A stretch of DNA of 64,000 nucleotides from Anaerolineales bacterium (GTDB taxonomy: Bacteria; Chloroflexota; Anaerolineae; Anaerolineales; Villigracilaceae), in contig JAFGMV010000063.1 in NCBI GenBank assembly GCA_016927315.1, positions 1 to 64,000 of the forward strand, written 5' to 3'. The translations under genes were made by a program, and so were the position numbers. Within the stretch, counting starts at the first letter, position 1. Each line of letters begins with the position of its first letter. The notes under the pieces were generated by a model, which made no database searches, was not told the origin of the DNA, and saw only the letters and a program-made list of their open reading frames with translations. Below, in pieces: positions 1 to 64,000 of the stretch.

Positions 1-2
1 AG

Positions 3-86
3 GTGTCGCTGCATCTGCCCCTGGCCCAGGCTCCGGCAGCGCCTGCCCAGGCTGTCATTGAGGTAGAAGAGGTACAAGAATCATAA
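3..86 (+). CDS. 3' end of an unidentified upstream gene
   Basis: An open frame enters from the left edge and ends with TAA at 84-86. The visible tail is Ala/Pro-rich and acidic at the end (PAQAVIEVEEVQES). Nothing identifies the product. It is co-directional with the next intact gene but separated from it by about 550 bases that hold an insertion-sequence remnant. Confidence 0.45.
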   Translation: MSLHLPLAQAPAAPAQAVIEVEEVQES

Positions 87-392
87 CCGGTAGAGTAGAT
101 TGAAGGAAACCGTCACTCATTCGGAAGCCTCACTGGTCTTTGGACACGAACAACCCGAGTTGAGACCAATGCAAAACAGGCCATGAGACGAGTAGAATCG
201 TGCTAAGACCTGTGAGGTCTGAGTGGCCCGCTCCGGTTATCTTGTTTAAAGAAATATACACCGCACCTGATTTGTTTGCTGCTGCATAAAGCGGAGTATG
301 CCGCACAGCTTAAACGGCTGAAGCCGCACACCAAGCGAGGGGCAAGAGGCGCTGGAACTCAGACTGAACGGGGTATCCTGCTTAAAATCAAC

Positions 393-545
393 ATGGAGGT
401 CAGGATGCCGCAGGAGCGACTGCCGGTGCGCAAGATCAAAGCAGGCATACGATTACAGCATAAAGCCGGATCGTCCAACCGGGCTGTTGCCAGGGCTGGC
501 AGCCTCTCTACCAGCACCATGGGAAATATCTGGCGAGTGATTCCT
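393..545 (+). pseudogene. Degenerate N-terminus of an IS21-family IstA transposase
   Basis: The translated segment MPQERLPVRKIKAGIRLQ followed by HKAGSSNRAVARAGSLSTST resembles the start of IS21-family IstA proteins, where a short leader, an 'MRKIKEVLRL' helix and an 'LSNREIARSLGISRSTV' helix-turn-helix are usual. Only the HTH-proximal part is left. The turn (expected SLGIS) is degraded, and the frame then runs into unrelated sequence and the start of the next gene. No istB, catalytic DDE region or terminal repeats are visible. The rest of 87-636 shows only a small hairpin at about 211-226 (AGACCT/AGGTCT). The identification is by eye from family knowledge. Confidence 0.5.
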
Positions 546-636
546 TGCCGGCCCCCAGTTTTTGCTGTATATTTGAACAGATTGAAGCAAAGTAGTTTTC
601 CAGATGATAAGCTACAATTTGTAACTGGAGAGACAC

Positions 637-1812
637 ATGGATAACCACGATGGGAAGAACCTGGAAAGCAGTATCTGGAGAACCCTGCTGCTGGCGGGGC
701 TGGCAGTTGTTTTCATGGCCGGCGGCTGCAGCGGCGGGCTGCCCGGTCTGGCCGCGCCGACGGAGACCCCCACGCAGACGGCGGCGCCCTCCCCGACGCT
801 GACCCCCACTGCGACCCAGACGCCCACCATCACCCCCAGCCCGACCCCGACCCCGGTGCAGATCATGGTGGATGGCCGGGAAGTTGCCGTGCAGGGAATC
901 ACAGTAGATAATGCAGAAAACCTGGAACGGTTGACCCAACTGGAAACCGGCCAGGGTGTAAATGACCTGTTGTTCCTGCCGGATGGGGAGACCCTGGCAG
1001 TGGTCAAACGTAATGGAACTGTTCAACTCTGGGATACCCTTGCAGGCAGTTTGATTACTGAGTATTCCATGATGATTGGAATAAAGGATATCCGGTATGA
1101 AGATGATAAATTCTTGATGGTTGCCTGTAATGATTTTGACTGCCAGGCTTCAAATGGCATGAAAATTATTTCCCTTCAAAAAGGGACTGGTGAAATCGAA
1201 ACCGTCGAGAGTTTCATGGGGAAGGCGATTTTTGGTTTTTCACCGGATGGAAAGGTAATCGTGGGGAAATTAATTGATACCATGAGAAGAAAGACTGATG
1301 AAGAAAATACGACATTCCTCTGGCACAACTCAGGTCAAATAGAATCAACAGTTATGGTTGATCGCCTGTTCGAACTTCAGGTATGGAAAATTAGTGAAGA
1401 TACTCGAATGATGGAAGAGACTTTGGGTGAGTATCTGGTTGTGTCCGGTCTTCCCCTGCCGATATTTGTTTTCAGCCCGGATGGTACCCGGTATTTAATC
1501 AATGGAATCTTTTCTCATGATGGATCAATCCAGGTCACAAGTGATAAAACTGTAATAATGTTGGGTGACAAAGTGCTGGAAGGGCATACGGGGCTGGTCA
1601 GCGATTTTGTTTTTTCCCCGGATGATACGTTACTGGCAACCGCAGCCGGAGACCGCACAGTGATCCTGTGGCGTGTTGAGGATGGAGCACTGCTGCATAT
1701 CCTGGATGGACATCTGTTGGGGTTTGCCTCAGCAGCGTTTTCCCCCACTGGAACCCTGTTGGCGTCCTGTTCCATTAATGACCGGGGAGTCTCGATCTGG
1801 GGGGTGCGGTAG
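637..1812 (+). CDS. WD40-repeat lipoprotein
   Basis: 391 aa. A membrane segment (about residues 15-30) ends in the lipobox MAGGC with Cys31, followed by a Thr/Pro-rich linker (about 40-75), so the product should be a lipid-anchored surface protein. The rest reads as WD40/beta-propeller blades: 'GQGVNDLLFLPDGETLAVVKRNGTVQLWD' is one blade, cut here to its key residues GETLAVV and VQLWD, and the two last blades carry FSPDDTLLATAAGDRTVILW and FSPTGTLLASCSINDRGVSIW. The middle blades are less regular. A hairpin terminator follows at 1853. The specific binding partner is unknown. Confidence 0.85.
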   Translation: MDNHDGKNLESSIWRTLLLAGLAVVFMAGGCSGGLPGLAAPTETPTQTAAPSPTLTPTATQTPTITPSPTPTPVQIMVDGREVAVQGITVDNAENLERLTQLETGQGVNDLLFLPDGETLAVVKRNGTVQLWDTLAGSLITEYSMMIGIKDIRYEDDKFLMVACNDFDCQASNGMKIISLQKGTGEIETVESFMGKAIFGFSPDGKVIVGKLIDTMRRKTDEENTTFLWHNSGQIESTVMVDRLFELQVWKISEDTRMMEETLGEYLVVSGLPLPIFVFSPDGTRYLINGIFSHDGSIQVTSDKTVIMLGDKVLEGHTGLVSDFVFSPDDTLLATAAGDRTVILWRVEDGALLHILDGHLLGFASAAFSPTGTLLASCSINDRGVSIWGVR

Positions 1813-1852
1813 CGGTCCGGATTTTCAGGAAGGAAGGGAAATTTCTAATTTG

Positions 1853-1882
1853 CAGGGACGAGGTGCGCCTCGTCCCTGTTTT
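1853..1882 (+). terminator. Hairpin terminator after the WD40 lipoprotein gene
   Basis: CAGGGACGAGG (1853-1863), loop TGCG, CCTCGTCCCTG (1868-1878), then TTTT. The 11-bp stem is perfect. It shares the CAGGGACG-GG core with the hairpin at 2725-2760, so it may also belong to a dispersed palindromic family. Confidence 0.75.
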
Positions 1883-1900
1883 GATTCAAGAATGATTGGC

Positions 1901-1906
1901 TATAAT
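1901..1906 (+). promoter_or_regulatory. -10 box of the nitroreductase gene
   Basis: A perfect TATAAT lies 43 nt before the nitroreductase ATG. No convincing -35 at 16-18 nt was seen (TTGATT sits 14 nt away). The ribosome binding site GGAGG is at 1936-1940. Confidence 0.5.
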
Positions 1907-1949
1907 AGTCTCATGGGTATGAGCGGTAACAGACTGGAGGTAGATAAAA

Positions 1950-2444
1950 ATGGACGCATTGGAAGCGATCCGCAAGAGAAGGAGCGTACGGGAATATACG
2001 GGTGAGGCTATCCCCCGCGCAGACCTGGAAACGATCGTGGATGCCGGACGGCTGGCCGCCACCGGCAGCAACCAGCAGCCCTGGGAGTTCATCGTCATCA
2101 CCGAACAGGCCATGATCCAGCAGCTCAAGGCGGCCGCCCAATGGATGGATCAGGCCGGGGCGATCATCGCCCTGGTGATGGACCCTTCTTCCCGCTGGTG
2201 GGTCGAGGACGGCGCCGCGGCGGTCGAGAACATGCTGATCGCCAGCACGGCCCTGGGATACGGATCCTGCTGGCTGGAAGGCTATACCCTGCCGAGGGAA
2301 GCCGAGTTCAAGAAATTGCTGGGCATCCCGGAAGGGAAGCGGCTGCTGACCCTGGTCCCGGTCGGGGTCCCGGTGGGCTGGCCGGACAAGGAGAAGAAAT
2401 CTCTGAAAGAGGTGCTGCATTGGGAGAAGTACGGCGGGTTGTAG
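1950..2444 (+). CDS. Nitroreductase-family flavoprotein
   Basis: 164 aa, at the short end for the family (about 165-200). The N-terminal FMN-binding signature RKRRSVREY is at about 8-16, SNQQPWEF at 40-47 and the second flavin segment AAAVENMLIASTALGYGSCW near 90-110. These proteins use FMN and NAD(P)H to reduce nitro compounds, quinones or flavins; the natural substrate cannot be read from sequence. ATG is chosen because GGAGG stands 9 nt upstream. A short putative gene follows on the same strand. Confidence 0.92.
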   Translation: MDALEAIRKRRSVREYTGEAIPRADLETIVDAGRLAATGSNQQPWEFIVITEQAMIQQLKAAAQWMDQAGAIIALVMDPSSRWWVEDGAAAVENMLIASTALGYGSCWLEGYTLPREAEFKKLLGIPEGKRLLTLVPVGVPVGWPDKEKKSLKEVLHWEKYGGL

Positions 2445-2497
2445 TGGGCTACGGGCGCCCATTCGGGCACACGCGCCTTGTCCTGGCAGGGTAGAGG

Positions 2498-2713
2498 ATG
2501 CCAACCAGACAGCAGAGGCGACCTGGCAGGCAGGCTCTGCACTTCCTGGATGAAGATGGTATGCTGGCCTGTAACCCGCGTGACCGGGAAGCCGCACACC
2601 GGGCGGAGATGGAGGGGATTGCCACAGAAGTCCCTGCGGCCGTGACCTGTAAGAAATGCCGGGCTGTGATCAGGAGTCGCAGGGGCGTAAGACCTGTCTG
2701 GAAAAACGAGTGA
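2498..2713 (+). CDS. Small hypothetical protein with a CxxC motif
   Basis: 71 aa, unrecognised. The central part (FLDEDGMLACNPRDREAAHR, then AEMEGIATEVPAAVTCKKC) reads like genuine protein: a conserved-looking Cys-Asn-Pro-Arg-Asp block and a CKKC pair near residue 57, possibly metal- or zinc-binding. The first ten residues are basic and low in information, so the true start may be internal or further upstream. It lies 53 nt after the nitroreductase stop and is closed by the strong hairpin at 2725. Confidence 0.4.
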   Translation: MPTRQQRRPGRQALHFLDEDGMLACNPRDREAAHRAEMEGIATEVPAAVTCKKCRAVIRSRRGVRPVWKNE

Positions 2714-2724
2714 TGCAGGTAATT

Positions 2725-2760
2725 ATCCGCAGGGACGCGGCTTGCCGCGTCCCTGCGGAT
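2725..2760. terminator. 16-bp perfect hairpin between convergent genes
   Basis: ATCCGCAGGGACGCGG (2725-2740), loop CTTG, CCGCGTCCCTGCGGAT (2745-2760). It sits between a plus-strand small gene and the minus-strand gene ending at 2767. It lacks a long T-run, so it may be a bidirectional terminator or a REP-like palindrome. Its core matches the hairpin at 1853. Confidence 0.65.
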
Positions 2761-2766
2761 GGTTTA

Positions 2767-4383
2767 TTACCAGCAAACGCAGTTCTTGCTGTCGACGCCC
2801 TGCGGGCAGTCATTGGAGGTCAGTGAGCAGGTACCGCCGCCGTCACGGCCAATATCAGGGCAGTCGCCCAATTGGACCGCGAATTCTACATCGAGCTGCG
2901 GGTAGGGCTGCGAACAATACGAACTGTCTGCAAGGGCAAAATAATTATAGACGTAGCCAACCGGACAGAAAGAATACGATTCAGCCGGTTCTTGCGGCTC
3001 AGTGTAGTTCGCACCACAGCATCCCAGGGCGGCGTCATACGCATATCCTTCCGGACAGCTCTGGGAGGAGGCAATACTGATACAGGCCTCTTCTTCGGCA
3101 GAATAATAGGCGCCGCTCGGACAACTGGCATCCGTTCCCGTGGGCGGGCCGGTATATTCACAGGCGTCGCCGGCCAGGGTATAGCCGGCATCGCAGGTGG
3201 GGAAAATCAAATCATCCCCGGGCAGGTCACAACTTGTGGAGACGGTTACCGGCACAGTCGAGTTTTCAGGGCCGGAACAGACCAATCCTCCAACAGCATA
3301 ATCATGTTCACAATCACCAACAGTAAACCCAAATCCAGCATACACATCTCCCAAACGTACGTTTGCGCCGCCAGTACCGGTAGACCGGTCTATACAGTAA
3401 CTGGTAACATCAATCGTTGGCACAGGCGGTTCGCAGGCAGGGACCTCGTCACTGTCCGTTGGCAGGGGGACATAGGCATTGGTCTGGCAGAAGGGTGCAA
3501 AGCCCTGTGGATCGTGGACCACGCAGCGAAAACCAAGGTCTGCGCGGTAGGCATCCGGCTGTAGTTTGAAGCGGTTGGCTGCGGGCAGGAAATCTGCGCC
3601 GCTGTTGTAGGCGCTGGAACGTACGACGCGCTGGTCGCCGCTTTCCGGGCCGCGCGGGTTATCGACGTCAGGGATATAATCCGGGCTGTACCAGTCGCCG
3701 ACCCATTCAAAGACATTCCCGGCCATATCGAAGACGCCGTACGGGCTGGCGCCCGCGGGAAACTCGTTCACGCGGGTTGTGCCCTGCCGGCAGCCAGCGA
3801 TGTTTGCCAGGTCACAGGAAGGTTCACTCTCTCCCCAGGGATACAGGTTCCCGTTCTCTCCCCGGGCGGCTTTTTCCCATTCGGCATCGGTTGGCAGGCG
3901 GGCATCCATCCACTGGCAGTAGGCCTGGGCCTGTCCCCAGGTTACACCGATGACGGGGAAGTCTTTCAAATCGGGGCGATTGACAGCGGGGTAAGGGGGT
4001 TCCTGGGCAGGGGAGTCGCAGGCGCCGCTCTCCAAGCACTGGCGGTACATGCCGTTGGTAACGTTGTACTTATAGATCCAGTACCCGCTCAGCGAGACGG
4101 TGTATTCCGGAACGTTTTCCAGCCCACCCATGATGGCATCTCCCGGGGGGACGAATACCAGGGTGCTTTGATCATACCATTTCATCTCGGCGCCTGCCTG
4201 TGGTTCCGGCAGGTCAAGCGCTTGAAGGGAGCCGCCTGTAACCGGAATTGCCTCTTCTGTCACCGCCGGTGCTTCCTGAGACCGGGCTTGCTCTGGCGCC
4301 GCAGTTGGGGCTGCGGCATTACAGGCGGCCAGCAGGATCGGGAGGATGGATACAGCCCCTAGATAGTTTCTAACATACTTCAT
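2767..4383 (-). CDS. Lipoprotein with formylglycine-generating-enzyme (SUMF1) domain and Cys-rich tail
   Basis: 538 aa. The signal peptide ends in LLAAC (Cys21), then an Ala/Pro/Glu linker. Residues about 60-305 form an FGE-sulfatase/SUMF1 domain: 'TNGMYRQCLES', 'PVIGVTWGQAQAYCQWM', 'RLPTDAEWEKAARG', 'YPWGE', 'DMAGNVFEWVGDW' and the terminal 'GFRCV'. Most bacterial lipoproteins of this class lack sulfatase-activating chemistry and act as carbohydrate- or signal-associated surface proteins, so activity is not assumed. Residues about 310-538 are rich in regularly spaced cysteines (CPEGY, CPVGY type), suggesting small disulfide-knotted repeats outside the cell. ATG 4383 is preferred because GGAGG lies 5 nt upstream; a GTG directly before it is possible. 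Confidence 0.85.
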   Translation of the reverse strand: MKYVRNYLGAVSILPILLAACNAAAPTAAPEQARSQEAPAVTEEAIPVTGGSLQALDLPEPQAGAEMKWYDQSTLVFVPPGDAIMGGLENVPEYTVSLSGYWIYKYNVTNGMYRQCLESGACDSPAQEPPYPAVNRPDLKDFPVIGVTWGQAQAYCQWMDARLPTDAEWEKAARGENGNLYPWGESEPSCDLANIAGCRQGTTRVNEFPAGASPYGVFDMAGNVFEWVGDWYSPDYIPDVDNPRGPESGDQRVVRSSAYNSGADFLPAANRFKLQPDAYRADLGFRCVVHDPQGFAPFCQTNAYVPLPTDSDEVPACEPPVPTIDVTSYCIDRSTGTGGANVRLGDVYAGFGFTVGDCEHDYAVGGLVCSGPENSTVPVTVSTSCDLPGDDLIFPTCDAGYTLAGDACEYTGPPTGTDASCPSGAYYSAEEEACISIASSQSCPEGYAYDAALGCCGANYTEPQEPAESYSFCPVGYVYNYFALADSSYCSQPYPQLDVEFAVQLGDCPDIGRDGGGTCSLTSNDCPQGVDSKNCVCW

Positions 4384-4431
4384 CACTGCCTCCAGTTGGG
4401 AGTAGGTCTAAATAAGACAATTATTATCTAT

Positions 4432-4476
4432 ATTATAGCGGAAGCAAAGTGATACCCTATCACCCGAAGGGGTGAT
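4432..4476 (-). promoter_or_regulatory. Promoter of the SUMF1-type lipoprotein with palindromes at the -35 region
   Basis: On the minus strand TATAAT (4437-4432) lies about 50 nt before the start codon. Just upstream, where a -35 would be, is GTGATA-CCC-TATCAC (4449-4463), overlapped by ATCACCC-GAAG-GGGTGAT (4459-4476). No -35 consensus is visible. The arrangement fits a regulated promoter, but the second palindrome could instead be a hairpin. The regulator is unknown. Confidence 0.4.
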
Positions 4477-4598
4477 TTGTTGTGATTCAAGATTCGTTTT
4501 TTTGGGGGGCAAGCTGAAAATAGCTTGAGAGAGGAAAGGCGAACAATGTGCAGGGAGCACGCATGCCCGCTCCTTACGTCAGGAAGCTGTACCGGCTG

Positions 4599-6626
4599 TT
4601 ACTGCAGCCCTTCCCATTCCAGCAGCATCTCGTCCATTTCCTTCTGCACGGCGATGTATTCTTCCCCCAGTTTGACCACCCTGGCCGGGTCGTCGGGCGG
4701 GTTTTCGAGCTGCTTGCCCAGGTCGTTCAGCCGGACCTCCAGAGCGACGATCCGGTTCTCGATCTCCTGCACCTGTGCGATACGGCGGCGTTCAGTCTTG
4801 TCCTTTGCAGAGCGGCCGCGGTGGGTCCTCCCGGGCTGGTCCCCGCTGCGGGCGGTGGCTTCAACGGCGGACTTTTCAGCCTGCCGGGCGCGTTCTTCTT
4901 TCAACTGGCTGTAGGCGCCCTGGAAAATTTCCAGGTCTGGTGAAGCATCAGGTGAACCAGGTTTCGCCCCTGCAGGTTCACGGATTTCCCAGATCTGGGT
5001 GGCCAGGGCGTCGATCAGGTAGCGGTCGTGGGTGACCAGCAGGATCGTTCCTTTGTAGTCATCCAGTACAGCCTGCAGGACTTCCTGCGAGGGGATATCG
5101 AGGTGGTTGGTCGGTTCGTCCAGCAGGAGCAGGTTGGTATCCTGCAGGGCCAGCTTGGCCAGCGCCAGGCGGCCGCGTTCGCCGCCGGAAAGCACCCCTA
5201 CCTTCTTGAAAGCATCGTCGCCCGAAAAGATATACTTGCCCAGGTACTCACGTACCTGGCCTGGCAGCATATGGGGGGCGACTGAGTCGATCTCCTGCAT
5301 CAGGGTCTTTTCGGGGTCAAGACCCTCGTGTGCCTGGGCGAAATAACCGATCTGCAGGCTGGCGCCCAGGATCACTTCGCCCGAATAGGGTTGGTGCTGT
5401 TCCAGGATGGTTTTCAGGAAAGTCGTTTTCCCGGCGCCGTTGGGACCGATCAGGGCGGCGCATTCACGGCGGCGCAGTTCGATATCCGGGCTGCTGAACA
5501 GCAGGCGTCCCGGGTAGCCGATCTGTAAATCCTTGCTGCGGATTACCAGGTTCCCGGAACGCTTGCGGGAACCAAGCTGCAGGTGCAGGCGCGGCAGGGT
5601 CCGCACGGGAGATTTAAGGGCCCGCACACGCCGTTCGGCTTCTTCGACAGTGAAGGGGGACGTAGTGGTTTCTACCTCCAGCTGCGACCACTGGGAGTTC
5701 AGGACGGTTTCCATTCCTGCCTGCTCGATTGCCTGGACAATACGGGTCAGTCTTTTGAGTTTCCCTTTGGCTTGCAGGGTATTCTGCCCGGAAATGTTCT
5801 TCTTAATATAGAAGACATCCTTGAGAAGTTTCTCTTTTTCGCCTTCGAAAAGCTGCTGCCTGCGTTCAGCGCGCTCCTGGCGTTGGTGGAGGTAAGCAGA
5901 ATAGTTGCCATTGTACAGTTCGAAGGCAGCCGGGTGCATTTCAAGGATAACGTTGGCAACCCGGTCCAGGAAGTAGCGGTCATGGGATACGATCACCACC
6001 GCGCCTTCATACCTGGACAGGTACCCCTCCAGCCATTCTACGGCCGCGATGTCCAGGTGGTTGGTGGGTTCGTCCAGCAGGAGCAGGTCGGGGCTGGAGA
6101 GCAGCAGGCGGGCCAGGAAGGCGCGCGTGCGCTGACCGCCCGATAGATGCGACAGGTCGATCGTGAAGTCGGAAGCTGCAAAGCCCAGGCCCGACAGCAC
6201 CTGGCGGATGCGCTGCTGGTAGGTATAGCCGCCCTGGAGTTCGAATTTTTCTTGCAGCTTGCCGTAACGAGGCAGGATCTTGTCGGCCTTTGCCGGGTCG
6301 GACATATCGGCTTCCAGGTTGTTTAACTGCTGCTCCAGGCGGATCAGTTCTGCGAAGACGCCCAGGCATTCATCCCAGACGGTGCCGTCCGATTCGAATT
6401 CGGCTTCCTGCGGCAGGTACCCGATGCGGATGTTTTTTGTGCGGCTGACCTGCCCTGAACTGGCTTCTTCTTCTCCAACCAGGATGCGCAGCAGGGTGGT
6501 CTTGCCAACCCCGTTCGGACCGACCAGCGCCAGCCTGGAACCCCGGGCAACGCTGAAGCTCAGCCCGCTGAAGATATCTTCATGGCCGTATGATTTAGAG
6601 AGGGAAGTTGCAGAGATTATTGACAT
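4599..6626 (-). CDS. ABC-F family ATPase (Uup/EttA-like)
   Basis: 675 aa. Two ABC cassettes in one chain and no membrane segments. Cassette 1: Walker A GPNGVGKTT (36-44), signature LSGGQRTRA, Walker B LLLLDEPTNHLD. Cassette 2: GPNGAGKTTFLKT, LSGGERGRLA, LLLLDEPTNHLD. The linker between them is charged and helical, and residues about 560-675 form a C-terminal coiled coil as in Uup. ABC-F proteins act at the ribosome (translation factor or antibiotic protection); Uup types also bind DNA. Which role applies here is not decidable. ATG 6626 has only a weak ribosome binding site. Confidence 0.93.
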   Translation of the reverse strand: MSIISATSLSKSYGHEDIFSGLSFSVARGSRLALVGPNGVGKTTLLRILVGEEEASSGQVSRTKNIRIGYLPQEAEFESDGTVWDECLGVFAELIRLEQQLNNLEADMSDPAKADKILPRYGKLQEKFELQGGYTYQQRIRQVLSGLGFAASDFTIDLSHLSGGQRTRAFLARLLLSSPDLLLLDEPTNHLDIAAVEWLEGYLSRYEGAVVIVSHDRYFLDRVANVILEMHPAAFELYNGNYSAYLHQRQERAERRQQLFEGEKEKLLKDVFYIKKNISGQNTLQAKGKLKRLTRIVQAIEQAGMETVLNSQWSQLEVETTTSPFTVEEAERRVRALKSPVRTLPRLHLQLGSRKRSGNLVIRSKDLQIGYPGRLLFSSPDIELRRRECAALIGPNGAGKTTFLKTILEQHQPYSGEVILGASLQIGYFAQAHEGLDPEKTLMQEIDSVAPHMLPGQVREYLGKYIFSGDDAFKKVGVLSGGERGRLALAKLALQDTNLLLLDEPTNHLDIPSQEVLQAVLDDYKGTILLVTHDRYLIDALATQIWEIREPAGAKPGSPDASPDLEIFQGAYSQLKEERARQAEKSAVEATARSGDQPGRTHRGRSAKDKTERRRIAQVQEIENRIVALEVRLNDLGKQLENPPDDPARVVKLGEEYIAVQKEMDEMLLEWEGLQ

Positions 6627-6759
6627 ACGCTGGAGGCATCGAAATCGTCAGAGTAGTTCCGGGAGATTGTAACTTAAAAAGGGGCAATCTCCTAACGAAT
6701 CTGTTGGAAAAGCAGGGTCATCGCATTTGGATTGTTTACAGTCAAAAACAAGAGTGAAT

Positions 6760-6794
6760 TGTCATTGCAAAGGCGTCAGCCCGAAGCAATGACA
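6760..6794. repeat. Partial 'GTCATTGC' palindromic repeat
   Basis: TGTCATTGC (6760-6768) and GCAATGACA (6786-6794) form a 9-bp inverted repeat around a GC-rich middle with CCCGAAG. It resembles the widespread intergenic repeats built on GTCATTGCGA...CGAAGCAATGAC. It lies in the 300-bp spacer between divergent genes, which otherwise holds only the promoter at 6848. Confidence 0.4.
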
Positions 6795-6847
6795 GCGTTA
6801 TGATGGGTATTATTTTTTAAGGCGATTGCCCTGGTTGGAAAAGGGGC

Positions 6848-6906
6848 TTGATATATCACCAAAACCGTGTATAATATACACTAATTATAGTGTTACCGAA
6901 ACACTA
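6848..6906 (+). promoter_or_regulatory. Promoter and candidate operator of the SPFH/NAD-kinase-like operon
   Basis: TTGATA (6848-6853), 16-nt spacer, TATAAT (6870-6875). Over and just after the expected start point lie two linked inverted repeats sharing one arm: CACTA-ATTA-TAGTG (6879-6892) and TAGTGTT-ACCGA-AACACTA (6888-6906). Such a palindrome at +1 to +30 is typical of a repressor site. The regulator is not encoded in the immediate neighbourhood. Confidence 0.65.
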
Positions 6907-6926
6907 ATGAGCCCAAGGAGTGCAGC

Positions 6927-7952
6927 ATGTTTGGAATTCAATACCTGAAAGTAACCCCCAACCAATACGTTATCCACTATACCAATGGCCGCCCGCGCCG
7001 GGCCGGCTGTGGATTGGCCTTTTTCTATTTCCGGCCGATTTCATCGATCGTTTCGATCCCGATCAGCAGTACCGATATCCCCTATATCTTCAATGAGATC
7101 ACCCAGGATTTCCAACCGGTCACCATCCAGGGCCAGTTGACCTGCCGCATCACTGAACCCGAAAAGATCGCTGCCCTGCTGGATTACACCATTGACCGCG
7201 CGCCCACCCGGTATGTATCCGGCGATCCACAGAAACTGCACATGCGGGTGATTAACTTGCTGCAGGTGGCCGCCCGGGCTGAAATCCAGCACATGACATT
7301 GAAGGAAGCGATGCGTTCGTCAAAGGAAATCGCTGAACGAGTGATGGAACAGTTTGGCGAGAGCAAGGCGATCCGGGACCTGGGGATCGAGATCCTGTCG
7401 ATCTCGATCGAAGCCATTAAGGCAGTTCCGGAAACTGCCCGGGCGCTGGAAGCCGAGGCCCGTGAGGAACTGCTGCGCCAGGCCGACCTGGCTATTTACG
7501 ACCGCCGGAACGCGGCTGTCGAGCAGGAGCGCCGCATCCGGGAAAACGAACTGAACACTGAAATCTCTATCGAAGATAAGCAGCGGCAGATCCGGGAGAC
7601 CAGGGTTAATGCGGACCTGGCGGTGGAGGCCAGACAGCAGCAGGTGCGGGAGAAGATGCTGGATGGGGAGATCAAATTGGAAAAGGAGCGTACGAAGCTG
7701 GTCTCTACCAAGGCCGAAAATGCCCGCATGGAGGCCAATGCTCAGGCCTATGCCATCGAAGCCTCGTTGAAACCATTGGATGGCCTGAACCCTGAGACCC
7801 TGCAGATGCTTTCGGTGCAGTCGACCGATCCGCGCTTGATGGTCTCGATGGCGCTGCGTGAGATTTCCCGCAATGCCGGAAAGATCAACAACCTGAATAT
7901 CTCCCCTGATCTGCTGAACACACTGATGGCCGGCAGCCAGGAAAGCGCCTAG
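6927..7952 (+). CDS. SPFH/Band-7 domain protein without membrane anchor
   Basis: 341 aa. Residues about 10-200 show the SPFH/Band-7 pattern (strand-rich 'YIFNEITQDFQPVTIQGQLTCRI', cut to FQPVTIQGQLTCRI; then RVINLLQVAARAEIQHMTLKEA and 'LGIEILSISIEAI'). Residues about 195-290 are a highly charged coiled coil with repeated RRIRENE/RQIRETR heptads. Unlike flotillin or stomatin there is no N-terminal transmembrane or hairpin segment, so it should be soluble or peripheral; SPFH proteins oligomerise into rings. AAGGAG sits 6 nt before the ATG. The next gene starts 4 nt after the stop, so the two form an operon and probably one functional unit. Confidence 0.85.
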   Translation: MFGIQYLKVTPNQYVIHYTNGRPRRAGCGLAFFYFRPISSIVSIPISSTDIPYIFNEITQDFQPVTIQGQLTCRITEPEKIAALLDYTIDRAPTRYVSGDPQKLHMRVINLLQVAARAEIQHMTLKEAMRSSKEIAERVMEQFGESKAIRDLGIEILSISIEAIKAVPETARALEAEAREELLRQADLAIYDRRNAAVEQERRIRENELNTEISIEDKQRQIRETRVNADLAVEARQQQVREKMLDGEIKLEKERTKLVSTKAENARMEANAQAYAIEASLKPLDGLNPETLQMLSVQSTDPRLMVSMALREISRNAGKINNLNISPDLLNTLMAGSQESA

Positions 7953-7956
7953 AACG

Positions 7957-8904
7957 ATGTCCCGAAAGGTCATTCTTGTCACCCGCAAGACTCGCCTGGA
8001 AGGGCTGGTCGAGCGCTTCAATACTCGCGAACAGGCCCGTTTCTATATCGAGCATGCGGGCGGCAGCTTTAATTTATACGAAGTTGAACACCAGATCTAT
8101 CACACTGCCCTGGAAACTCTGCGCCGTTCCCTGGAATCGCTGGCCAAACTGCAGGTGATCGAACGCAGTTACCTGCCGAATTTCCTGTTCGACGAATCGG
8201 ATCTTGTGGTGACAATCGGGATCGATGGATTGGTTGTCAATACGGCCAAATACCTGACCGGTCAGCCCTTGATCGCGGTCAACCCTGATCCGGAACACAT
8301 CGATGGTGTCCTGTTGCCCTTTGATGTTCGCAGTGCGGTCCAGGCGGTGAGGCATGCCTTGCTGGGGAAAGCCAGTTTTACCCCGATCAGTATGGCGCAG
8401 GTGCAGTTGAATGATGGTCAGACCCTGCTGGCTTTCAATGACCTGTTCATCGGGGTGCAGTCGCATATCTCTGCGCGCTACCACATCCGCAGCGGTGACC
8501 TGGCAGAGCACCAGTCCTCCAGCGGGGTCATCGTCTCGACCGGGGCAGGCGCCACCGGTTGGTTGAGCAGCCTGTTCAATATGGCGAATGGGATCCATGC
8601 GGCATTCGGTTCTACCGGGACTCAGGTACAACTCCCGCAGTTGGCCTGGCAGACGGATCAACTGGTCTATGTTGTACGGGAACCCTTTGTCAGCAAGACA
8701 TCCGGCGCTTCAATTGTGTGCGGGATGGTTTCTGAAACAATGCCCCTGGTGATCCAATCCGAAATGCCTGAGAAAGGGGTAATCTTCAGCGATGGGGTTG
8801 AAAAGGATTACCTGGCCTTCAATGCCGGGGCAATTGCGACCATTGGCCTTTCCTCCATCAAAACCATGTTGATGACCCGTAATCCAGCCATAGAGGGACC
8901 GTGA
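7957..8904 (+). CDS. NAD-kinase-fold protein with altered active-site motifs
   Basis: 315 aa. The middle follows the ATP-NAD kinase fold: 'DLVVTIGIDGLVVNTAKYL' corresponds to the family GGDGT motif, the later 'FNDLFIGV' to the NE(x)2 motif and 'VIVSTGAGATGW' to the 'STPTGSTAY' loop. Key residues are changed: GGDGT is GIDGL (Asp90 kept), NE is ND (161-162) and the third loop is Gly-rich. In the usual enzyme these contact ATP and NAD. The protein may therefore bind another nucleotide or act as a sensor; catalytic NAD phosphorylation is doubtful. Residues 1-70 are an added N-terminal domain. Translation is probably coupled to the SPFH gene (4-nt gap, AGGAAAG before the preceding stop). Confidence 0.7.
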   Translation: MSRKVILVTRKTRLEGLVERFNTREQARFYIEHAGGSFNLYEVEHQIYHTALETLRRSLESLAKLQVIERSYLPNFLFDESDLVVTIGIDGLVVNTAKYLTGQPLIAVNPDPEHIDGVLLPFDVRSAVQAVRHALLGKASFTPISMAQVQLNDGQTLLAFNDLFIGVQSHISARYHIRSGDLAEHQSSSGVIVSTGAGATGWLSSLFNMANGIHAAFGSTGTQVQLPQLAWQTDQLVYVVREPFVSKTSGASIVCGMVSETMPLVIQSEMPEKGVIFSDGVEKDYLAFNAGAIATIGLSSIKTMLMTRNPAIEGP

Positions 8905-8921
8905 TCAACACGGACGGGAAA

Positions 8922-9300
8922 TTAATGATTGGAATTTGCTTTCCAGTTTATATAGGGAAGGATGCGCCGGATTTCCATTTTCGGCCTGTAAAAAATTTAC
9001 AAGCAAGCAGATTGGCATCCCTGTTGCCTGCAGGTAATCCAGACACTGGGCTGTGTGAATCTCATTGAGCGCTCTCACGGCTTTCGATTCAACCAGGACA
9101 GTATCGTTGACCAGTAAGGCGGCATAGAAATTACCGACACGTATGCCTTTTTATTTGATCTTGATTGGGTATTGCTGTGCAACTTGCAAACCAGACTTCT
9201 TGATTTCAACGGCCGGGGCATTTTCATACACACTTTCAAGGAAACCAGTTCTCAGTGTATGCCTAACCGTGAAGACACTCCCAATTTTTTTTTGACCTAA
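8922..9300 (-). pseudogene. GxxExxY (PDDEXK-fold) protein, broken
   Basis: Reading the minus strand gives FTVRHTLRTGFLESVYENA, a match to the GxxExxY family signature (GFLESVY), then an in-frame TAA after QQYPIKIK, then in the same frame YAALLVNDTVLVESKAVRAL, NEIHTAQCLDYLQATGMP and LLVNFYRPKMEIRR, ending at a TGA/TAA region with stop at 8922-8924. These are the family's VELKA nuclease-like core and C-terminal LLxNF motif. The N-terminus has decayed through a nine-A tract. The product would have been a small protein of the PD-(D/E)XK fold, role uncertain. The rest of 8905-9373 holds nothing else. Confidence 0.7.
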
Positions 9301-9373
9301 ATTATCACCAGGAAAGAGCAACTGTCAAAATACAATCTTATCGGTCATCTGGGTTTATCCTTTTTCTCTGCGG

Positions 9374-9715
9374 CTAATTGTCGCTGCGGTAGATATGCAC
9401 CCGGGCTTTTTCCATCGTAACCAGCCCGGCCCGGATATTGGGCTCGATCAGCTTCAGGAAGGCTTCCAGATTCTCGCTCGAATCGACCAGTTCGACCACG
9501 AAAGGCATATCGTTGGACAGCCTCTCGATCTTGAAGGTGCGTATCTTGCGGGTGTTGGCGCCAAAGCCCATTACCCCGCGCAGGACAGTCGCTCCGGCCA
9601 GCCCCTGTTTGCGAGCCATCAAAACGATCCATTCATAGAGCGGCGTACTGCCAACCTTGTCGCTTTCGCCGATGAAAATGCGCAGCAGACTGCCGTCTTC
9701 AGGGAGCATTGTCAT
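9374..9715 (-). CDS. DUF190 family protein
   Basis: 113 aa, a PII-like ferredoxin fold: 'GSLLRIFIGESDKVGSTPLYEWIV', 'GATVLRGVMGFGAN' and 'MPFVVELVDSSENLEAFL' are typical of DUF190. DUF190 genes often sit beside crcB and are thought to support or regulate fluoride export, but a mechanism is not established. It starts 3 nt after the crcB stop, so it is co-transcribed with it. Confidence 0.85.
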   Translation of the reverse strand: MTMLPEDGSLLRIFIGESDKVGSTPLYEWIVLMARKQGLAGATVLRGVMGFGANTRKIRTFKIERLSNDMPFVVELVDSSENLEAFLKLIEPNIRAGLVTMEKARVHIYRSDN

Positions 9716-9718
9716 ATG

Positions 9719-10102
9719 TTACCTCCAGATCAGATGAGCAGTAATTCGACCGCCCCAGACCAGCAGCAGTCCAAAGACCACATTCAGGCAGATATTGACC
9801 AGCCCGGGTATGAACTGCCCATCACTGGCCAGGTTGAAGGTCTCGCTGCCGAAGGATGAGAAAGTGGTAAAGCCTCCCAGGATACCGATAAAGACCACCA
9901 GCCGTGCTTCGGGTGAGAACAGGCCCCTGGCTTCGGCCAGCTGGGAAAGGAAACCGATCACAAAGCAGCCCAGCAGGTTTACGGTCAATGTACCGTAAGG
10001 GAAATTAATGCTCCTGGTCAGCTGTTGAGCCAGGCCGCTGAGCAGGTAACGCAGGACTGAACCGATGAATCCGCCCAGCCCAACCAGCAGGATATCTAGC
10101 AT
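9719..10102 (-). CDS. crcB: Fluoride channel CrcB/FluC
   Basis: 127 aa, the usual length, with four hydrophobic segments. It carries the family marks GGFIGSVLRY (10-19), the pore Asn in VNLLGCF (41-47), and GGFTTFSSF (76-84), the two-Phe and Thr/Ser track that lines the fluoride path. The protein forms an antiparallel dimer in the inner membrane and exports fluoride. Only one crcB copy is present here. No fluoride riboswitch (GG-n-GATGG start, CTGATGA end) was recognised in the 90 nt upstream, so expression is probably constitutive or driven from the proC operon. Confidence 0.93.
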   Translation of the reverse strand: MLDILLVGLGGFIGSVLRYLLSGLAQQLTRSINFPYGTLTVNLLGCFVIGFLSQLAEARGLFSPEARLVVFIGILGGFTTFSSFGSETFNLASDGQFIPGLVNICLNVVFGLLLVWGGRITAHLIWR

Positions 10103-10191
10103 GAATGAGTCTCCAATGAATGGTACGGCAACTGCCAGTCCGGTTGTATTTCAATCGGGCTGGTTTCATGGCGGTACAGGCAGCCGCTTCC

Positions 10192-11064
10192 CTATTTGCC
10201 ATTGACGGAGCGGGTCTCCGGAATGTGAACCGGCTTGCCTTTGCCCAGTTCGAGCGAGCGCTGGTAAGCAGCCCAGATAGCCCGTGAGATCGAAGTGCGG
10301 AAACCGGCTTTTTCGAGATAGTACAAGGCTTCGGCAGTTGTCCCGCCCGGGGAAGTGACCTGGTTGCGCAGGGTGGCTACATGGACTTCGTCGCCCTGGT
10401 TGATCTTCTGATAATATGAGACGGAGCCTTTGATGGTCTGGACGACCAGTTGTTCAGATACCCGTCGTGAGAAGCCCATGTGCACACCGGCATCGATCAT
10501 GGCTTCCATGAACAGGAAGACATAGGCCGGCCCGGTTCCGGACAGGGCGGTGGCCATATCGAGATAGTTCTCATCATTGACCAGGATCTCATCGCCGAGG
10601 GCGCCCAGGATGGTGGAAGCGATCTCCTTTTGTTCTTCACTGACGCCTTCAGAGGGAATCCAGACGGTGATCCCTTTCCCAATCTGGGCCGGGGTATTTG
10701 GCATGGAGCGCACAACCGAATGGTGTCCGAGCCCTTCGCTGATCTTCTGCATTGGGGCGCCGGCCACGATTGACAGGACCAGCGCTTCTTTTTTAACTGA
10801 ACCTTTGAGGATCTCCAGGACCGTGTCCAGGCGTTGGGGTTTGATTGACAGCACCACCACGTCTGCTTGGGAAGCGGCCTTGGCATTATCGGTATACGGC
10901 ATGCAGCCGTATTCTTCTTTCAGTTCATTAACACGTTCCTGGCGCACATCGGAGGCCAGCAGTTTCTTGGGGTCAGCCAGGTTCTTGCGTACCAGGCCGC
11001 TGATCATAGCTTCGGCCATGGCGCCGGAACCCATGAAGGCGATTGTTTTTAATGACAGGTCCAT
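10192..11064 (-). CDS. proC: Pyrroline-5-carboxylate reductase
   Basis: 290 aa. The N-terminal Rossmann segment KTIAFMGSGAMAEAMISGL (6-24) binds NAD(P)H, and the C-terminal signature 'GDEVHVATLRNQVTSPGGTTAEAL' (catalytic Thr/Ser region) is present. It makes proline from pyrroline-5-carboxylate. The ATG at 11064 is chosen because AGGAGG is 8 nt upstream and the protein starts at the family position; a longer open frame upstream is not protein-like. The gene follows ruvA by 85 nt. Confidence 0.94.
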   Translation of the reverse strand: MDLSLKTIAFMGSGAMAEAMISGLVRKNLADPKKLLASDVRQERVNELKEEYGCMPYTDNAKAASQADVVVLSIKPQRLDTVLEILKGSVKKEALVLSIVAGAPMQKISEGLGHHSVVRSMPNTPAQIGKGITVWIPSEGVSEEQKEIASTILGALGDEILVNDENYLDMATALSGTGPAYVFLFMEAMIDAGVHMGFSRRVSEQLVVQTIKGSVSYYQKINQGDEVHVATLRNQVTSPGGTTAEALYYLEKAGFRTSISRAIWAAYQRSLELGKGKPVHIPETRSVNGK

Positions 11065-11149
11065 TTCTTCCTCCTGAATTTCTCTCCGCGAAATGTTGGA
11101 ATGTGGGCTTTCTCCGTATTCCAAATTCGGCTTCCGCCAGGAACGGGAA

Positions 11150-11731
11150 TCAGCTTCCCGTGAAGTTTTGTAATGCCAGCCGCAGGCGCTCCTCGACGCT
11201 TTCAGGAGCGTCCTTGGGAATGGACTGGATGGCTGTCTGCGCTTCGACCACACTGTACCCCAGGGCGGTCAGGGCGGCCAGCACTTCGTTGTCGATATCG
11301 GTCAGGAAAGCCACACCTTCCAGTATATCAGCAGGTTTGATGCGGTCTTGCAAATACAGCACGATTTTCTGGGCTGTTTTCTTGCCGATGCCGGGCACAC
11401 GTGAAAGGAGTTCGGCTTCTTCATTGGCGACCGCCCGCCGGACCGTGTCCGGGCTGAGGGTGGACAGAACAGCCAGCGCCACTTTCGGGCCGACCCCATC
11501 CACGCCCAGCAGCAGATCAAAAAGCTGCCTGTCCGATTGGGCATTGAAACCGTACAAGGTCAGGGCATCTTCTCGTACCGCCAGGTGTGTATGCAGGAGG
11601 ATGCTTTCGCCTACCTTGATTTTTGCCAGGAGCGGCGCAGGGACAAACACACGCATCCCGACCCCGCCAACTTCAACTACCAGGGCGTTTTCTTCGATCA
11701 GGGAAATACTGCCGTGTATGGTTGCGATCAT
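11150..11731 (-). CDS. ruvA: Holliday junction helicase subunit RuvA
   Basis: 193 aa, full length. Domain I OB-fold (MIATIHGSI...), domain II with helix-hairpin-helix motifs LLGVDGVGPKVALAVLS and LLSRVPGIGKKTAQKIVL, and a flexible domain III (about 145-193, ALGYSVVEAQTAI) that contacts RuvB. RuvA tetramers hold the four-way junction for RuvB-driven branch migration. ruvB is not in the window. The 153-nt gap to ruvC carries a common intergenic 'AACCACAGAT' type sequence. Confidence 0.96.
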   Translation of the reverse strand: MIATIHGSISLIEENALVVEVGGVGMRVFVPAPLLAKIKVGESILLHTHLAVREDALTLYGFNAQSDRQLFDLLLGVDGVGPKVALAVLSTLSPDTVRRAVANEEAELLSRVPGIGKKTAQKIVLYLQDRIKPADILEGVAFLTDIDNEVLAALTALGYSVVEAQTAIQSIPKDAPESVEERLRLALQNFTGS

Positions 11732-11884
11732 ATATCTATTTAACCACAGATACCCCTGTGGGTACAGGTGGACACCGAAAAAACGGATAGGGTTTGATGA
11801 GGTTGAGGTCGATGATTGCTTCCATTGTAATCTCCATCAAAGCCAGGGTCTTGATTGCCTTCGCCCTGTCAATACGGATCTGTT

Positions 11885-12379
11885 TTATGGCCGTTCTTTG
11901 AGGTCGTATGGTTTGGTGTGTAAATGGGTGATTGCCACGGCCAGGGCATCGGCCGCGTCGTCCGGCCGGGGGATATCGGGCAGATTCAGGAGCACCCGCA
12001 CCATTTCCTGGACCTGCTGCTTGCCAGCCGAACCATATCCGGCGACGGCCTGCTTGACTTCGTTGGGGGTGTACTCGCCGATCTGCAGCCCTGTTTCGGC
12101 CAGTGACAGGAGGACAACACCGCGTGCCTGTCCTACCGAGATGGCCGTACTGATATTGCGCTGGAAGAAGAGCTTTTCCACAGCGCATGAATCCGGATGG
12201 TGCTCTCGGACGATCTGACCCAGTTCGATATAAAGCAGGCGCAGTCTTTCAGGAATGGATAACTCTTTTGGGGTGGTGATCACGCCAAAAGACACTGCTT
12301 CCAGCGAACCGTCGCGATGCTCTCTTACCAGGCCGTAACCGGTGGCGGCAATTCCGGGGTCAATCCCAAGCGCTAACAT
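11885..12379 (-). CDS. ruvC: Holliday junction resolvase RuvC
   Basis: 164 aa. RNase H-like fold with catalytic Asp7 (LGIDPGIAATGYG), the Glu in CAVEKLFF (about residue 68), and the C-terminal acidic pair in RPDDAADALAVAITH. It cuts Holliday junctions handed over by RuvAB. There is no clear ribosome binding site, and a hairpin with a U-tract (12397-12434) precedes it, so it may have its own start of transcription or be attenuated. Confidence 0.95.
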   Translation of the reverse strand: MLALGIDPGIAATGYGLVREHRDGSLEAVSFGVITTPKELSIPERLRLLYIELGQIVREHHPDSCAVEKLFFQRNISTAISVGQARGVVLLSLAETGLQIGEYTPNEVKQAVAGYGSAGKQQVQEMVRVLLNLPDIPRPDDAADALAVAITHLHTKPYDLKERP

Positions 12380-12396
12380 CGTAAATAAAAGAAAAA

Positions 12397-12434
12397 CCGC
12401 TAATCGACGTCAGGGGTATGGCGTGGATTAGCGG
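12397..12434 (-). terminator. Terminator-like hairpin between yebC and ruvC
   Basis: CCGCTAATC and GATTAGCGG (9 bp) flank a 20-nt loop; on the minus strand the stem is followed by TTTTTC. It lies after the yebC stop (12460) and 17 nt before the ruvC ATG, so read-through would be needed for a yebC-ruvC mRNA. Confidence 0.55.
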
Positions 12435-12459
12435 AGGGTTTCAACGGGTTTCCGGCGGG

Positions 12460-13215
12460 TTATTCGGATTCCAGGGCGGTCAGGACCTCGTCAGTAATCG
12501 ACACATTGTGATAGACATTCTGTACATCGTCCATCTCTTCAATACTGTCAACCACCCGCAGAACCTGGAGTATTTGATCTGCAGACAGGTCCATCTCCTG
12601 CTTGGGGATCATGCGCAGACCGGCCTCATCCGGTTTGACGCCAGCGGCTCCAAGCGCATCACTGAGCGTCTTGAAAACATCCACCGGCCCAACGATTTCA
12701 ATATTGTCGCCGTCTTCCAGCACGTCATCTGCACCGGCCTCAATTGCCAGTTCGAAGGAAGAATCGAAAGACAGGGTGCTGGCCGGGAAGGAAAAGTACG
12801 CCTTCTGTTCGAACTGCCAGCCGACGGCCCCGGGTTCGGCCAGGTTGCCGCCGTTCCTGCTGAAGGCATGCCGCAGATCGGCAACTGTCCGGTTGCGGTT
12901 ATCGGTAACGCACTCGACCATCAGGGCTGAACCATGTGGGCCATAGCCTTCCAGAATCATTTCTTCGAAAGCTGCAGCATCTTTGTCTTCACCGGTGCCG
13001 CGTTTGATAGCGCGATCGATGTTGTCTTTCGGCATGTTCTCGGCGCGGGCTTTATCGATAGCCAGACGCAGCCGGAAGTTGGAGTTCAAATCCCCGCCGC
13101 CCGTTCGGGCTGCGATCACGATTTCACGCGAAAGGCGGGTGAAAATCTGACCGCGCTTGGCATCCGCAGCTCCCTTTTTTCGTTTAATCGTCGACCATTT
13201 TGAATGCCCAGACAT
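12460..13215 (-). CDS. YebC/PmpR-family protein
   Basis: 251 aa, full length. The signature MSGHSKWSTIKRKKGAADAKRG opens the protein, followed by 'GGGDLNSNFRLRLAIDKARAENMP' and the acidic C-terminal domains. The family includes DNA-binding regulators and, from recent work, translation factors relieving polyproline stalls; it is often next to ruvC as here. AAGGAG is 8 nt before the ATG and directly follows the degV terminator. Confidence 0.94.
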   Translation of the reverse strand: MSGHSKWSTIKRKKGAADAKRGQIFTRLSREIVIAARTGGGDLNSNFRLRLAIDKARAENMPKDNIDRAIKRGTGEDKDAAAFEEMILEGYGPHGSALMVECVTDNRNRTVADLRHAFSRNGGNLAEPGAVGWQFEQKAYFSFPASTLSFDSSFELAIEAGADDVLEDGDNIEIVGPVDVFKTLSDALGAAGVKPDEAGLRMIPKQEMDLSADQILQVLRVVDSIEEMDDVQNVYHNVSITDEVLTALESE

Positions 13216-13228
13216 ACCAGTTCTCCTT

Positions 13229-13250
13229 AAAAAACCGCCACGGAGGCGGG
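13229..13250 (-). terminator. Terminator of the MFS-GNAT-degV operon
   Basis: On the minus strand CCGCC-TCCGT-GGCGG is followed by six T. It lies 25 nt after the degV stop and immediately before the yebC ribosome binding site. Confidence 0.75.
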
Positions 13251-13274
13251 AGTGTTTTCCAGAAAGTGGAAAGA

Positions 13275-14123
13275 TTATACCATAGGGGTCGCAAAGAAGC
13301 CGACTGCCATAGCCCCGGGACCGGCGTGCACCACAATCGCCGGTGGCAGCTGGTAAATTGGGATTTCCTGGATATCCAGCCTGGATTTCAACTCCTCTGA
13401 CAGGGCTTTGGCTTCATTTTCGGCTTCAGCCTGCATGACGCACAGATGGGAGGCCAGTCCTGTGGGCGCCTGTTCCTGGACAATTTCGATCAGGCGCGCC
13501 AGGGCACGCTTTTTGGTGCGCTGCTGTTCAAAAGATTCCACCTGTCCATTTTGCACGGTCAGGATTGGTTTGATTTGCAGCATCTCACCCAGCAGGGCCC
13601 GGGCGCCTCCAATGCGCCCGCCTTTCTGCAGGTATTCCAGTGTATTAACCAGGAAATAGGTACGCTGGCGTGCGGCGAGATCCTGCAGCCTGGAAACAAT
13701 GGTATCGGCAGACTCCCCTGACCGGGCCCACTGATTGGCCAGCAGCACCATGGTCCCCAGGTTCCCCGCGATGGTCCGGGTATCCACCAGGCGGATGTCC
13801 ACCTCCGGGAAGTCCTGGCTGGCGACTTCGACCGAGCGTACCGTCCCGCTGACCTTGGCGGATGGGGCAACCACGATCAGGGTATCGCTGTTCTGTCGGG
13901 CTTCTTCAAACAGGGGATGGTAGAGCGGCGGCGGTGGGGCGGCCGTCTTGGGCAGGTCTCTGGAGGCCTTGAGCTTTTTCAGAAAGGTTTCTGTGTCGAG
14001 TTCAGAGTCATCTTTGTAAGATTCTTCCCCAAAGATGACGATCTGCGGTACCAGCGGGATGCCGTTGTCTTTCAGTACTGCATGCGGCAGACCGCAGGTG
14101 GTATCGGCGATTATTTTGACCAT
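13275..14123 (-). CDS. DegV-family fatty-acid-binding protein
   Basis: 282 aa. The family pattern is clear: 'IIADTTCGLP' at the N-terminus, 'IVVAPSAKVSGTVRSV' (lipid head-group loop), 'VRLVDTRTIAGNLG' type segment, and 'YLQKGGRIGGARALLG'. DegV/FakB proteins bind a fatty acid and present it to the kinase FakA for phosphorylation; no fakA is visible nearby. The loop 'PPPPLYHP' is unusually proline-rich. It is 14 nt downstream of the GNAT-like gene and belongs to the same operon. Confidence 0.9.
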   Translation of the reverse strand: MVKIIADTTCGLPHAVLKDNGIPLVPQIVIFGEESYKDDSELDTETFLKKLKASRDLPKTAAPPPPLYHPLFEEARQNSDTLIVVAPSAKVSGTVRSVEVASQDFPEVDIRLVDTRTIAGNLGTMVLLANQWARSGESADTIVSRLQDLAARQRTYFLVNTLEYLQKGGRIGGARALLGEMLQIKPILTVQNGQVESFEQQRTKKRALARLIEIVQEQAPTGLASHLCVMQAEAENEAKALSEELKSRLDIQEIPIYQLPPAIVVHAGPGAMAVGFFATPMV

Positions 14124-14137
14124 GTTTGTTCTCCTGA

Positions 14138-15268
14138 CTAATCCTTTCCTATCTCACGTCGATAGACCCGATGGGTTTTATAGAAATCGATCCCGAAGTT
14201 TTTCATCTCACGCTGCATGTTTTTGTTCTCGGTTCCGATCTGGACCACTTCGCCATGGGTGAACTGTCCGGTTTCGGTGGCTGACTTGTATATCTCACTG
14301 AACAGGATGGCGGTGCCGCCCAGACCGCGATATTCTTCCAGCAGGCCGGCGCCATTCAGGTTCAGGAAGTCAGTGCGTTTCATCTCACGCAGCAGGGTGA
14401 GCCATCCGAAGGGGAACAGCCTGCCCCTGGTCTTCTGCAGGGCGGCAGAAATATCGGGGTAGGCCAGCAGGAAACCAACAGCCTGCTGGCCTTTCATGAC
14501 GATTTTCACCAACTGCGGATCGGCAAACCAGATCAACTGGTTGGCCATGATGTTGGCTTCCTCTTCTGTCAGGGGTGTATTCTCACGCGTTCCAGCCAGG
14601 GAGCCGTTGTACAATTCCCTGAAGAAAGATACCAGGGAGCGCAGTTCCCTGCGCGTCCGGTAGCGGGCGATGTGCAAGCCTCGCCGCTTCTGGATGCGTT
14701 CGGATAATTCGTGGATGCGCTCGGGGAAGTTCAGGCTTGCGCTCATGTGGCCTGAATCCAGTTCCCGAAAGCCCTTGAACCCCTGGGCTTCGATCAAGTC
14801 CGGGTAGTAATCGGGATTGTAGGGCTGGCCAAAGGCCGGGCGCAGATCAAAACCTTTGACCAGCAGTCCGGCGCCGTCCAACGGCGTAAATCCTTTGGGG
14901 CCAATCATCCTGGTCAGACCGCGTTCCCTGGCCCAGGAGAAACCGGCATCGAATAGTCCCCTGGCTGCTTCCTGGTTGTTTTCACACTCGAATAAATAGA
15001 AGAAAGCGGTCTGCTCTTTGTTGAAGTCATTGTAATGACGATTGGCGATCACAGCCAGGCGCCCGATGGGCTGGCTGCCCTCATAGGCCAGGAAAAATTC
15101 GGCAGCCGAGTGCCGGTAAAAGGGATAGCGTTTGGGATCGAGCCGGACCCGTTCGTCCATCTGTAGAGGAGGCACCCAGCAGGGATTGTCTCGATAGATA
15201 TGGAAAGGCAGGGCGAGAAAATCCCGCACCTGCCGTTTGTTCTTGAGATCGATTCTGGTGATCTGCAT
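14138..15268 (-). CDS. GNAT-like N-acyltransferase domain protein
   Basis: 376 aa, related to a family of uncharacterised acyltransferase-fold proteins (YghO-like). N-terminal 'FLALPFHIYRDNPCWVPPL' and 'RIGRLAVIANRHYNDF' type segments, and a C-terminal GNAT-like part ending 'GAGLLEEYRGLGGTAILFSEIYKSA' and 'HGEVVQIGTENKNMQREMKNFG'. Substrate unknown. It lies between an MFS transporter and degV with 15- and 14-nt gaps, so these three are co-transcribed. Confidence 0.75.
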   Translation of the reverse strand: MQITRIDLKNKRQVRDFLALPFHIYRDNPCWVPPLQMDERVRLDPKRYPFYRHSAAEFFLAYEGSQPIGRLAVIANRHYNDFNKEQTAFFYLFECENNQEAARGLFDAGFSWARERGLTRMIGPKGFTPLDGAGLLVKGFDLRPAFGQPYNPDYYPDLIEAQGFKGFRELDSGHMSASLNFPERIHELSERIQKRRGLHIARYRTRRELRSLVSFFRELYNGSLAGTRENTPLTEEEANIMANQLIWFADPQLVKIVMKGQQAVGFLLAYPDISAALQKTRGRLFPFGWLTLLREMKRTDFLNLNGAGLLEEYRGLGGTAILFSEIYKSATETGQFTHGEVVQIGTENKNMQREMKNFGIDFYKTHRVYRREIGKD

Positions 15269-15283
15269 AGAAAACCCGGTTGA

Positions 15284-16567
15284 TCAGGCCTTCTGGGCAG
15301 CGGCCCGGGCGGCCATTTCATCCCGCAGGGTCTTGATATCGCCTTCAACGTAAGCAATAGCACCCAGGTAGAAGAAAAAGCAGATCACCCAGGCGGTGAT
15401 ACAAATCGTCAGAATGGCAGTCTGCATGCTGAAGGCATCTGAGATGATACCTGCCAACAGGGGGGCTAGCGCGGCGCCACTGTTTTCAATGAAGTATTCC
15501 ACCGATTGGGCCGTGCTGCGCACTTCGGGTACGGTCACGTCGTAGACCGTTGAGATGACATTGGGTGACGAGAAGGGCATGAACAGGGCGGTAATGGACA
15601 TCAGTACAAAGAAGGCGATACGCGATTGGATCGGTGTGGTGATTGCCAGGAACAAGAACAAGGCCCCGATGATTACGCCGGTCGCCGAGACAATGATGCG
15701 TCCTTTGGGGGTCTTTTTGAAGGCCCAATCTCCCAGTGAGCCGCCAACAAAGTAGCCGCTGGCCAGGATCAAAACGATCGGTCCCATTGTGAACAGGATG
15801 CTCATCTCGTCGTAGCCGCGTTCCTTGGCCAGGTAGTCGAAGAAAAAGTAGGTGATCACGTTCCACGGAAAAACACCGGCGAAACCCTGCAGGAAGACGA
15901 ACCACATGGTGCGCTTCTTGATGATCTGTTTGGCCTGCTCCCATGAGAAGGTGAACTTCGCCATTTCTTCCATGCCTTCGAATTCGGGTTCAGCTTTACC
16001 GCGCGGCATTTCCTTAACCCCAAAGAATATGGCGATTGACAGGACGATGCCCAGCCCGCCTGTGATAAAGAAGATGTTGCGCCAGCCCAGTCCGGGGGCG
16101 ACCATCAACGCCAGTACCATGCCGACCAGGTACCCGATTGGCTGGCTGAGCTGCAGGATGCCGTAAACCTTGCTGCGCACTTGTGGACCAAAGTAATCGG
16201 CGATCAGGGTGTATAGACCGGGATAGGAAGAATCATCCACACCTGTCGAGGCGCGGGCCGCTATGAACCCGGGGAAAGTCCGGACAATAGCGCTCAACCA
16301 GGTGGTCGAACCCCAGATAAAGGAAGCCAATGACAGCAGCTTGGCGCGTGCGAAGCGGTCGTACAGATAGCCCCAGATTGGGTACAGGATGGTGCCTACG
16401 ACCAGTGCGCCAGTGACGACCATACCAAACTGGGTATTGGTAATGTTGAAATCCTCACTGATCTGACCCTTGAGCGGACCGATCAGGAGTTTGTCGGTCT
16501 GGTGCAGGAGCATGAACAGGAAGAAGATCACAACCACGAGCCAGCGATAGTTCTTTGATTTTTGCAT
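15284..16567 (-). CDS. Major facilitator superfamily transporter
   Basis: 427 aa, about 12 membrane helices. The loop 2-3 motif 'GYLYDRFARAKLL' and helix 4-5 'RASTGVDDSSYPGLYTLIADYF' are of MFS type, the second close to the OPA/ACS anion-symporter-like groups. The long central loop (about 185-215) is acidic. The cargo is not determinable. First gene of the operon with the GNAT-like gene and degV. Confidence 0.9.
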   Translation of the reverse strand: MQKSKNYRWLVVVIFFLFMLLHQTDKLLIGPLKGQISEDFNITNTQFGMVVTGALVVGTILYPIWGYLYDRFARAKLLSLASFIWGSTTWLSAIVRTFPGFIAARASTGVDDSSYPGLYTLIADYFGPQVRSKVYGILQLSQPIGYLVGMVLALMVAPGLGWRNIFFITGGLGIVLSIAIFFGVKEMPRGKAEPEFEGMEEMAKFTFSWEQAKQIIKKRTMWFVFLQGFAGVFPWNVITYFFFDYLAKERGYDEMSILFTMGPIVLILASGYFVGGSLGDWAFKKTPKGRIIVSATGVIIGALFLFLAITTPIQSRIAFFVLMSITALFMPFSSPNVISTVYDVTVPEVRSTAQSVEYFIENSGAALAPLLAGIISDAFSMQTAILTICITAWVICFFFYLGAIAYVEGDIKTLRDEMAARAAAQKA

Positions 16568-16827
16568 GGGAATATCCTGTTTAATGGAGTTTGAGTGGAA
16601 CTTGATTCAGTATACAATCGAAAAAGGGGGAAGTCAATTACGAAACAAACATCCGGCCGACCAGGCTTTATCGGTGATGAACCGGATAAGAACAACAGCT
16701 TCCCGGAAGGGAGCCGTTTATGACCATTCCCCCTTACTTCCTGAGCAGGATCAAATAGATCGCCAATACACGGGCAGCATTTTTGGTCATAGTCGGTTCT
16801 CCAAAAAAACTGAAATACGACAGGCTA

Positions 16828-16860
16828 GAAGAAACCCCGCCCGGCTCATCTGGTTTCTTC
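16828..16860 (-). terminator. Hairpin overlapping the end of the SbcD-like gene
   Basis: GAAGAAACC (16828-16836) and GGTTTCTTC (16852-16860) form a 9-bp stem whose loop contains the stop codon of the minus-strand gene. It has no clear T-run, so termination is likely but not proven. Confidence 0.45.
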
Positions 16861-18075
16861 TTCCTCTGCGGAGAGCACCTCTTTTGCCAGTTCCTGCAAG
16901 GCCTTGAGTTCCTCCTGGTCGTTTATATGCATGCTCAACCAGTATTTTTCGAGAAGTTCCATTGGCGAAATACTGCTGATGTTCTGGTCTTCCGGAAGGC
17001 GGATGCGGGTTTCCACCCGGGGGCGTTTGACCAGGTGGAATTCAAAGGCCTCGCTCGCATCATCACGCAGCGCAGTTTCATCGATCAGGGACTCCCACTC
17101 GCGCGGGTAGGTGATGGTCAGGCGCACGATCGCCCCCTCCAGGTTTTCAGGTAAAGCCGAGGTCAGGGTTTGGGTGACATCCTGATCGGATGTGAGTGTT
17201 ACCGAACGATCGATGAATGGGCGCACATTGTCCAACCGGCGCCATTCAACCTGTGTCTTTCCACGGGTGACATTGGCGATCACAAAGTACTTTTCATCTC
17301 CTGCTTCACCAAAATCCACCCGTTCGATCGAACCTGGATAGATCACCGGTGGATGGGCATTTTCGTTAAGATTCTGCGGCTTATGGATATGGCCCATGGC
17401 GACATAATCCAGGCGTGCATCCCTGACCAGGGACCCGGACAGGACCAGGTCTGCCCCCAGCATGACGGTCCGTTCGGACCCATAGCTGGCTCCCTGTATG
17501 GAAGCATGGGCGGTCAGGATAACAGGCAGTTGCGGGTCTGCTTCTTCCAGCCAGTTTTTCACCAGATCGGAGATGCGATCTTCCATCTGGGAGTAGACCT
17601 CCGTAAGATCTTCACCGCTGACTCCCAGGGCTGCCATCAGGCCCGAGCGTGAAACCCAGGGGATCGCAATCACCTGCAGCGGGATGCCCAGTTCATCAGG
17701 TCCCAGCATTTTGGGTGTATCGAGCACATGAATATGAGGGATCTGCAGTGTGTCGAATTCCTGGAGGGCATGCGCGCGTCCCACAGCGGGAGAAAGGTCG
17801 TGGTTGCCGACCAGCAGCAGTGTCGGGATTCCGGCCTGAGACAGGCGCATAATGCGCCTGCCCCACTCGCGTTGAAAGGTGGGCGCCGGGGAACGGTCTT
17901 TATAAGCGTCCCCGGCGAAGATGACCAGGTCTACTCGTTCTTCAACTGCTGTCGAGATAATTTTATCCAGAGATTTGAGGAAATCCAGCACGCGCAGCGG
18001 CAGTCCAGTCTCGGGATCATGGCGGCCGTAATTGGCCATGTCGATATGAGCGTCGGCGAAATGAAGCAGTTTCAT
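16846..18075 (-). CDS. SbcD/Mre11-like metallophosphoesterase
   Basis: 409 aa. Calcineurin-like nuclease motifs in order: FADAHID (Asp8, His10), FAGDAYKD, LLVGNHD, ILTAHAS and AMGHIHKPQ; these hold two Mn ions. The C-terminal 130 residues form the capping domain of exonuclease subunit D. The partner SbcC/Rad50 ATPase is not adjacent, which is unusual for SbcD but common for the solitary YhaO-like exonucleases. The start at 18075 is preferred because MKLLHFADAHID is the family N-terminus; it lies 2 nt after the C39-peptidase stop. Confidence 0.88.
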   Translation of the reverse strand: MKLLHFADAHIDMANYGRHDPETGLPLRVLDFLKSLDKIISTAVEERVDLVIFAGDAYKDRSPAPTFQREWGRRIMRLSQAGIPTLLLVGNHDLSPAVGRAHALQEFDTLQIPHIHVLDTPKMLGPDELGIPLQVIAIPWVSRSGLMAALGVSGEDLTEVYSQMEDRISDLVKNWLEEADPQLPVILTAHASIQGASYGSERTVMLGADLVLSGSLVRDARLDYVAMGHIHKPQNLNENAHPPVIYPGSIERVDFGEAGDEKYFVIANVTRGKTQVEWRRLDNVRPFIDRSVTLTSDQDVTQTLTSALPENLEGAIVRLTITYPREWESLIDETALRDDASEAFEFHLVKRPRVETRIRLPEDQNISSISPMELLEKYWLSMHINDQEELKALQELAKEVLSAEEEETR

Positions 18076-18077
18076 GC

Positions 18078-19412
18078 CTAAGGCTGTACGCCGAGATCCT
18101 GTAAGGCCTGGATCGCCGGTATCCAATTCGGGTGGACTTTGAGCGCGGCGCGGTAATCATCAATGGCAGCCTGGGTTTGTCCTGCCATGAAATTGGCCTG
18201 ACCTCTCCAGTAGAGGCTTTCTTCAAGAACCGGCTCACTGATGGTATCTTTCAATGTCGTGGTTGCCAGATTGATCACATCAGAATACCGCCCGCTGTAG
18301 TAGTAAGCTTTATAGGGGCCGGTCTGGTACCACATCATGCGATAGGGACGGACACTGTCCTCGACAATCAGATCACCATAGATCTGAAATGCAAAGTCAT
18401 AGGCATAGGCGGCGTCGGCATATTCCTGTAGTTCTACATGAGCAGTACCAATATTAAAATAGGCAAAGTACTGGTCGATATCTTCCAAAGTCTGTGATTC
18501 CTGATGGGCTACTTCGAGTGAACGGCTGGCAGCCCAACGGGCATCTGCATAGGGTCCTAACAAGGCCGTGACCTCGTTCTCTTTCTCTGCAGGATAAACC
18601 ACAACAAACACATAGTTGAATGCCCTCCAGCCTTCAATCATCTTGTTAAATGTAATTAGTCTATCCGGTCCGGGAGGCGCCCCTGCGGGTTGATAGGAGT
18701 CTTGATAAATGAAAATTTGTTGTGCTTCATCGTATCCGGTGATGAAGGCATAATGTCCCATCCAACTGACCCGATTGGCGAGGTCTAATTCGTAGATTCC
18801 CTTTTCTACCAATACCGGGAAGCCTTCGGCAATGAGTGATTTAATCAGATCGAGGTTCCCCCCATAGCGTAAAACGGATCCGAGCGCAGGCACATTATCC
18901 GCAATATATTCCTGCATTTCATAGGGCATGACGTTTTTATCTACGTTTGAGGGTAAGCCCCCTTTGGTATTTCCTGGCATTACAGCCTGCCCGATTACAT
19001 CCCGGTTGCCATCCCAGCCCCAGTATCTCAAGGCCATAGAGAAGTTTGCAGGGCCGCAGTAATTCGTTCGTCCATGCTGATCTTCATAGAAAACATCTGT
19101 CAGGACAACTCTGTCGGGAAAGGGAGTAGGCGTTATGGTCGGAACCGGTGTCGGCAGGTCGGGCTCAGGCGCTGCCGAGGGAGTTGCCAGATAAGCCTGC
19201 ATGGTCGCCTGGACGATGGCATCCAGTTGGGATTCCTCGTTTGGGGTGAAGAGTGCTTTGTCGGGGGGGTTGAAGAAATAGATCACCCGGGTGCGTAAAT
19301 TCTCAACCCGCCAGGCGAGGCGCGCATGAACCGGAGGGAAGAAGTAGATCCCGATTACGGCCAGAACGGCAGCGAGGATACCAATAAGTATCCTTTTCGT
19401 TCTCGTTTTCAT
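18078..19412 (-). CDS. Membrane-anchored C39-like cysteine peptidase with TPR tail
   Basis: 444 aa. One N-terminal membrane segment (8-26) and a Thr/Pro linker (about 78-99) place the rest outside. Residues about 105-275 are a Peptidase_C39_2 domain: catalytic Cys119 in NYCGPANFSMAL, His in SWMGHYAFITGYD and Asp in FIYQDSYQ. Residues about 310-440 contain tetratricopeptide-like repeats (QYFAYFNIGTAHVELQEYAD, LYWRGQANFMAGQTQAAIDD). The role may be cleavage or binding of secreted peptides. A TATAAT 6 nt before the ATG implies a leaderless mRNA. It is co-transcribed with the SbcD-like gene. Confidence 0.85.
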   Translation of the reverse strand: MKTRTKRILIGILAAVLAVIGIYFFPPVHARLAWRVENLRTRVIYFFNPPDKALFTPNEESQLDAIVQATMQAYLATPSAAPEPDLPTPVPTITPTPFPDRVVLTDVFYEDQHGRTNYCGPANFSMALRYWGWDGNRDVIGQAVMPGNTKGGLPSNVDKNVMPYEMQEYIADNVPALGSVLRYGGNLDLIKSLIAEGFPVLVEKGIYELDLANRVSWMGHYAFITGYDEAQQIFIYQDSYQPAGAPPGPDRLITFNKMIEGWRAFNYVFVVVYPAEKENEVTALLGPYADARWAASRSLEVAHQESQTLEDIDQYFAYFNIGTAHVELQEYADAAYAYDFAFQIYGDLIVEDSVRPYRMMWYQTGPYKAYYYSGRYSDVINLATTTLKDTISEPVLEESLYWRGQANFMAGQTQAAIDDYRAALKVHPNWIPAIQALQDLGVQP

Positions 19413-19418
19413 GTGGCG

Positions 19419-19424
19419 ATTATA
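19419..19424 (-). promoter_or_regulatory. -10 box placing the C39 gene start at +1
   Basis: Minus-strand TATAAT ends 6 nt before the ATG at 19412, so transcription should begin at the start codon itself. No Shine-Dalgarno is present. The -35 is not recognisable. Confidence 0.5.
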
Positions 19425-19505
19425 TCACCGTGAGTAATGTTCTTGCTTATTAAGGTGAAAGAAACTAAAATGAGAACAAATTACACTAACGGTAAAGGAT
19501 TTCAC

Positions 19506-20411
19506 ATGAATAAAACGATACGATTGTTTCTTTTGGGCTCGATTCTGCTCATTGCCTGTACCCCAGCGGCGACACCAACCCTGCCGCCAAAGGCGACCAA
19601 TACACCCAGGCCGACCACTGAGCCGACGATCATCCCTTCCCCGACACCACTGCCTGGTAGTTTGACACTGCCGCTCGATTCATTTAACCAGGGGATTCCC
19701 TGGTTGACTTATAATGAGAAAGAAATACCCAGTGTTTATTATTTTGGGATAAACCTCGAGATGGCGCCTTTTAACAGTGTGCTTGTGCGAAAGGCCTTTG
19801 CAGCTTCCATTGACCGCGAAGCCATCATTGAAATTGTAGACAAATATGATGATGCCAACCGCCGGCCTGCAACAACCTTGGTTCCTCCTGAAATTCTTGG
19901 GCGTGACCTGTACAACCAGGTTGGAATTCCCTACGACCCGGCGCAGGCCAGGAAATACCTGGAAGAAGCCGGTTATACGGACACCAGCAGTTTTCCGGCG
20001 GTAACAATTTGGGTAAATGTTTCAGGGGACGCGGCTCCGGCGGCGCATGCGAAAGTAGCAGAAGCTGCGATCGACATGTGGCAAACTGTCTTGGGAGTGG
20101 AAGTCAATTATGAGTTGATGAATTGGGATCAATACCAGGAAAAATTGTCAGCAAATCCCCCCGGAATTTATCGCTTGGGCTGGCTGGCAGATTACAACGA
20201 CCCTGATAATTTCTTTGGGCCCCTTACCTATTCGGATGGAAATTCGAACTATGGTGGAATTTCCATTTCAAAGCTGGATCGAATTATTGATGAGGCTGCG
20301 GGAACCGAAGACCCGGTCATAAGGCAGCAGCTTTATATTGAGGCAGAACGGATCCTGTGTGAGGCAGAAGCCGCTCTGATTCCGTTGTACCATTACACGA
20401 TTTATCGATAG
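19506..20411 (+). CDS. Short SBP_bac_5-type lipoprotein
   Basis: 301 aa, lipobox LLIAC (Cys18) and a Thr/Pro linker to about residue 50. The remainder matches only the C-terminal half of peptide/oligopeptide ABC-transporter binding proteins (OppA/DppA, normally 500-600 aa): 'FNSVLVRKAFAASIDREAI', 'PPEILGRD', 'YDPAQARKYLEEAGY', 'LGWLADYNDPDNFF' and the terminal 'ALIPLYHY'. The first lobe is absent, so peptide binding as in OppA is doubtful. No permease genes are adjacent. ATG 19506 is chosen over an earlier ATG because it starts the signal peptide and has AAAGGA upstream. Confidence 0.82.
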   Translation: MNKTIRLFLLGSILLIACTPAATPTLPPKATNTPRPTTEPTIIPSPTPLPGSLTLPLDSFNQGIPWLTYNEKEIPSVYYFGINLEMAPFNSVLVRKAFAASIDREAIIEIVDKYDDANRRPATTLVPPEILGRDLYNQVGIPYDPAQARKYLEEAGYTDTSSFPAVTIWVNVSGDAAPAAHAKVAEAAIDMWQTVLGVEVNYELMNWDQYQEKLSANPPGIYRLGWLADYNDPDNFFGPLTYSDGNSNYGGISISKLDRIIDEAAGTEDPVIRQQLYIEAERILCEAEAALIPLYHYTIYR

Positions 20412-20428
20412 CAGTCTCGTAAACAAGC

Positions 20429-20461
20429 AAAAGCGCATGGTGCATTGCACCATGCGCTTTT
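20429..20461. terminator. Bidirectional terminator between the SBP5-type gene and dnaK
   Basis: AAAAGCGCATGGTGC (20429-20443), loop ATT, GCACCATGCGCTTTT (20447-20461): a perfect 15-bp stem with A- and T-tracts on its two sides, serving both convergent genes. Confidence 0.9.
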
Positions 20462-20479
20462 CGATTCTAATCGATTGTA

Positions 20480-22390
<1,911 letters not shown>

Positions 22391-22424
22391 AGTGTTACTC
22401 CTCTTGCGATGATAGAGAATAAAA

Positions 22425-22454
22425 TAGCAGACTGCTCAATGCCAGTCTGCTATA
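22425..22454 (-). promoter_or_regulatory. dnaK promoter with CIRCE-like palindrome
   Basis: TAGCAGACTG (22425-22434), 8-nt spacer, CAGTCTGCTA (22443-22452): a perfect 10-bp inverted repeat. On the minus strand one arm overlaps an extended -10 (TG-C-TATAGC, the hexamer at 22454-22449), so the repeat covers the start point of dnaK transcription. The layout is that of the HrcA operator CIRCE (TTAGCACTC-N9-GAGTGCTAA), with which it shares TAGCA/TGCTA, but the rest differs. It could also act as an mRNA hairpin. Confidence 0.55.
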
Positions 22455-22515
22455 GCATACCTTATTGGTGCAAGAATTACGTTAACATCTTGTAGAATTA
22501 TCGTATGCCGGTCGG

Positions 22516-23292
22516 TTATGGGGCACTGATTTCAACCCAATCGACCTCCGCGATCACCGGCAGAGACTGGAAAGACGAGACGGTGATCCCTGCCTGCCCA
22601 CCTTCCAGGTTATAGCGTTCTTCTTTGATGGAGCGTATCTGGACACCATTAATCAGGATCGTGATCACCTTTTCCTGGCATACAAGGGTATATTGGTTTG
22701 GCTCAGTCCCTGGTTTAATCTTTTGGGCGGCGCCTGTAACAATCGGGTTATATTGTGATATGCCATCAGCAAGTTTTTGACCATAGAGGATATTGTAGAT
22801 GCCGTCATTGGAAACATTGAACTCATACCAGCCCTGGGTTTCACTATATCGGCAAACCAACCCGATTGAATTCTGTTCACTGGCCCGGTTGACGACGCTG
22901 ATTTCCAGACGAACATCTTCATAGGTGAAAGCCTGGTACAAAAGGTAGGCCCAAGTCAGTTCTGACCCCAGTTCAAAAGCCAGGACTCCGTCCCTGACGG
23001 TGATATTTGCCCCGGTTTCATTCCCGAAGAATTGTATTTGAGACCAGTGTTGTATTCCTGCCTCGAAGGGTTCATTAAAGTAGCGTTCTGCCGGCTTGAG
23101 GGTCGGGGTTGTGGTTGGCGTCAGCGTTGGCAGGGGAGTTTCAGCCGGCCGGTCTGTCGCCGTGAGTTCAACAGTAGCTTGAGCAGGCAGCTGGCTGGCA
23201 GTCGGCTGCGTTGTATTCTGGGGAAACGTACAGGCTGCAGGGACCAGGAGGATCAGCAGCACAAGCAGGTGTATAGGAAAGCGTTTTTTCAT
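22516..23292 (-). CDS. Lipoprotein with LamG/concanavalin-like domain (copy A)
   Basis: 258 aa. Signal peptide with lipobox VPAAC (Cys21), Thr/Pro linker to about residue 68, then a beta-rich domain: 'YFNEPFEAGIQHWSQI', 'ITVRDGVLAFELGSE', 'YEDVRLEISVVNRASEQNSIGLVCRYSE', 'WYEFNVSNDGIYNI', 'YTLVCQEKVITILINGVQI', 'GQAGITVSS'. This is the jelly-roll pattern of LamG/3-keto-disaccharide-hydrolase-like modules that often bind glycans. It is paralogous to the gene directly upstream. The start at 23292 begins the signal peptide. Confidence 0.8.
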   Translation of the reverse strand: MKKRFPIHLLVLLILLVPAACTFPQNTTQPTASQLPAQATVELTATDRPAETPLPTLTPTTTPTLKPAERYFNEPFEAGIQHWSQIQFFGNETGANITVRDGVLAFELGSELTWAYLLYQAFTYEDVRLEISVVNRASEQNSIGLVCRYSETQGWYEFNVSNDGIYNILYGQKLADGISQYNPIVTGAAQKIKPGTEPNQYTLVCQEKVITILINGVQIRSIKEERYNLEGGQAGITVSSFQSLPVIAEVDWVEISAP

Positions 23293-23312
23293 AAGAATTA
23301 TTTTAATGGATA

Positions 23313-23339
23313 AGGGCCGCCCTGTCACAGGGCGGCCCT
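23313..23339. terminator. 13-bp hairpin between the two paralogous lipoprotein genes
   Basis: AGGGCCGCCCTGT (23313-23325), C, ACAGGGCGGCCCT (23327-23339). Perfect stem, one-base loop centre, no strong T-run. Probably an intergenic terminator or mRNA-stabilising palindrome. Confidence 0.55.
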
Positions 23340-23360
23340 AGGGTTTCTCTCTTCAGGTAT

Positions 23361-24089
23361 TTACGGTTGGCTGATCGTGACCGAATCGATTTCAAGTTTG
23401 ACCGGCAGTTGATCTTCAGAAGCAACACCGATACCGATATTGCCTTTCCTGAAAATAAATTTATTATCCGTATAGACCCGGGTTTCATTCCCGTTGATAA
23501 AAAGTTTAAGGTCTCTTTCTTCGCATATCAGGGTGTATTCATTAATTTCTTTCCCCTGTTTGATTTTGTTGGAACCACCGTCTGCGATCCGCTCATAATT
23601 GTCCGTATCGCCATTGAATGCGTACATGGCATACAAACCGCTGTTGGCAATGTTCACCAGGTAATGGCCTTCATCAGACGAACGACAAATTAAAAGTACA
23701 TTGTTGATGTTCTGTCCACGGTTTTCCACCACAACATCGATGCGCACATCTTCATACTCGTAGGCTTCATAAAACACATACCCGATCAGCCATTTCCCCA
23801 GGTCAAAGACGACACGTCCATCTTCAACTTCGATGTACGCTTCATCTTCATCACCTTCGCTGGCGTTCAGGGCTATTACTTTTGACCAGCTGCTGATGTC
23901 TCCTTCAAATTCTTCCGTAAAGTATTCCTGGGCAACGGGAGCCGGGGGCTCGGTGGGCGGTTCAGTGGCGGGGGGGTCTGTGGGAGCCTCGGTCGCCGGG
24001 GGCGGTGGTTCTGTAGGGCTGGGTCCGCAGGCCAGGCTTACGGCGGCAATCACCGCAAGGACGAGCAAAAAAGGTTTTAAGGTTTCCAT
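23361..24089 (-). CDS. Lipoprotein with LamG/concanavalin-like domain (copy B)
   Basis: 242 aa. Lipobox VSLAC (Cys21), a Pro/Thr/Glu-rich linker (about 22-55), then the same jelly-roll as copy A: 'YFTEEFEGDISSWSKV', 'IEVEDGRVVFDLGKW', 'YEDVRIDVVVENRGQNINNVLLICR', 'HYLVNIANSGLYAM', 'YTLICEERDLKLFINGN', 'GNIGIGVAS'. Line-by-line agreement with copy A shows tandem duplication. The ATG at 24089 has GGAGGAG 8 nt upstream, which rules out the longer upstream frame. Confidence 0.82.
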   Translation of the reverse strand: METLKPFLLVLAVIAAVSLACGPSPTEPPPPATEAPTDPPATEPPTEPPAPVAQEYFTEEFEGDISSWSKVIALNASEGDEDEAYIEVEDGRVVFDLGKWLIGYVFYEAYEYEDVRIDVVVENRGQNINNVLLICRSSDEGHYLVNIANSGLYAMYAFNGDTDNYERIADGGSNKIKQGKEINEYTLICEERDLKLFINGNETRVYTDNKFIFRKGNIGIGVASEDQLPVKLEIDSVTISQP

Positions 24090-24168
24090 AACATTCTCCT
24101 CCAACGAAAAGATCAGTTGCAATAAGTCAGTATAGCATAGCCCCTGACAGAATTGCAAGAAAAGGAAA

Positions 24169-24193
24169 TACTGCCGGGCACAGCCCGGCAGTA
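24169..24193. terminator. Hairpin downstream of tmRNA
   Basis: TACTGCCGGGC (24169-24179), ACA, GCCCGGCAGTA (24183-24193). It lies 12 nt beyond the T-run that follows the tmRNA 3' end on the minus strand and about 80 nt before the start of lipoprotein copy B. Confidence 0.6.
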
Positions 24194-24204
24194 CAAGAAA
24201 AAAA

Positions 24205-24602
24205 GGTGGAGATGGCGGGAATCGAACCCGCGTCCGAAAGATTCAACCTGCGGAAATCTACGAGCGTAGCCAGGCGGTGCTCGTCACCGGCAGATCCCCG
24301 TCTGGCACAGAAGCCTGCCGGCCAGTCACTCGGACCCGAGAGCCCTCTTTCACATGCTTAGTAACGTGGGCATGCGGCACTCCGTCTTTCTGACGCCCGC
24401 ATCTGCCACCGGACGGAGTTCGGGGCAGGCGGACGGGTCTCACGTTGTGGAGACCGACCACTATGTCACGCCTTAGGCGGCGAGGGGCATAGCAGCGTAG
24501 GAAGTGCGGTTGGCACTTAATGTTTTGCGCTGAGTTAGCGAGTTCGGCGCCTCTCGGCTCGCATTCCGGGGCCAGCCTCTCCCGTCGAAGCCTGTCATCC
24601 CC
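24205..24602 (-). ncRNA. ssrA: tmRNA
   Basis: About 398 nt. The 5' end GGGGATGACAGGCTTCGACG (24602 downward) has the tmRNA hallmark TTCGACGGG; the 3' end carries the T-arm GGACGCGGGTTCGATTCCC and pairs CATCTCC with 5' GGGGATG as acceptor stem. The genome encodes only ACC then T after the stem, so the last A of CCA must be added. The resume codon is GCC at 24514-24512 (context TTAAGTGCC) and the tag frame ends with TAA at 24475-24473. A T7 run directly after the gene should terminate transcription. It rescues ribosomes stalled on broken mRNAs. Confidence 0.97.
24473..24514 (-). other. tmRNA proteolysis-tag reading frame
   Basis: Read from GCC, the tag is ANRTSYAAMPLAA followed by TAA. The C-terminal LAA is the usual protease signal (ClpXP type). 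The tag is three residues longer than the E. coli one. Confidence 0.85.
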
Positions 24603-24677
24603 ATGGTTGGGGGTCTTCCCCAGCTGGAAGTCCATTATATCACAGGCAGTTTCCAGCCGTTATTTGGATTTTGAAGC

Positions 24678-24811
24678 AGGAGCACAAAAAAACGCTATAG
24701 AATCACCAGATCCGAACCTCCCGGAGGGTTTCTATTCGACCCTGTGCCGGGCAGATCAACCTTCGGGACGCTGCGCCGAGGATGCCATCTAAAACCAAAC
24801 CTTGTGCTCCT
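24678..24811. mobile_element. MITE-like element, copy 1
   Basis: Terminal inverted repeat AGGAGCACAA (24678-24687) / TTGTGCTCCT (24802-24811). The 92-bp core 24695-24786 aligns without gaps to 35755-35846, about 78 of 92 bases identical by hand. It has no coding capacity and no obvious target duplication, so it seems the older copy. It lies in the 350-bp spacer between tmRNA and the signalling operon. Confidence 0.65.
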
Positions 24812-24895
24812 TTGGGTCCTTTGAGTTGAATAATTTACCTTTTCGGTGCATCATCTCTGGCTTTGAGGAAGCCGTCTTGTTTGAGGGTACTTGTC

Positions 24896-24924
24896 TTGCT
24901 TGAATTGTTGCTTTATGCTAGACT
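24896..24924 (+). promoter_or_regulatory. Promoter of the receiver-ATPase/Sir2/kinase operon
   Basis: TTGCTT (24896-24901), 17-nt spacer ending in TATGC, TAGACT (24919-24924). The ATG follows 30 nt later. The match is moderate. Confidence 0.45.
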
Positions 24925-24953
24925 TTAATCGTTGGACATGATGGGACAGGATT

Positions 24954-26132
24954 ATGGCTGAAAAAATTTTGATCATTGATGACGATCTTGATACACTACG
25001 CCTGGTAGGCTTGATGCTTCAACGGCAGGGGTATCAAATCGCCGCAGCCGCCAACGGGCAGCAAGGATTGGAAAAGGCCTTCACGGAAAATCCTGATCTG
25101 GTCCTCCTGGATGTTATGATGCCGGATATGGATGGGTACGAAGTTGCTCGTCGTTTGCGCAAGCAGCCAGAGACAGCCAATACACCTATCCTGATGTTCA
25201 CTGCCAAGACCCAGCTTGATGATAAGGTAACCGGTTTTGAAGTAGGTGCAGACGATTACCTGACCAAGCCAACCCACCCCTCAGAACTGCAGGCCCACGT
25301 AAAGGCGCTATTGGCGCGCGCTACCAAGAGCACCGCGGGGCCGGTCAAAGAACTTGCGGAAACAAGCGTCCATGAAAATGCCGCTTTTGTGGTTGGTGTT
25401 CTATCTGCACGGGGAGGGTTGGGGGTTTCGACCCTGGCTCTAAATCTGGGGGCAAGCCTGATGCCCAAAGCAGACTCAGAAGTGATCGTGGCAGAGTTTA
25501 CACCTGGTCAGGGAACTTTTGGCCTGGACTTGGGTATTTCGGATACGCAGGGGTTAGGAAAGTTGTTGTCCAGTCGTCCGGCAGATATAGACCGTGCTCT
25601 TGTTAAAAGCAACCTGGTCACACATTCATCCGGATTGACCCTGTTACTGGCTTCATCCCGGCCGCGGGAGATGCTGCTGAACAACCAGGTTAAGCAATAT
25701 GAAGCCATTGTTTCGACTTTGGCCGTACAGGCCCGTTTTGTTATTCTTGACCTGGGGTCTGGACTGCCAGCATTTGTCCAGAAAATCCTGTCCATGTGTC
25801 ATATGCGGATCGTTGTTGTTGAGGGGGTTCCCAATGTGATCCTTCATACGAAGGCTTTGTTGGAGGATATGGCGACCCTGGGTCTTAACAAACAGCAAAC
25901 GGTAGTTGTGTTAAACAATCGTATGCGTTCCGATACCCATATTCATCGCGCGAAGGTTCAGGAAAAATTGGGGTACTCTATCTCTGTTGCGTTTACCCCT
26001 GCTCCGGAACTTTATTTCCAGGCCATGCGTGAACAACAGCCGGCGGTCATGATCCGTCCCGAAAGCCTGACATATCAGCAATTCTCTGAAATATCCAACC
26101 TGGTCATTGAGCATAGGGCTGAGAAAGGATGA
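24954..26132 (+). CDS. Response-regulator receiver fused to CpaE/TadZ-like ATPase
   Basis: 392 aa. Residues 1-120 are a complete receiver domain: acidic pocket IIDDD (8-11), phospho-acceptor Asp53 in LLDVMMPDMDG, Thr83-Ala, Lys105 in YLTKP. Residues about 143-385 are a ParA/MinD-superfamily ATPase with the atypical P-loop SARGGLGVST (151-160), lacking both conserved lysines as in CpaE/TadZ, and 'RFVILDLGSGLP' as Walker B-like strand. CpaE/TadZ proteins localise pilus or secretion machinery, but no tad/cpa genes are present here. Its stop overlaps the ATG of the Sir2 gene, so the products are made together. Confidence 0.88.
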   Translation: MAEKILIIDDDLDTLRLVGLMLQRQGYQIAAAANGQQGLEKAFTENPDLVLLDVMMPDMDGYEVARRLRKQPETANTPILMFTAKTQLDDKVTGFEVGADDYLTKPTHPSELQAHVKALLARATKSTAGPVKELAETSVHENAAFVVGVLSARGGLGVSTLALNLGASLMPKADSEVIVAEFTPGQGTFGLDLGISDTQGLGKLLSSRPADIDRALVKSNLVTHSSGLTLLLASSRPREMLLNNQVKQYEAIVSTLAVQARFVILDLGSGLPAFVQKILSMCHMRIVVVEGVPNVILHTKALLEDMATLGLNKQQTVVVLNNRMRSDTHIHRAKVQEKLGYSISVAFTPAPELYFQAMREQQPAVMIRPESLTYQQFSEISNLVIEHRAEKG

Positions 26133-26908
26133 GCGTACCTGCCGGCCAGGTACAGACAGAAATCGAGTATGCTGCTGACCTGTTCCGAAAAGCCAGTCGG
26201 GTCGTTGTTTTAACAGGGGCAGGGATCTCAACACCATCCGGAATACCAGATTTTCGATCGGAAGGAACAGGGTTATGGGCCAGGGATGAGTCGCTGGAGG
26301 TTGCTTCCCTGACTGCTTTTCGTTATGCTCCAGAGCGTTTCTATGCATGGTTTCGCCCTCTGGCCGGTCAACTATTAGAAGCAGAACCTAACCAGGCTCA
26401 TCTTGCCCTGGCAGCGCTGGAAAAAGCCGGTTATCTCAAGACACTGATCACTCAAAATATCGATACTCTACATCACAAAGCGGGGTCTGAGAATGTGATT
26501 GAGATGCATGGGACACTGCGAACACTGAGTTGCACCCAGTGTTTCAGACAGTTTACGGCGGAACCATTTGTCAGGCCATTCGTTGAGAAGGGTGATCTGC
26601 CTGCCTGCTCTGATTGCGGCGGTGTACTGAAGCCGGATGTGATCCTGTTTGGAGAGCAGCTTCCGCAGACTGCCTGGTTGGAAGCGCTGCGCGCCAGCCG
26701 CAGCTGTGATCTGATGATGATAATTGGGTCTTCGCTGGAAGTATTACCGGTTGCGGGTTTACCGATGCAGGCGGTTGATCGCGGCGCCCACCTGATCGTT
26801 ATCAACAATACACCGACCTACATAGACGTGCGCGCCGACATCGTCATACTTGAGGATGCGGCGGAAATTGTTCCTGCTATCACTGAGAGTGTCTTGAATG
26901 GAAGATAG
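26129..26908 (+). CDS. Sir2-family NAD-dependent protein deacylase
   Basis: 259 aa. All family motifs are present: VVLTGAGISTPSGIPDFRS (NAD site), TQNIDTLHHKAG, catalytic His in EMHGTLRTLSC, zinc cysteines CTQC and CSDC, IGSSLEVLPVAGLP and the C-terminal 'LIVINNTPT'. It removes acyl groups from lysines using NAD. The start codon overlaps the preceding stop by 4 nt, and the kinase gene begins 11 nt inside its end, implying tight translational coupling within a phosphorelay operon. Confidence 0.94.
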   Translation: MSVPAGQVQTEIEYAADLFRKASRVVVLTGAGISTPSGIPDFRSEGTGLWARDESLEVASLTAFRYAPERFYAWFRPLAGQLLEAEPNQAHLALAALEKAGYLKTLITQNIDTLHHKAGSENVIEMHGTLRTLSCTQCFRQFTAEPFVRPFVEKGDLPACSDCGGVLKPDVILFGEQLPQTAWLEALRASRSCDLMMIIGSSLEVLPVAGLPMQAVDRGAHLIVINNTPTYIDVRADIVILEDAAEIVPAITESVLNGR

Positions 26909-28103
26909 TACAACCCCGATTAATATTCGCCTGGAAGGTTATCGCCGGTTGATCGATATCACGCGTGACCTGGCTTCAACCCTGGACTTGAACATACTGC
27001 TCGAGCGGATAGTGAACGCGGCTGCTTTTATTGCCAATGCTGAAGCGGCCTCAATCCTTTTATATGACAGCACATCACAGCAGCTGCATTTTCAGGTTGC
27101 AACCAATATGGACCAGCCTACCATGCGTGGGCTCACAGTGCCGCTCGCAGGAAGTATCGCAGGATGGATTGTTACCAACCGAAAAATCGTCCGTACAGCT
27201 GATGTCCACAAGGACCCGCGTCATTTTGGCGAAATAGGCCAGGCAACCAGTTTCCCGACTAAGTCGCTTCTGGGGGTTCCCCTTATTACCAAAGAGAAAG
27301 TGATTGGCGTCCTGGAGGTGATCAATAAAAAGGGCAAAGAATTCAGCGATACGGATGAAGATTTGCTGTGTGTATTGGGCGCCCAGGCTGCGGTTGCTAT
27401 TGAGAATGCCCGCCTGTTCCTGCAGTCTGACCTGATCTCAGAGTTGATCCACGAACTGCGTACGCCTCTGGCGGCGCTCAGCACGGCTACATACCTGCTG
27501 CTCAGGCCGGAACTGTCTCAAACCCAGCATGATCAGATTGTTAACAACATCCATAATGAAACATTACGGTTAAATTCCCTGGCATCTTCTTTCCTGGATC
27601 TGGCCCGTCTCGAGTCTGGCCGGGTCCGGTTTCGACCAAGTGAGTTCAATGTTGTCGAATTATTGAATGAGTGTATCGATATTATGAAGTCAAAGGCGGA
27701 ACAGGAGAAAATAACGATTTCGAAGAGCGGACCCGAACAGGAGTTCCTGCTGGAAGCCGATCGAGATAAGATCAAACAGGTTATCCTGAACCTGTTGAGC
27801 AATGCCATAAAATATAACCGTCCCAATGGATCCATCGAGATTTCGCTGAAATCTGCCAACAGCGACCTGGTGATGTTCTTTAAGGATTGCGGGATCGGTA
27901 TTCCTGAAGATGCCCTTCCTCACATGTTCGAAAAGTTTTATCGGGTTCGGGATTCGGAAGGGGTGGCCACGGGTACTGGGTTGGGACTGTCAATTTGCAA
28001 ACAAATTGTGATCGGCCATGGGGGGAGTATTGATGTGGAGAGTCAAGTTGGCAAGGGGACTACCTTCCAGGTCAGTTTACCCAGAAAGGCAAGAAAACAA
28101 TAA
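26898..28103 (+). CDS. GAF-domain sensor histidine kinase
   Basis: 401 aa, no membrane segment, so a cytosolic sensor. GAF domain about 20-170 ('DLNILLERIVNAAAFIANAEAAS', 'SLLGVPLITKEKVIGVLEVINK'), then a short linker. DHp helix with the phosphorylated His in LIHELRTPLAALS (about residue 190), and a HATPase with N-box NLLSNAIKYN, DCGIGIPEDALPHMFEKFYR and GTGLGLSICKQIV. It likely phosphorylates the receiver encoded two genes upstream. It overlaps the Sir2 gene by 11 nt. Confidence 0.93.
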   Translation: MEDSTTPINIRLEGYRRLIDITRDLASTLDLNILLERIVNAAAFIANAEAASILLYDSTSQQLHFQVATNMDQPTMRGLTVPLAGSIAGWIVTNRKIVRTADVHKDPRHFGEIGQATSFPTKSLLGVPLITKEKVIGVLEVINKKGKEFSDTDEDLLCVLGAQAAVAIENARLFLQSDLISELIHELRTPLAALSTATYLLLRPELSQTQHDQIVNNIHNETLRLNSLASSFLDLARLESGRVRFRPSEFNVVELLNECIDIMKSKAEQEKITISKSGPEQEFLLEADRDKIKQVILNLLSNAIKYNRPNGSIEISLKSANSDLVMFFKDCGIGIPEDALPHMFEKFYRVRDSEGVATGTGLGLSICKQIVIGHGGSIDVESQVGKGTTFQVSLPRKARKQ

Positions 28104-28168
28104 CAGGCTGGACGGTTTTTACACCTGTCCGGGTCAAGAGAGGCGACAACTTCTTCACGCGGGGGTGA

Positions 28169-29119
28169 TTAAACGCTTACCAAAACTTTGCATATCCCCC
28201 GTTCGGCCGCTTTTTTAAAGGCAGCCAGGCCATCCTCAAGCCTGAATTCGGCAGAGATCAATCCAGTTGGATCCACTTTTCTGGTTTCCAGCAATTGCAG
28301 CGCCGGGCCGAAAGGACCGCAGCGTGAGCCGATGACGGTGATCTCATCGACGACAAATGACGATAAATTCAGGGTTGTGTCACCGGCATAGGTGGATTTC
28401 AGCACCAATATGCCGCGTGGACGCAGCGCCTTGCGAGCCAGTTCCAGGCCGGAAGTCGATCCGGTGGCCTCCACTACGAAATCCCAGCTCCAAGGCTGGA
28501 TATCTTTTTCTGATATAAGCCGGATCTTGTGTTTGGAAAGCAGCTCTTTTTGGTGATCATGGCGAGCGATGACTGCCAGCCTGCAGCCGGTTAAAGCCAG
28601 GGTTTGGGCAATGAGCTGGCCTAATCTCCCGGCCCCGATCAAGAGCACCCGATCTGCAGCCCGGATTTGCACCTGTTGGGTGATTTCAAGTGCGGCTGCC
28701 AGCGGCTCAGTAAAGACTGCTGCTTCGTTTGACACGGTTTCTGGAATGGGATGCAGGTTTTCCAGAGGCAGGGTTGTGAATTCGGCCAGGGTTCCGTGGC
28801 GGTTTTTAATTCCCAGGACCGACCTGTTTTCGCAGTGCGTTGGACGTCCGCTGCGGCATTGTTCACATTGATGGCAGACAACATTGATTTCACCCACGAC
28901 TCGTTTGCCAATCCACTCCTGTTCCGGCGCTTCGACCACTTCTCCCACAAATTCATGGCCGGGAATGCCCGTAAACGGGTAATATCCTTTCACCATTTCC
29001 AGATCGGTGCCGCATAATCCGGTATGGACTATACGGATCAGGGCCTCGTTAGGCTGATTGGGTCGGGGAATATCAGACTTGAAAGATAAAGCATTGTTCT
29101 CCAACCACAGGGCTTTCAT
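28169..29119 (-). CDS. Zinc-dependent medium-chain dehydrogenase
   Basis: 316 aa, slightly short for the family (about 340). GroES-like part with catalytic Zn ligand Cys in LCGTDLEM, GHEFVGEVVE, and the structural Zn loop CHQCEQCRSGRPTHC; Rossmann part with VLLIGAGRLGQLIAQ. It resembles threonine/alcohol/sorbitol dehydrogenases; the substrate is not assignable. Its ATG overlaps the stop of the diguanylate cyclase gene by 4 nt, so both are translated from one mRNA. Confidence 0.88.
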   Translation of the reverse strand: MKALWLENNALSFKSDIPRPNQPNEALIRIVHTGLCGTDLEMVKGYYPFTGIPGHEFVGEVVEAPEQEWIGKRVVGEINVVCHQCEQCRSGRPTHCENRSVLGIKNRHGTLAEFTTLPLENLHPIPETVSNEAAVFTEPLAAALEITQQVQIRAADRVLLIGAGRLGQLIAQTLALTGCRLAVIARHDHQKELLSKHKIRLISEKDIQPWSWDFVVEATGSTSGLELARKALRPRGILVLKSTYAGDTTLNLSSFVVDEITVIGSRCGPFGPALQLLETRKVDPTGLISAEFRLEDGLAAFKKAAERGICKVLVSV

Positions 29120-30120
29120 CGGTGCGTTTTCTGGATTTCATCAAGGGCAGCCCACTGGTCACGACCATTATTCTTGGCCTGGTAAAGTGCAGTGTCCGCA
29201 CGTTGGAGCAGGTCTTGCCAATGATCCTGGCCAATCCTAAATTGGGCTACTCCAATGCTGATGGTGAGTTTCACAACCTGCTGGTTGGTTTTGATTTCAG
29301 TGTTTCGGACGATCTTGCAAAGGCGAGCGGCCTGTTTGCCGGCTTCGTCGATTTTTGAGTTCGGCAGGATCAGGAGAAACTCTTCCCCGCCGTAGCGTCC
29401 CACGAAATCGGGGTGGCGAACGTTCTCCCGCAGCAGGTTTGCTAATATCCGCAGGACTTCATCTCCGACCGCGTGTCCAAAAGTATCGTTGACCTTTTTA
29501 AAATGATCGATGTCCAACATCGAAACTGTAAGTGGAGAATTGTATCGTTCGGCGTGATTTACTTCACGCTGCAGGTCACCAAGTATCTGTTTGCGGTTTG
29601 GTAAGAAAGTCAGCGGGTCAGTGTGGGAAACTTCTTCGGCCTGGGCAATCACAGCCTGTAATTCTTTTTGTTTGCGGTCCAGAACCTGTTTGGCGATTTC
29701 TAGCTCATGGGTGCTTTTTTCCAGCGCTTTCATGAGAGCTCCGTTTTCCAACATGGTGTGGATCTCTTTAACCGCAGGTTCGCCAAAGAACAAGAGGCGG
29801 TTGCCCGGTGCCGGGGTCAGAAAACAATTAAAGCGAAGCGAATTTCTTTCCGCGCCTACGACAAACTCTAAACTTGCTTTCTTTACATCCTGTTTTTCAA
29901 GGGTTTCTTTTACAAGCTTCCTGAAAAGGGCATGGCTTTCTGGCGCGAGCAGTTCGACAAAGGCGGCGCCTTTGATTGAAGCAGCATCACCCAGCGCCTG
30001 TGCAACCGGGTTGCTGCTTTCCAGGTGACCTTCTCTATTGATCAGAGCAACAAAAGTAAATGTATTCTCTAAAAAAGTCTGTACCCCAAACTCTGCAACA
30101 AGAGCAATCAATTCATCCAT
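29116..30120 (-). CDS. Diguanylate cyclase with PAS-like sensor
   Basis: 334 aa. N-terminal PAS-like domain (about 10-115, 'FTFVALINREGHLESSNPVAQAL'), a coiled coil (about 130-165), and a GGDEF domain from about 170: 'DPLTFLPNRKQILGDL', 'MLDIDHFKKVNDTFGHAVGDEVL', RYGGEEFLLI. The active-site motif is GGEEF, and an RxxD inhibitory site (RHPD) stands five residues before it. It should make c-di-GMP with product feedback. It is in an operon mutL-EamA-this gene-dehydrogenase. Confidence 0.92.
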   Translation of the reverse strand: MDELIALVAEFGVQTFLENTFTFVALINREGHLESSNPVAQALGDAASIKGAAFVELLAPESHALFRKLVKETLEKQDVKKASLEFVVGAERNSLRFNCFLTPAPGNRLLFFGEPAVKEIHTMLENGALMKALEKSTHELEIAKQVLDRKQKELQAVIAQAEEVSHTDPLTFLPNRKQILGDLQREVNHAERYNSPLTVSMLDIDHFKKVNDTFGHAVGDEVLRILANLLRENVRHPDFVGRYGGEEFLLILPNSKIDEAGKQAARLCKIVRNTEIKTNQQVVKLTISIGVAQFRIGQDHWQDLLQRADTALYQAKNNGRDQWAALDEIQKTHR

Positions 30121-30153
30121 ACCGATACGATTTCCTCAGTGGTGGTATTCTTT

Positions 30154-30564
30154 TTATGTCGATAACAAGATAATTGCAAGGAGGGCGAAACCGATTCCAA
30201 TAAGTTGTTTCATGGTTAATGGTTCCTGCAAGAAAAGGAATCCGAGCAAAAGAGTGACAAGCGGGTAAAGAGCTGTCACGGTAACGACAACACTGCTGCG
30301 CCCGCGTGATACCGCAAAAAAGAACAGAATAGTGCCAATCCCTACTACAATACCAGCCAGGGTTGCAAAAAGCATACCCTGTGGATGGCCAGTGGGTCGA
30401 AAGCGCAGCAGGGAGATCGTTACGATGCCTACTAACAGCATACCAGAGATCTCAAAAATGTAAGCATCCATTGGGGGGATATAGTTTGTCGCCAGTTTCG
30501 CAAAGAAACCCCATAATCCCCACATCACCATCGCGATACCTGTGAATAAAAACCACTGGCTCAC
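30154..30564 (-). CDS. Single-domain EamA/DMT-type membrane protein
   Basis: 136 aa, four or five hydrophobic segments and one EamA unit; most DMT transporters have two such units in about 300 aa. 'MWGLWGFFAKLATNYIPPMDA' and 'ALYPLVTLLLGFLFLQEPLTMKQLIGIGFALLAI' are typical. Such half-size proteins work as dimers. It begins 5 nt after the mutL stop. Confidence 0.85.
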   Translation of the reverse strand: MSQWFLFTGIAMVMWGLWGFFAKLATNYIPPMDAYIFEISGMLLVGIVTISLLRFRPTGHPQGMLFATLAGIVVGIGTILFFFAVSRGRSSVVVTVTALYPLVTLLLGFLFLQEPLTMKQLIGIGFALLAIILLST

Positions 30565-30569
30565 AGGGG

Positions 30570-32306
30570 TTATCTGGCTCCGCGTCGGCCGAACTGTCTT
30601 TCAAGCATGTCGACTGAAAGATGGATCATGGTAGGCCGTCCATGCGGACAGGTGCGCGGGGAATCACAGTTTTCCAGGTCGGTCAGCAGGGCGCTTTGTT
30701 CTTCATGGGTAAGGGTCTGCCCGGCTTTTACTGCCAGGCGTTTACAGACCCTCCCGGCGATACGAGTTTCGATCTCTTCTTGCAGGGGTGTTTCGTCTTC
30801 TTCGAAATCCTCGACAAGGGCGCGTAGTGCGGTTTCCGGATTAGCGCCGCCAAATAATGCCGGCATGGACCGCACCTGGAATGTATTGGGACCGAAGGTT
30901 TCTATTTCAAAACCAAAGGTTTGTAATACAGGCAGTTGTTCTTCCAGAAGCGTTGATTGGCCTGGGGATACCTGCACCGCGATTGGGGAGAGCAGAGCCT
31001 GGGAAGGGATGTTCTTCATTTCGAATTGGGCCAACAGCTTTTCGAACAGAACCCGTTCGTGTGCGGCGTGCTGGTCTATCAGGTATAGTCCGTCTGGGCC
31101 TTCAGCAACCAGATAGGCGGCGCCAATCTGTCCGATCAGGCGCAGGAGCGGTATATTCGAGATGGAGGATTGCGCCGGTGTTGTGATGGCTTGGGTGGTA
31201 TCCGGGATAGCGGCTTCCTGTTTGGGAAGAAGGTCAGTTTCCCTGTCCAATGACCAATCCAGGTTTTCCTGGGGACTGTGACCTCCCCAGAATTGCCGGG
31301 AAGGCAGGGAAGGGACCGGGGAATAGGCCAGCAGCGCCCTGCGCGCGGCCCGCTGGACAAAGCTGAAAATCCGGTCTTGCCCACGAAAGCGCACTTCAGC
31401 TTTGGCAGGATGTACATTTACATCCACATCTTCCGGATCCATTTCCAGGAAGAGGGCTGCGATCGGATACCGTCCGACCATCAACATCGTATGGTATGCC
31501 TGGATGAGCGCCGTTCTTAGTGCGACATCCTGAACCCAACGCCCGTTAATGAAAAAAGTGATTTCGCGGCGATTGGAGCGCGTCACTGCTAACGGGCTGA
31601 TAAAGCCGGTCAATTTGAGCATATCTTCTTCAGCCAGGACTTCCAGCATCTGTTTGCCGATATCGATCCCATACAGCGTGGCGAGTATTGCCCGCTGATC
31701 GTTATCTCCTGCGGTTTGCAAAAATACCTTATGGCCATCCGTTAACTTAAACCGAACCTTTGGATAAGCCATTGCATATCGGGTCAGCAGATCATCTATG
31801 GTTCTTTTTTCTGTCGTATCTGTTTTTAGGAATTTTAGACGGGCTGGAACATTGTAAAAAAGGTTTTCCACGCGAACGACGGTTCCCACCGGAATACCGA
31901 TTGGTTTACTTTTACCGATGTTGCCGCCCTCAACCTGTAAGGTTACACCGTTTTGCTCTTCAGCATGCCGGGACGTAATCGTCAGACGAGACACCGATCC
32001 AATAGATGACAAGGCCTCTCCCCGGAATCCAAGGGTTGAGATGTGGAAGAGGTCGGCGGCGTGCAACAGTTTCGAAGTCGCATGGCGTGACACAGCCAGG
32101 GGTAATTCGGTTGACCGGATACCTTCCCCATCATCAGCCACCTCGATCAAGGTTCGTCCAGCCTCCTGGATTGTGACAACAATGCTCGCGGCGGCGGCAT
32201 CCAGCGCATTCTCGACCAATTCCTTGACGACAGAAGCTGGACGCTCGATCACTTCACCGGCTGCAATCTGGGAAGCAACTTCGGGCGTCAGGAGTTTGAT
32301 TGGCAT
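30570..32306 (-). CDS. mutL: DNA mismatch repair protein MutL
   Basis: 578 aa. GHKL ATPase: IAAGEVIERPASVVKELVENALDA, 'DDGEGI', 'TLGFRGEALSSI'. The C-terminal domain carries the endonuclease motif DQHAAHERVLFE (DQHA-x2-E-x4-E), a CPHGRPT motif and a conserved dimerisation region, so this MutL should nick DNA, as in organisms without MutH. The start at 32306 (MPIKLLTPEVASQIAAGEV) is the family N-terminus. No ribosome binding site is seen; the -10 box is 6 nt upstream, implying a leaderless message. mutS is not in the window. Confidence 0.95.
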   Translation of the reverse strand: MPIKLLTPEVASQIAAGEVIERPASVVKELVENALDAAAASIVVTIQEAGRTLIEVADDGEGIRSTELPLAVSRHATSKLLHAADLFHISTLGFRGEALSSIGSVSRLTITSRHAEEQNGVTLQVEGGNIGKSKPIGIPVGTVVRVENLFYNVPARLKFLKTDTTEKRTIDDLLTRYAMAYPKVRFKLTDGHKVFLQTAGDNDQRAILATLYGIDIGKQMLEVLAEEDMLKLTGFISPLAVTRSNRREITFFINGRWVQDVALRTALIQAYHTMLMVGRYPIAALFLEMDPEDVDVNVHPAKAEVRFRGQDRIFSFVQRAARRALLAYSPVPSLPSRQFWGGHSPQENLDWSLDRETDLLPKQEAAIPDTTQAITTPAQSSISNIPLLRLIGQIGAAYLVAEGPDGLYLIDQHAAHERVLFEKLLAQFEMKNIPSQALLSPIAVQVSPGQSTLLEEQLPVLQTFGFEIETFGPNTFQVRSMPALFGGANPETALRALVEDFEEDETPLQEEIETRIAGRVCKRLAVKAGQTLTHEEQSALLTDLENCDSPRTCPHGRPTMIHLSVDMLERQFGRRGAR

Positions 32307-32312
32307 GAAGAT

Positions 32313-32320
32313 ATTATAAT
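32313..32320. promoter_or_regulatory. Palindromic -10 box shared by mutL and the divergent HAD gene
   Basis: ATTATAAT (32313-32320) is its own reverse complement, so it holds a TATAAT for each strand. Plus strand: hexamer 32315-32320, ATG 5 nt later (32326). Minus strand: hexamer 32318-32313, ATG 6 nt later (32306). Both predicted start points fall on the start codons. No good -35 is seen on either side. Confidence 0.6.
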
Positions 32321-32325
32321 GTAGT

Positions 32326-32967
32326 ATGCTTTTTACAACGGTTTTCTTTGATCTGGATGATACGCTGTACCCGAATTCTTCTGGCCTGTGGTCAGCAATC
32401 AAGACACGAATTGGCAGCTATATGCATGAACTCCTGGGGATTCCTGCACAAGATATTCCAATATTGAGAGAACAGTATTTCAGAAAATATGGAACAACCT
32501 TGCGTGGTCTGGAAGCCAATTACTCGATTGACAGGAAAGAATACCTGGCTTATGTGCATGATCTTCCGTTAGCTGAATATATTGGACCTGATGTTGAACA
32601 GCGTGCAGTCATCCGTTCAATTCCTGCACGTAAGTTGATCTTTACCAATGCAGATGCAGCCCATGCTCAACGGGTGTTGTCGGTTTTACGGCTTGAAGAT
32701 TGTTTTGAAGCGATCGTCGATATCAATGCGATGATGCCTTTTTGCAAACCCCAGAGAGAAACCTTCAATATTGCTCTGGAAACCGCCGGGGAAGTGACCG
32801 CTGATCACTGTGCCCTGGTTGATGACCTGCAGCATACCACCCGGGCAGCCCTGGAGTATGGTTTTTTCAGTATTTTGTTTGGAGGGCAGGAGATGTCGGA
32901 CAATGCCAATGCCGTATTGAAGCGCTGGCCTGATCTACCCGGGTTGCTGGAAGGGAAGGCCCTATGA
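32326..32967 (+). CDS. HAD-family phosphatase (pyrimidine 5'-nucleotidase type)
   Basis: 213 aa. HAD motif I FFDLDDTLYP (Asp9, Asp11), motif II 'LIFTNADAAHAQRVL', motif III Lys in CKPQRETF and motif IV LVDDLQHT. The wording matches the SDT1/PpnN-like pyrimidine 5'-nucleotidase branch (DDTLYP...SGLW). It dephosphorylates nucleoside or sugar monophosphates. Shared promoter with mutL. Its stop overlaps the next start (ATGA). Confidence 0.88.
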   Translation: MLFTTVFFDLDDTLYPNSSGLWSAIKTRIGSYMHELLGIPAQDIPILREQYFRKYGTTLRGLEANYSIDRKEYLAYVHDLPLAEYIGPDVEQRAVIRSIPARKLIFTNADAAHAQRVLSVLRLEDCFEAIVDINAMMPFCKPQRETFNIALETAGEVTADHCALVDDLQHTTRAALEYGFFSILFGGQEMSDNANAVLKRWPDLPGLLEGKAL

Positions 32968-33212
32968 ATAATGGGAATGGTTACCTGGTGGCTGGATTGG
33001 TCATTGGAATCTTCCTGCTTTCCAACCTGTTGGCATTCCTGGCTGCTCGGGGTTTACGCGGCAAGCGCCTGGAATGGTTTAATCGAATGGGGGAGGGTAT
33101 CCGCCAACCGTTCAAGGCTGAGGATCAATTCCTGGACGAACTTTCACAGCGGGTCAACGATTTACAGGGAGAAAAGGGTAGTTCACACCAGGAACCGGGA
33201 AGTCCGATTTAA
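32964..33212 (+). CDS. Small single-pass membrane protein
   Basis: 82 aa: one N-terminal hydrophobic helix (about 7-28, YLVAGLVIGIFLLSNLLAFLA) followed by a basic stretch (RGLRGKRLEW) and a charged cytoplasmic tail. The start overlaps the HAD stop by 4 nt. No family is recognised; size and shape recall small scaffold or regulatory membrane proteins. Confidence 0.6.
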   Translation: MNNGNGYLVAGLVIGIFLLSNLLAFLAARGLRGKRLEWFNRMGEGIRQPFKAEDQFLDELSQRVNDLQGEKGSSHQEPGSPI

Positions 33213-33342
33213 TCTGGTTCACTTAAAACTCATATGATCTTCATATATTTGAAAGGTATGATCTCATTATTCTCTAATCAGCACGTGGTATGTTATTATC
33301 CATGCTGGATACTTACTTCTTTTGTGTCCACAGGAGGTTTCT

Positions 33343-34608
33343 GTGAATAAAGCTTTACGGATAGCCATAACCGGATGTCTGTCAATGTTTTTGTTTGTAA
33401 CCGCATATGCGGGTGGGTTTGCCACCAGGCACTTTTTGCCTGTGGAAGAGTTTTTGCCGGAGCCTGAATTTACAGTTATTCCGGTGCCTACGGTTCCCGA
33501 AGAAGCCAATGTCGCTACTCCGGATGATTTGGAACAACTCTATGAACCGTTCTGGCAGACCCGGGAACTTGTTCACCAGTACTATGTCGACCAGCCAGTG
33601 GATGACGAACTGCTGATGCGCGGCGCCATCCGGGGAATGCTGGAAGCTTTGGGTGATGAGCATACCTCTTATATGGATCCCCAGGAATTCAAAGATGCCA
33701 ATGATAGTCTGGCCGGAGAGTATGAAGGGATTGGCGCATATGTGGATACGTCGACAGACTACCTGACCATTATCAGCCCAATGCCCGGTTCCCCGGCAGA
33801 AATCGCCGGGATAAAACCTGGCGACCAGGTGATAGCGATTGATGGAGAAGATATGACTGGTATTGACGGTGAATTGGTCAGGCTGAAGGTGCTGGGGCCT
33901 GCAGGCTCAAAGGTTACACTGACTGTCTTAAGGGATGGAGAATCGGAACCAGTTGACATCGTAGTAATGCGTGATGTGATTACGATCAAAAATGTTACCG
34001 GTGAAATCCTGGACAATGACATTGCCTATATCCAACTGGCGTCTTTTGGCGATACAACCACGCAAGAATTACGGGCTACTTTAAAGGAATTGTTGTCTCA
34101 AAATCCCCGAGGGTTGATCCTGGATCTGCGAAACAATGGCGGCGGGTACCTGATCACGGCAATTGAAGTCTCATCCCAGTTTATCGATGATGGTGTTATC
34201 CTGTATGAACAATATGGGGATGGCACGCGTACGGACTATAATGCATTGGGCAGAGGTATGGCGACAGAGATACCCATGGTGGTATTGATCAATTCGTTCT
34301 CTGCTTCGGCTTCTGAGATAGTGGCCGGTGCGATCCAGGATTATGATCGGGGCCTTTTGGTGGGAGAAACTTCGTATGGGAAAGGTTCGGTTCAGAATTG
34401 GATCCCACTGCCCAATGATCAGGGCGCCGCTCGTATCACGATTGCCAAATGGGTGACACCCAATGGCAGGGCTATCAACGGCGAAGGTTTGACGCCAGAT
34501 GTGGCTGTCGAAATAACCGAAGAGGATTTCCTGGCTGGAGAAGATCCACAATTAGATAGGGCTATCGAAGTCCTGTTTGAGGCCATTGGTGAAACAGTAA
34601 CAGACTAA
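33343..34608 (+). CDS. S41-family carboxy-terminal processing protease
   Basis: 421 aa. N-terminal membrane anchor (about 5-25). S41 N-terminal bundle 'EPFWQTRELVHQYYVDQPVDD', PDZ domain about 105-185 ('GIGAYVDTSTDYLTIISPMPGSPAEIAGIKPGDQVIAIDG'), protease core with catalytic Ser in INSFSASASEIVAGAIQD and Lys in GETSYGKGSVQ. CtpA-type enzymes trim or degrade proteins at the cell envelope. GTG 33343 is chosen since AGGAGG is 5 nt upstream; an ATG 21 nt earlier lacks one. Confidence 0.93.
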   Translation: MNKALRIAITGCLSMFLFVTAYAGGFATRHFLPVEEFLPEPEFTVIPVPTVPEEANVATPDDLEQLYEPFWQTRELVHQYYVDQPVDDELLMRGAIRGMLEALGDEHTSYMDPQEFKDANDSLAGEYEGIGAYVDTSTDYLTIISPMPGSPAEIAGIKPGDQVIAIDGEDMTGIDGELVRLKVLGPAGSKVTLTVLRDGESEPVDIVVMRDVITIKNVTGEILDNDIAYIQLASFGDTTTQELRATLKELLSQNPRGLILDLRNNGGGYLITAIEVSSQFIDDGVILYEQYGDGTRTDYNALGRGMATEIPMVVLINSFSASASEIVAGAIQDYDRGLLVGETSYGKGSVQNWIPLPNDQGAARITIAKWVTPNGRAINGEGLTPDVAVEITEEDFLAGEDPQLDRAIEVLFEAIGETVTD

Positions 34609-34634
34609 TTTAGTTAGGGACTGGAGGTACGAAT

Positions 34635-35330
34635 ATGTTTTTCCCTTATTTCAATGTCAATTACATGATCTTTATGATCCCGGCTTTCATCCTGATGCTG
34701 TTGACATCCTGGTATGTCAAGGCGGCGTATACGAAATGGAGCCAGGTTCCAGCCCGCAGCCGCCAGACTGGACTGGAGGCTGCCCGGCGACTGATCAATT
34801 CTGGCGGGCTGTATGATGTCAAGATTGAAGGCGTTAGCGGAAAAATGAGTGATCATTATGATCCGCGTACCAAGACGCTGCGCCTTTCCCAGAGTGTTGC
34901 TCAGAGCGCCTCGGTGGCCTCACTGGCAATTGCGGCTCATGAACTTGGGCATGCCATTCAGGATAAGGAAGATTATCTACCGCTGCGCTTCCGCGGCGCC
35001 CTGGTACCAATGGTCAATATCGGTTCAACCATGGGTTGGATTTTCATTATGATAGGTCTGCTGCTTAACTGGATGAATCTGGCCTGGATCGGTGTGGTTG
35101 CCTTCTCTGCGGGCGCTTTTTTTGCGCTGGTGACTATTCCGGTGGAGTTGAATGCTTCTGCCCGTGCAAAAAAGCTCTTAGCCGATTCCGGATTGATCGT
35201 TGGGCGAGATGAGCAGCGTGGCGTCAATCATGTCCTCAACGCGGCTGCACTGACTTATGTCGCGGCCTTGGTCACTGCGGTGCTGCAGGTGTTATATTTT
35301 ATTTCACTGCTGACCGGCCGCAGACGCTGA
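34635..35330 (+). CDS. Membrane zinc metallopeptidase (YugP type)
   Basis: 231 aa. Zinc motif HELGH in IAAHELGHAIQ (about 101-111), with the third ligand likely in 'VELNASARAKKLL'. An N-terminal helix and two or three C-terminal helices place the active site at the membrane. This matches the Zn_peptidase_2/YugP family, of unknown substrate. Good RBS (GGAGG) 9 nt upstream; 26 nt after the S41 gene. Confidence 0.9.
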   Translation: MFFPYFNVNYMIFMIPAFILMLLTSWYVKAAYTKWSQVPARSRQTGLEAARRLINSGGLYDVKIEGVSGKMSDHYDPRTKTLRLSQSVAQSASVASLAIAAHELGHAIQDKEDYLPLRFRGALVPMVNIGSTMGWIFIMIGLLLNWMNLAWIGVVAFSAGAFFALVTIPVELNASARAKKLLADSGLIVGRDEQRGVNHVLNAAALTYVAALVTAVLQVLYFISLLTGRRR

Positions 35331-35379
35331 ATGACATTGCCGGGGCGTTAACGATATAAGCTCAGGAGATATTTGAACT

Positions 35380-35412
35380 GGTGGCTTGCTGAAAGTAAGC
35401 CGCCATATTTTT
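35380..35412 (+). terminator. Terminator after the zinc peptidase gene
   Basis: GGTGGCTT (35380-35387) and AAGCCGCC (35397-35404) pair with one wobble and are followed by ATATTTTT. The remaining 35413-35739 holds a fragment of the common CCCTCTCCCGGTGGGAGA-type intergenic repeat (about 35629-35665) and no gene. Confidence 0.65.
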
Positions 35413-35739
35413 GCGGCAGGTATTCTATCGATCACAACACAGGGGCTGCGAATTGCTGAGTTGCTTTCCTGAAGGCTATTCTATTCGGGCAGGGCAAGCG
35501 CAGTTACTGTATGCCCAAATTGCCGCTAGAAGCTTGTTTTTCCCGTGGTAAAGTCTTCCTAAGCCGTCCATCCTGCACCAGGTACTTTTCCCTCATCCCA
35601 ATCATGGCGCCTGATGTCAGGATGACTTCCCCTCTCCCGGTGGGAGATGGCCGGGTGAGGGCTTTTTACCACAAGAGGATCATTTTTGCTCGAAAACGAC
35701 CAGATCATCGAGTTTAGATGCGATTGCTCTATCTAGTTG

Positions 35740-35883
35740 GGGTGCACTAAAAATCTGTAGAATCACAAGATCTGAACGTCCCGAAGGGTTTTTATCAAAC
35801 CCTCTAACGGGCAGATCAACCTTCGGGATGCTGCGCTGAGGATGCCAGCACTGTAATAAAATTCCCAACATTTTAGTGCACCC
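35740..35883. mobile_element. MITE-like element, copy 2, with target duplication
   Basis: Terminal inverted repeats GGGTGCACTAAAA (35740-35752) and TTTTAGTGCACCC (35871-35883), 13 bp perfect. Flanked by direct repeats ATCTAGTTG at 35731-35739 and 35884-35892. The 92-bp core matches copy 1 at 24695-24786. Inside, TCCCGAAGGGTT and AACCTTCGGGA can form a stem. It ends 40 bp before the -10 of the next gene. Confidence 0.8.
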
Positions 35884-35922
35884 ATCTAGTTGGGTTGGTT
35901 CAAGTTTTTCCTTGCTATCCAG

Positions 35923-35928
35923 TATAAT
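35923..35928 (+). promoter_or_regulatory. -10 box of the YbhN-like gene
   Basis: TATAAT ending 10 nt before the ATG at 35939; the mRNA would have a leader of only a few nucleotides. No consensus -35. Confidence 0.5.
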
Positions 35929-35938
35929 CACGGTCATT

Positions 35939-36928
35939 ATGAAGAAATTCATTGTTTCCCTGATATTCTTCTTAGGGATTACACTTATTATTCTGAGTTT
36001 TTCTGAACTTAAAGAGACCGTCCAGATCCTCCAGGGCGGTAATTTCTGGTTTGTTGGATTGGCTTTTGGGGTGGAGTTCATCTGGGTGTTTTTCACGGGG
36101 CTTACGTATCGTTCGATATATAAATTATTAGACATGAAAGAGAGTGGTTGGCATTTGATGCTGGTGGCTGTGGCGGCTAACTTTGTTAATAATGTCACTC
36201 CGGCAGCAGGTATGGGGGGCACCGCCCTTTATATCCAGAACGGTGTCAGGCGTGGTCATCCGCCTGGTAAGGTTACAGCAGCCAGCGCCCTGTATGTTCT
36301 GCTGGATTTCAGCAGTTTTTTGTGTGTGCTGGCCCTGGGTCTGGTCGTTTTGATCCGGCGAAATGATATCCAGATCGGGGAAGTGATCGCATCGCTGATC
36401 CTGCTGACAATTACGTCAACCTTGGCTTTCCTGATGATCCTGGGGATACACTCATCCCAAGACCTGGGTCGTGTGCTGGCTTGGGCGGCACGCGGGATTA
36501 ACCATATTGTGCGTCCAATTATCAAGCGTGAGTATCTCAGCAAAGAGCGGGCCCATGAGTTTGCAGCAGAGATTGCAGATGGGTTGACCGCATTGAGAGT
36601 GAACCGCCAGAATCTATTCAAGCCGCTGGTCTTTGCGTTGATCGGCAAGGGGCTTCTGATCAGCATCCTGACCTTGATCTTTTTAGGGTTCAGTATTCCC
36701 TTTTCGAGCGGGACCATTGTCGGCGGTTTCTCGATTGGATATCTGTTCATGATTGTTTCCCCAACGCCTTCAGGAGTTGGATTTATGGAGGGGGCGCTGG
36801 TTCTGGCGCTCACTTCTTTGAGGGTTAAATACAGCAATGCTGTGGTGGTCATGCTGGTTTACAGAGCGATCACCTTCTGGATGCCAATTGGGCTGGGAGC
36901 CCCGGCATTCCGGTATTTGCAGAAGTAA
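35939..36928 (+). CDS. Flippase-like YbhN/UPF0104 membrane protein
   Basis: 329 aa, about eight membrane helices. The family pattern of lysylphosphatidylglycerol synthetase TM regions is visible: 'FVNNVTPAAGMGGTALYI', 'ALYVLLDFSSFL', 'SPTPSGVGFMEGALVLALTSL' and 'YRAITFWMPIGLG'. There is no aminoacyl-transferase domain, so a lipid flippase-like or glycolipid transport role is likelier than lipid aminoacylation. The start at 35939 begins the first helix. Confidence 0.85.
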   Translation: MKKFIVSLIFFLGITLIILSFSELKETVQILQGGNFWFVGLAFGVEFIWVFFTGLTYRSIYKLLDMKESGWHLMLVAVAANFVNNVTPAAGMGGTALYIQNGVRRGHPPGKVTAASALYVLLDFSSFLCVLALGLVVLIRRNDIQIGEVIASLILLTITSTLAFLMILGIHSSQDLGRVLAWAARGINHIVRPIIKREYLSKERAHEFAAEIADGLTALRVNRQNLFKPLVFALIGKGLLISILTLIFLGFSIPFSSGTIVGGFSIGYLFMIVSPTPSGVGFMEGALVLALTSLRVKYSNAVVVMLVYRAITFWMPIGLGAPAFRYLQK

Positions 36929-37353
36929 TAACAGCCGTATGGGAATCTTGAGGTTCCTGAGGTACAACCCGGCGGCTGTCCGTTTTCAGGATCGCCGGCC
37001 GGCTTGATCTTCCCCTTTACATAATTTTCTTGAACCCCCCAGACAGCAGATGAATATGGCATGTTTGAATCAACCTGCTGGCTGGTTCTACCTGGGTAAG
37101 GCAGACCGCCGCTTGGTGACATGCTAACTTGCTGCAGGCATGGATGCGCCTTTGCACTTGATTTCTGTTGATTTACTTATGAGGATCGCCAGGGTATGCC
37201 GAGAAGCTTGATATAAAGGATAGACACAGCATTTTGAGATTGTATTGGGTCATAGAATGCTGTTTCGGATTCCTCAGGGTCCCCCGAATAGTGCGATGAC
37301 CGTGGACCCTCTCGGTATGAAAAACCAGGCTATGATCATTTTTGTAAGATTCC
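36929..37353. other. Gene-free spacer upstream of the LacI regulator
   Basis: No coding frame here looks protein-like. One inverted repeat, CAGCATT/AATGCTG (37227-37262), may be structural. Nothing else was recognised. Confidence 0.5.
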
Positions 37354-37396
37354 TTGACAGGGGAGCCTTTATTGTTATATAATGCAACCGGTTGCA
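37354..37396 (+). promoter_or_regulatory. Promoter and operator of the LacI-family regulator gene
   Basis: Consensus TTGACA (37354-37359), 18-nt spacer, TATAAT (37378-37383), and directly on it the 14-bp palindrome TGCAACCGGTTGCA (37383-37396). LacI-family proteins bind such CG-centred palindromes, so the gene should repress itself. The same palindrome recurs at 38443 and 38502. Confidence 0.88.
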
Positions 37397-37412
37397 CAGA
37401 CAAAGGTAAAAT

Positions 37413-38423
37413 ATGAACAAAACGCAGGTTCAAACCATTGCAGACATTGCTCGTCTGGCTGGAGTTTCCAAGTCAACTGTATCTCGCGCCTTGAATGACA
37501 GTCCATTGATCGGTGATGAGACCAAAGTGCGTATCCGCCAGATCGCCAAGGACAACAATTTCCAGATCAATGTTCCTGCGCGGCGGTTGAGCATGAAGAA
37601 AAGCAGCACAATTGCATTTGTAACCCATGCTTTTCACAAGGACTTTTCGGTTGCTGACCTTTTTACGCTTGAAATCCTGAGTGGCATTACCAGCACACTC
37701 TACCAGAATCGATATGACCTGTTGATGGCAAACGTCGATCCATTCGATACAGAATGGCCGTATCAGTATCTCAGTACTGGCCGTGCAGACGGATTTATCC
37801 TGATGACTTCCACGCGTAAGCAGCTCCATATCCGGACCCTGGTTGAAATGGAGGCGCCATTTATTGCCTGGGGTGTGCCCAACCCGAAGTACAACTATTG
37901 CACTGTCACCGGGGATAACTTCAATGGCGGTCGTCTGGCAACCGAGCATCTGCTTGGGATCGGGCGAAAGCGGATCGCCTTCATGGGAGGGCCGGCAATG
38001 GAATTGGAAGTTCAACATCGTTATGATGGTTATGAACATGCCCTGCGGGAAGCAGGTTTCGATCCGGATCCCCATCTGGTCTTGTATGGAGAATTTTGTT
38101 CGGAATCAGGTACTGCTTTGATGAACCAGTTTCTGGACCAGGCATCCGACCTGGATGCGGTTTTTGCTAATAGCGACCTGATGGCGATTGCAGCCATGAA
38201 AATCTTGCAATCCAGGGGAAGGAGAATCCCGGACGATGTGGCTGTTGTGGGGTATGATAACCTGTCCATTACTGAGGAGAGCCATCCACCCTTGACTACT
38301 GTCAGCCAGAATATTCGCACCTCTGGAATAATGCTGGCCAAGAACCTGCTGCAATACCTGGAGACAGGTGTGGTAATCAATGTATCTGTTCCGGTGGATT
38401 TGGTGATCCGGGAATCAGCATGA
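37413..38423 (+). CDS. LacI-family transcriptional regulator
   Basis: 336 aa. Helix-turn-helix and hinge at the N-terminus (TIADIARLAGVSKSTVSRAL, then 'NNFQINVPARRLS'), then a periplasmic-binding-protein-like sensor domain: 'FNGGRLATEHLLGIGRKRIAFMGG', 'LDAVFANSDLMAIAAMKILQSRGRRIPDDVAVVGYDN', 'PLTTVSQN'. The effector is probably a sugar or small carbonyl/lactone compound. It sits 17 nt behind its own operator and just before two more operators that control the following cluster. Confidence 0.95.
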   Translation: MNKTQVQTIADIARLAGVSKSTVSRALNDSPLIGDETKVRIRQIAKDNNFQINVPARRLSMKKSSTIAFVTHAFHKDFSVADLFTLEILSGITSTLYQNRYDLLMANVDPFDTEWPYQYLSTGRADGFILMTSTRKQLHIRTLVEMEAPFIAWGVPNPKYNYCTVTGDNFNGGRLATEHLLGIGRKRIAFMGGPAMELEVQHRYDGYEHALREAGFDPDPHLVLYGEFCSESGTALMNQFLDQASDLDAVFANSDLMAIAAMKILQSRGRRIPDDVAVVGYDNLSITEESHPPLTTVSQNIRTSGIMLAKNLLQYLETGVVINVSVPVDLVIRESA

Positions 38424-38515
38424 TATATTTTTTCAATGATTTTGCAACCGGTTGCAGCAGGATTGTACTTAGATGGATCAATATATTTTTTTCAATGATT
38501 TTGCAACCGGTTGCG
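38421..38515 (+). promoter_or_regulatory. Duplicated control segment with two LacI operators
   Basis: Two near-identical copies of ATATATTTTTTCAATGATTT followed by TGCAACCGGTTGC: operators at 38443-38456 (perfect palindrome) and 38502-38515 (last base G instead of A), centres 59 bp apart, about 5.6 helical turns. The first copy begins inside the regulator stop codon. The second ends 32 nt before the ParB-fold gene. TATATT in each copy could be a -10; no -35 was resolved. Confidence 0.8.
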
Positions 38516-38547
38516 AGCAGGACACTGCTTTGAGAAAGGAGAATGAG

Positions 38548-39063
38548 ATGATGATGCAAATGCCCTTCCCCACCCTGCGTGGTTACGCTTTCCAGCTTTT
38601 CGAAACCCTACGCAGGTCAGCCTGGCGCAGGAACCTGTTTACCGGGAAACAGGCTGGCCTGGAAAGTATTTCGGACTACAAATCATTCCTAAACCACACT
38701 CGCCAATACCTGGGGTTACAGGAAATTCCTCTCTCCCAGATCACTGGCACAGTCAACCGCACCAAAGATTTTGACCGGAACTTTATGCCGCGCAAGAAAC
38801 ACTTATGCGAGCGTTGGGTGAGTATTTACCTGACTTCCGAACGCAGTTCCTGGAGTGCGATACGTCTGTATAAGATCGGCCCGAAGTATTTCGTTGAAGA
38901 TGGTCACCACCGGGTTTCGGTAGCAAATACTCTCAATATGAAATCGATCTTGTCGGAAGTATGGGAATATCCAACCGAGACCTATCGATGGGTTGGGTAT
39001 CACAATAGGTCATTGTGCTGCAGCGCCAAACAGCTGTCGGATACAAGTTGTTTGTGTGAGTAG
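38548..39063 (+). CDS. ParB/sulfiredoxin-fold protein
   Basis: 171 aa. The second half reads 'IRLYKIGPKYFVEDGHHRVSVANTLNM', in which DGHHRVSVA matches the GxxR/HRv motif of ParB N-terminal-like (ParB/Srx) domains, which bind or hydrolyse nucleotides. No HTH is present. The start at 38548 (MMMQMPF) has AAAGGAG 7 nt upstream; the frame is open further but would run through the operator. First gene of the LacI-controlled cluster. Precise role unknown. Confidence 0.75.
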   Translation: MMMQMPFPTLRGYAFQLFETLRRSAWRRNLFTGKQAGLESISDYKSFLNHTRQYLGLQEIPLSQITGTVNRTKDFDRNFMPRKKHLCERWVSIYLTSERSSWSAIRLYKIGPKYFVEDGHHRVSVANTLNMKSILSEVWEYPTETYRWVGYHNRSLCCSAKQLSDTSCLCE

Positions 39064-39071
39064 GAGACCCA

Positions 39072-40052
39072 ATGAACTATTTAGAGACGAGAGGACCGCA
39101 TCAGATCGGACCCTGGGAAGTTGTACAGGTTGTGGAATGGGAAGGCGAAGCCTTTCCCCATACTTTCCTGTTCCCGCAGATATCCCTTGAAGAGCTTCGT
39201 GAAGCTTCGCCTGCAGGAAAAGATGCCCGCATCAGCCGCAAGGGAATGATCATTTCCAGTACACAGTTTTTTGTCTTGAAACAGTCTGGTCTGGTCATTT
39301 TGATAGAACAGGGAACCGGCAATGACAAAACTCGCCCGGATGAACCGTATTGGGATCACCAGAAACTACCTTATCTGGAAACACTGGCCTCCTTGGGTTT
39401 CGGACCCGAAGACGTAAATTATGTCCTTTTATCCCATCTGCATCCGGATCATGTCGGATTGGCGACAACATTCAGGGACCGACAGTGGGTACCCACATTC
39501 CCGTGCGCCCGATATGTGATGCATGTGGATGAGTGGACCTATTGGAAGAACCTCCCTGATCGACCCTGTTTCATCCAGGATAGCGTGGTTCCCCTGGTTG
39601 ATGCCAACATGGTTGAATGGGCCGGCGCTGGAGATGAAATTGCCGGTATCCGTATCCATGAAGCGCCGGGACATACCCCCGGCAGCCTGCTTTTTGAGAT
39701 CCAGGATACTAATGTATGGTTCATTGGTGATCTGCTGCACCATCCCAGTCAGGTGCGGCGCCTGGAATGGCCATCAGGTTCTTTTGCATGCGATCATGCC
39801 TTGCTCTGCCAGCAGAGGCAGAAGTATTTCAGTCAATTTGCTGCAGCAGGCGCTTTATTATTCAGTGTACACTTGGGTAACTCCTTCAGGGTTGAACAAG
39901 ATAATACTGCGGGTGCGTACAATATCATTTTCACCTCGGAAACCCGGAAAAGCATTCTCGTATCTGATAAAGGAGAATACGGTTATGGAACTACCAACAC
40001 ATCAAAAGAACGTGGAAGCTGTCAGACAGGTCGTGTTGGATTATGTCGATAG
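39072..40052 (+). CDS. Metallo-beta-lactamase-fold hydrolase
   Basis: 326 aa. Zinc motif HLHPDHVG (HxHxDH) at about 124-131, later His in APGHTPGSLL and Asp in WFIGDLL; the layout is that of the glyoxalase II/lactonase group. The N-terminal 60 residues are an extra domain. The C-terminal 30 residues are of low quality and overlap the start of the next gene by 68 nt; a +1 shift would stop at TGATAA (39965-39970) just before that gene's ribosome binding site, so the natural end may have been lost. Follows the ParB-fold gene by 8 nt. Confidence 0.88.
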   Translation: MNYLETRGPHQIGPWEVVQVVEWEGEAFPHTFLFPQISLEELREASPAGKDARISRKGMIISSTQFFVLKQSGLVILIEQGTGNDKTRPDEPYWDHQKLPYLETLASLGFGPEDVNYVLLSHLHPDHVGLATTFRDRQWVPTFPCARYVMHVDEWTYWKNLPDRPCFIQDSVVPLVDANMVEWAGAGDEIAGIRIHEAPGHTPGSLLFEIQDTNVWFIGDLLHHPSQVRRLEWPSGSFACDHALLCQQRQKYFSQFAAAGALLFSVHLGNSFRVEQDNTAGAYNIIFTSETRKSILVSDKGEYGYGTTNTSKERGSCQTGRVGLCR

Positions 40053-40382
40053 CGCATATCTGATCGACCCGAAACGGGTTCAGGGCTGCATTCATCCGGA
40101 CCTGGCCAAGATAGGCTTTGTTTGGGAAGGAGATCACTACGCTGCCTATCGAATGACATACCATGAATTACTTGAAACGGTCAGTACCGATAACCAGGAC
40201 GGTCATATACCGACTGGTGCGCCAAAAGCGGTTACGCTCTTCGAGGTGCTGGATCAAACCGCTGTGGTGAAATTGGAAGCCTGATGGGGGATCGACTACC
40301 TCCACCTGGTAAAGCAGGATGAAAATGGCTCATTATGAATATCGTCTGGCAGACGCATCCAAGGCATGATGGATATTCGTGA
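39985..40382 (+). pseudogene. NTF2-like (lumazine-binding/SnoaL-type) protein, C-terminally broken
   Basis: ATG 39985 with AAAGGAG upstream gives 99 aa to a TGA at 40282-40284: 'VRQVVLDYVDSAYLIDPKRVQGCIHPDLAK', 'MTYHELLETVS', 'FEVLDQTAVVKLEA'. Directly after the TGA the same frame continues WGIDYLHLVKQDENGS, and after a one-base shift MNIVWQTHPRHDGYS ends at TGA 40380-40382. These two pieces are the last strands of the family fold, so a nonsense change and a frameshift have cut the gene. The shortened protein might still be made but would lack the core sheet edge. Confidence 0.7.
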
Positions 40383-40426
40383 TTGAAACAAAGAGAACCT
40401 GATTCAAGAATTGAAAGGGAGTACTT

Positions 40427-41431
40427 ATGAAGAAAGTTATGAAGACACGTAGGTTAGGCCGTTCCGGCATTGAAGTCAGCCCAATGGGGATGGGCTGTTG
40501 GGCGATTGGCGGACCATGGAACTTTCTAGAAGGTCCGGCGGGTTGGAGCGTGGTTGACGATGATGAATCGGTCCGGGCTATTCATAAGGCAATGGCGTTG
40601 GGGGTTAACTTTTTTGACACAGCCGCCAATTATGGAGCCGGCCACAGCGAACGAATACTGGCAAAAGCTTTCAAAGGCCGCCGCGACCAGGTAGTGATCG
40701 CTACCAAGTTTGGTTATCATGTCGATGAAGCCAATAAACAAATTACAACATATGGTGATAACGAAGAGAACAGTGACGTTGCCGGTCATCTGCGAGAGGA
40801 CGTGGAAACCAGCCTGAAAAGACTTGATACCGATTATATCGATCTCTATCAACTGCACGTCTGGGGGCTGGTCATTGAACGGGCGCTTGAAGTTCGGGAT
40901 AGCTTGGAAGATCTGGTAAAGGAAGGCAAGATTCGAACCTATGGCTGGAGCACAGACCGCACAGATGCCGTCCAGGCATTCTCAACTTCTCCCAACTGTG
41001 GAGCCGTTCAACAACAGTTGAATATCTTTGATGGCAATCTGGAACTTCTGGCTTTTTGCGAAGAAATGAACCTGGCCAGTATCAACCGCGGACCATTGGG
41101 AATGGGCATCCTGACTGGCAAATTCACCCCTGATACCAGCTTCAAAGAGGATGATGTCCGCAAGCATGCCCAATGGTTCCCGGGTTTCAAGAATGGTAAA
41201 CCCTCCCGGGAATGGCTGGAGGCCATCGAAGCAGTCCGTGAAGTGCTGACCAGCAGCGGCAGAACCCTGGCCCAGGGCGCCCTGGCCTGGATCTGGGGCC
41301 GCAGCCCCAACACCATCCCGATCCCGGGTTTCAAGACGGTGGCACAGGTTGAAGAAAACTGCAAAGCAATGGAGTTTGGCCCGCTAACTGCCGACCAGAT
41401 GCAGGAGATTGACAGCCTGCTGGAACGGTAG
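40427..41431 (+). CDS. Aldo/keto reductase
   Basis: 334 aa. TIM-barrel AKR with the tetrad region: Asp in NFFDTAANYGAGHSE, Tyr in the same loop, Lys in VIATKFGY, His in YQLHVWG; NADP loop near 'GALAWIWGRSPNTIPIPGFKTVAQVEEN'. It resembles the YdhF/IolS-like group acting on sugars or small ketones. AAGGGAG upstream; ATG 40427 or 40439 are both possible. It lies in the LacI-controlled cluster. Confidence 0.92.
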   Translation: MKKVMKTRRLGRSGIEVSPMGMGCWAIGGPWNFLEGPAGWSVVDDDESVRAIHKAMALGVNFFDTAANYGAGHSERILAKAFKGRRDQVVIATKFGYHVDEANKQITTYGDNEENSDVAGHLREDVETSLKRLDTDYIDLYQLHVWGLVIERALEVRDSLEDLVKEGKIRTYGWSTDRTDAVQAFSTSPNCGAVQQQLNIFDGNLELLAFCEEMNLASINRGPLGMGILTGKFTPDTSFKEDDVRKHAQWFPGFKNGKPSREWLEAIEAVREVLTSSGRTLAQGALAWIWGRSPNTIPIPGFKTVAQVEENCKAMEFGPLTADQMQEIDSLLER

Positions 41432-41445
41432 TTTTTAAACGGTGG

Positions 41446-42168
41446 ATGACGATGAGTGTTATTTCTGTACAACTGCTTGGTATTGGGGCGCTGAAAATCG
41501 AAAGCGAAAAAGGGACGATCTTTATCGATGCCTTTTCACCATATGTTAATCCGCTGCCGGAGAAAGCTGACCTGATCCTGATCACTCATGACGATCCCGA
41601 TCATTTTGGCAGCCAGGAAGTAGCTGAAGCGGCTATCCGGACCGGTGCAATGGTTGTTGGCCCGCCCGGGATCGCTTACCCGCTGCTGGCCCAGACCGAA
41701 CTGCCGGCACAGCAGATCCGCATTATTTACCCGGTGCACCTCGGTAAACCCATCAGTGAAACAATCAATGGAGTGCATCTCAAGGTTTACCAAACCCGTC
41801 ACTTCATTGACTGGGAACCACCGCACATAAGCTATCTGATCAAGATGAACGGCGAAAAGATCTATGTAACCGGAGACAGTAATATGCTTGACGAGAGCGA
41901 CCCAGACCTGCATGACCTGGATGCACTGGTTTACAGCCTGGTACCGAAAGACCTGTCTGCGCCTGGAGTGATGGCAGGGCATATCGCTGCACTGCGAAAG
42001 ATCAAAATGCAGTACAGTCCGCAGACCATCCTCCCAAACCATCTGCTCCACTGTGATTGGACGGTCAATCCGAAAAAACTTGGTCAGGCAGTTGCTGAAG
42101 CAGACCTGGATGGGGTGGAAGTTTTCACAGATGTAAAGCAGCGGCTTGAGATCTTCGCTCCTGTTTAG
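41446..42168 (+). CDS. UlaG-like metallo-beta-lactamase-fold hydrolase
   Basis: 240 aa. Metal motif THDDPDHFG (HxDxDH), 'YVTGDSNML' and a terminal 'ILPNHLLHCDW'; such Asp/His motifs occur in the UlaG/RNase-Z-like branch (UlaG is an ascorbate-6-phosphate lactonase). It starts 14 nt after the reductase and is closed by a strong terminator. Together with the first MBL protein it suggests lactone or ester opening in the cluster's pathway. Confidence 0.88.
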   Translation: MTMSVISVQLLGIGALKIESEKGTIFIDAFSPYVNPLPEKADLILITHDDPDHFGSQEVAEAAIRTGAMVVGPPGIAYPLLAQTELPAQQIRIIYPVHLGKPISETINGVHLKVYQTRHFIDWEPPHISYLIKMNGEKIYVTGDSNMLDESDPDLHDLDALVYSLVPKDLSAPGVMAGHIAALRKIKMQYSPQTILPNHLLHCDWTVNPKKLGQAVAEADLDGVEVFTDVKQRLEIFAPV

Positions 42169-42169
42169 G

Positions 42170-42205
42170 AAGAACGCCGGTCAGCCCACACTGACCGGCG
42201 TTCTT
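42170..42205. terminator. Terminator of the LacI-controlled cluster
   Basis: AAGAACGCCGGTCAG (42170-42184), loop CCCACA, CTGACCGGCGTTCTT (42191-42205). Perfect 15-bp stem starting one base after the TAG. It also separates the convergent DUF362 pseudogene. Confidence 0.9.
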
Positions 42206-42208
42206 GGA

Positions 42209-43095
42209 TCAATCATTTGTTACTTTCCAGGCTCTTATTTTTGTAAAATTCCGGTGTGGTTTGTATGGGGAAACCAGATCATCTGGAGGATGCCCTACGA
42301 TCCTTATCCTGTCTTTTGGATACAGAGAGCCAATCCCGAGTTCCCGGATCAGTTTGAGTTAACCAACATCGTCAATTTCGAAACCCATCAGGTAGGTCGC
42401 GACTGTGTCTGCGGCCAGGGCATCGAACGACGAAAGGACCCAATTCGATTGGGTCTCTGTTCCCCGAACCGGACCGCCGTCCTGCATGCCGATGGTTCCA
42501 TCGACGATCACAAATTGGGGATATACATACCTTGCAAGCGAAGCCAGAAGATAATGAATGCTATGTTCACCGTGAAGCATCCTGCGGTTGGAGTACTTGT
42601 GAATAGCGCCTACCAGTACATTCTTGAGGCTTGCAGTCATGGCAACCGAGCAATGTGTTTTTGGACGGGTAATGGAAACCAGGAATGGGCTTTCTGACAT
42701 TGTCTGGCTGAGTGGCAATTCCAGTTTACCGTTTGGGTGGGCAAGCTGTTTGAATTGATTTTCATCCTCTCGCAGATCCAGCAGTTCGACCTGGGGTGTT
42801 CTTTCGCCAGTTGTGAAAAGCCATAGATTTCAAAACCATCGTTTGTATCACCCCAGGCCGGTTCCTCTGCCAGGATGAAATCGATAAAACTCCTGACGGC
42901 GCCGACAGGCGTCACAGCCAATGCAACCCCCTGGTTGTATGTAGCGGGGGGTTCTGGCAATGACCATGTTGATCTTGAGAACAATCGAATCCAATCCTTT
43001 CAGGGCTTCCATTAGACTTTGTTGGAAAGGTTCCAAGGAATTCTTGACCCCTCGTAATGTTCTTCACTTTTCACCAGGGAAATGACTGATTCCAT
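42209..43095 (-). pseudogene. DUF362-family protein, multiply broken
   Basis: Starting at ATG 43095 (AAGGAG upstream) the minus strand reads MESVISLVKSEEHYEG, then shifts frame to SLMEALKGLDSIVLKINMV, then to TPVGAVRSFIDFILAEEP and FEIYGFSQLAKEHP, then to MSESPFLVSITRPKTHCSVA and 'MTASLKNVLVGAIHKYSNR', 'FVIVDGTIGMQDGGPV'. An in-frame TAA follows MGFEIDDVG, after which LIRELGIGSLYPKDRIRI continues to the TGA at 42209. That is at least three frameshifts and one stop in a full-length DUF362 gene. The intact family is iron-sulfur or nickel-enzyme associated, role poorly known. Confidence 0.8.
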
Positions 43096-43107
43096 AAGCA
43101 AAGCTCC

Positions 43108-43263
43108 TTATGGGCTGATGATAAACCCTCTTGCTGGAATAGAGTCAAGAGAGCGATCCGGACACCCCAGGCGGCCTATGCAACCTTTGGGCCAGGGTTC
43201 CCTGTTCCGTAACTCAACCTCGATAGCTTTGTCGAAGTAGTGTTTATAGACAACACTCTTCAT
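43108..43263 (-). CDS. Possible small protein upstream of the DUF362 pseudogene
   Basis: 51 aa from ATG 43263 with GGAGG 7 nt upstream: MKSVVYKHYFDKAIEVELRN, then a Cys-containing basic part (GCIGRLGCPDRS). It ends 12 nt before the DUF362 start, on the same strand. Not recognised; it may be a decayed fragment. Confidence 0.3.
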   Translation of the reverse strand: MKSVVYKHYFDKAIEVELRNREPWPKGCIGRLGCPDRSLDSIPARGFIISP

Positions 43264-43648
43264 TGGCCTGCCTCCAAAGGGTTTTTTCTGTCTGGAATTG
43301 CAACGTTGCAAAATGCTTGCATCACGGCGTTAACTGTGAGGTCCAGGATGGGCCCGCATTATGGTTGCATTCCCTGCGGATAAAAGGACAGGTTCGACCA
43401 GTTAGCTGGATCTGTCCTCGAACAGAGAGGATGGCGCCTACAACGTTGGTTTCATCAAAGTGTGTCTGCTTCAACGAGTTTTTGCGCCAGGAGAAAGAGA
43501 TCCTGTGCAAGCAGGATATACCAGGGGACAGATCCCAGCATAGCCACAAATAACAGTGGGAAACCCACCACTGGCAGCCAGAATAAAGAAGTGATGACCC
43601 CGGTAATAAATCCGACCTGTTTTCTCGGGCGCAGTGCTTGCCGTTGGT
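43264..43648. other. Spacer with a membrane-protein remnant
   Basis: On the minus strand, immediately after the CPBP protease gene, a frame ending at 43455 encodes GFITGVITSLFWLPVVGFPL and LLFVAMLGSVPWYILLAQDL, two membrane helices without a start codon of their own. It looks like the 3' end of a lost membrane gene. Nothing is recognised in 43264-43454. Confidence 0.35.
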
Positions 43649-44380
43649 TCAGGCGGTTACGATTCCCAGTGTGATCAGTATCCAGATCGGTGCGCTCAAC
43701 ATGGCATGTATGATGATACTGGTGTAAGTGTTCCTGGTTTTGTAGGCGACATAGGGCATGGCCAGGAGATAAGGCAGGAAAAGCAAGAGAGCCTTCAGCC
43801 CGAACAGAAAATGGAAGATGAGGTGCAGCCCGGCGTTCACCGGCCAGGCCCATTTGCCCAATGCTTCTTCCTGGCGCGGCAAGATGTATCCCCGCCACAT
43901 GAATTCCTCGCCGAAATAGTTGAAGAACAATAGTACCAGCATGGGGAAGAAGATCCAGCGGTCGCTTCCCTCCAGCCGTTCGATCTGGATTGGCGAAAAA
44001 CTTCTCAATTCATCCAGGCTGAAAGGGAGCGGGGAGAGGGTCCAGAGCCCGATGATCAGGCCGGTAATGGCGGATGCAGCGAGCATGCCACCCAATATCC
44101 ACAACCAGTCACGCCCGGTCAGACGCCGGAGTCTGAAACGAGCGGATATACTTTCCCAGGATATCGGGTAACCGTCCCGCTTCAGCAGGTGCAGGGACAG
44201 GAAGAACAACGGTCCAAACAAGAAACAGGTTCCAAGGATGATCCATACCAGGAAGGGATTGATGGTCGTGGTTTCCAGCAGGACTGGCATCATGATCTTG
44301 ATCAGGATGTAAAAGATCATTCCCGGGATTGCGAACAACAGGAATGCAGTACTGATTTTTATGGGTTTGATTTCTTTCAT
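43649..44380 (-). CDS. CPBP-family intramembrane metalloprotease
   Basis: 243 aa, about seven helices. The Abi/CAAX-protease motifs EE-x3-R (GEEFMWRGYILP) and the later His (HLIFHFLFG, and IIIHAMLSAP) are present. These enzymes resemble Rce1 and are often linked to peptide immunity or prenyl processing; no bacteriocin gene is seen here. It starts 59 nt after the alpha/beta hydrolase stop. Confidence 0.9.
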   Translation of the reverse strand: MKEIKPIKISTAFLLFAIPGMIFYILIKIMMPVLLETTTINPFLVWIILGTCFLFGPLFFLSLHLLKRDGYPISWESISARFRLRRLTGRDWLWILGGMLAASAITGLIIGLWTLSPLPFSLDELRSFSPIQIERLEGSDRWIFFPMLVLLFFNYFGEEFMWRGYILPRQEEALGKWAWPVNAGLHLIFHFLFGLKALLLFLPYLLAMPYVAYKTRNTYTSIIIHAMLSAPIWILITLGIVTA

Positions 44381-44439
44381 GGTCTCTTTCCTTACAAAGT
44401 ATCCTTTTGTGAACTCAACGCGGTCAAAAGAGGCCGGGT

Positions 44440-45318
44440 CTATTCTATTCCTGACAGGAACCTGTCCACCCGTGCATTCAAGGTCGGCAGGAGTTCTTGG
44501 GGTATAAAATGCGGGCTGTCCGGGAGGATTTCGGCTGCGGCCAGGTTGGGGAAGATTTCACGGGCGCGGGCCGCCACTTTATGGCCGGGGAACAGGCGAT
44601 CCTTCTCTCCCGCCAACACCAGGATGGGCGCTGTGAAAGCCGACATCTCATCCATCGTTACGTTGCGCGGCATCTCGGCCTCAACCTGGACATATCTGAA
44701 AACCGCCGTGGTGATTTCAATCAGCTCCTCGGGGATGGGATGTCCCAGGAACATGGGCTGCAGCACTTTCAACAATCTCTCTCGGCTGGGAAACAGACGG
44801 TAAGCAATCAGCGGCAGCAGCAGGTCGAAGAACATGGTTTTCCCGGGGATCGAAACCAGCCCGGAGGGGATGATGAGGACCGCTTTGGAGATCCTTTTCG
44901 GGGCGTAAGCCGCTGCGTTCAGCAGGATGCCAGCGCCGTAGGATCCGGCCAGGAAGGCGGATTGTTCCAGCCCGAAGGCATCCAGAACGTCGACAATCCA
45001 CTGGCCGTAACTGTGGTCACGCGGTGAAAGCCTGACCGGGACGCTCTTGCCGGGGTGTCCGATGGTATCTGGGGCGTAGATGCGGTACTTCTCTAGCAGG
45101 GGTTTGAACCAACCCAGGGTAGCTGGATTGGTGGTATTGCCGCCATGCAGCAGCACCAGTGGGGAAGCACCTTCTGGCCCGGTCAGCAGTACGTGGGTTT
45201 GGCCAAAGCGGGTACTGATCATTTTGTTTTCGACCTGGATGCCGCTATCAGCCAGGTGTTTGTCATACAGGCTGTGAATCACTGCCTGTCCGTGGGTTGA
45301 TCGGTAAATCGATTCCAT
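44440..45318 (-). CDS. Alpha/beta hydrolase
   Basis: 292 aa. Oxyanion segment LVLLHGGNTT, nucleophile elbow AGSYGAG (Ser), acid in GEKDRLFPG and His in DSPHFIP, the normal order and spacing. Related to MhpC/haloperoxidase-type hydrolases. The start at 45318 (MESIYRS) has GGAAAGG upstream; a start 18 nt earlier is possible. Substrate unknown. Confidence 0.9.
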   Translation of the reverse strand: MESIYRSTHGQAVIHSLYDKHLADSGIQVENKMISTRFGQTHVLLTGPEGASPLVLLHGGNTTNPATLGWFKPLLEKYRIYAPDTIGHPGKSVPVRLSPRDHSYGQWIVDVLDAFGLEQSAFLAGSYGAGILLNAAAYAPKRISKAVLIIPSGLVSIPGKTMFFDLLLPLIAYRLFPSRERLLKVLQPMFLGHPIPEELIEITTAVFRYVQVEAEMPRNVTMDEMSAFTAPILVLAGEKDRLFPGHKVAARAREIFPNLAAAEILPDSPHFIPQELLPTLNARVDRFLSGIE

Positions 45319-45414
45319 GTTTACTGCCTTTCCCATAAAGACCAGGCGCATATAAGAAGGCCGGTCTTGTTTTTTATGGTTGCTGGTTGGCTTGCTTCGT
45401 AAAAACCATGTGAA

Positions 45415-45795
45415 TTACAATCCTTCGAGGATTTTAGGTCCGTGGTTGTGCATCATCGAAACATGACCTTCACCGGGGATAAAGGTTGTCTGGCTGTTGG
45501 GGATAGCCGGCTGCATACCTGGCCATTGAGAGCGGGGTATCGGCGTCTTCTTCCCTGTGCTGCGCCCGGGTTTGAAGTTAGACGACCCGGTGCCTGGCAA
45601 GTTGGGGGCCAGCACCCGGACACCGGCCTGAGTTGCGATGGGATCGATCATGCGGCCGATCTGCCCGGAAGCCGTGCCCCCTGAGAAATAAAGAAGGGGC
45701 TTCCCTGCAGAGTCGCCGTACTCATGGTAACTGAGCCTGAGGCCATCATTCAATCGTGTTGATCGGCTCTTTTCTTGTGTATTCATTCTGGTCAT
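45415..45795 (-). pseudogene. Alpha/beta hydrolase with its centre deleted
   Basis: 126 aa in one open frame. Residues about 15-75 match the N-terminal half of a hydrolase ('LRLSYHEYGDSAGKPLLYFSG', 'VRVLAPNLPGTGSS'), then the protein jumps to a C-terminal end with the catalytic-His region GEGHVSMMHNHGPKILEGL. The nucleophile elbow, lid and acid, about 150 residues, are missing. The joint contains a short basic filler (GRSTGKKTPIPRS). Either a deletion pseudogene or a non-catalytic remnant. Confidence 0.65.
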
Positions 45796-45819
45796 GCGGA
45801 GTATGTATGGCCGACCGGT

Positions 45820-48372
45820 TTACTCATAACGCAGAGCCTGGACAATTTCCAGGCGGGCAGCCTGCCGGGCCGGGATGATGGCCGCCAGCAGACCAAAGAA
45901 TAGGCCAATGATCACGGCCGTGGTAATGCCGCTCACCGGGAAGTAATACCCCAGCGGGAACAGGACTTTGATGCCTGTTACGAAGACATACCCCAGGTAC
46001 ATGCCGCCCAGGATCCCGAAGAAGGTGCCAATTGCCGCCAGCAGCAGGGCTTCAGCCAGGACCATGTTGCGAACCTGCCGGCGGGTACCACCCACAGCCC
46101 GCACCATGCCGATCTCGCGGGTACGCTCGAGAACACTGATGGTCAGCGTGTTCATCATGGCGATCAGGGATGGTATGGCCAGAAAAACAAAGACAATGTA
46201 AACCGCACTGAAGGCGGCGTCCATCTGTGTCTTCATCGCGCCGTAATAATCAGTACCTGAAATTAACTTATACTGGGGGTAATTGGCTGCCAGGGACCAG
46301 ATCTCGGTCTTCACGGCTTCGCGGCTTGCATCTTCTGCCAGGTTCAGCTGGATGAATACATCTTCTGTGACGCCGAAATCGGTTTCTAAATTAGCTTGTG
46401 AGAGATAGGCTGTTGTCACCTTGGCATTCAAGAGGTCCATCCCGACGGCCACAATCTCATACGAAACCGTGCCGTTTGTGGTCTGAAGTTCGATCGTGTC
46501 GCCGGCCTTTGCGTCGATTGCCAGCAAAAAGGCGCCATTTACGACCAGGGTTCGTTTGGAAGCGAGCTTTTTATAAGCAGATTGATTGCCTTTCAGGAAA
46601 TGCAATCCGCTGACGTTTGGAAAGGCTTCCGGATCGATCCCGATCAGGGAGACAGCTTGTCCATTCGTGGTTGTGGCCCCGTATCGGAACGTACTGACTT
46701 CTTCAACGCCTTCCACTTCCCTCAGGTCCTGGGCAAATTCAGGGCTGGAGCCGATATTGCTGCCCCACAGCATGACTGAAGGCGGCACAAACAGATAATC
46801 ACTTCCAAAACTGGCAAGCATCAGTTCATCGATTATTCCCGTCATACTGGAAACCAGACCACCAGCGGCGACGATCACTGCCAGACCAAGCATGCTGGCG
46901 GAAGCGGTTACAGCCACACGAGCAGGCTGTCGTTTGAGGTTGCTTTTCGCCAGGCCGCCAATTCCCTGGCGAACGGTGATCCAGGAGATGATCGGTCCAA
47001 ACAGGTTCGCCAGCGGGTTGACAAGTGCCGGGGTTACCAAGACCAGTCCTGCCAGGAAGAACAGGCCTCCTGGGATGATCAGGGCCGACTGCCCAGAGAG
47101 CACCACGAATGTGGTCACGATCAGGATAAGCATGCCGACGATGAAGCCGATCCCTGTCTTGCGTTTTACATCTATCTCCGCTTGTGACGGGCGCAGTGCT
47201 TCGAGCGGGGTGATCCTGCTGGCGTTCCACGCAGGCAGCAGGCCGGCCAGGACGGTGACGCCCACGCCCAACCCTACAGAGAACAGCACCAGCAGTGGGG
47301 AGATTACCGGGGCGCCCAATTTCAGATTGATGAACAGGCTTAAAGGGCCTTGTACGATCTTGATAATCCCTAATGCCATCAGGTAACCCAGGATCAGACC
47401 AATGGCCGAACCGATCAATCCCTGCAGCAGGCTTTCGGCCAGAATAATCCCGATGACCGTACGACGTGTAGCACCCAGGGCGCGCAGCATGCCGATATCC
47501 CGGCGGCGCTCGGTGACGATTGTTCGGAAGGTGTTGAAAATGATGAAGCCGCCCATAAATAAGGCCAGGGCTCCAAATACACTCAAGCCAATCTGGCCAA
47601 GTTCCATAGCGGCAAACATTTCATCCCCGGCCGTCAGTGTACCAACCTGGTAGTTTTTACCCAGGGCAGTTTCGATTTGCTGCTGGATCTCGTTCCGGCG
47701 CGCTTCATCAGCAAAACCTTCTATGTTAATGTCAATCAGGTTGACCCGATCCGTTTCACCGGTCATTTCCTGCGCCTGGGGCAGGTTCACCAGGATTTCT
47801 TCGGTAATGGGCATGATATTGGGCGGCAGGATACCGACCACGGTCAATTCCGTGAGACCTGATGCCCCGGGTAGAGAGAAGCTCTCTCCCACTTTGACGG
47901 AGAGCGCATCGGCCAGGGTTTGTGAAATCACAGCGGAAGCCGTGTCAGAATCTTCCAGATACCGGCCTTCTATGATCGCGTAGGCGCGAACAGAGCGGGC
48001 ATCTTCGGAGGTAACCCCGACCAGGTTGACAGCGATCAGTGTGTCGGGGCGTGCTGGATCTCTGTCGATGTAATCGGCCGGCAGGTTGATCGTGCGGTTG
48101 AGAGATGCGGAAACAGCCCGCAGCCCAGCGACGTTCTGAAGCCGGTTGGCGATCTCCTGAGGGAAGGATTCGCCGGAGATATTGGTAATACTGAAGTCAA
48201 TCTGCCCTTCAACTCCCTGAACATTGGCCTGTAGGGCTGCGATCATAGTGGGCAGAACGGTGTTCATGCCGAAGATCAGCAGTACCCCAAAGATGATTGC
48301 CAGGGTGGTCAAGGTTGTGCGTAATTTGCGCCGGCCCAGGTAGCGGGCGGCGAGAGAGAGTTGCAGTTTCAT
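45820..48372 (-). CDS. FtsX-like ABC permease (MacB/LolC superfamily)
   Basis: 850 aa, with one N-terminal helix, a large periplasmic-type domain (about 40-260), a three-helix FtsX block ('RRRDIGMLRALGATRRTVIGIILAES'), a pair of helices near 425-470, a second extracellular domain, and a final FtsX block ('RTREIGMVRAVGGTRRQVRNMVLAEALLL'). This duplicated layout is typical of large Gram-positive/Chloroflexota permeases. It probably drives export or envelope mechanotransmission with the ATPase encoded 9 nt upstream. Confidence 0.92.
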   Translation of the reverse strand: MKLQLSLAARYLGRRKLRTTLTTLAIIFGVLLIFGMNTVLPTMIAALQANVQGVEGQIDFSITNISGESFPQEIANRLQNVAGLRAVSASLNRTINLPADYIDRDPARPDTLIAVNLVGVTSEDARSVRAYAIIEGRYLEDSDTASAVISQTLADALSVKVGESFSLPGASGLTELTVVGILPPNIMPITEEILVNLPQAQEMTGETDRVNLIDINIEGFADEARRNEIQQQIETALGKNYQVGTLTAGDEMFAAMELGQIGLSVFGALALFMGGFIIFNTFRTIVTERRRDIGMLRALGATRRTVIGIILAESLLQGLIGSAIGLILGYLMALGIIKIVQGPLSLFINLKLGAPVISPLLVLFSVGLGVGVTVLAGLLPAWNASRITPLEALRPSQAEIDVKRKTGIGFIVGMLILIVTTFVVLSGQSALIIPGGLFFLAGLVLVTPALVNPLANLFGPIISWITVRQGIGGLAKSNLKRQPARVAVTASASMLGLAVIVAAGGLVSSMTGIIDELMLASFGSDYLFVPPSVMLWGSNIGSSPEFAQDLREVEGVEEVSTFRYGATTTNGQAVSLIGIDPEAFPNVSGLHFLKGNQSAYKKLASKRTLVVNGAFLLAIDAKAGDTIELQTTNGTVSYEIVAVGMDLLNAKVTTAYLSQANLETDFGVTEDVFIQLNLAEDASREAVKTEIWSLAANYPQYKLISGTDYYGAMKTQMDAAFSAVYIVFVFLAIPSLIAMMNTLTISVLERTREIGMVRAVGGTRRQVRNMVLAEALLLAAIGTFFGILGGMYLGYVFVTGIKVLFPLGYYFPVSGITTAVIIGLFFGLLAAIIPARQAARLEIVQALRYE

Positions 48373-48381
48373 CGGAGACTC

Positions 48382-49122
48382 CTAATCCCCAATTTCTTTT
48401 ATCATACGGGTAACTGCCGCAGCGCCATGATTCTTGCGATCCAGTAAAGTTTCGTCTACCACTTTGCCATCTTTGAGGAAGACAATCCGGTCAGCGTAGG
48501 CAGCAATGCGCGGGTCATGGGTCACCATGATCACTGTGCGGTCATATTGTTTGGAAACATCACGCAGGAGGCCTGCGATCTCATCCCCGGAGCGAGTATC
48601 GACATTGCCGGTTGGTTCGTCAGCAAGGATCAGGGTCGGATCGGCAACCAGCGCCCGGGCGATAGCCACCCGCTGCTGCTGTCCCCCGGAGAGCTGATCT
48701 GGGCGGCTGGACAGGCGGTCGCCTAACTCAAAACGTTCTAACCATTTTGTGGCGCGTTTGTAGGCGTCCGCAGGTTTGATGCCGTCCAGGGTGACCGGTA
48801 AGGCAGCGTTCTCAACCGCCGTCATGACAGGGATCAGGTTAAAGAACTGGAAGACGAAACCGATCTTGCGGCGGCGCAGTTCGGTCAGTTGGTCGTCAGG
48901 CATTTGGGTGATCGAAACGCCCTCGATCTTGATGTCGCCTTCGGTGGGTTTATCCAGCCCGCCGATCAGGTGCAGCAGGGTGGATTTCCCGCAGCCGCTG
49001 GGGCCCATAACGGCGACGAACTGGCCTGAGTTGACCTTGAGATTTATTTTTTCAAGGGCGGTTACTGTGGTTGCCCCGCTACCATAGACCTTGGATAAGT
49101 TTTCAGTTGAAATGATAGACAT
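48382..49122 (-). CDS. ABC transporter ATPase (MacB/LolD type)
   Basis: 246 aa. Walker A MGPSGCGKSTLLHLI, Q-loop 'GFVFQFFNLIPVMTAVENAALP', signature LSGGQQQRVAIARAL, Walker B LILADEPTGNVD, H-loop VTHD. The sequence is diagnostic of the MacB/LolD/FtsE branch. The ATG at 49122 has AGGAGG 8 nt upstream. A half-site AGTAAAC (49229-49235), also present in the palindrome before padR, lies upstream, so the regulator may act here too. Confidence 0.95.
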   Translation of the reverse strand: MSIISTENLSKVYGSGATTVTALEKINLKVNSGQFVAVMGPSGCGKSTLLHLIGGLDKPTEGDIKIEGVSITQMPDDQLTELRRRKIGFVFQFFNLIPVMTAVENAALPVTLDGIKPADAYKRATKWLERFELGDRLSSRPDQLSGGQQQRVAIARALVADPTLILADEPTGNVDTRSGDEIAGLLRDVSKQYDRTVIMVTHDPRIAAYADRIVFLKDGKVVDETLLDRKNHGAAAVTRMIKEIGD

Positions 49123-49246
49123 TGTTGACCTCCTGAGTGAGGAGAAAATAAGCTTTCTTGTGAATAGACAGTCCCAAGCAGGCGCGCAGGATATATGGTG
49201 TTGGACCTGCCGCCAGAAACCTTGAACCAGTAAACGGTAATCATGA

Positions 49247-49861
49247 TCAATCGGGAGGGGGATATTCGGATCCAGTCTGGCCTTTTCTTGGCCTGCCCCG
49301 CTTGCGGATTTCTGGTTCGGGAAGCGGTTGGTCCCGCACTTCATCCAGGCGGGTCTCGATCATGTCCAGCCAGCGCAGGTCAGCTTCCAGGTACATGATG
49401 GCCTTGTCCAGCAGCAGGATCTGGGCCATTTCGGTGCGCGGATCGTAAGTTTCGCGTTGTCTGGTGGCGTCATGCAGATCCTGGTACAGGTGAGAGCGTT
49501 GGGTTTGGATCAACCGCCAGGGATCTGCCATGTCGGTGACCAGGGCGATCATTAGCTTGACGAAGAATTCATCGCGCATGTATTCGGGGGTGACCCCGCA
49601 GGACAGCCATTCGTCTAGTATTACCCGACCTTCGGTAGTGATTTTGTAAACTCGGCGAGATGGTTCATCGCCTTCACCCAGGTCGGAGGCCAGCTCTACC
49701 AGTCCGGCTTCCTCCAGCCGGTCGAGGGTGGTGTAGATCTGGGCAGGTTTGACCTCCCAGTTCATATCTCCGCCAACAACAACGGAAAAGGCCGCCCGTA
49801 ATTCGTAACCGTGACGGGGTTTTTGGGCAAGCAGCCCGAGGATGGCGTGTCTGACTGTCAT
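49247..49861 (-). CDS. PadR-family regulator with AT-hook-like tail
   Basis: 204 aa. PadR winged helix: 'MTVRHAILGLLAQKPRHGYELRAAF', 'VKPAQIYTTLDRLEEAGLVE', 'PSRRVYKITTEGRVILDEWL'; C-terminal helical dimerisation domain. The last 20 residues contain KRGRPRKG, an AT-hook core (RGRP), unusual for PadR. It probably represses itself and the ABC genes behind it. No ribosome binding site; the -10 box implies a leaderless mRNA. Confidence 0.9.
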   Translation of the reverse strand: MTVRHAILGLLAQKPRHGYELRAAFSVVVGGDMNWEVKPAQIYTTLDRLEEAGLVELASDLGEGDEPSRRVYKITTEGRVILDEWLSCGVTPEYMRDEFFVKLMIALVTDMADPWRLIQTQRSHLYQDLHDATRQRETYDPRTEMAQILLLDKAIMYLEADLRWLDMIETRLDEVRDQPLPEPEIRKRGRPRKGQTGSEYPPPD

Positions 49862-49867
49862 AATTGG

Positions 49868-49891
49868 TTTATATAGTAAACAGTTTAGTAT
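49868..49891 (-). promoter_or_regulatory. padR promoter and operator candidate
   Basis: ATAGTAAAC-A-GTTTAGTAT (49873-49891) is a palindrome with one mismatched pair. On the minus strand TATAAA (49873-49868) is a -10 whose start point would be the ATG at 49861. The operator thus covers the -10 to -30 region. Confidence 0.55.
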
Positions 49892-50012
49892 TATTGGAGC
49901 AAAATATTACACGAGTTAGTATTTTCTGTCAAGGTTTTCTTAGGATTGTGTTCTTGGGATTGGCGACTTGGGATGGACTTTCGGACAGGCATTTCGGTCT
50001 TGATATTAACAA

Positions 50013-50048
50013 TTTGATATGTTCATTTCCCCCGATGAACATATCAAA
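50013..50048. repeat. Perfect 14-bp inverted repeat of unknown function
   Basis: TTTGATATGTTCAT (50013-50026), loop TTCCCCCG, ATGAACATATCAAA (50035-50048). It sits in the 330-bp gap between padR and the 50194 gene; the rest of that gap shows only the terminator at 50078. Confidence 0.6.
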
Positions 50049-50077
50049 CCAATTTGTGTGTGCCATAGACAAGAAAA

Positions 50078-50103
50078 GCTGCAGGCTTGTGTACGCCTGC
50101 AGC
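50078..50103 (-). terminator. Terminator of the methyltransferase operon
   Basis: GCTGCAGGC/GCCTGCAGC with an 8-nt loop; on the minus strand followed by TTTTC. About 90 nt beyond the stop at 50194. Confidence 0.7.
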
Positions 50104-50193
50104 CTTTCCTGTTTCAGTCCGGAATTTTCAACGGCGCTGGTGTTCCTGTTGGCGACAGGTCAACCTGGAACGCGATTGGTTCTTTTGGGTGAG

Positions 50194-50670
50194 CTAGAAC
50201 TCTTCCAGCAGGTCCATATTCTTAATCGCTTCTGAAAAACCCTGGCGGGCAAGACTGGCCTTCCATATATCGACCGGGGTAAAGCTCATTGTGACCGTGG
50301 TACTCTTAATCACCAGTAACCTGTTTCCAACAGTCAGGTAATAGGCTTCTAAAAATTCGGGTCTCAGGGATAATTGCCTGCCCAGCAGTTTCGAAATGGT
50401 ATAGGCTTTTTCCTTGAACCAGCACACTGTTTCAGTCTCTTCGATTTGCTGCACAAATCCGGCAAAGACGGTCTGATCGATGGTTTCCCTGTTCAACAAT
50501 CCAAAACCGCTTTTCCCGCGGTGGCCAGTGATCAGGACAACAAAGCCATCCTCTTTTAACCGATAGCGTTCAAAAGCCCTGGGTGGTATTCCAACCCGTA
50601 GATCTTCCCTGATAATCGAGATGCCGTAGGCTTCCTTGGTCCCTGGCATCCCGGGCATGAGACTTGGCAT
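50194..50670 (-). CDS. Hypothetical protein downstream of a methyltransferase
   Basis: 158 aa, unrecognised. Soluble, mixed alpha/beta: 'LRVGIPPRAFERYRLKEDGFVVLITGHRGKSGFGLLNRETI', cut here to IPPRAFERYRL and FVVLITGHRGKSGFG, then 'VCWFKEKAYTISKLLGRQLSL' and 'YYLTVGNRLLVIKSTTVTMSF'. The last strands resemble a small beta-barrel. The start at 50670 is 2 nt after the methyltransferase stop, so the two are translated together; earlier starts would overlap that gene. Confidence 0.65.
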   Translation of the reverse strand: MPSLMPGMPGTKEAYGISIIREDLRVGIPPRAFERYRLKEDGFVVLITGHRGKSGFGLLNRETIDQTVFAGFVQQIEETETVCWFKEKAYTISKLLGRQLSLRPEFLEAYYLTVGNRLLVIKSTTVTMSFTPVDIWKASLARQGFSEAIKNMDLLEEF

Positions 50671-50672
50671 TT

Positions 50673-51344
50673 TCAGACAGCCAGCCCACTCTTGTAACCC
50701 TGGATGGTTAGTCCGAAGGGATTTGATTTGACGGCACACGCTTGCATTGTTGTTTCAACCAGCAGATCCTGCAGCTCACCGGGTGTGTAGGCGGCGTTCA
50801 GGGATGTGATGAAACCGGGGCGGATATCCCTTGGCTGGCAGATCATCCACATCATCCAGCGGAGGGGGGCGGCCATGTCACGGCGCAGGTCAGAGATATG
50901 CACCCGACCGCCGGGTTTGAGCACGCGCCAGATCTCGTTGAAAGTGCCCTGCGGCTTTGCCCACTCGTGTAAAGAGCCATTGGTAAAGACGGCATCGAAA
51001 TAGTCGTCTTCAAAGGGCAGATTGTCTCCGCTGCTGAGAACATACGTTGTCCGATCGGAAAGGTTGTAAGCGCGGGCATTTTCTTCAGCCAGATTAATCA
51101 TGTCCGGGCTGATATCGAGCCCGGTCAGGTGGGTGTGGTTGGTACAGGCCAGCCACTCCAGTCCCAGGTAGCCGGGACCGGGTCCGATCTCGAGCGCGTG
51201 GCCGTGGTCGATACCGGCTGCCAGCAGGTCATTCCAGCCCAGAAGGCCTTTGTCGCGCATGTTTTGCGAAAACTGATCGTAAGTTTCAACCAGCAGCTCT
51301 CCCTGGATGCCCTGGTCTGTTTCGGGGACTCTTGGTTTTGTCAT
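50673..51344 (-). CDS. Class I SAM-dependent methyltransferase
   Basis: 223 aa. SAM-binding motif ALEIGPGPGYLGLEWL, acidic residue in TGLDISPDMI, 'GDNLPFEDDYFDAVFTNGSLHEW' and the post-motif 'EIWRVLKPGGRVHISDLRRD'. It resembles UbiE/Methyltransf_11 enzymes. Acceptor unknown. ATG 51344 has AGGAGT 8 nt upstream. A PadR-type half-operator (51367) lies over its promoter. Confidence 0.9.
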   Translation of the reverse strand: MTKPRVPETDQGIQGELLVETYDQFSQNMRDKGLLGWNDLLAAGIDHGHALEIGPGPGYLGLEWLACTNHTHLTGLDISPDMINLAEENARAYNLSDRTTYVLSSGDNLPFEDDYFDAVFTNGSLHEWAKPQGTFNEIWRVLKPGGRVHISDLRRDMAAPLRWMMWMICQPRDIRPGFITSLNAAYTPGELQDLLVETTMQACAVKSNPFGLTIQGYKSGLAV

Positions 51345-51366
51345 TTTCTTTACTCCTGTTTTAGTT

Positions 51367-51390
51367 AGAATATACAAGGTTGTTTAGTGG
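51367..51390 (-). promoter_or_regulatory. Second PadR operator, upstream of the methyltransferase
   Basis: AGAATATACAA-GG-TTGT followed by a degenerate half. The left half is identical to the left half of the operator at 51968. It ends 22 nt before the methyltransferase ATG. Confidence 0.65.
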
Positions 51391-51399
51391 GCAAAAAAA

Positions 51400-51418
51400 T
51401 ATACCCTCTCAGGGTATA
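51400..51418 (-). terminator. Terminator overlapping the end of padR-2
   Basis: TATACCCT-GAG-AGGGTATA on the minus strand followed by TTTTTTT. The loop holds part of the TGA stop at 51409-51411, a compact arrangement that insulates padR-2 from the methyltransferase promoter. Confidence 0.8.
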
Positions 51419-51951
51419 CTACCCTGCTTTACTTTTCCAAGCAGGTCTTGCAGCCAGGTTAGTTCCGCCTGCATGTGGAGGCGGGAGTGCTCAAAGACCA
51501 TTTGAGCGGCAGCAGGAACTTCATTGCGAGACATCTGCTCTTTTTCGTGCGCCTCCATATGGACCAGTGTCTGTTCCAACCCGGTAATGCGGCCTCGCAG
51601 GTAACCGATCACTTCGTCCACCGGCAGCGCCTCCATAAAGGCAATCGCGACATCCAGGTCGTAGTACTGCCGCTCTGTGGTGCGCCAGGTCTCACGCAGC
51701 AGGCGCAGGAATTCGTCCCGCCCGGTTTCCGTAAGCTGGTAGACACTGCGTGATGGACGGTTGCCCTGCTTTTCGGTCGCGACCTTGTCGAGCATGCCTT
51801 CTTCTTCCAGCTTGCCGAGCGCAAAATAGATCGAACCGAAGGCGATGGAAGTCCAATCGCCCATGTGTTCTTCGATGATGTGCTTCAGTTCATAGCCATG
51901 CAGGGGCTGACGGCGCAACAGGCCGAGGAGAACCAGTCGGGTGGTAGACAT
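51409..51951 (-). CDS. PadR-family regulator (second)
   Basis: 180 aa. Winged helix 'MSTTRLVLLGLLRRQPLHGYELKHIIEEHMGDW', 'FGSIYFALGKLEEEGMLDKV', 'PSRSVYQLTETGRDEFL'; C-terminal coiled dimerisation helices (about 85-170). Full-length for the Vir-type PadR group. The operator 16 nt upstream of the ATG and a related site before the next gene imply autoregulation and control of the methyltransferase pair. Confidence 0.93.
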   Translation of the reverse strand: MSTTRLVLLGLLRRQPLHGYELKHIIEEHMGDWTSIAFGSIYFALGKLEEEGMLDKVATEKQGNRPSRSVYQLTETGRDEFLRLLRETWRTTERQYYDLDVAIAFMEALPVDEVIGYLRGRITGLEQTLVHMEAHEKEQMSRNEVPAAAQMVFEHSRLHMQAELTWLQDLLGKVKQGSIP

Positions 51952-51967
51952 AAAACCTTTCTATTGC

Positions 51968-51991
51968 AGAATATACAATCTTGTATATTCT
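51968..51991 (-). promoter_or_regulatory. PadR-2 operator
   Basis: AGAATATACAA (51968-51978), TC, TTGTATATTCT (51981-51991): perfect 11-bp arms. PadR sites are commonly ATAT/ACAA-type palindromes at the promoter. Confidence 0.85.
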
Positions 51992-52726
51992 AAGCTAAAT
52001 CAAACGGGTTGTCAAGATGCAAAGATAGACTGCAAAGGAGGACTGTGCAAAGGAGGACTGCTAAAGGTGATAGAATATCCCGGTCTGCCTGATACCAATC
52101 CAGGCAGACCTATTGCTACACCATATGGCCTGGCTGACTGGAAAGATCATGCTGCGCCGTTCACCACGATCGGGTCCACAGAATGGGTGATTGATCCTGT
52201 TCTTGCTGATGGGCTGGTCAGTGAATCTGTTTGGATAACAGTTTTTCATGGATACCATTCAACCACTGTTCACTGATCTCATTCAGCACAATAGAAACCA
52301 GGTGTAAGCGGGAAGCCTGGCCGGGAAAGTTTCAGGCAAAACAAGATCTTTACTGCACATTCCTGTTCAGGCGCTCAATCTTACTTTTTCGGAATATCAG
52401 CCTTATGCAGGATGAATTAGTCGCCCATCCAGGGTGCATAAGTGGGCGATATATGGTGCGCAGGTCGGTGATATATTCCAAAAAAGTCGCCCACGTAGGG
52501 CGCGTTTTCTGTATTCTTTTTTTTCTTGTTTTCCCTTTATTTGGTTTTTCCCAGCAGCAGTGCACTTATATCTGCAGGGTCACGGCGTCGCCGTACTCTC
52601 ACGGTTATTCCGCTGTCGGGGCGACTCACCGGGGCAGCTTTGTACGTTCTTAGAATCTGAAGGTTCTTAATACCTTCAGGTTCTGTGTTCCGAAGGCGCC
52701 CTGTTAAGGGCGGACCGCGATCTGCC
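51992..52726. other. Gene-poor stretch with a 15-bp tandem duplication and a hairpin
   Basis: TGCAAAGGAGGACTG occurs twice in tandem at 52031-52060. CTGAAGGT/ACCTTCAG (52657-52679) forms a hairpin. The open frame at 51941-52276 is not convincingly protein-like. No gene is called. Confidence 0.5.
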
Positions 52727-53053
52727 CTACCGAGCCGCAATATATTCCAGCAGCGCATCCACCAGTGTTTAGGCCTCGGCCTGCTTGGCGCTGCACACCA
52801 GGATCACGCCCGCGCCGGTTGTGTTGTAGATTATCCTGGTCAAGACTCCGGCCTCACCGCCGCTGCGCCAGTAGGCCGTGCAGCCAGACTTCTCTTCCGA
52901 GATGAACAGGAACAAGCCGATCTCTTCCTCCCTGTCGGTGGGGTACTGCGGTTGCTCGCATTCGGCCAGCGAGGCCGGCGGACGCAGCTGGCTGGGCCGA
53001 ACGCGGCAAGATTGAAGCCCCGCGCCGGGCAAGCAGAACGGGGTTGATGTCAC
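52727..53053 (-). pseudogene. C-terminal remnant of a beta-lactamase-family serine hydrolase
   Basis: Minus-strand frame: 'EEIGLFLFISEEKSGCTAYW', then RSGGEAGVLTRIIYNT and GAGVILVCSAKQAEA, an in-frame TAA at 52771-52769, then TLVDALLEYIAAR and TAG. The HSGGE-AGV-type stretch corresponds to the HTGGTPG box of class C beta-lactamase-like hydrolases. The N-terminal SxxK and YxN parts are absent, so only the tail survives. Confidence 0.5.
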
Positions 53054-53086
53054 CTAAAAATAATTACTTTCTTCATGTACAGACAA

Positions 53087-53115
53087 TTGACGATAATGGA
53101 AAGAAGTGATAAATT
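53087..53115 (+). promoter_or_regulatory. Promoter of glutamate dehydrogenase
   Basis: TTGACG (53087-53092), 17-nt spacer, TAAATT (53110-53115). It would give a leader of about 160 nt before the ATG at 53281. No known riboswitch was recognised in that leader. Confidence 0.5.
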
Positions 53116-53280
53116 TACGGAATTAACTTGTATCGGAGTAACCCATCCCTTTAGACAGGTATTTACCCTATTTTAACGTCCTCTGGGCGTCCTTACAACT
53201 CAGCACAGGAAATTACGTTGCACTTTTCTGATCATCGAGCAAAGCGCCAACGAATCATGCAAGACTCGAAGGAGATAACA

Positions 53281-54534
53281 ATGAACACAAACGCGTTTAA
53301 CCCATTTGCGATGGCACAGAAGCAATTGGATGAAGCCGCTGAGCACCTCCAGCTCGACCCGGCTGTCCATGAACTGCTGCGTTGGCCGCTGCGAGAGTTG
53401 CACGTCACGCTCCCGGTCAAGATGGACGATGGTACCACCCGTATCTTTCACGGGTTCCGGGTGCAGTACAACGATGCACGCGGTCCCAACAAAGGTGGTA
53501 TCCGCTATCACAGCGGCGAGACGATTGATACCGTCCGCGCTTTAGCAGCCTGGATGACCTGGAAATGTGCCGTGGTGGATATCCCGCTTGGCGGCGGCAA
53601 GGGCGGCATCATTTGCGATCCCAAGTCGCTCTCGGCGACTGAACTCGAACGCCTGAGCCGCGCCTACATCCGACAGGTGGGACGCATCCTTGGTCTGGAG
53701 AAGGATGTCCCGGCCCCCGATGTGTACACCACCCCGCAGATCATGGCGTGGATGATGGACGAATTTTCCTTTATGCAGGGATACAGCGAGTATGGCATGA
53801 TCACCGGCAAGCCTCTGGCTCTCGGTGGTTCTGCCGGGCGCGGCGACGCTACCGCCCGCGGCGGTATGTACTGCCTGCGTGAGGCGGCGAAGGCGCTCAA
53901 GATAGATCTCAAAGACGCGACGACCGCCATCCAGGGCTATGGCAACGCCGGTTCATTTGCCCACAAACTGGGTGAAGAACTCTTCGGACTCAAGGTGGTG
54001 GCTGTCACCGATTCGCGTGGCGGCATCTATAACCCCAAGGGGTTGGACTTTGCACAGGTCTCTGCGCACAAAGCCAAAACCGGTTCAGTTATCAATTTCC
54101 CTGGCGCCGCCAGCATCAGCAATGAGGAGTTGCTCGAGTTGGATGTAACGGTGTTGGTGCCGGCTGCATTGGAAAACGCCATCAATGAACACAACGCCGA
54201 GCGCGTCAAGGCAAAGGTCATCGTCGAGCTGGCGAACGGTCCCACCACGCCCGAAGCGGATATCATCCTGCACGAGAAAGGTTTCTACGTCATCCCGGAT
54301 TTCCTGTGCAACGCCGGCGGCGTCACGGTCTCATACTTCGAAATGGTCCAGAACACCTATGGTTATTACTGGGATGAATGTGACGTCCACGAGCGCCTGG
54401 AGAAGAAAATGACTACCGCGTTCTGGAACGTGCACAACATGGCGCGCCAGCACAATGTCCATAACCGCCTGGGCGCTTACCTGGTGGCAGTCAACCGGGT
54501 GGCCGAAGCGGTCCGTCTGCGCGGCTGGGCGTAG
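53281..54534 (+). CDS. gdhA: Glu/Leu/Phe/Val-type dehydrogenase, probably glutamate dehydrogenase
   Basis: 417 aa, the size of hexameric GDH. '[19 protein letters not shown]', catalytic Lys region [16 protein letters not shown], Asp in VPAPDVYT, and nucleotide site [18 protein letters not shown]. It interconverts glutamate and 2-oxoglutarate with ammonia. The start at 53281 has GAAGGAG 8 nt upstream; the open frame reaches 63 nt further but lacks a ribosome site. Standing alone between terminators. Confidence 0.95.
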
Positions 54535-54558
54535 ACGGTAACGGTTGTGTCTTTTCAT

Positions 54559-54596
54559 GGTATGTCTTCTCATGCAGGCGCATGAGGAGACATACC
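54559..54596. terminator. Terminator after glutamate dehydrogenase
   Basis: GGTATGTCTTCTCATG (54559-54574), loop CAGGCG, CATGAGGAGACATACC (54581-54596), 16 pairs with one G-U. Confidence 0.75.
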
Positions 54597-54909
54597 GGTC
54601 AGCGCCGATGGCGCACACTCTGCCCGGATCCTCCTTAGGTACTGGAAGGCTACCTGCTCACTGCCCAGGATCCAATGCTGGCTCGGCATAACAGTCATAG
54701 TTGGCTGCAAAAGCCGACGGCGATCGCAAAACAGGTGTAAACGAGCAGGTTTCAAGGGCAGCTCTCCTCTTTCCGTCTGGCCTGGGGGGCGCTAAAATAG
54801 CCATCTTCATATGTATGGTACGCCGGTGGTGGATTTTCGGGTCAAATTTTGTCATCGCGTTGTTTGTTTCCTCCCACTTGTTTCGCTTGCTTCTATGGTA
54901 TCTCTTCGG
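54597..54909. other. Gene-free spacer
   Basis: No protein-like frame, repeat or RNA was recognised between the GDH terminator and the end of the ABC exporter gene. Confidence 0.5.
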
Positions 54910-56727
54910 TCAATCCCCCTCTGCGAACTGCCGGGCCTTTTCAACATACGCCAGGCTCTGGTGCCGGAAGTAAGTGTTGTACAGTTCGGCGTAGTGGCCG
55001 CCCCGTTTCAGAAGCTGGTCGTGGTTTCCCTCTTCGATGATGCCGCCGTTCTTCATCACGACGATGCGGTCGGCGGCCCGCACGGTTGACAACCGGTGGG
55101 CGATCAGGATGCTGGTGGCGTTCTCCAGGATCAGGTTGAGAGCCTGCTGGATCTGCCATTCGGTGAAGGGATCGATACTGGCGGTGGCCTCGTCCAGGAT
55201 GAAGATGGCCGGTTTCTGGACCAGCACCCGCATCAACGCCACCAACTGGCGCTGTCCCATCGACAGGCGCGCGCCGCGCTCGCCGACTTCGGTCCCCAGG
55301 CCTTCGGACAGCGTCTCGAGCCATTCGCCTTCCCCGATGCGGCGGGCCATGGCCAGCATCTCAGCGTCGCTGGTGTCTGGTGCGGCGTAGCGGATGTTGT
55401 CGGCCACGCTGCCCGAGAACAGGAAGGGGACCTGCGAGACGATCCCCAACTGGCGGCGGTACTGCTGCAGGTCGAAGGTGCGGATGTCGTGCCCGTCCAG
55501 GGTCAGCCGGCCAGCCTGGAACTCGTAGAAACGGGCGATCAGTTTGGCAATGGTCGATTTACCGGCGCCGGTGTGCCCGACCAGCGCCAGGTTCTCCCCA
55601 GGCCGGATGCACAGGTCGAAGCGCCTCAGCACCGGGTCTGCCCCGCTGTAGCGGAAATCGAGCGCCTCGAAGCGGATGTCCCCGCTCAGGTGCGGTACAT
55701 CTTTGTGATCGACCTGGATCACGTTCGGGTCGGCGTCGATCAGAGCGAAGACCCGCTCGGCGGCAGACAAACCCTGCTGGATCTGGGCCCAGAAGGCTGA
55801 CAGGTTCATAATCGGGAACAGGAAGTTGTCCAGGCTGAGCAGGAACAGGTACCAGGCCCCGGCTGTGATGATGCCCTGCTGGATGTTCATGCCCCCGTAG
55901 TAGACCAGGATGGCGATGAAGACGCCACTCATGGCGTTCAGGGTCGGGAAGACCAGCGAGAGCACCAGCCCCCGGCGCACATTGACCCGGTAGGACTGCT
56001 GGTTGGCTGCATCGAAGATTTCGAAGATGCTCGCCTCCTGGCGGAAGTTCTTGGCGATCGAGATGCCGCTGACAGTCTCTTTGATGGCCGCGTTGACATC
56101 GGCCATGGCGCGCATGCCGCGCCGGGTGACGATGCGGGCCAGGCGGCGGTAGCCCATGGCCATTAACAGGATCAGCGGCAAGAAGGAGAAGAACAACAGC
56201 GCCATGTGCCACTCGGTGAGGAACAGGAGCACTGCCAGGATGGCGGCCTGGATGGACTGGGTGGCAACATCGGCGACGATCACCACCAGCTGGCCGAAGT
56301 CATTGGTGTCGGCGGTGATGCGCGAGACGATGCGTCCGGAGGAGAACTGGTCATAGAACGACAGGTCGTGCTCGGCGGCGGCCTGGAAGGCATTGGTGCG
56401 CAGTTCCAGGACCACGTCGCCGACCGCCCGGGCGATCTGGCTGCGGCGAGCCCAGTTCAATCCCCAATAGCTGAAAGCCAGCAGGGTCATTACCAGCCCG
56501 ATCAGGCCGATCACATCCAGGCCGGGTTGGGTTCCCAGACGGTCGATAACCGAACTGACTACCAGGGGCAGGGCAGCCGAGATGGGGGCGATCAGCACGA
56601 TCATTCCCGCGATCAGCAGCATTCGCCGCAGCTGCGGCCTGAAATACTGGTAGATGCGCGCGAATAACTGCCGGTCAGAGTACTGCCGGTCGTATTTCTC
56701 AGTGTCAAGTCCAGCGAAAAAGCCCAT
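54910..56727 (-). CDS. ABC exporter half-transporter (catalytically complete partner)
   Basis: 605 aa: six-helix exporter domain (about 25-325) and ATPase domain. Walker A GHTGAGKSTIAKLI, Q-loop IVSQVPFLF, signature LSMGQRQLVALMR (Gly replaced by Met), Walker B IFILDEATASID with the catalytic Glu, H-loop IAHRLS. It pairs with the half-transporter at 57277, whose Walker B lacks the Glu but whose signature is normal; that combination is the mark of a heterodimeric type IV exporter (BmrCD, TM287/288). Substrate unknown; drugs, lipids or peptides. Confidence 0.93.
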   Translation of the reverse strand: MGFFAGLDTEKYDRQYSDRQLFARIYQYFRPQLRRMLLIAGMIVLIAPISAALPLVVSSVIDRLGTQPGLDVIGLIGLVMTLLAFSYWGLNWARRSQIARAVGDVVLELRTNAFQAAAEHDLSFYDQFSSGRIVSRITADTNDFGQLVVIVADVATQSIQAAILAVLLFLTEWHMALLFFSFLPLILLMAMGYRRLARIVTRRGMRAMADVNAAIKETVSGISIAKNFRQEASIFEIFDAANQQSYRVNVRRGLVLSLVFPTLNAMSGVFIAILVYYGGMNIQQGIITAGAWYLFLLSLDNFLFPIMNLSAFWAQIQQGLSAAERVFALIDADPNVIQVDHKDVPHLSGDIRFEALDFRYSGADPVLRRFDLCIRPGENLALVGHTGAGKSTIAKLIARFYEFQAGRLTLDGHDIRTFDLQQYRRQLGIVSQVPFLFSGSVADNIRYAAPDTSDAEMLAMARRIGEGEWLETLSEGLGTEVGERGARLSMGQRQLVALMRVLVQKPAIFILDEATASIDPFTEWQIQQALNLILENATSILIAHRLSTVRAADRIVVMKNGGIIEEGNHDQLLKRGGHYAELYNTYFRHQSLAYVEKARQFAEGD

Positions 56728-56740
56728 TTATACCTATATG

Positions 56741-56838
56741 TGACTCTGCGAGCGGAGCGAATCAGTCACAGTGCAACAAAAAGCATATCTACCAGCCACA
56801 AGGCTGCTTCGGCGGCGGCGGCCGCCTCGCAGAGTCAT
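56741..56838. repeat. 12-bp inverted repeat bracketing the exporter-panD spacer
   Basis: TGACTCTGCGAG (56741-56752) and CTCGCAGAGTCA (56826-56837) are perfect complements 97 bp end to end. The right part (56805-56838) is repeated at 59182-59215 with 31 of 34 bases identical and contains the palindrome GGCGGC...GCCGCC. Confidence 0.55.
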
Positions 56839-56841
56839 TAC

Positions 56842-57201
56842 TTAGCATCCATTACATTCACTCAAATAGCGCAGGAAGCGGTTGTTCTCATCGACCAGGA
56901 TGACCTTGGGATCAATCTGCCGGTCAGTCAATTCGAAACCCATGATGATGATCTCGTCGCCGGCATGGATCAGGTGGGCGGCGGCGCCGTTCATGGTGAT
57001 CTGACCGGTCCCGCGCTCCCCGGCGATGACATAGGTCTCCAGGCGGGCGCCGGAGGTATTGCTGACTACCAGCACTTTCTCGCCCGGCCAGATGCCGACG
57101 CGTTCGATCAGGTCGATGTCGATGGTGATACTGCCGATGTAGTTCAAATCGGCCTGGGTGACTGCGGCTTTATGAATTTTCGAGCGTAAAAGCCAGCGCA
57201 T
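56842..57201 (-). CDS. panD: Aspartate 1-decarboxylase proenzyme
   Basis: 119 aa, full length. The self-cleavage site is Gly-Ser in YIGSITID (Ser25), which yields the pyruvoyl cofactor; 'RSKIHKAAVTQADLNY', 'NGAAAHLIHAGDEIIIMGF' complete the signature. It makes beta-alanine for pantothenate/CoA. The gene is wedged between two ABC half-transporter genes on the same strand. panB and panC are not in the window. Confidence 0.95.
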   Translation of the reverse strand: MRWLLRSKIHKAAVTQADLNYIGSITIDIDLIERVGIWPGEKVLVVSNTSGARLETYVIAGERGTGQITMNGAAAHLIHAGDEIIIMGFELTDRQIDPKVILVDENNRFLRYLSECNGC

Positions 57202-57276
57202 AAGTACTCCTGGTGATCGGTGATTGGTGATTGGTTACCCGGAAAAGTAATCCCAGCTCACCAATTTCCCAAAGTA

Positions 57277-59079
<1,803 letters not shown>

Positions 59080-59181
59080 AGATGCCTATTCTATCACTAA
59101 CCACGGATGATTTTACAGAGCCCCCAGGGCGAAGCAGTCTCCTGGCTGAGGGTACGTTTTTGTTTCTATATGCGATGGGGA

Positions 59182-59215
59182 TGCTTCGGCGGCTGTGGCC
59201 GCCTGGCAGAGTCAT
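59182..59215. repeat. Second copy of the GGCGGC/GCCGCC repeat
   Basis: TGCTTCGGCGGCTGTGGCCG followed by CCTGGCAGAGTCAT; differs from 56805-56838 at three positions. It lies in the spacer (59080-59304) between the exporter gene and the cyclase gene, where no gene is visible. Confidence 0.5.
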
Positions 59216-59304
59216 GGTAACTGTGGGGCTGCTGACCGCTGTACTGCTCGCGGTCTCTTCTTTTTACCCCCACCAGGAAAGCATGCCGGTCATTGTTCCA
59301 TGGC

Positions 59305-60294
59305 TTATGTATCCGGGGGCGCTTCAGGCATTACAGCACTGACAACCATACCGCGTCCTCTTTGTTTGGACCGGTATACGCACTCATCTGCAGCTTTCAT
59401 GAGTGCTTCTGTAGTTTCCCCGTTTTCAGGATAGTAAGCGATACCGGCACTGAACGAGAGCACAATGGGTGGGTCGCCGGGGATGGGGGTGGCTTTGGCC
59501 TCATCCAGCAGCCCCTGCACCAGGACGCCACCACGTTCCGGGTCGACGCCCTGCAGGATCAGGACAAACTCGTCCCCGCCGTAACGGAAGAGCAGGTCGA
59601 TGGTGCGCAGGTCAGCTTTGATGCGTTTTACGAATGTAACCAGCACATCATCCCCCCGGGCATGCCCGCAGGTATCGTTGATTTCCTTGAAGTGATCCAG
59701 GTCGATAAAGACCAGGGCAAAACTGTATTCGTATATCTGGGCGCGTTTCAGTTCTTCGTTCAGCCGCAGGTCGAGAGCCCGCCGCGAGAAAGCCCCGGTC
59801 AGGTGGTCATACATCCCGGAGCTGTATTCGGCTGGCTGGACCTCCCGCAGCCTGGCGCTAAGCAGGCGCATCAGATCGACGCCCACATCCGGGATGGCAT
59901 CCAGCAGCCGCTGGAATTTATCCTTGGAGAGACTCCTGACCCGGGTTTTGGAGATGGCGGCCACGCTGGCGGTGCGCTGGATGTCCTCCAGCAGGGCGAT
60001 CTCACCCACCACCTGCCCGGGATAACGGAAGGTGAGCAGTTTGGGATCGTCCAGGCTGCCCTGCAGGATGGCCAGGACTCCGGCTTCGATCCAGCAGACC
60101 TTGTCGGCGGCATCCCCCTGGATGAACAGGATCTCCCCCGGTACGAGTTCCTCTTCCTGCCCGTAGGTCTCGATGAATTTCTCGAGGGAAGAGGCGGTGA
60201 TGGTCTCGGAACTACCGGGCTGCTTGGGCAGATGCTCGTAGGATGCCTGGAATTTCTCAAAGATGGGTTGGGAGAGGAATTGGGATGCAGTCAT
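59305..60294 (-). CDS. Diguanylate cyclase with cyclic-nucleotide-binding domain
   Basis: 329 aa. Residues about 30-145 are a cNMP-binding/Crp-like domain ('ELVPGEILFIQGDAADKVCWIEAGVLAIL', 'VGEIALLEDIQRTASVAAIS'). GGDEF domain from about 170: 'DHLTGAFSRRALDL', 'FIDLDHFKEINDTCGHARGDDVL', active site RYGGDEFVLI, with inhibitory RxxD (RTID) five residues before GGDEF. It should make c-di-GMP in response to a bound nucleotide or related ligand. The start at 60294 begins the folded part. Confidence 0.93.
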   Translation of the reverse strand: MTASQFLSQPIFEKFQASYEHLPKQPGSSETITASSLEKFIETYGQEEELVPGEILFIQGDAADKVCWIEAGVLAILQGSLDDPKLLTFRYPGQVVGEIALLEDIQRTASVAAISKTRVRSLSKDKFQRLLDAIPDVGVDLMRLLSARLREVQPAEYSSGMYDHLTGAFSRRALDLRLNEELKRAQIYEYSFALVFIDLDHFKEINDTCGHARGDDVLVTFVKRIKADLRTIDLLFRYGGDEFVLILQGVDPERGGVLVQGLLDEAKATPIPGDPPIVLSFSAGIAYYPENGETTEALMKAADECVYRSKQRGRGMVVSAVMPEAPPDT

Positions 60295-60639
60295 GACCAC
60301 TCGGTTTCTTGTGAATAGGGACTTTTGGATTGTAGCACAGGATTTTTGTTTGAAGACCCGTTTTCTTGGTCGTTCCCATGGATGTTTTCGGGTCGGATGT
60401 GTTGCTCTGTGCGGCGCACACCAGCGCCTTGCTCCTTGTGTCCATAACACGCCGAGCGAAGCAAAGCAGACTCAACGCGTGAGGAAATGTTTTATATTAC
60501 CATGAGGCTGCTGATCGCGGCACACGTTACTGAGAAAAAGGCGATAAAGACTCGCCACTTAAGGAATGCTTCCGATCAGTGCGGGGCGCAAGCTCAATGA
60601 TTGTTACCAGAACCTTACCTGGGCGCTGCATAAAGCATA

Positions 60640-60667
60640 ACGCCCGGAAAGCAGAATTTCCGGGCGT
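60640..60667. terminator. Hairpin between tex and the cyclase gene
   Basis: ACGCCCGGAAA/TTTCCGGGCGT, 11-bp stem with a 6-nt loop, 52 nt after the tex stop on the minus strand. Weak T-run. The rest of 60295-60718 shows no gene. Confidence 0.65.
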
Positions 60668-60718
60668 GTTCTCAGAGGAACCAGGCTGAAAGATTACGGC
60701 AAATGCAGCGCCGGATTA

Positions 60719-62848
60719 TTATTCAATCCATCCCAGACCGATGCGGCCGCGTTCGGGTTCGACTTTCAGTATTTCGACTTCCAGGATATCCCCCACTTTC
60801 AATACCGTCCCGTGGGGGATCTGGCTGCGGTGCAGCAGGCCGTCCTGTTTGACGCCGATGTCGATAAAAGCGCCAAAATCGACCACGTTACGGACGGTGC
60901 CCTGCAGGGTCAGGCCCTGGGCCAGGTCTTCCATCTTGAGTACATCCGTGCGCAGGATGGGCGCCGGGGTCTGGTCACGCGGGTCGCGACCCGGACGCAC
61001 CAGCTGCTCAAGGATGTCGTTCAACGTCGGGAGACCGCAGTCCAGGTCGGCTGCCAGGCTCTCAAGCGGGGTTTGGACGGTCAGGGTCTCAATGGCGGTT
61101 TTGCGTTCTTCCGGTGAAGAGGCCGGGGTGAGGCCGGCGCGGGACAGCAGGGCCTTGGCGATCCCATATGATTCAGGGTGAATGGCGGAGGCGTCCAGCG
61201 GGTTGTTCCCTTCCCTGATGCGCATGAAGCCCACGGCCTGTTGGTACGCTTTGGGACCAAGGCCGCTGACCTTTCGCAGTTCTTCCCGGGCTCGAAAGAC
61301 CCCGTTGGCATCGCGGTGGGCGACAAGCGCTTCGGCCAGCTTGGGGCCCACACCAGCCACATGGGTCAGTAGGGCCGGGCTGGCCGTATTGACATCCACG
61401 CCGACAGCGTTCACTACACTTTCCACCACACCATCGAGCGCATGGTTGAGGGCGGTCTGGTCGACATCGTGCTGGTACATACCGACGCCGATCGATTTAG
61501 GATCGATCTTGACCAGTTCTGCCAGCGGGTCCTGTGCCCGGCGGGCGATCGAGACCGCCCCGCGGATGGAGACATCCAGGTTGGGGAATTCTTGGCGGGC
61601 CAGTGGGCTGGCGCTGTACACCGAAGCCCCGGCCTCGTTTACGATCAGGTATTTGACTGCTTCGGTCCCGCTGGTCAATTCGGCAGCCAGCTGTTCGGTC
61701 TCGCGGGAAGCGGTCCCATTCCCGATCGTGATCAGGGTGACGTGGTGACGGTTGATCATTTCTTGCAGCAGTTCCAGGGCTGCAATCCATTTGTTATGGG
61801 GGGCGTGCGGATAGATGGTACCGGTATCGAGCAGCTTGCCGGTCGGGTCTACTACTGCCACTTTAGAGCCGGTGCGGAAGCCGGGGTCGATGCCCAGGAC
61901 GGTGTGGTTTGCCAGGGGGGGCTGAGAGAGCAGGGCGCGCAGGTTGGTGGCAAAGACATTGATGGCATGCCCGTCTGATTTTTCAGAGAGTTCACGGCGC
62001 ACATCCCGTTCAATGGCTGGCAGCAGCAGTCGCTCGGCTGCGTCACGGATGGCCAGTTCGAGCTGGTCAGCTGCCGGGCTGAGCAGGTTGGCCGGGAACT
62101 CATCATCCACGACCGTGCGCCAGTCGCGTTCGTTGATGGTAACCCTGGCGCGCAGGATCTTTTCTTTCTCCCCGCGGTTGATGGCCAGGATCTGGTGCGG
62201 CTGCAGCCGGTCGATGCGGGTTTCAAACTCGTAATAGGATTCGTAGACGCCTTTTTCGTCGACAGCCTTGTCGATCTTTTCAACGCTCAGGGTAGCCCAT
62301 TTGAGCGCTTTATCACGAACGGACTGGCGTACTACTGCACTGTCGCTGATCTGTTCGGCGACGATGTCGCGGGCGCCCTGCAGAGCATCTTCGATGCTCC
62401 CAACTTCATCACTCAGGTAACCGGCGGCGATTTCCTCCATGGGGCGGTCGCCGCGCGGCTGTTTGAGAATCAATTCAGCCAGAGGTTCGAGGCCTTTTTC
62501 GCGGGCTGCCATGGCGCGGGTACGCCGTTTAGGCTTGTAAGGGGCATACAGGTCTTCCAGTCGGGTCAGGGTCTCAGCGGCCCCGATCTCTGCCCGCAGT
62601 TCATCGGTCAGTTTGCCCTGTTCTTCAATGGAAGCCAGGATGGTCGTCCGCCGCTCATCGATCGCCCGCAGGCGGACGATCTCATCTGCGATCATGCGCA
62701 CCTGCTCATCATCGAGTGAACCGGTCATCTCTTTGCGGTAACGGGCGATAAAGGGGACAGTATTGCCGTCGTCCAACAGCTTGACGACGGAAGAAACCTG
62801 GGTTGGTTTGACATTAAGTTGGGAAGCGATAAGTTCTGCGTGAGTCAT
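60719..62848 (-). CDS. Tex-family RNA-binding transcription accessory protein
   Basis: 709 aa, a little shorter than the usual 720-780. N-terminal helical region ('LLDDGNTVPFIARYRKEMTGSLDDEQVR'), YqgF-like nuclease fold ('VLGIDPGFRTGSKVAVVD'), HhH pair ('GVDVNTASPALLTHVAGVGPKLAEAL', 'LRKVSGLGPKAYQQAVGF') and a C-terminal S1 domain ('LQGTVRNVVDFGAFIDIGVKQDGLLHRSQI'). Tex acts on stalled transcription and RNA turnover. Confidence 0.95.
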   Translation of the reverse strand: MTHAELIASQLNVKPTQVSSVVKLLDDGNTVPFIARYRKEMTGSLDDEQVRMIADEIVRLRAIDERRTTILASIEEQGKLTDELRAEIGAAETLTRLEDLYAPYKPKRRTRAMAAREKGLEPLAELILKQPRGDRPMEEIAAGYLSDEVGSIEDALQGARDIVAEQISDSAVVRQSVRDKALKWATLSVEKIDKAVDEKGVYESYYEFETRIDRLQPHQILAINRGEKEKILRARVTINERDWRTVVDDEFPANLLSPAADQLELAIRDAAERLLLPAIERDVRRELSEKSDGHAINVFATNLRALLSQPPLANHTVLGIDPGFRTGSKVAVVDPTGKLLDTGTIYPHAPHNKWIAALELLQEMINRHHVTLITIGNGTASRETEQLAAELTSGTEAVKYLIVNEAGASVYSASPLARQEFPNLDVSIRGAVSIARRAQDPLAELVKIDPKSIGVGMYQHDVDQTALNHALDGVVESVVNAVGVDVNTASPALLTHVAGVGPKLAEALVAHRDANGVFRAREELRKVSGLGPKAYQQAVGFMRIREGNNPLDASAIHPESYGIAKALLSRAGLTPASSPEERKTAIETLTVQTPLESLAADLDCGLPTLNDILEQLVRPGRDPRDQTPAPILRTDVLKMEDLAQGLTLQGTVRNVVDFGAFIDIGVKQDGLLHRSQIPHGTVLKVGDILEVEILKVEPERGRIGLGWIE

Positions 62849-62978
62849 AGCGGAGATTCTAACATGAAGGTCTTCAATCTAACCACGGGAAGTTCCAATT
62901 TTTAAGGTTGTGGGATAAAAAGGACACATGGGTGGGGTGAACCCGGCGTGTCCCTCACATACAGCGAAACAGTCTTAC

Positions 62979-63137
62979 TCAATGTTTCGGAGTTATTCTC
63001 TCCCTGAGTGTCTGCAGGCCGATCACTGCCAGCATCAGCAGCATCCCCAAGGGTATTCTGGAGCGGGAGCATTCTGGCTTGCAGGAGGATAACAGTATGA
63101 CAATCACTGCTACCAAAAGAAGTCGTTGTATCTTCAT
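62979..63137 (-). CDS. Small lipoprotein-like ORF
   Basis: 52 aa: MKIQRLLLVAVIVILLSSCK has a signal peptide with lipobox LSSC (Cys19), followed by a second hydrophobic stretch (PLGMLLMLAVIGLQTL) and a basic end RERITPKH. No ribosome binding site and no homolog is recognised. It is too short to be certain. A GGACAC/GTGTCC inverted repeat follows at about 62921-62953. Confidence 0.35.
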   Translation of the reverse strand: MKIQRLLLVAVIVILLSSCKPECSRSRIPLGMLLMLAVIGLQTLRERITPKH

Positions 63138-63195
63138 GTAGATACATCTTGTTTCTTCAATACTTTTTGCCTGGCTGAGGGCTGGCAGCCCTTTT

Positions 63196-64000
63196 TCATT
63201 CGTTTACGGGTATGTTGTTATTGTAGAGCATCACAAGTTGGTGGTGCGAGGGTACTCTTTCCAGAAAACTTCTGCGATCTTCTTCGTTCTCAATCTTTTC
63301 AGCTTGTACGATCAACAGCGCATGAGCCTTTTCAAGCAGTGGCCGGGCGCTCTGGTCTCTGGTAGTATCCAGTATCTGATAACAGGTCAGTTAGATCCAA
63401 TACGGATCCAATGTGCCATCCAGGGAATTCGTCTCCAGATGGGTCAGGATTTCTTCGACCAATTCCAGCGCCTGCGCAGGTTGATCCTGATGCAAAGCCA
63501 GCCTTGCCAACCCGGAAATTGGGTCTACCGCCAGAAAATACTGGTCGTTATCTCGCCAGATTTCGACTGCCTGCAGATAAGCCTCTTTGGCTGCCTGCAA
63601 TTGTTCCAGTTCGACCAAAGCATGTCCCTTAATGGTCAATGCAACCGCCCGGGAATAGCGTTCCTTCATATTACTGGTAGTCTCGAGAGCCTGTTGGCAG
63701 TAATTGAGGGCGGCTGAGGCATCTCCCAACAGGTGTAAAAGCGCTCCCAGAAAAGCCAGTACGATACCCTGTCCCTGCCGACAACCGATTTGTTGGAATA
63801 TCTAAAGAGCTCTTTCAGAATGGGCCTTTGCTTCAGAGAAACGTCCCAGTTGGGACAGCGCATAACTGAGGTTATCGAGCGTGCTGCTTTCCAGGCGTAA
63901 ATTCCCCAGTTCCCGAAATATTTCAAGTGCTTCCAGGTGGCGTTCGATTGCAGTACTGTAATTTCCCTGGTCTGCCAAAACCAGACCCAGGTTAGTAAGT
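63196..64000 (-). pseudogene. TPR-rich protein (LuxR/BTAD/MalT-like C-terminal region) with two in-frame stops
   Basis: The frame enters from the right edge: LTNLGLVLADQGNYSTAIER, LSYALSQLGRFSEAKAHSERAL, TAG (63804-63802), then LGDASAALNYCQQALET, 'LTIKGHALVELEQLQAAKEAY', TAA (63393-63391), then in the same frame YQILDTTRDQSARPLLEKAH and EEDRRSFLERVPSHHQLV, ending at TGA 63196. The last block is the conserved C-terminus of large ATPase-TPR regulators. Only two codons are wrong; the frame is otherwise intact. The 5' part is outside the window. Confidence 0.75.

Follow-up and report, generated by a model that had tools for sequence, protein, structure and literature searches.

A MITE family with ISKra4-type ends at a fixed distance upstream of predicted promoters in an Anaerolineales genome

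TnGBS and ISLre2 elements insert 15–17 bp upstream of the −35 box of sigma-A promoters, and several ISs of the ISKra4 group do likewise, with the −35 box of a sigma-A promoter at 13–17 bp (PMC3942029). Direct repeats (DRs) of 8 or 9 bp are produced by the p-MULT elements, inverted repeats (IRs) in the ISKra4 group measure 18–39 bp, and elements with near-perfect inverted repeats occur in both orientations (PMC3942029). Contact between the transposase and the RNA polymerase initiation complex was proposed by the authors of that study (PMC3942029), a precedent which we met only after our own spacing analysis. No description of MITEs for the ISKra4 group was found in the open-access papers searched, with 0 occurrences of the term in the text of PMC3942029.

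The element described here lies in a stretch of 64,000 nucleotides from an Anaerolineales bacterium (the window; features in Table 1). Bacterial MITEs and REP/ERIC-type repeats are short, palindromic, geneless and intergenic sequences present in many copies; the window MITE, in contrast to these repeats in general, can be assigned to a parent family and to a precise target relative to promoters. We consider it highly probable (roughly 0.86) that this MITE, which has no gene of its own, belongs to the ISKra4 group (prokaryotic Mutator-like DDE transposases) and was inserted at a fixed distance upstream of housekeeping promoters by a transposase acting in trans. An ISKra4-type transposase would recognise the ~22-bp terminal repeats in trans and integrate the element by a staggered cut of 8–9 bp, about 15 bp upstream of the −35 box (38–39 bp upstream of the −10), with housekeeping promoters targeted probably via recognition of promoter-bound RNA polymerase. 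With ends that repeat each other almost perfectly, the element could insert in either orientation, and the window copy would represent one recent insertion upstream of a YbhN-like gene, which left the core promoter intact. The data below show the element, its duplication, its copy number, the matching ends on an ISKra4 IS and the fixed promoter spacing; both cross-mobilisation and the role of RNA polymerase as a guide are what we infer from them.

Comparison with the ISKra4 group (p-MULT 4; ISKra2/4/5/6 and others) shows that the MITE shares its DRs of 8 or 9 bp, TIRs of ~22 bp (within the 18–39 bp range of the group) which start with G and have a conserved terminal residue, and the use of both orientations when TIRs are near-perfect. 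Both also lie at a fixed distance upstream of sigma-A promoters, predicted ones in the case of the MITE, where a −10 at 38–39 bp is equivalent to a −35 at about 15 bp. Furthermore, the outer ends of the MITE are found on an IS (locus L064) which encodes an ISKra4-family transposase. Unlike the ISKra4 ISs, the MITE is 144 bp long, lacks a transposase and has a hairpin core. TnGBS and ISLre2 (p-MULT 3) show the same promoter-upstream insertion, but differ from the MITE in belonging to another transposase lineage, in mostly oriented insertion and in being autonomous ISs or conjugative elements. The element thus defines a new MITE family, of a kind already known, which has kept the target preference of its parent; what is new is that a non-autonomous family shows the known ISKra4 behaviour, with about 40 sites in a single genome.

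Table 1. Coordinates of the MITE copies, their component parts and the adjacent genes and predicted promoters in the window
Feature	Position	Strand	Remarks
tmRNA (ssrA) gene	24205..24602	-	Tag ANRTSYAAMPLAA; ARAGORN; downstream of the predicted promoter at 24634
TATAAT, predicted tmRNA promoter	24634..24639	-	38 bp from end of second MITE copy
Second, decayed MITE copy	24678..24811	+	82.6% identity over aligned part; absent from the preliminary description
Left target duplication ATCTAGTTG	35731..35739	+	9 bp; sequence reading
Left TIR GGGTGCACTAAAA	35740..35752	+	Imperfect extension to 35761, consensus GGGTGCACTAAAANNYTGTAGA
MITE, non-autonomous, ISKra4-type ends	35740..35883	+	144 bp
Core hairpin	35777..35830	+	Element positions 38-91
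Hairpin left arm CGTCCCGAAGG	35777-35787		Followed by 32-nt interior
Hairpin right arm CCTTCGGGATG	35820-35830		Window copy; consensus CCTTCGGGACG
Right TIR GGGTGCACTAAAA	35871..35883	-	TTTTAGTGCACCC on + strand
Right target duplication ATCTAGTTG	35884..35892	+	Sequence reading
TATAAT, predicted -10 of YbhN-like gene	35923..35928	+	Starts 39 bp past element end
YbhN-like / LPG_synthase_TM gene	35939..36928	+	329 aa from this start; Pfam PF03706, E=9e-26

A preliminary description of the window had recognised a MITE with intact ends, 13-bp perfect terminal inverted repeats and a 9-bp target duplication. Direct reading of duplication, element and duplication bears out a clean MITE insertion, and the 13-bp perfect ends proved to be the outer part of longer, imperfect TIRs, since the end consensus from the copy alignment is the same 22-bp sequence on both sides, imperfect past 13 bp. 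The small size, TIRs, target duplication, many dispersed copies and absence of a transposase gene are those of a MITE, and with no transposase ORF in its 144 bp the element is not an autonomous IS. A coding peptide in the core was considered and rejected: the consensus has one frame open over ~40 codons, but this frame is broken in most copies, and variability by codon position is not gene-like. Reading frames vary from copy to copy, with no codon-position signal.

The internal arms (TCCCGAAGGGTT / AACCTTCGGGA), for which a fold in RNA had also been suggested, are present and the single-stranded element folds far better than shuffled sequences (z about −6). We do not favour an RNA role for the hairpin, as covariation among copies was found neither for the hairpin arms nor for the TIRs, and as transcription is predicted to start downstream of the element. 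Rfam gave nothing at gathering score, the low-score matches being chance or generic hairpins. The strong fold, and the occurrence of the core hairpin outside this MITE, would suit a non-mobile RNA or protein-binding repeat of the REP/ERIC kind; we regard this as scarcely credible for a sequence with target duplications, TIRs common to an IS and no covariation.

Searches of the 3.88-Mb host genome gave 42 matches, corresponding to about 39 copies of the element at 73–96% identity. The terminal 13-mer GGGTGCACTAAAA has no further exact match within the 64-kb window and occurs eight times per strand genome-wide, while the reversed control pattern occurs 0 times. At ≥95% identity, seven insertions count as young, comprising five whole copies and two pairs of contig ends, each bridged by a copy whose duplications match (C130/C24, TTTATTATA; C55/C81, ATCTGCTC), and the remaining, older copies show 73–86% identity. 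Readable target duplications are mostly 8–9 bp, with one copy (L005) reading as 10 bp. A 959-bp pair of TIR-like sequences on contig C32 was rejected as an IS, as host genes lie between the ends.

Of 37 gene-facing flanks in the host genome, 17 have a −10 hexamer (TATAAT-like) 38–39 bp out from the end of the element, versus 0.6% of random gene-facing intergenic points (n = 776) at the same offset. Counting all flanks, a TATAAT-like hexamer stands at offset 38 or 39 in 20/59, versus 0.67 per offset elsewhere, and a stricter threshold leaves 18/59 versus 0.48 expected (P about 2e-22), although this test reuses the data in which the spacing had first been seen. Around hexamers at this spacing, T(−5) and G(−2) recur as they do at other promoters of the genome, and a TTGAC-like −35, where visible, starts at offset 15; the promoters are predictions from sequence, in a genome whose −35 boxes are weak. 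In roughly half of the old copies no −10 can be recognised where one would be expected. The position of the MITE in front of predicted promoters is not accidental.

The copies are intergenic and none was found overlapping a predicted gene. Based on gene calls from a simple, purpose-made codon model, divergent regions hold 12 of 27 classifiable copies (length-weighted expectation 12.7%) and convergent regions hold none of the 27 (expectation 13.2%). The lack of copies in genes and in convergent regions is what would be expected if elements inserted at random and harmful copies were then purged, with survivors only upstream of promoters. Purging predicts a broad range of harmless distances, however, whereas the observed peak is 2 bp wide at 38–39 with background on either side, and we consider this explanation very improbable.

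The sharp spacing, also retained in old copies, and the strong conserved hairpin in the core could alternatively reflect a mobile regulatory module, inserted near-randomly upstream of genes, of which well-spaced copies were retained for a benefit to expression. Against this, six of the seven newest insertions (≥95% identical) are already spaced, with the −10 at 38–40, either end may face the promoter (right end in 15, left end in 11), the promoter-side TIR is no better conserved than the far TIR (17 old copies, Wilcoxon P = 0.30) and there is no covariation; moreover, known enzymology accounts for the spacing without selection (PMC3942029). Retention of a regulatory module is therefore very unlikely, and targeted insertion is preferred because young copies are spaced, the promoter-side end is no better conserved and covariation is absent.

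Targeted insertion at a set distance would explain why the window MITE stands right before a promoter. Its placement upstream of the promoter of the YbhN-like gene, as previously noted, was correct, with a predicted −10 at offset 39. The start codon of this gene (35939) follows about 10 nt after the −10 hexamer, a short distance which suggests that the predicted mRNA is leaderless or nearly so.

The spacing recurs in other genomes. Flanks of the same end in seven other genomes and in a further one found later (L171) carried a −10 at 36–41 in 11 of 23 cases (1.3 expected, P about 1e-7), these flanks not all being independent as one element gave both ends. The L171 insertion, found after the spacing prediction had been fixed in writing and the only new insertion which that test yielded, has TATAAT at exactly 38. 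In elements with unlike ends the predicted promoter lies at the GGGTGCAC end, whereas with the symmetric host MITE it may lie at either. No such promoter spacing was seen for a MITE family whose ends are of another sequence (GGGTGTGTTTCA).

Scanning GTDB contigs for the 22-bp end gave 12 hits, of which ten lie in MAGs of Anaerolineae or Chloroflexi, and several were MITEs with 8–9 bp duplications. One hit, L064 (positions 2149-3656), is a 1508-bp IS with a transposase (P0001) read as 466 aa, which belongs to the ISKra4 family (NF033572, E=1.4e-71); ISLre2 was a weak second match (E=9e-21), below its cut-off. The IS ends read GGGTGCACTAAAA...TGTAGA, and the part in common with the MITE is the outer 22-bp consensus at one end, the other L064 end being GGGAGCACTCAAAG. 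The preliminary description had proposed a search for an IS with the same ends and 9-bp duplications. The ends were found, on a full ISKra4-family IS, and the duplications in part: those of 8–9 bp are present on related MITEs with the same ends and not clear on L064, the sole autonomous copy, which also has no clear promoter at its edge. Other genomes from the family of the host contain related ISKra4 ISs with the same end layout, GTGTGCACGCAAAGGTTGTCAG. Searching 150 relative genomes with the MITE sequence gave core-hairpin matches only, and viral contigs gave no TIR match.

The partner transposase had been noted as absent from the window; this was correct, and an intact ISKra4 transposase gene is absent from the whole host assembly (92.7% complete) as well. 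We therefore infer the mobilising enzyme from another genome; that of the host may have been lost, be unassembled or lie in a gap. The only candidate for an autonomous partner in the host genome, an ISKra4-like fragment without these ends (G000:C48:1100-1486, L179), was rejected. This fragment, which scores 81 bits, below the family cut-off, adjoins another transposase-like remnant and is the only trace of the ISKra4 family in the assembly.

Promoter-upstream placement of such copies would mean that a geneless derivative can keep the target choice of its parent transposase family, and dozens of promoters in one genome, including that predicted for tmRNA, have this element in an identical position. 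As these MITEs are numerous, small and datable, they lend themselves to the questions of which promoter feature the transposase reads and whether insertion just upstream alters promoter output. Copies could furthermore be used for promoter mapping in uncultured Anaerolineae.

The core hairpin has a distribution of its own. Its consensus, CGTCCCGAAGG-N32-CCTTCGGGACG, occupies positions 38–91 of the MITE, and the two arms, 30–36 bp apart, were detected in 15 of 400 Chloroflexota genomes, all of the host's family (15 of 25 sampled), with up to 73 copies per genome, very diverse interiors and near-constant spacing. Up to 79 exact arm pairs per genome were counted once shorter interiors were allowed, and one genome from another family of the same order also has the hairpin, which is otherwise nearly missing from the phylum. 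Elements whose ends are unrelated (GGGTGTGTTTCA, TTCGGGATAAG, GTATCTTCTCAATAA and others) carry the hairpin, which is also found on its own, in some cases next to terminator-like T-tracts (loci outside the window: L092-L111, L125-L133, L180-L199). A DNA-uptake-like single word was rejected, since the arms are nearly always inverted pairs rather than singles. The hairpin might be functional cargo, a lineage-specific 54-bp module with 11-bp arms acquired separately by several transposon families, which we consider unlikely; if true, and combined with promoter targeting, a protein-binding or insulating element would be delivered at a fixed position just upstream of many promoters.

Two further observations were made alongside this analysis. 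A separate MITE family of about 110 bp, with the TIR GGGTGTGTTTCA(AATGA/TTTCA)GTTGAA, is present in relatives of the host and has 8–9 bp duplications in several copies (loci L099-L105, L109, L084 and L073). Within the window, three copies of a palindromic site, TGCAACCGGTTGCA, were found at 37368-38514 around a LacI-type regulator gene (37413-38423), and these look like putative operators of that regulator.
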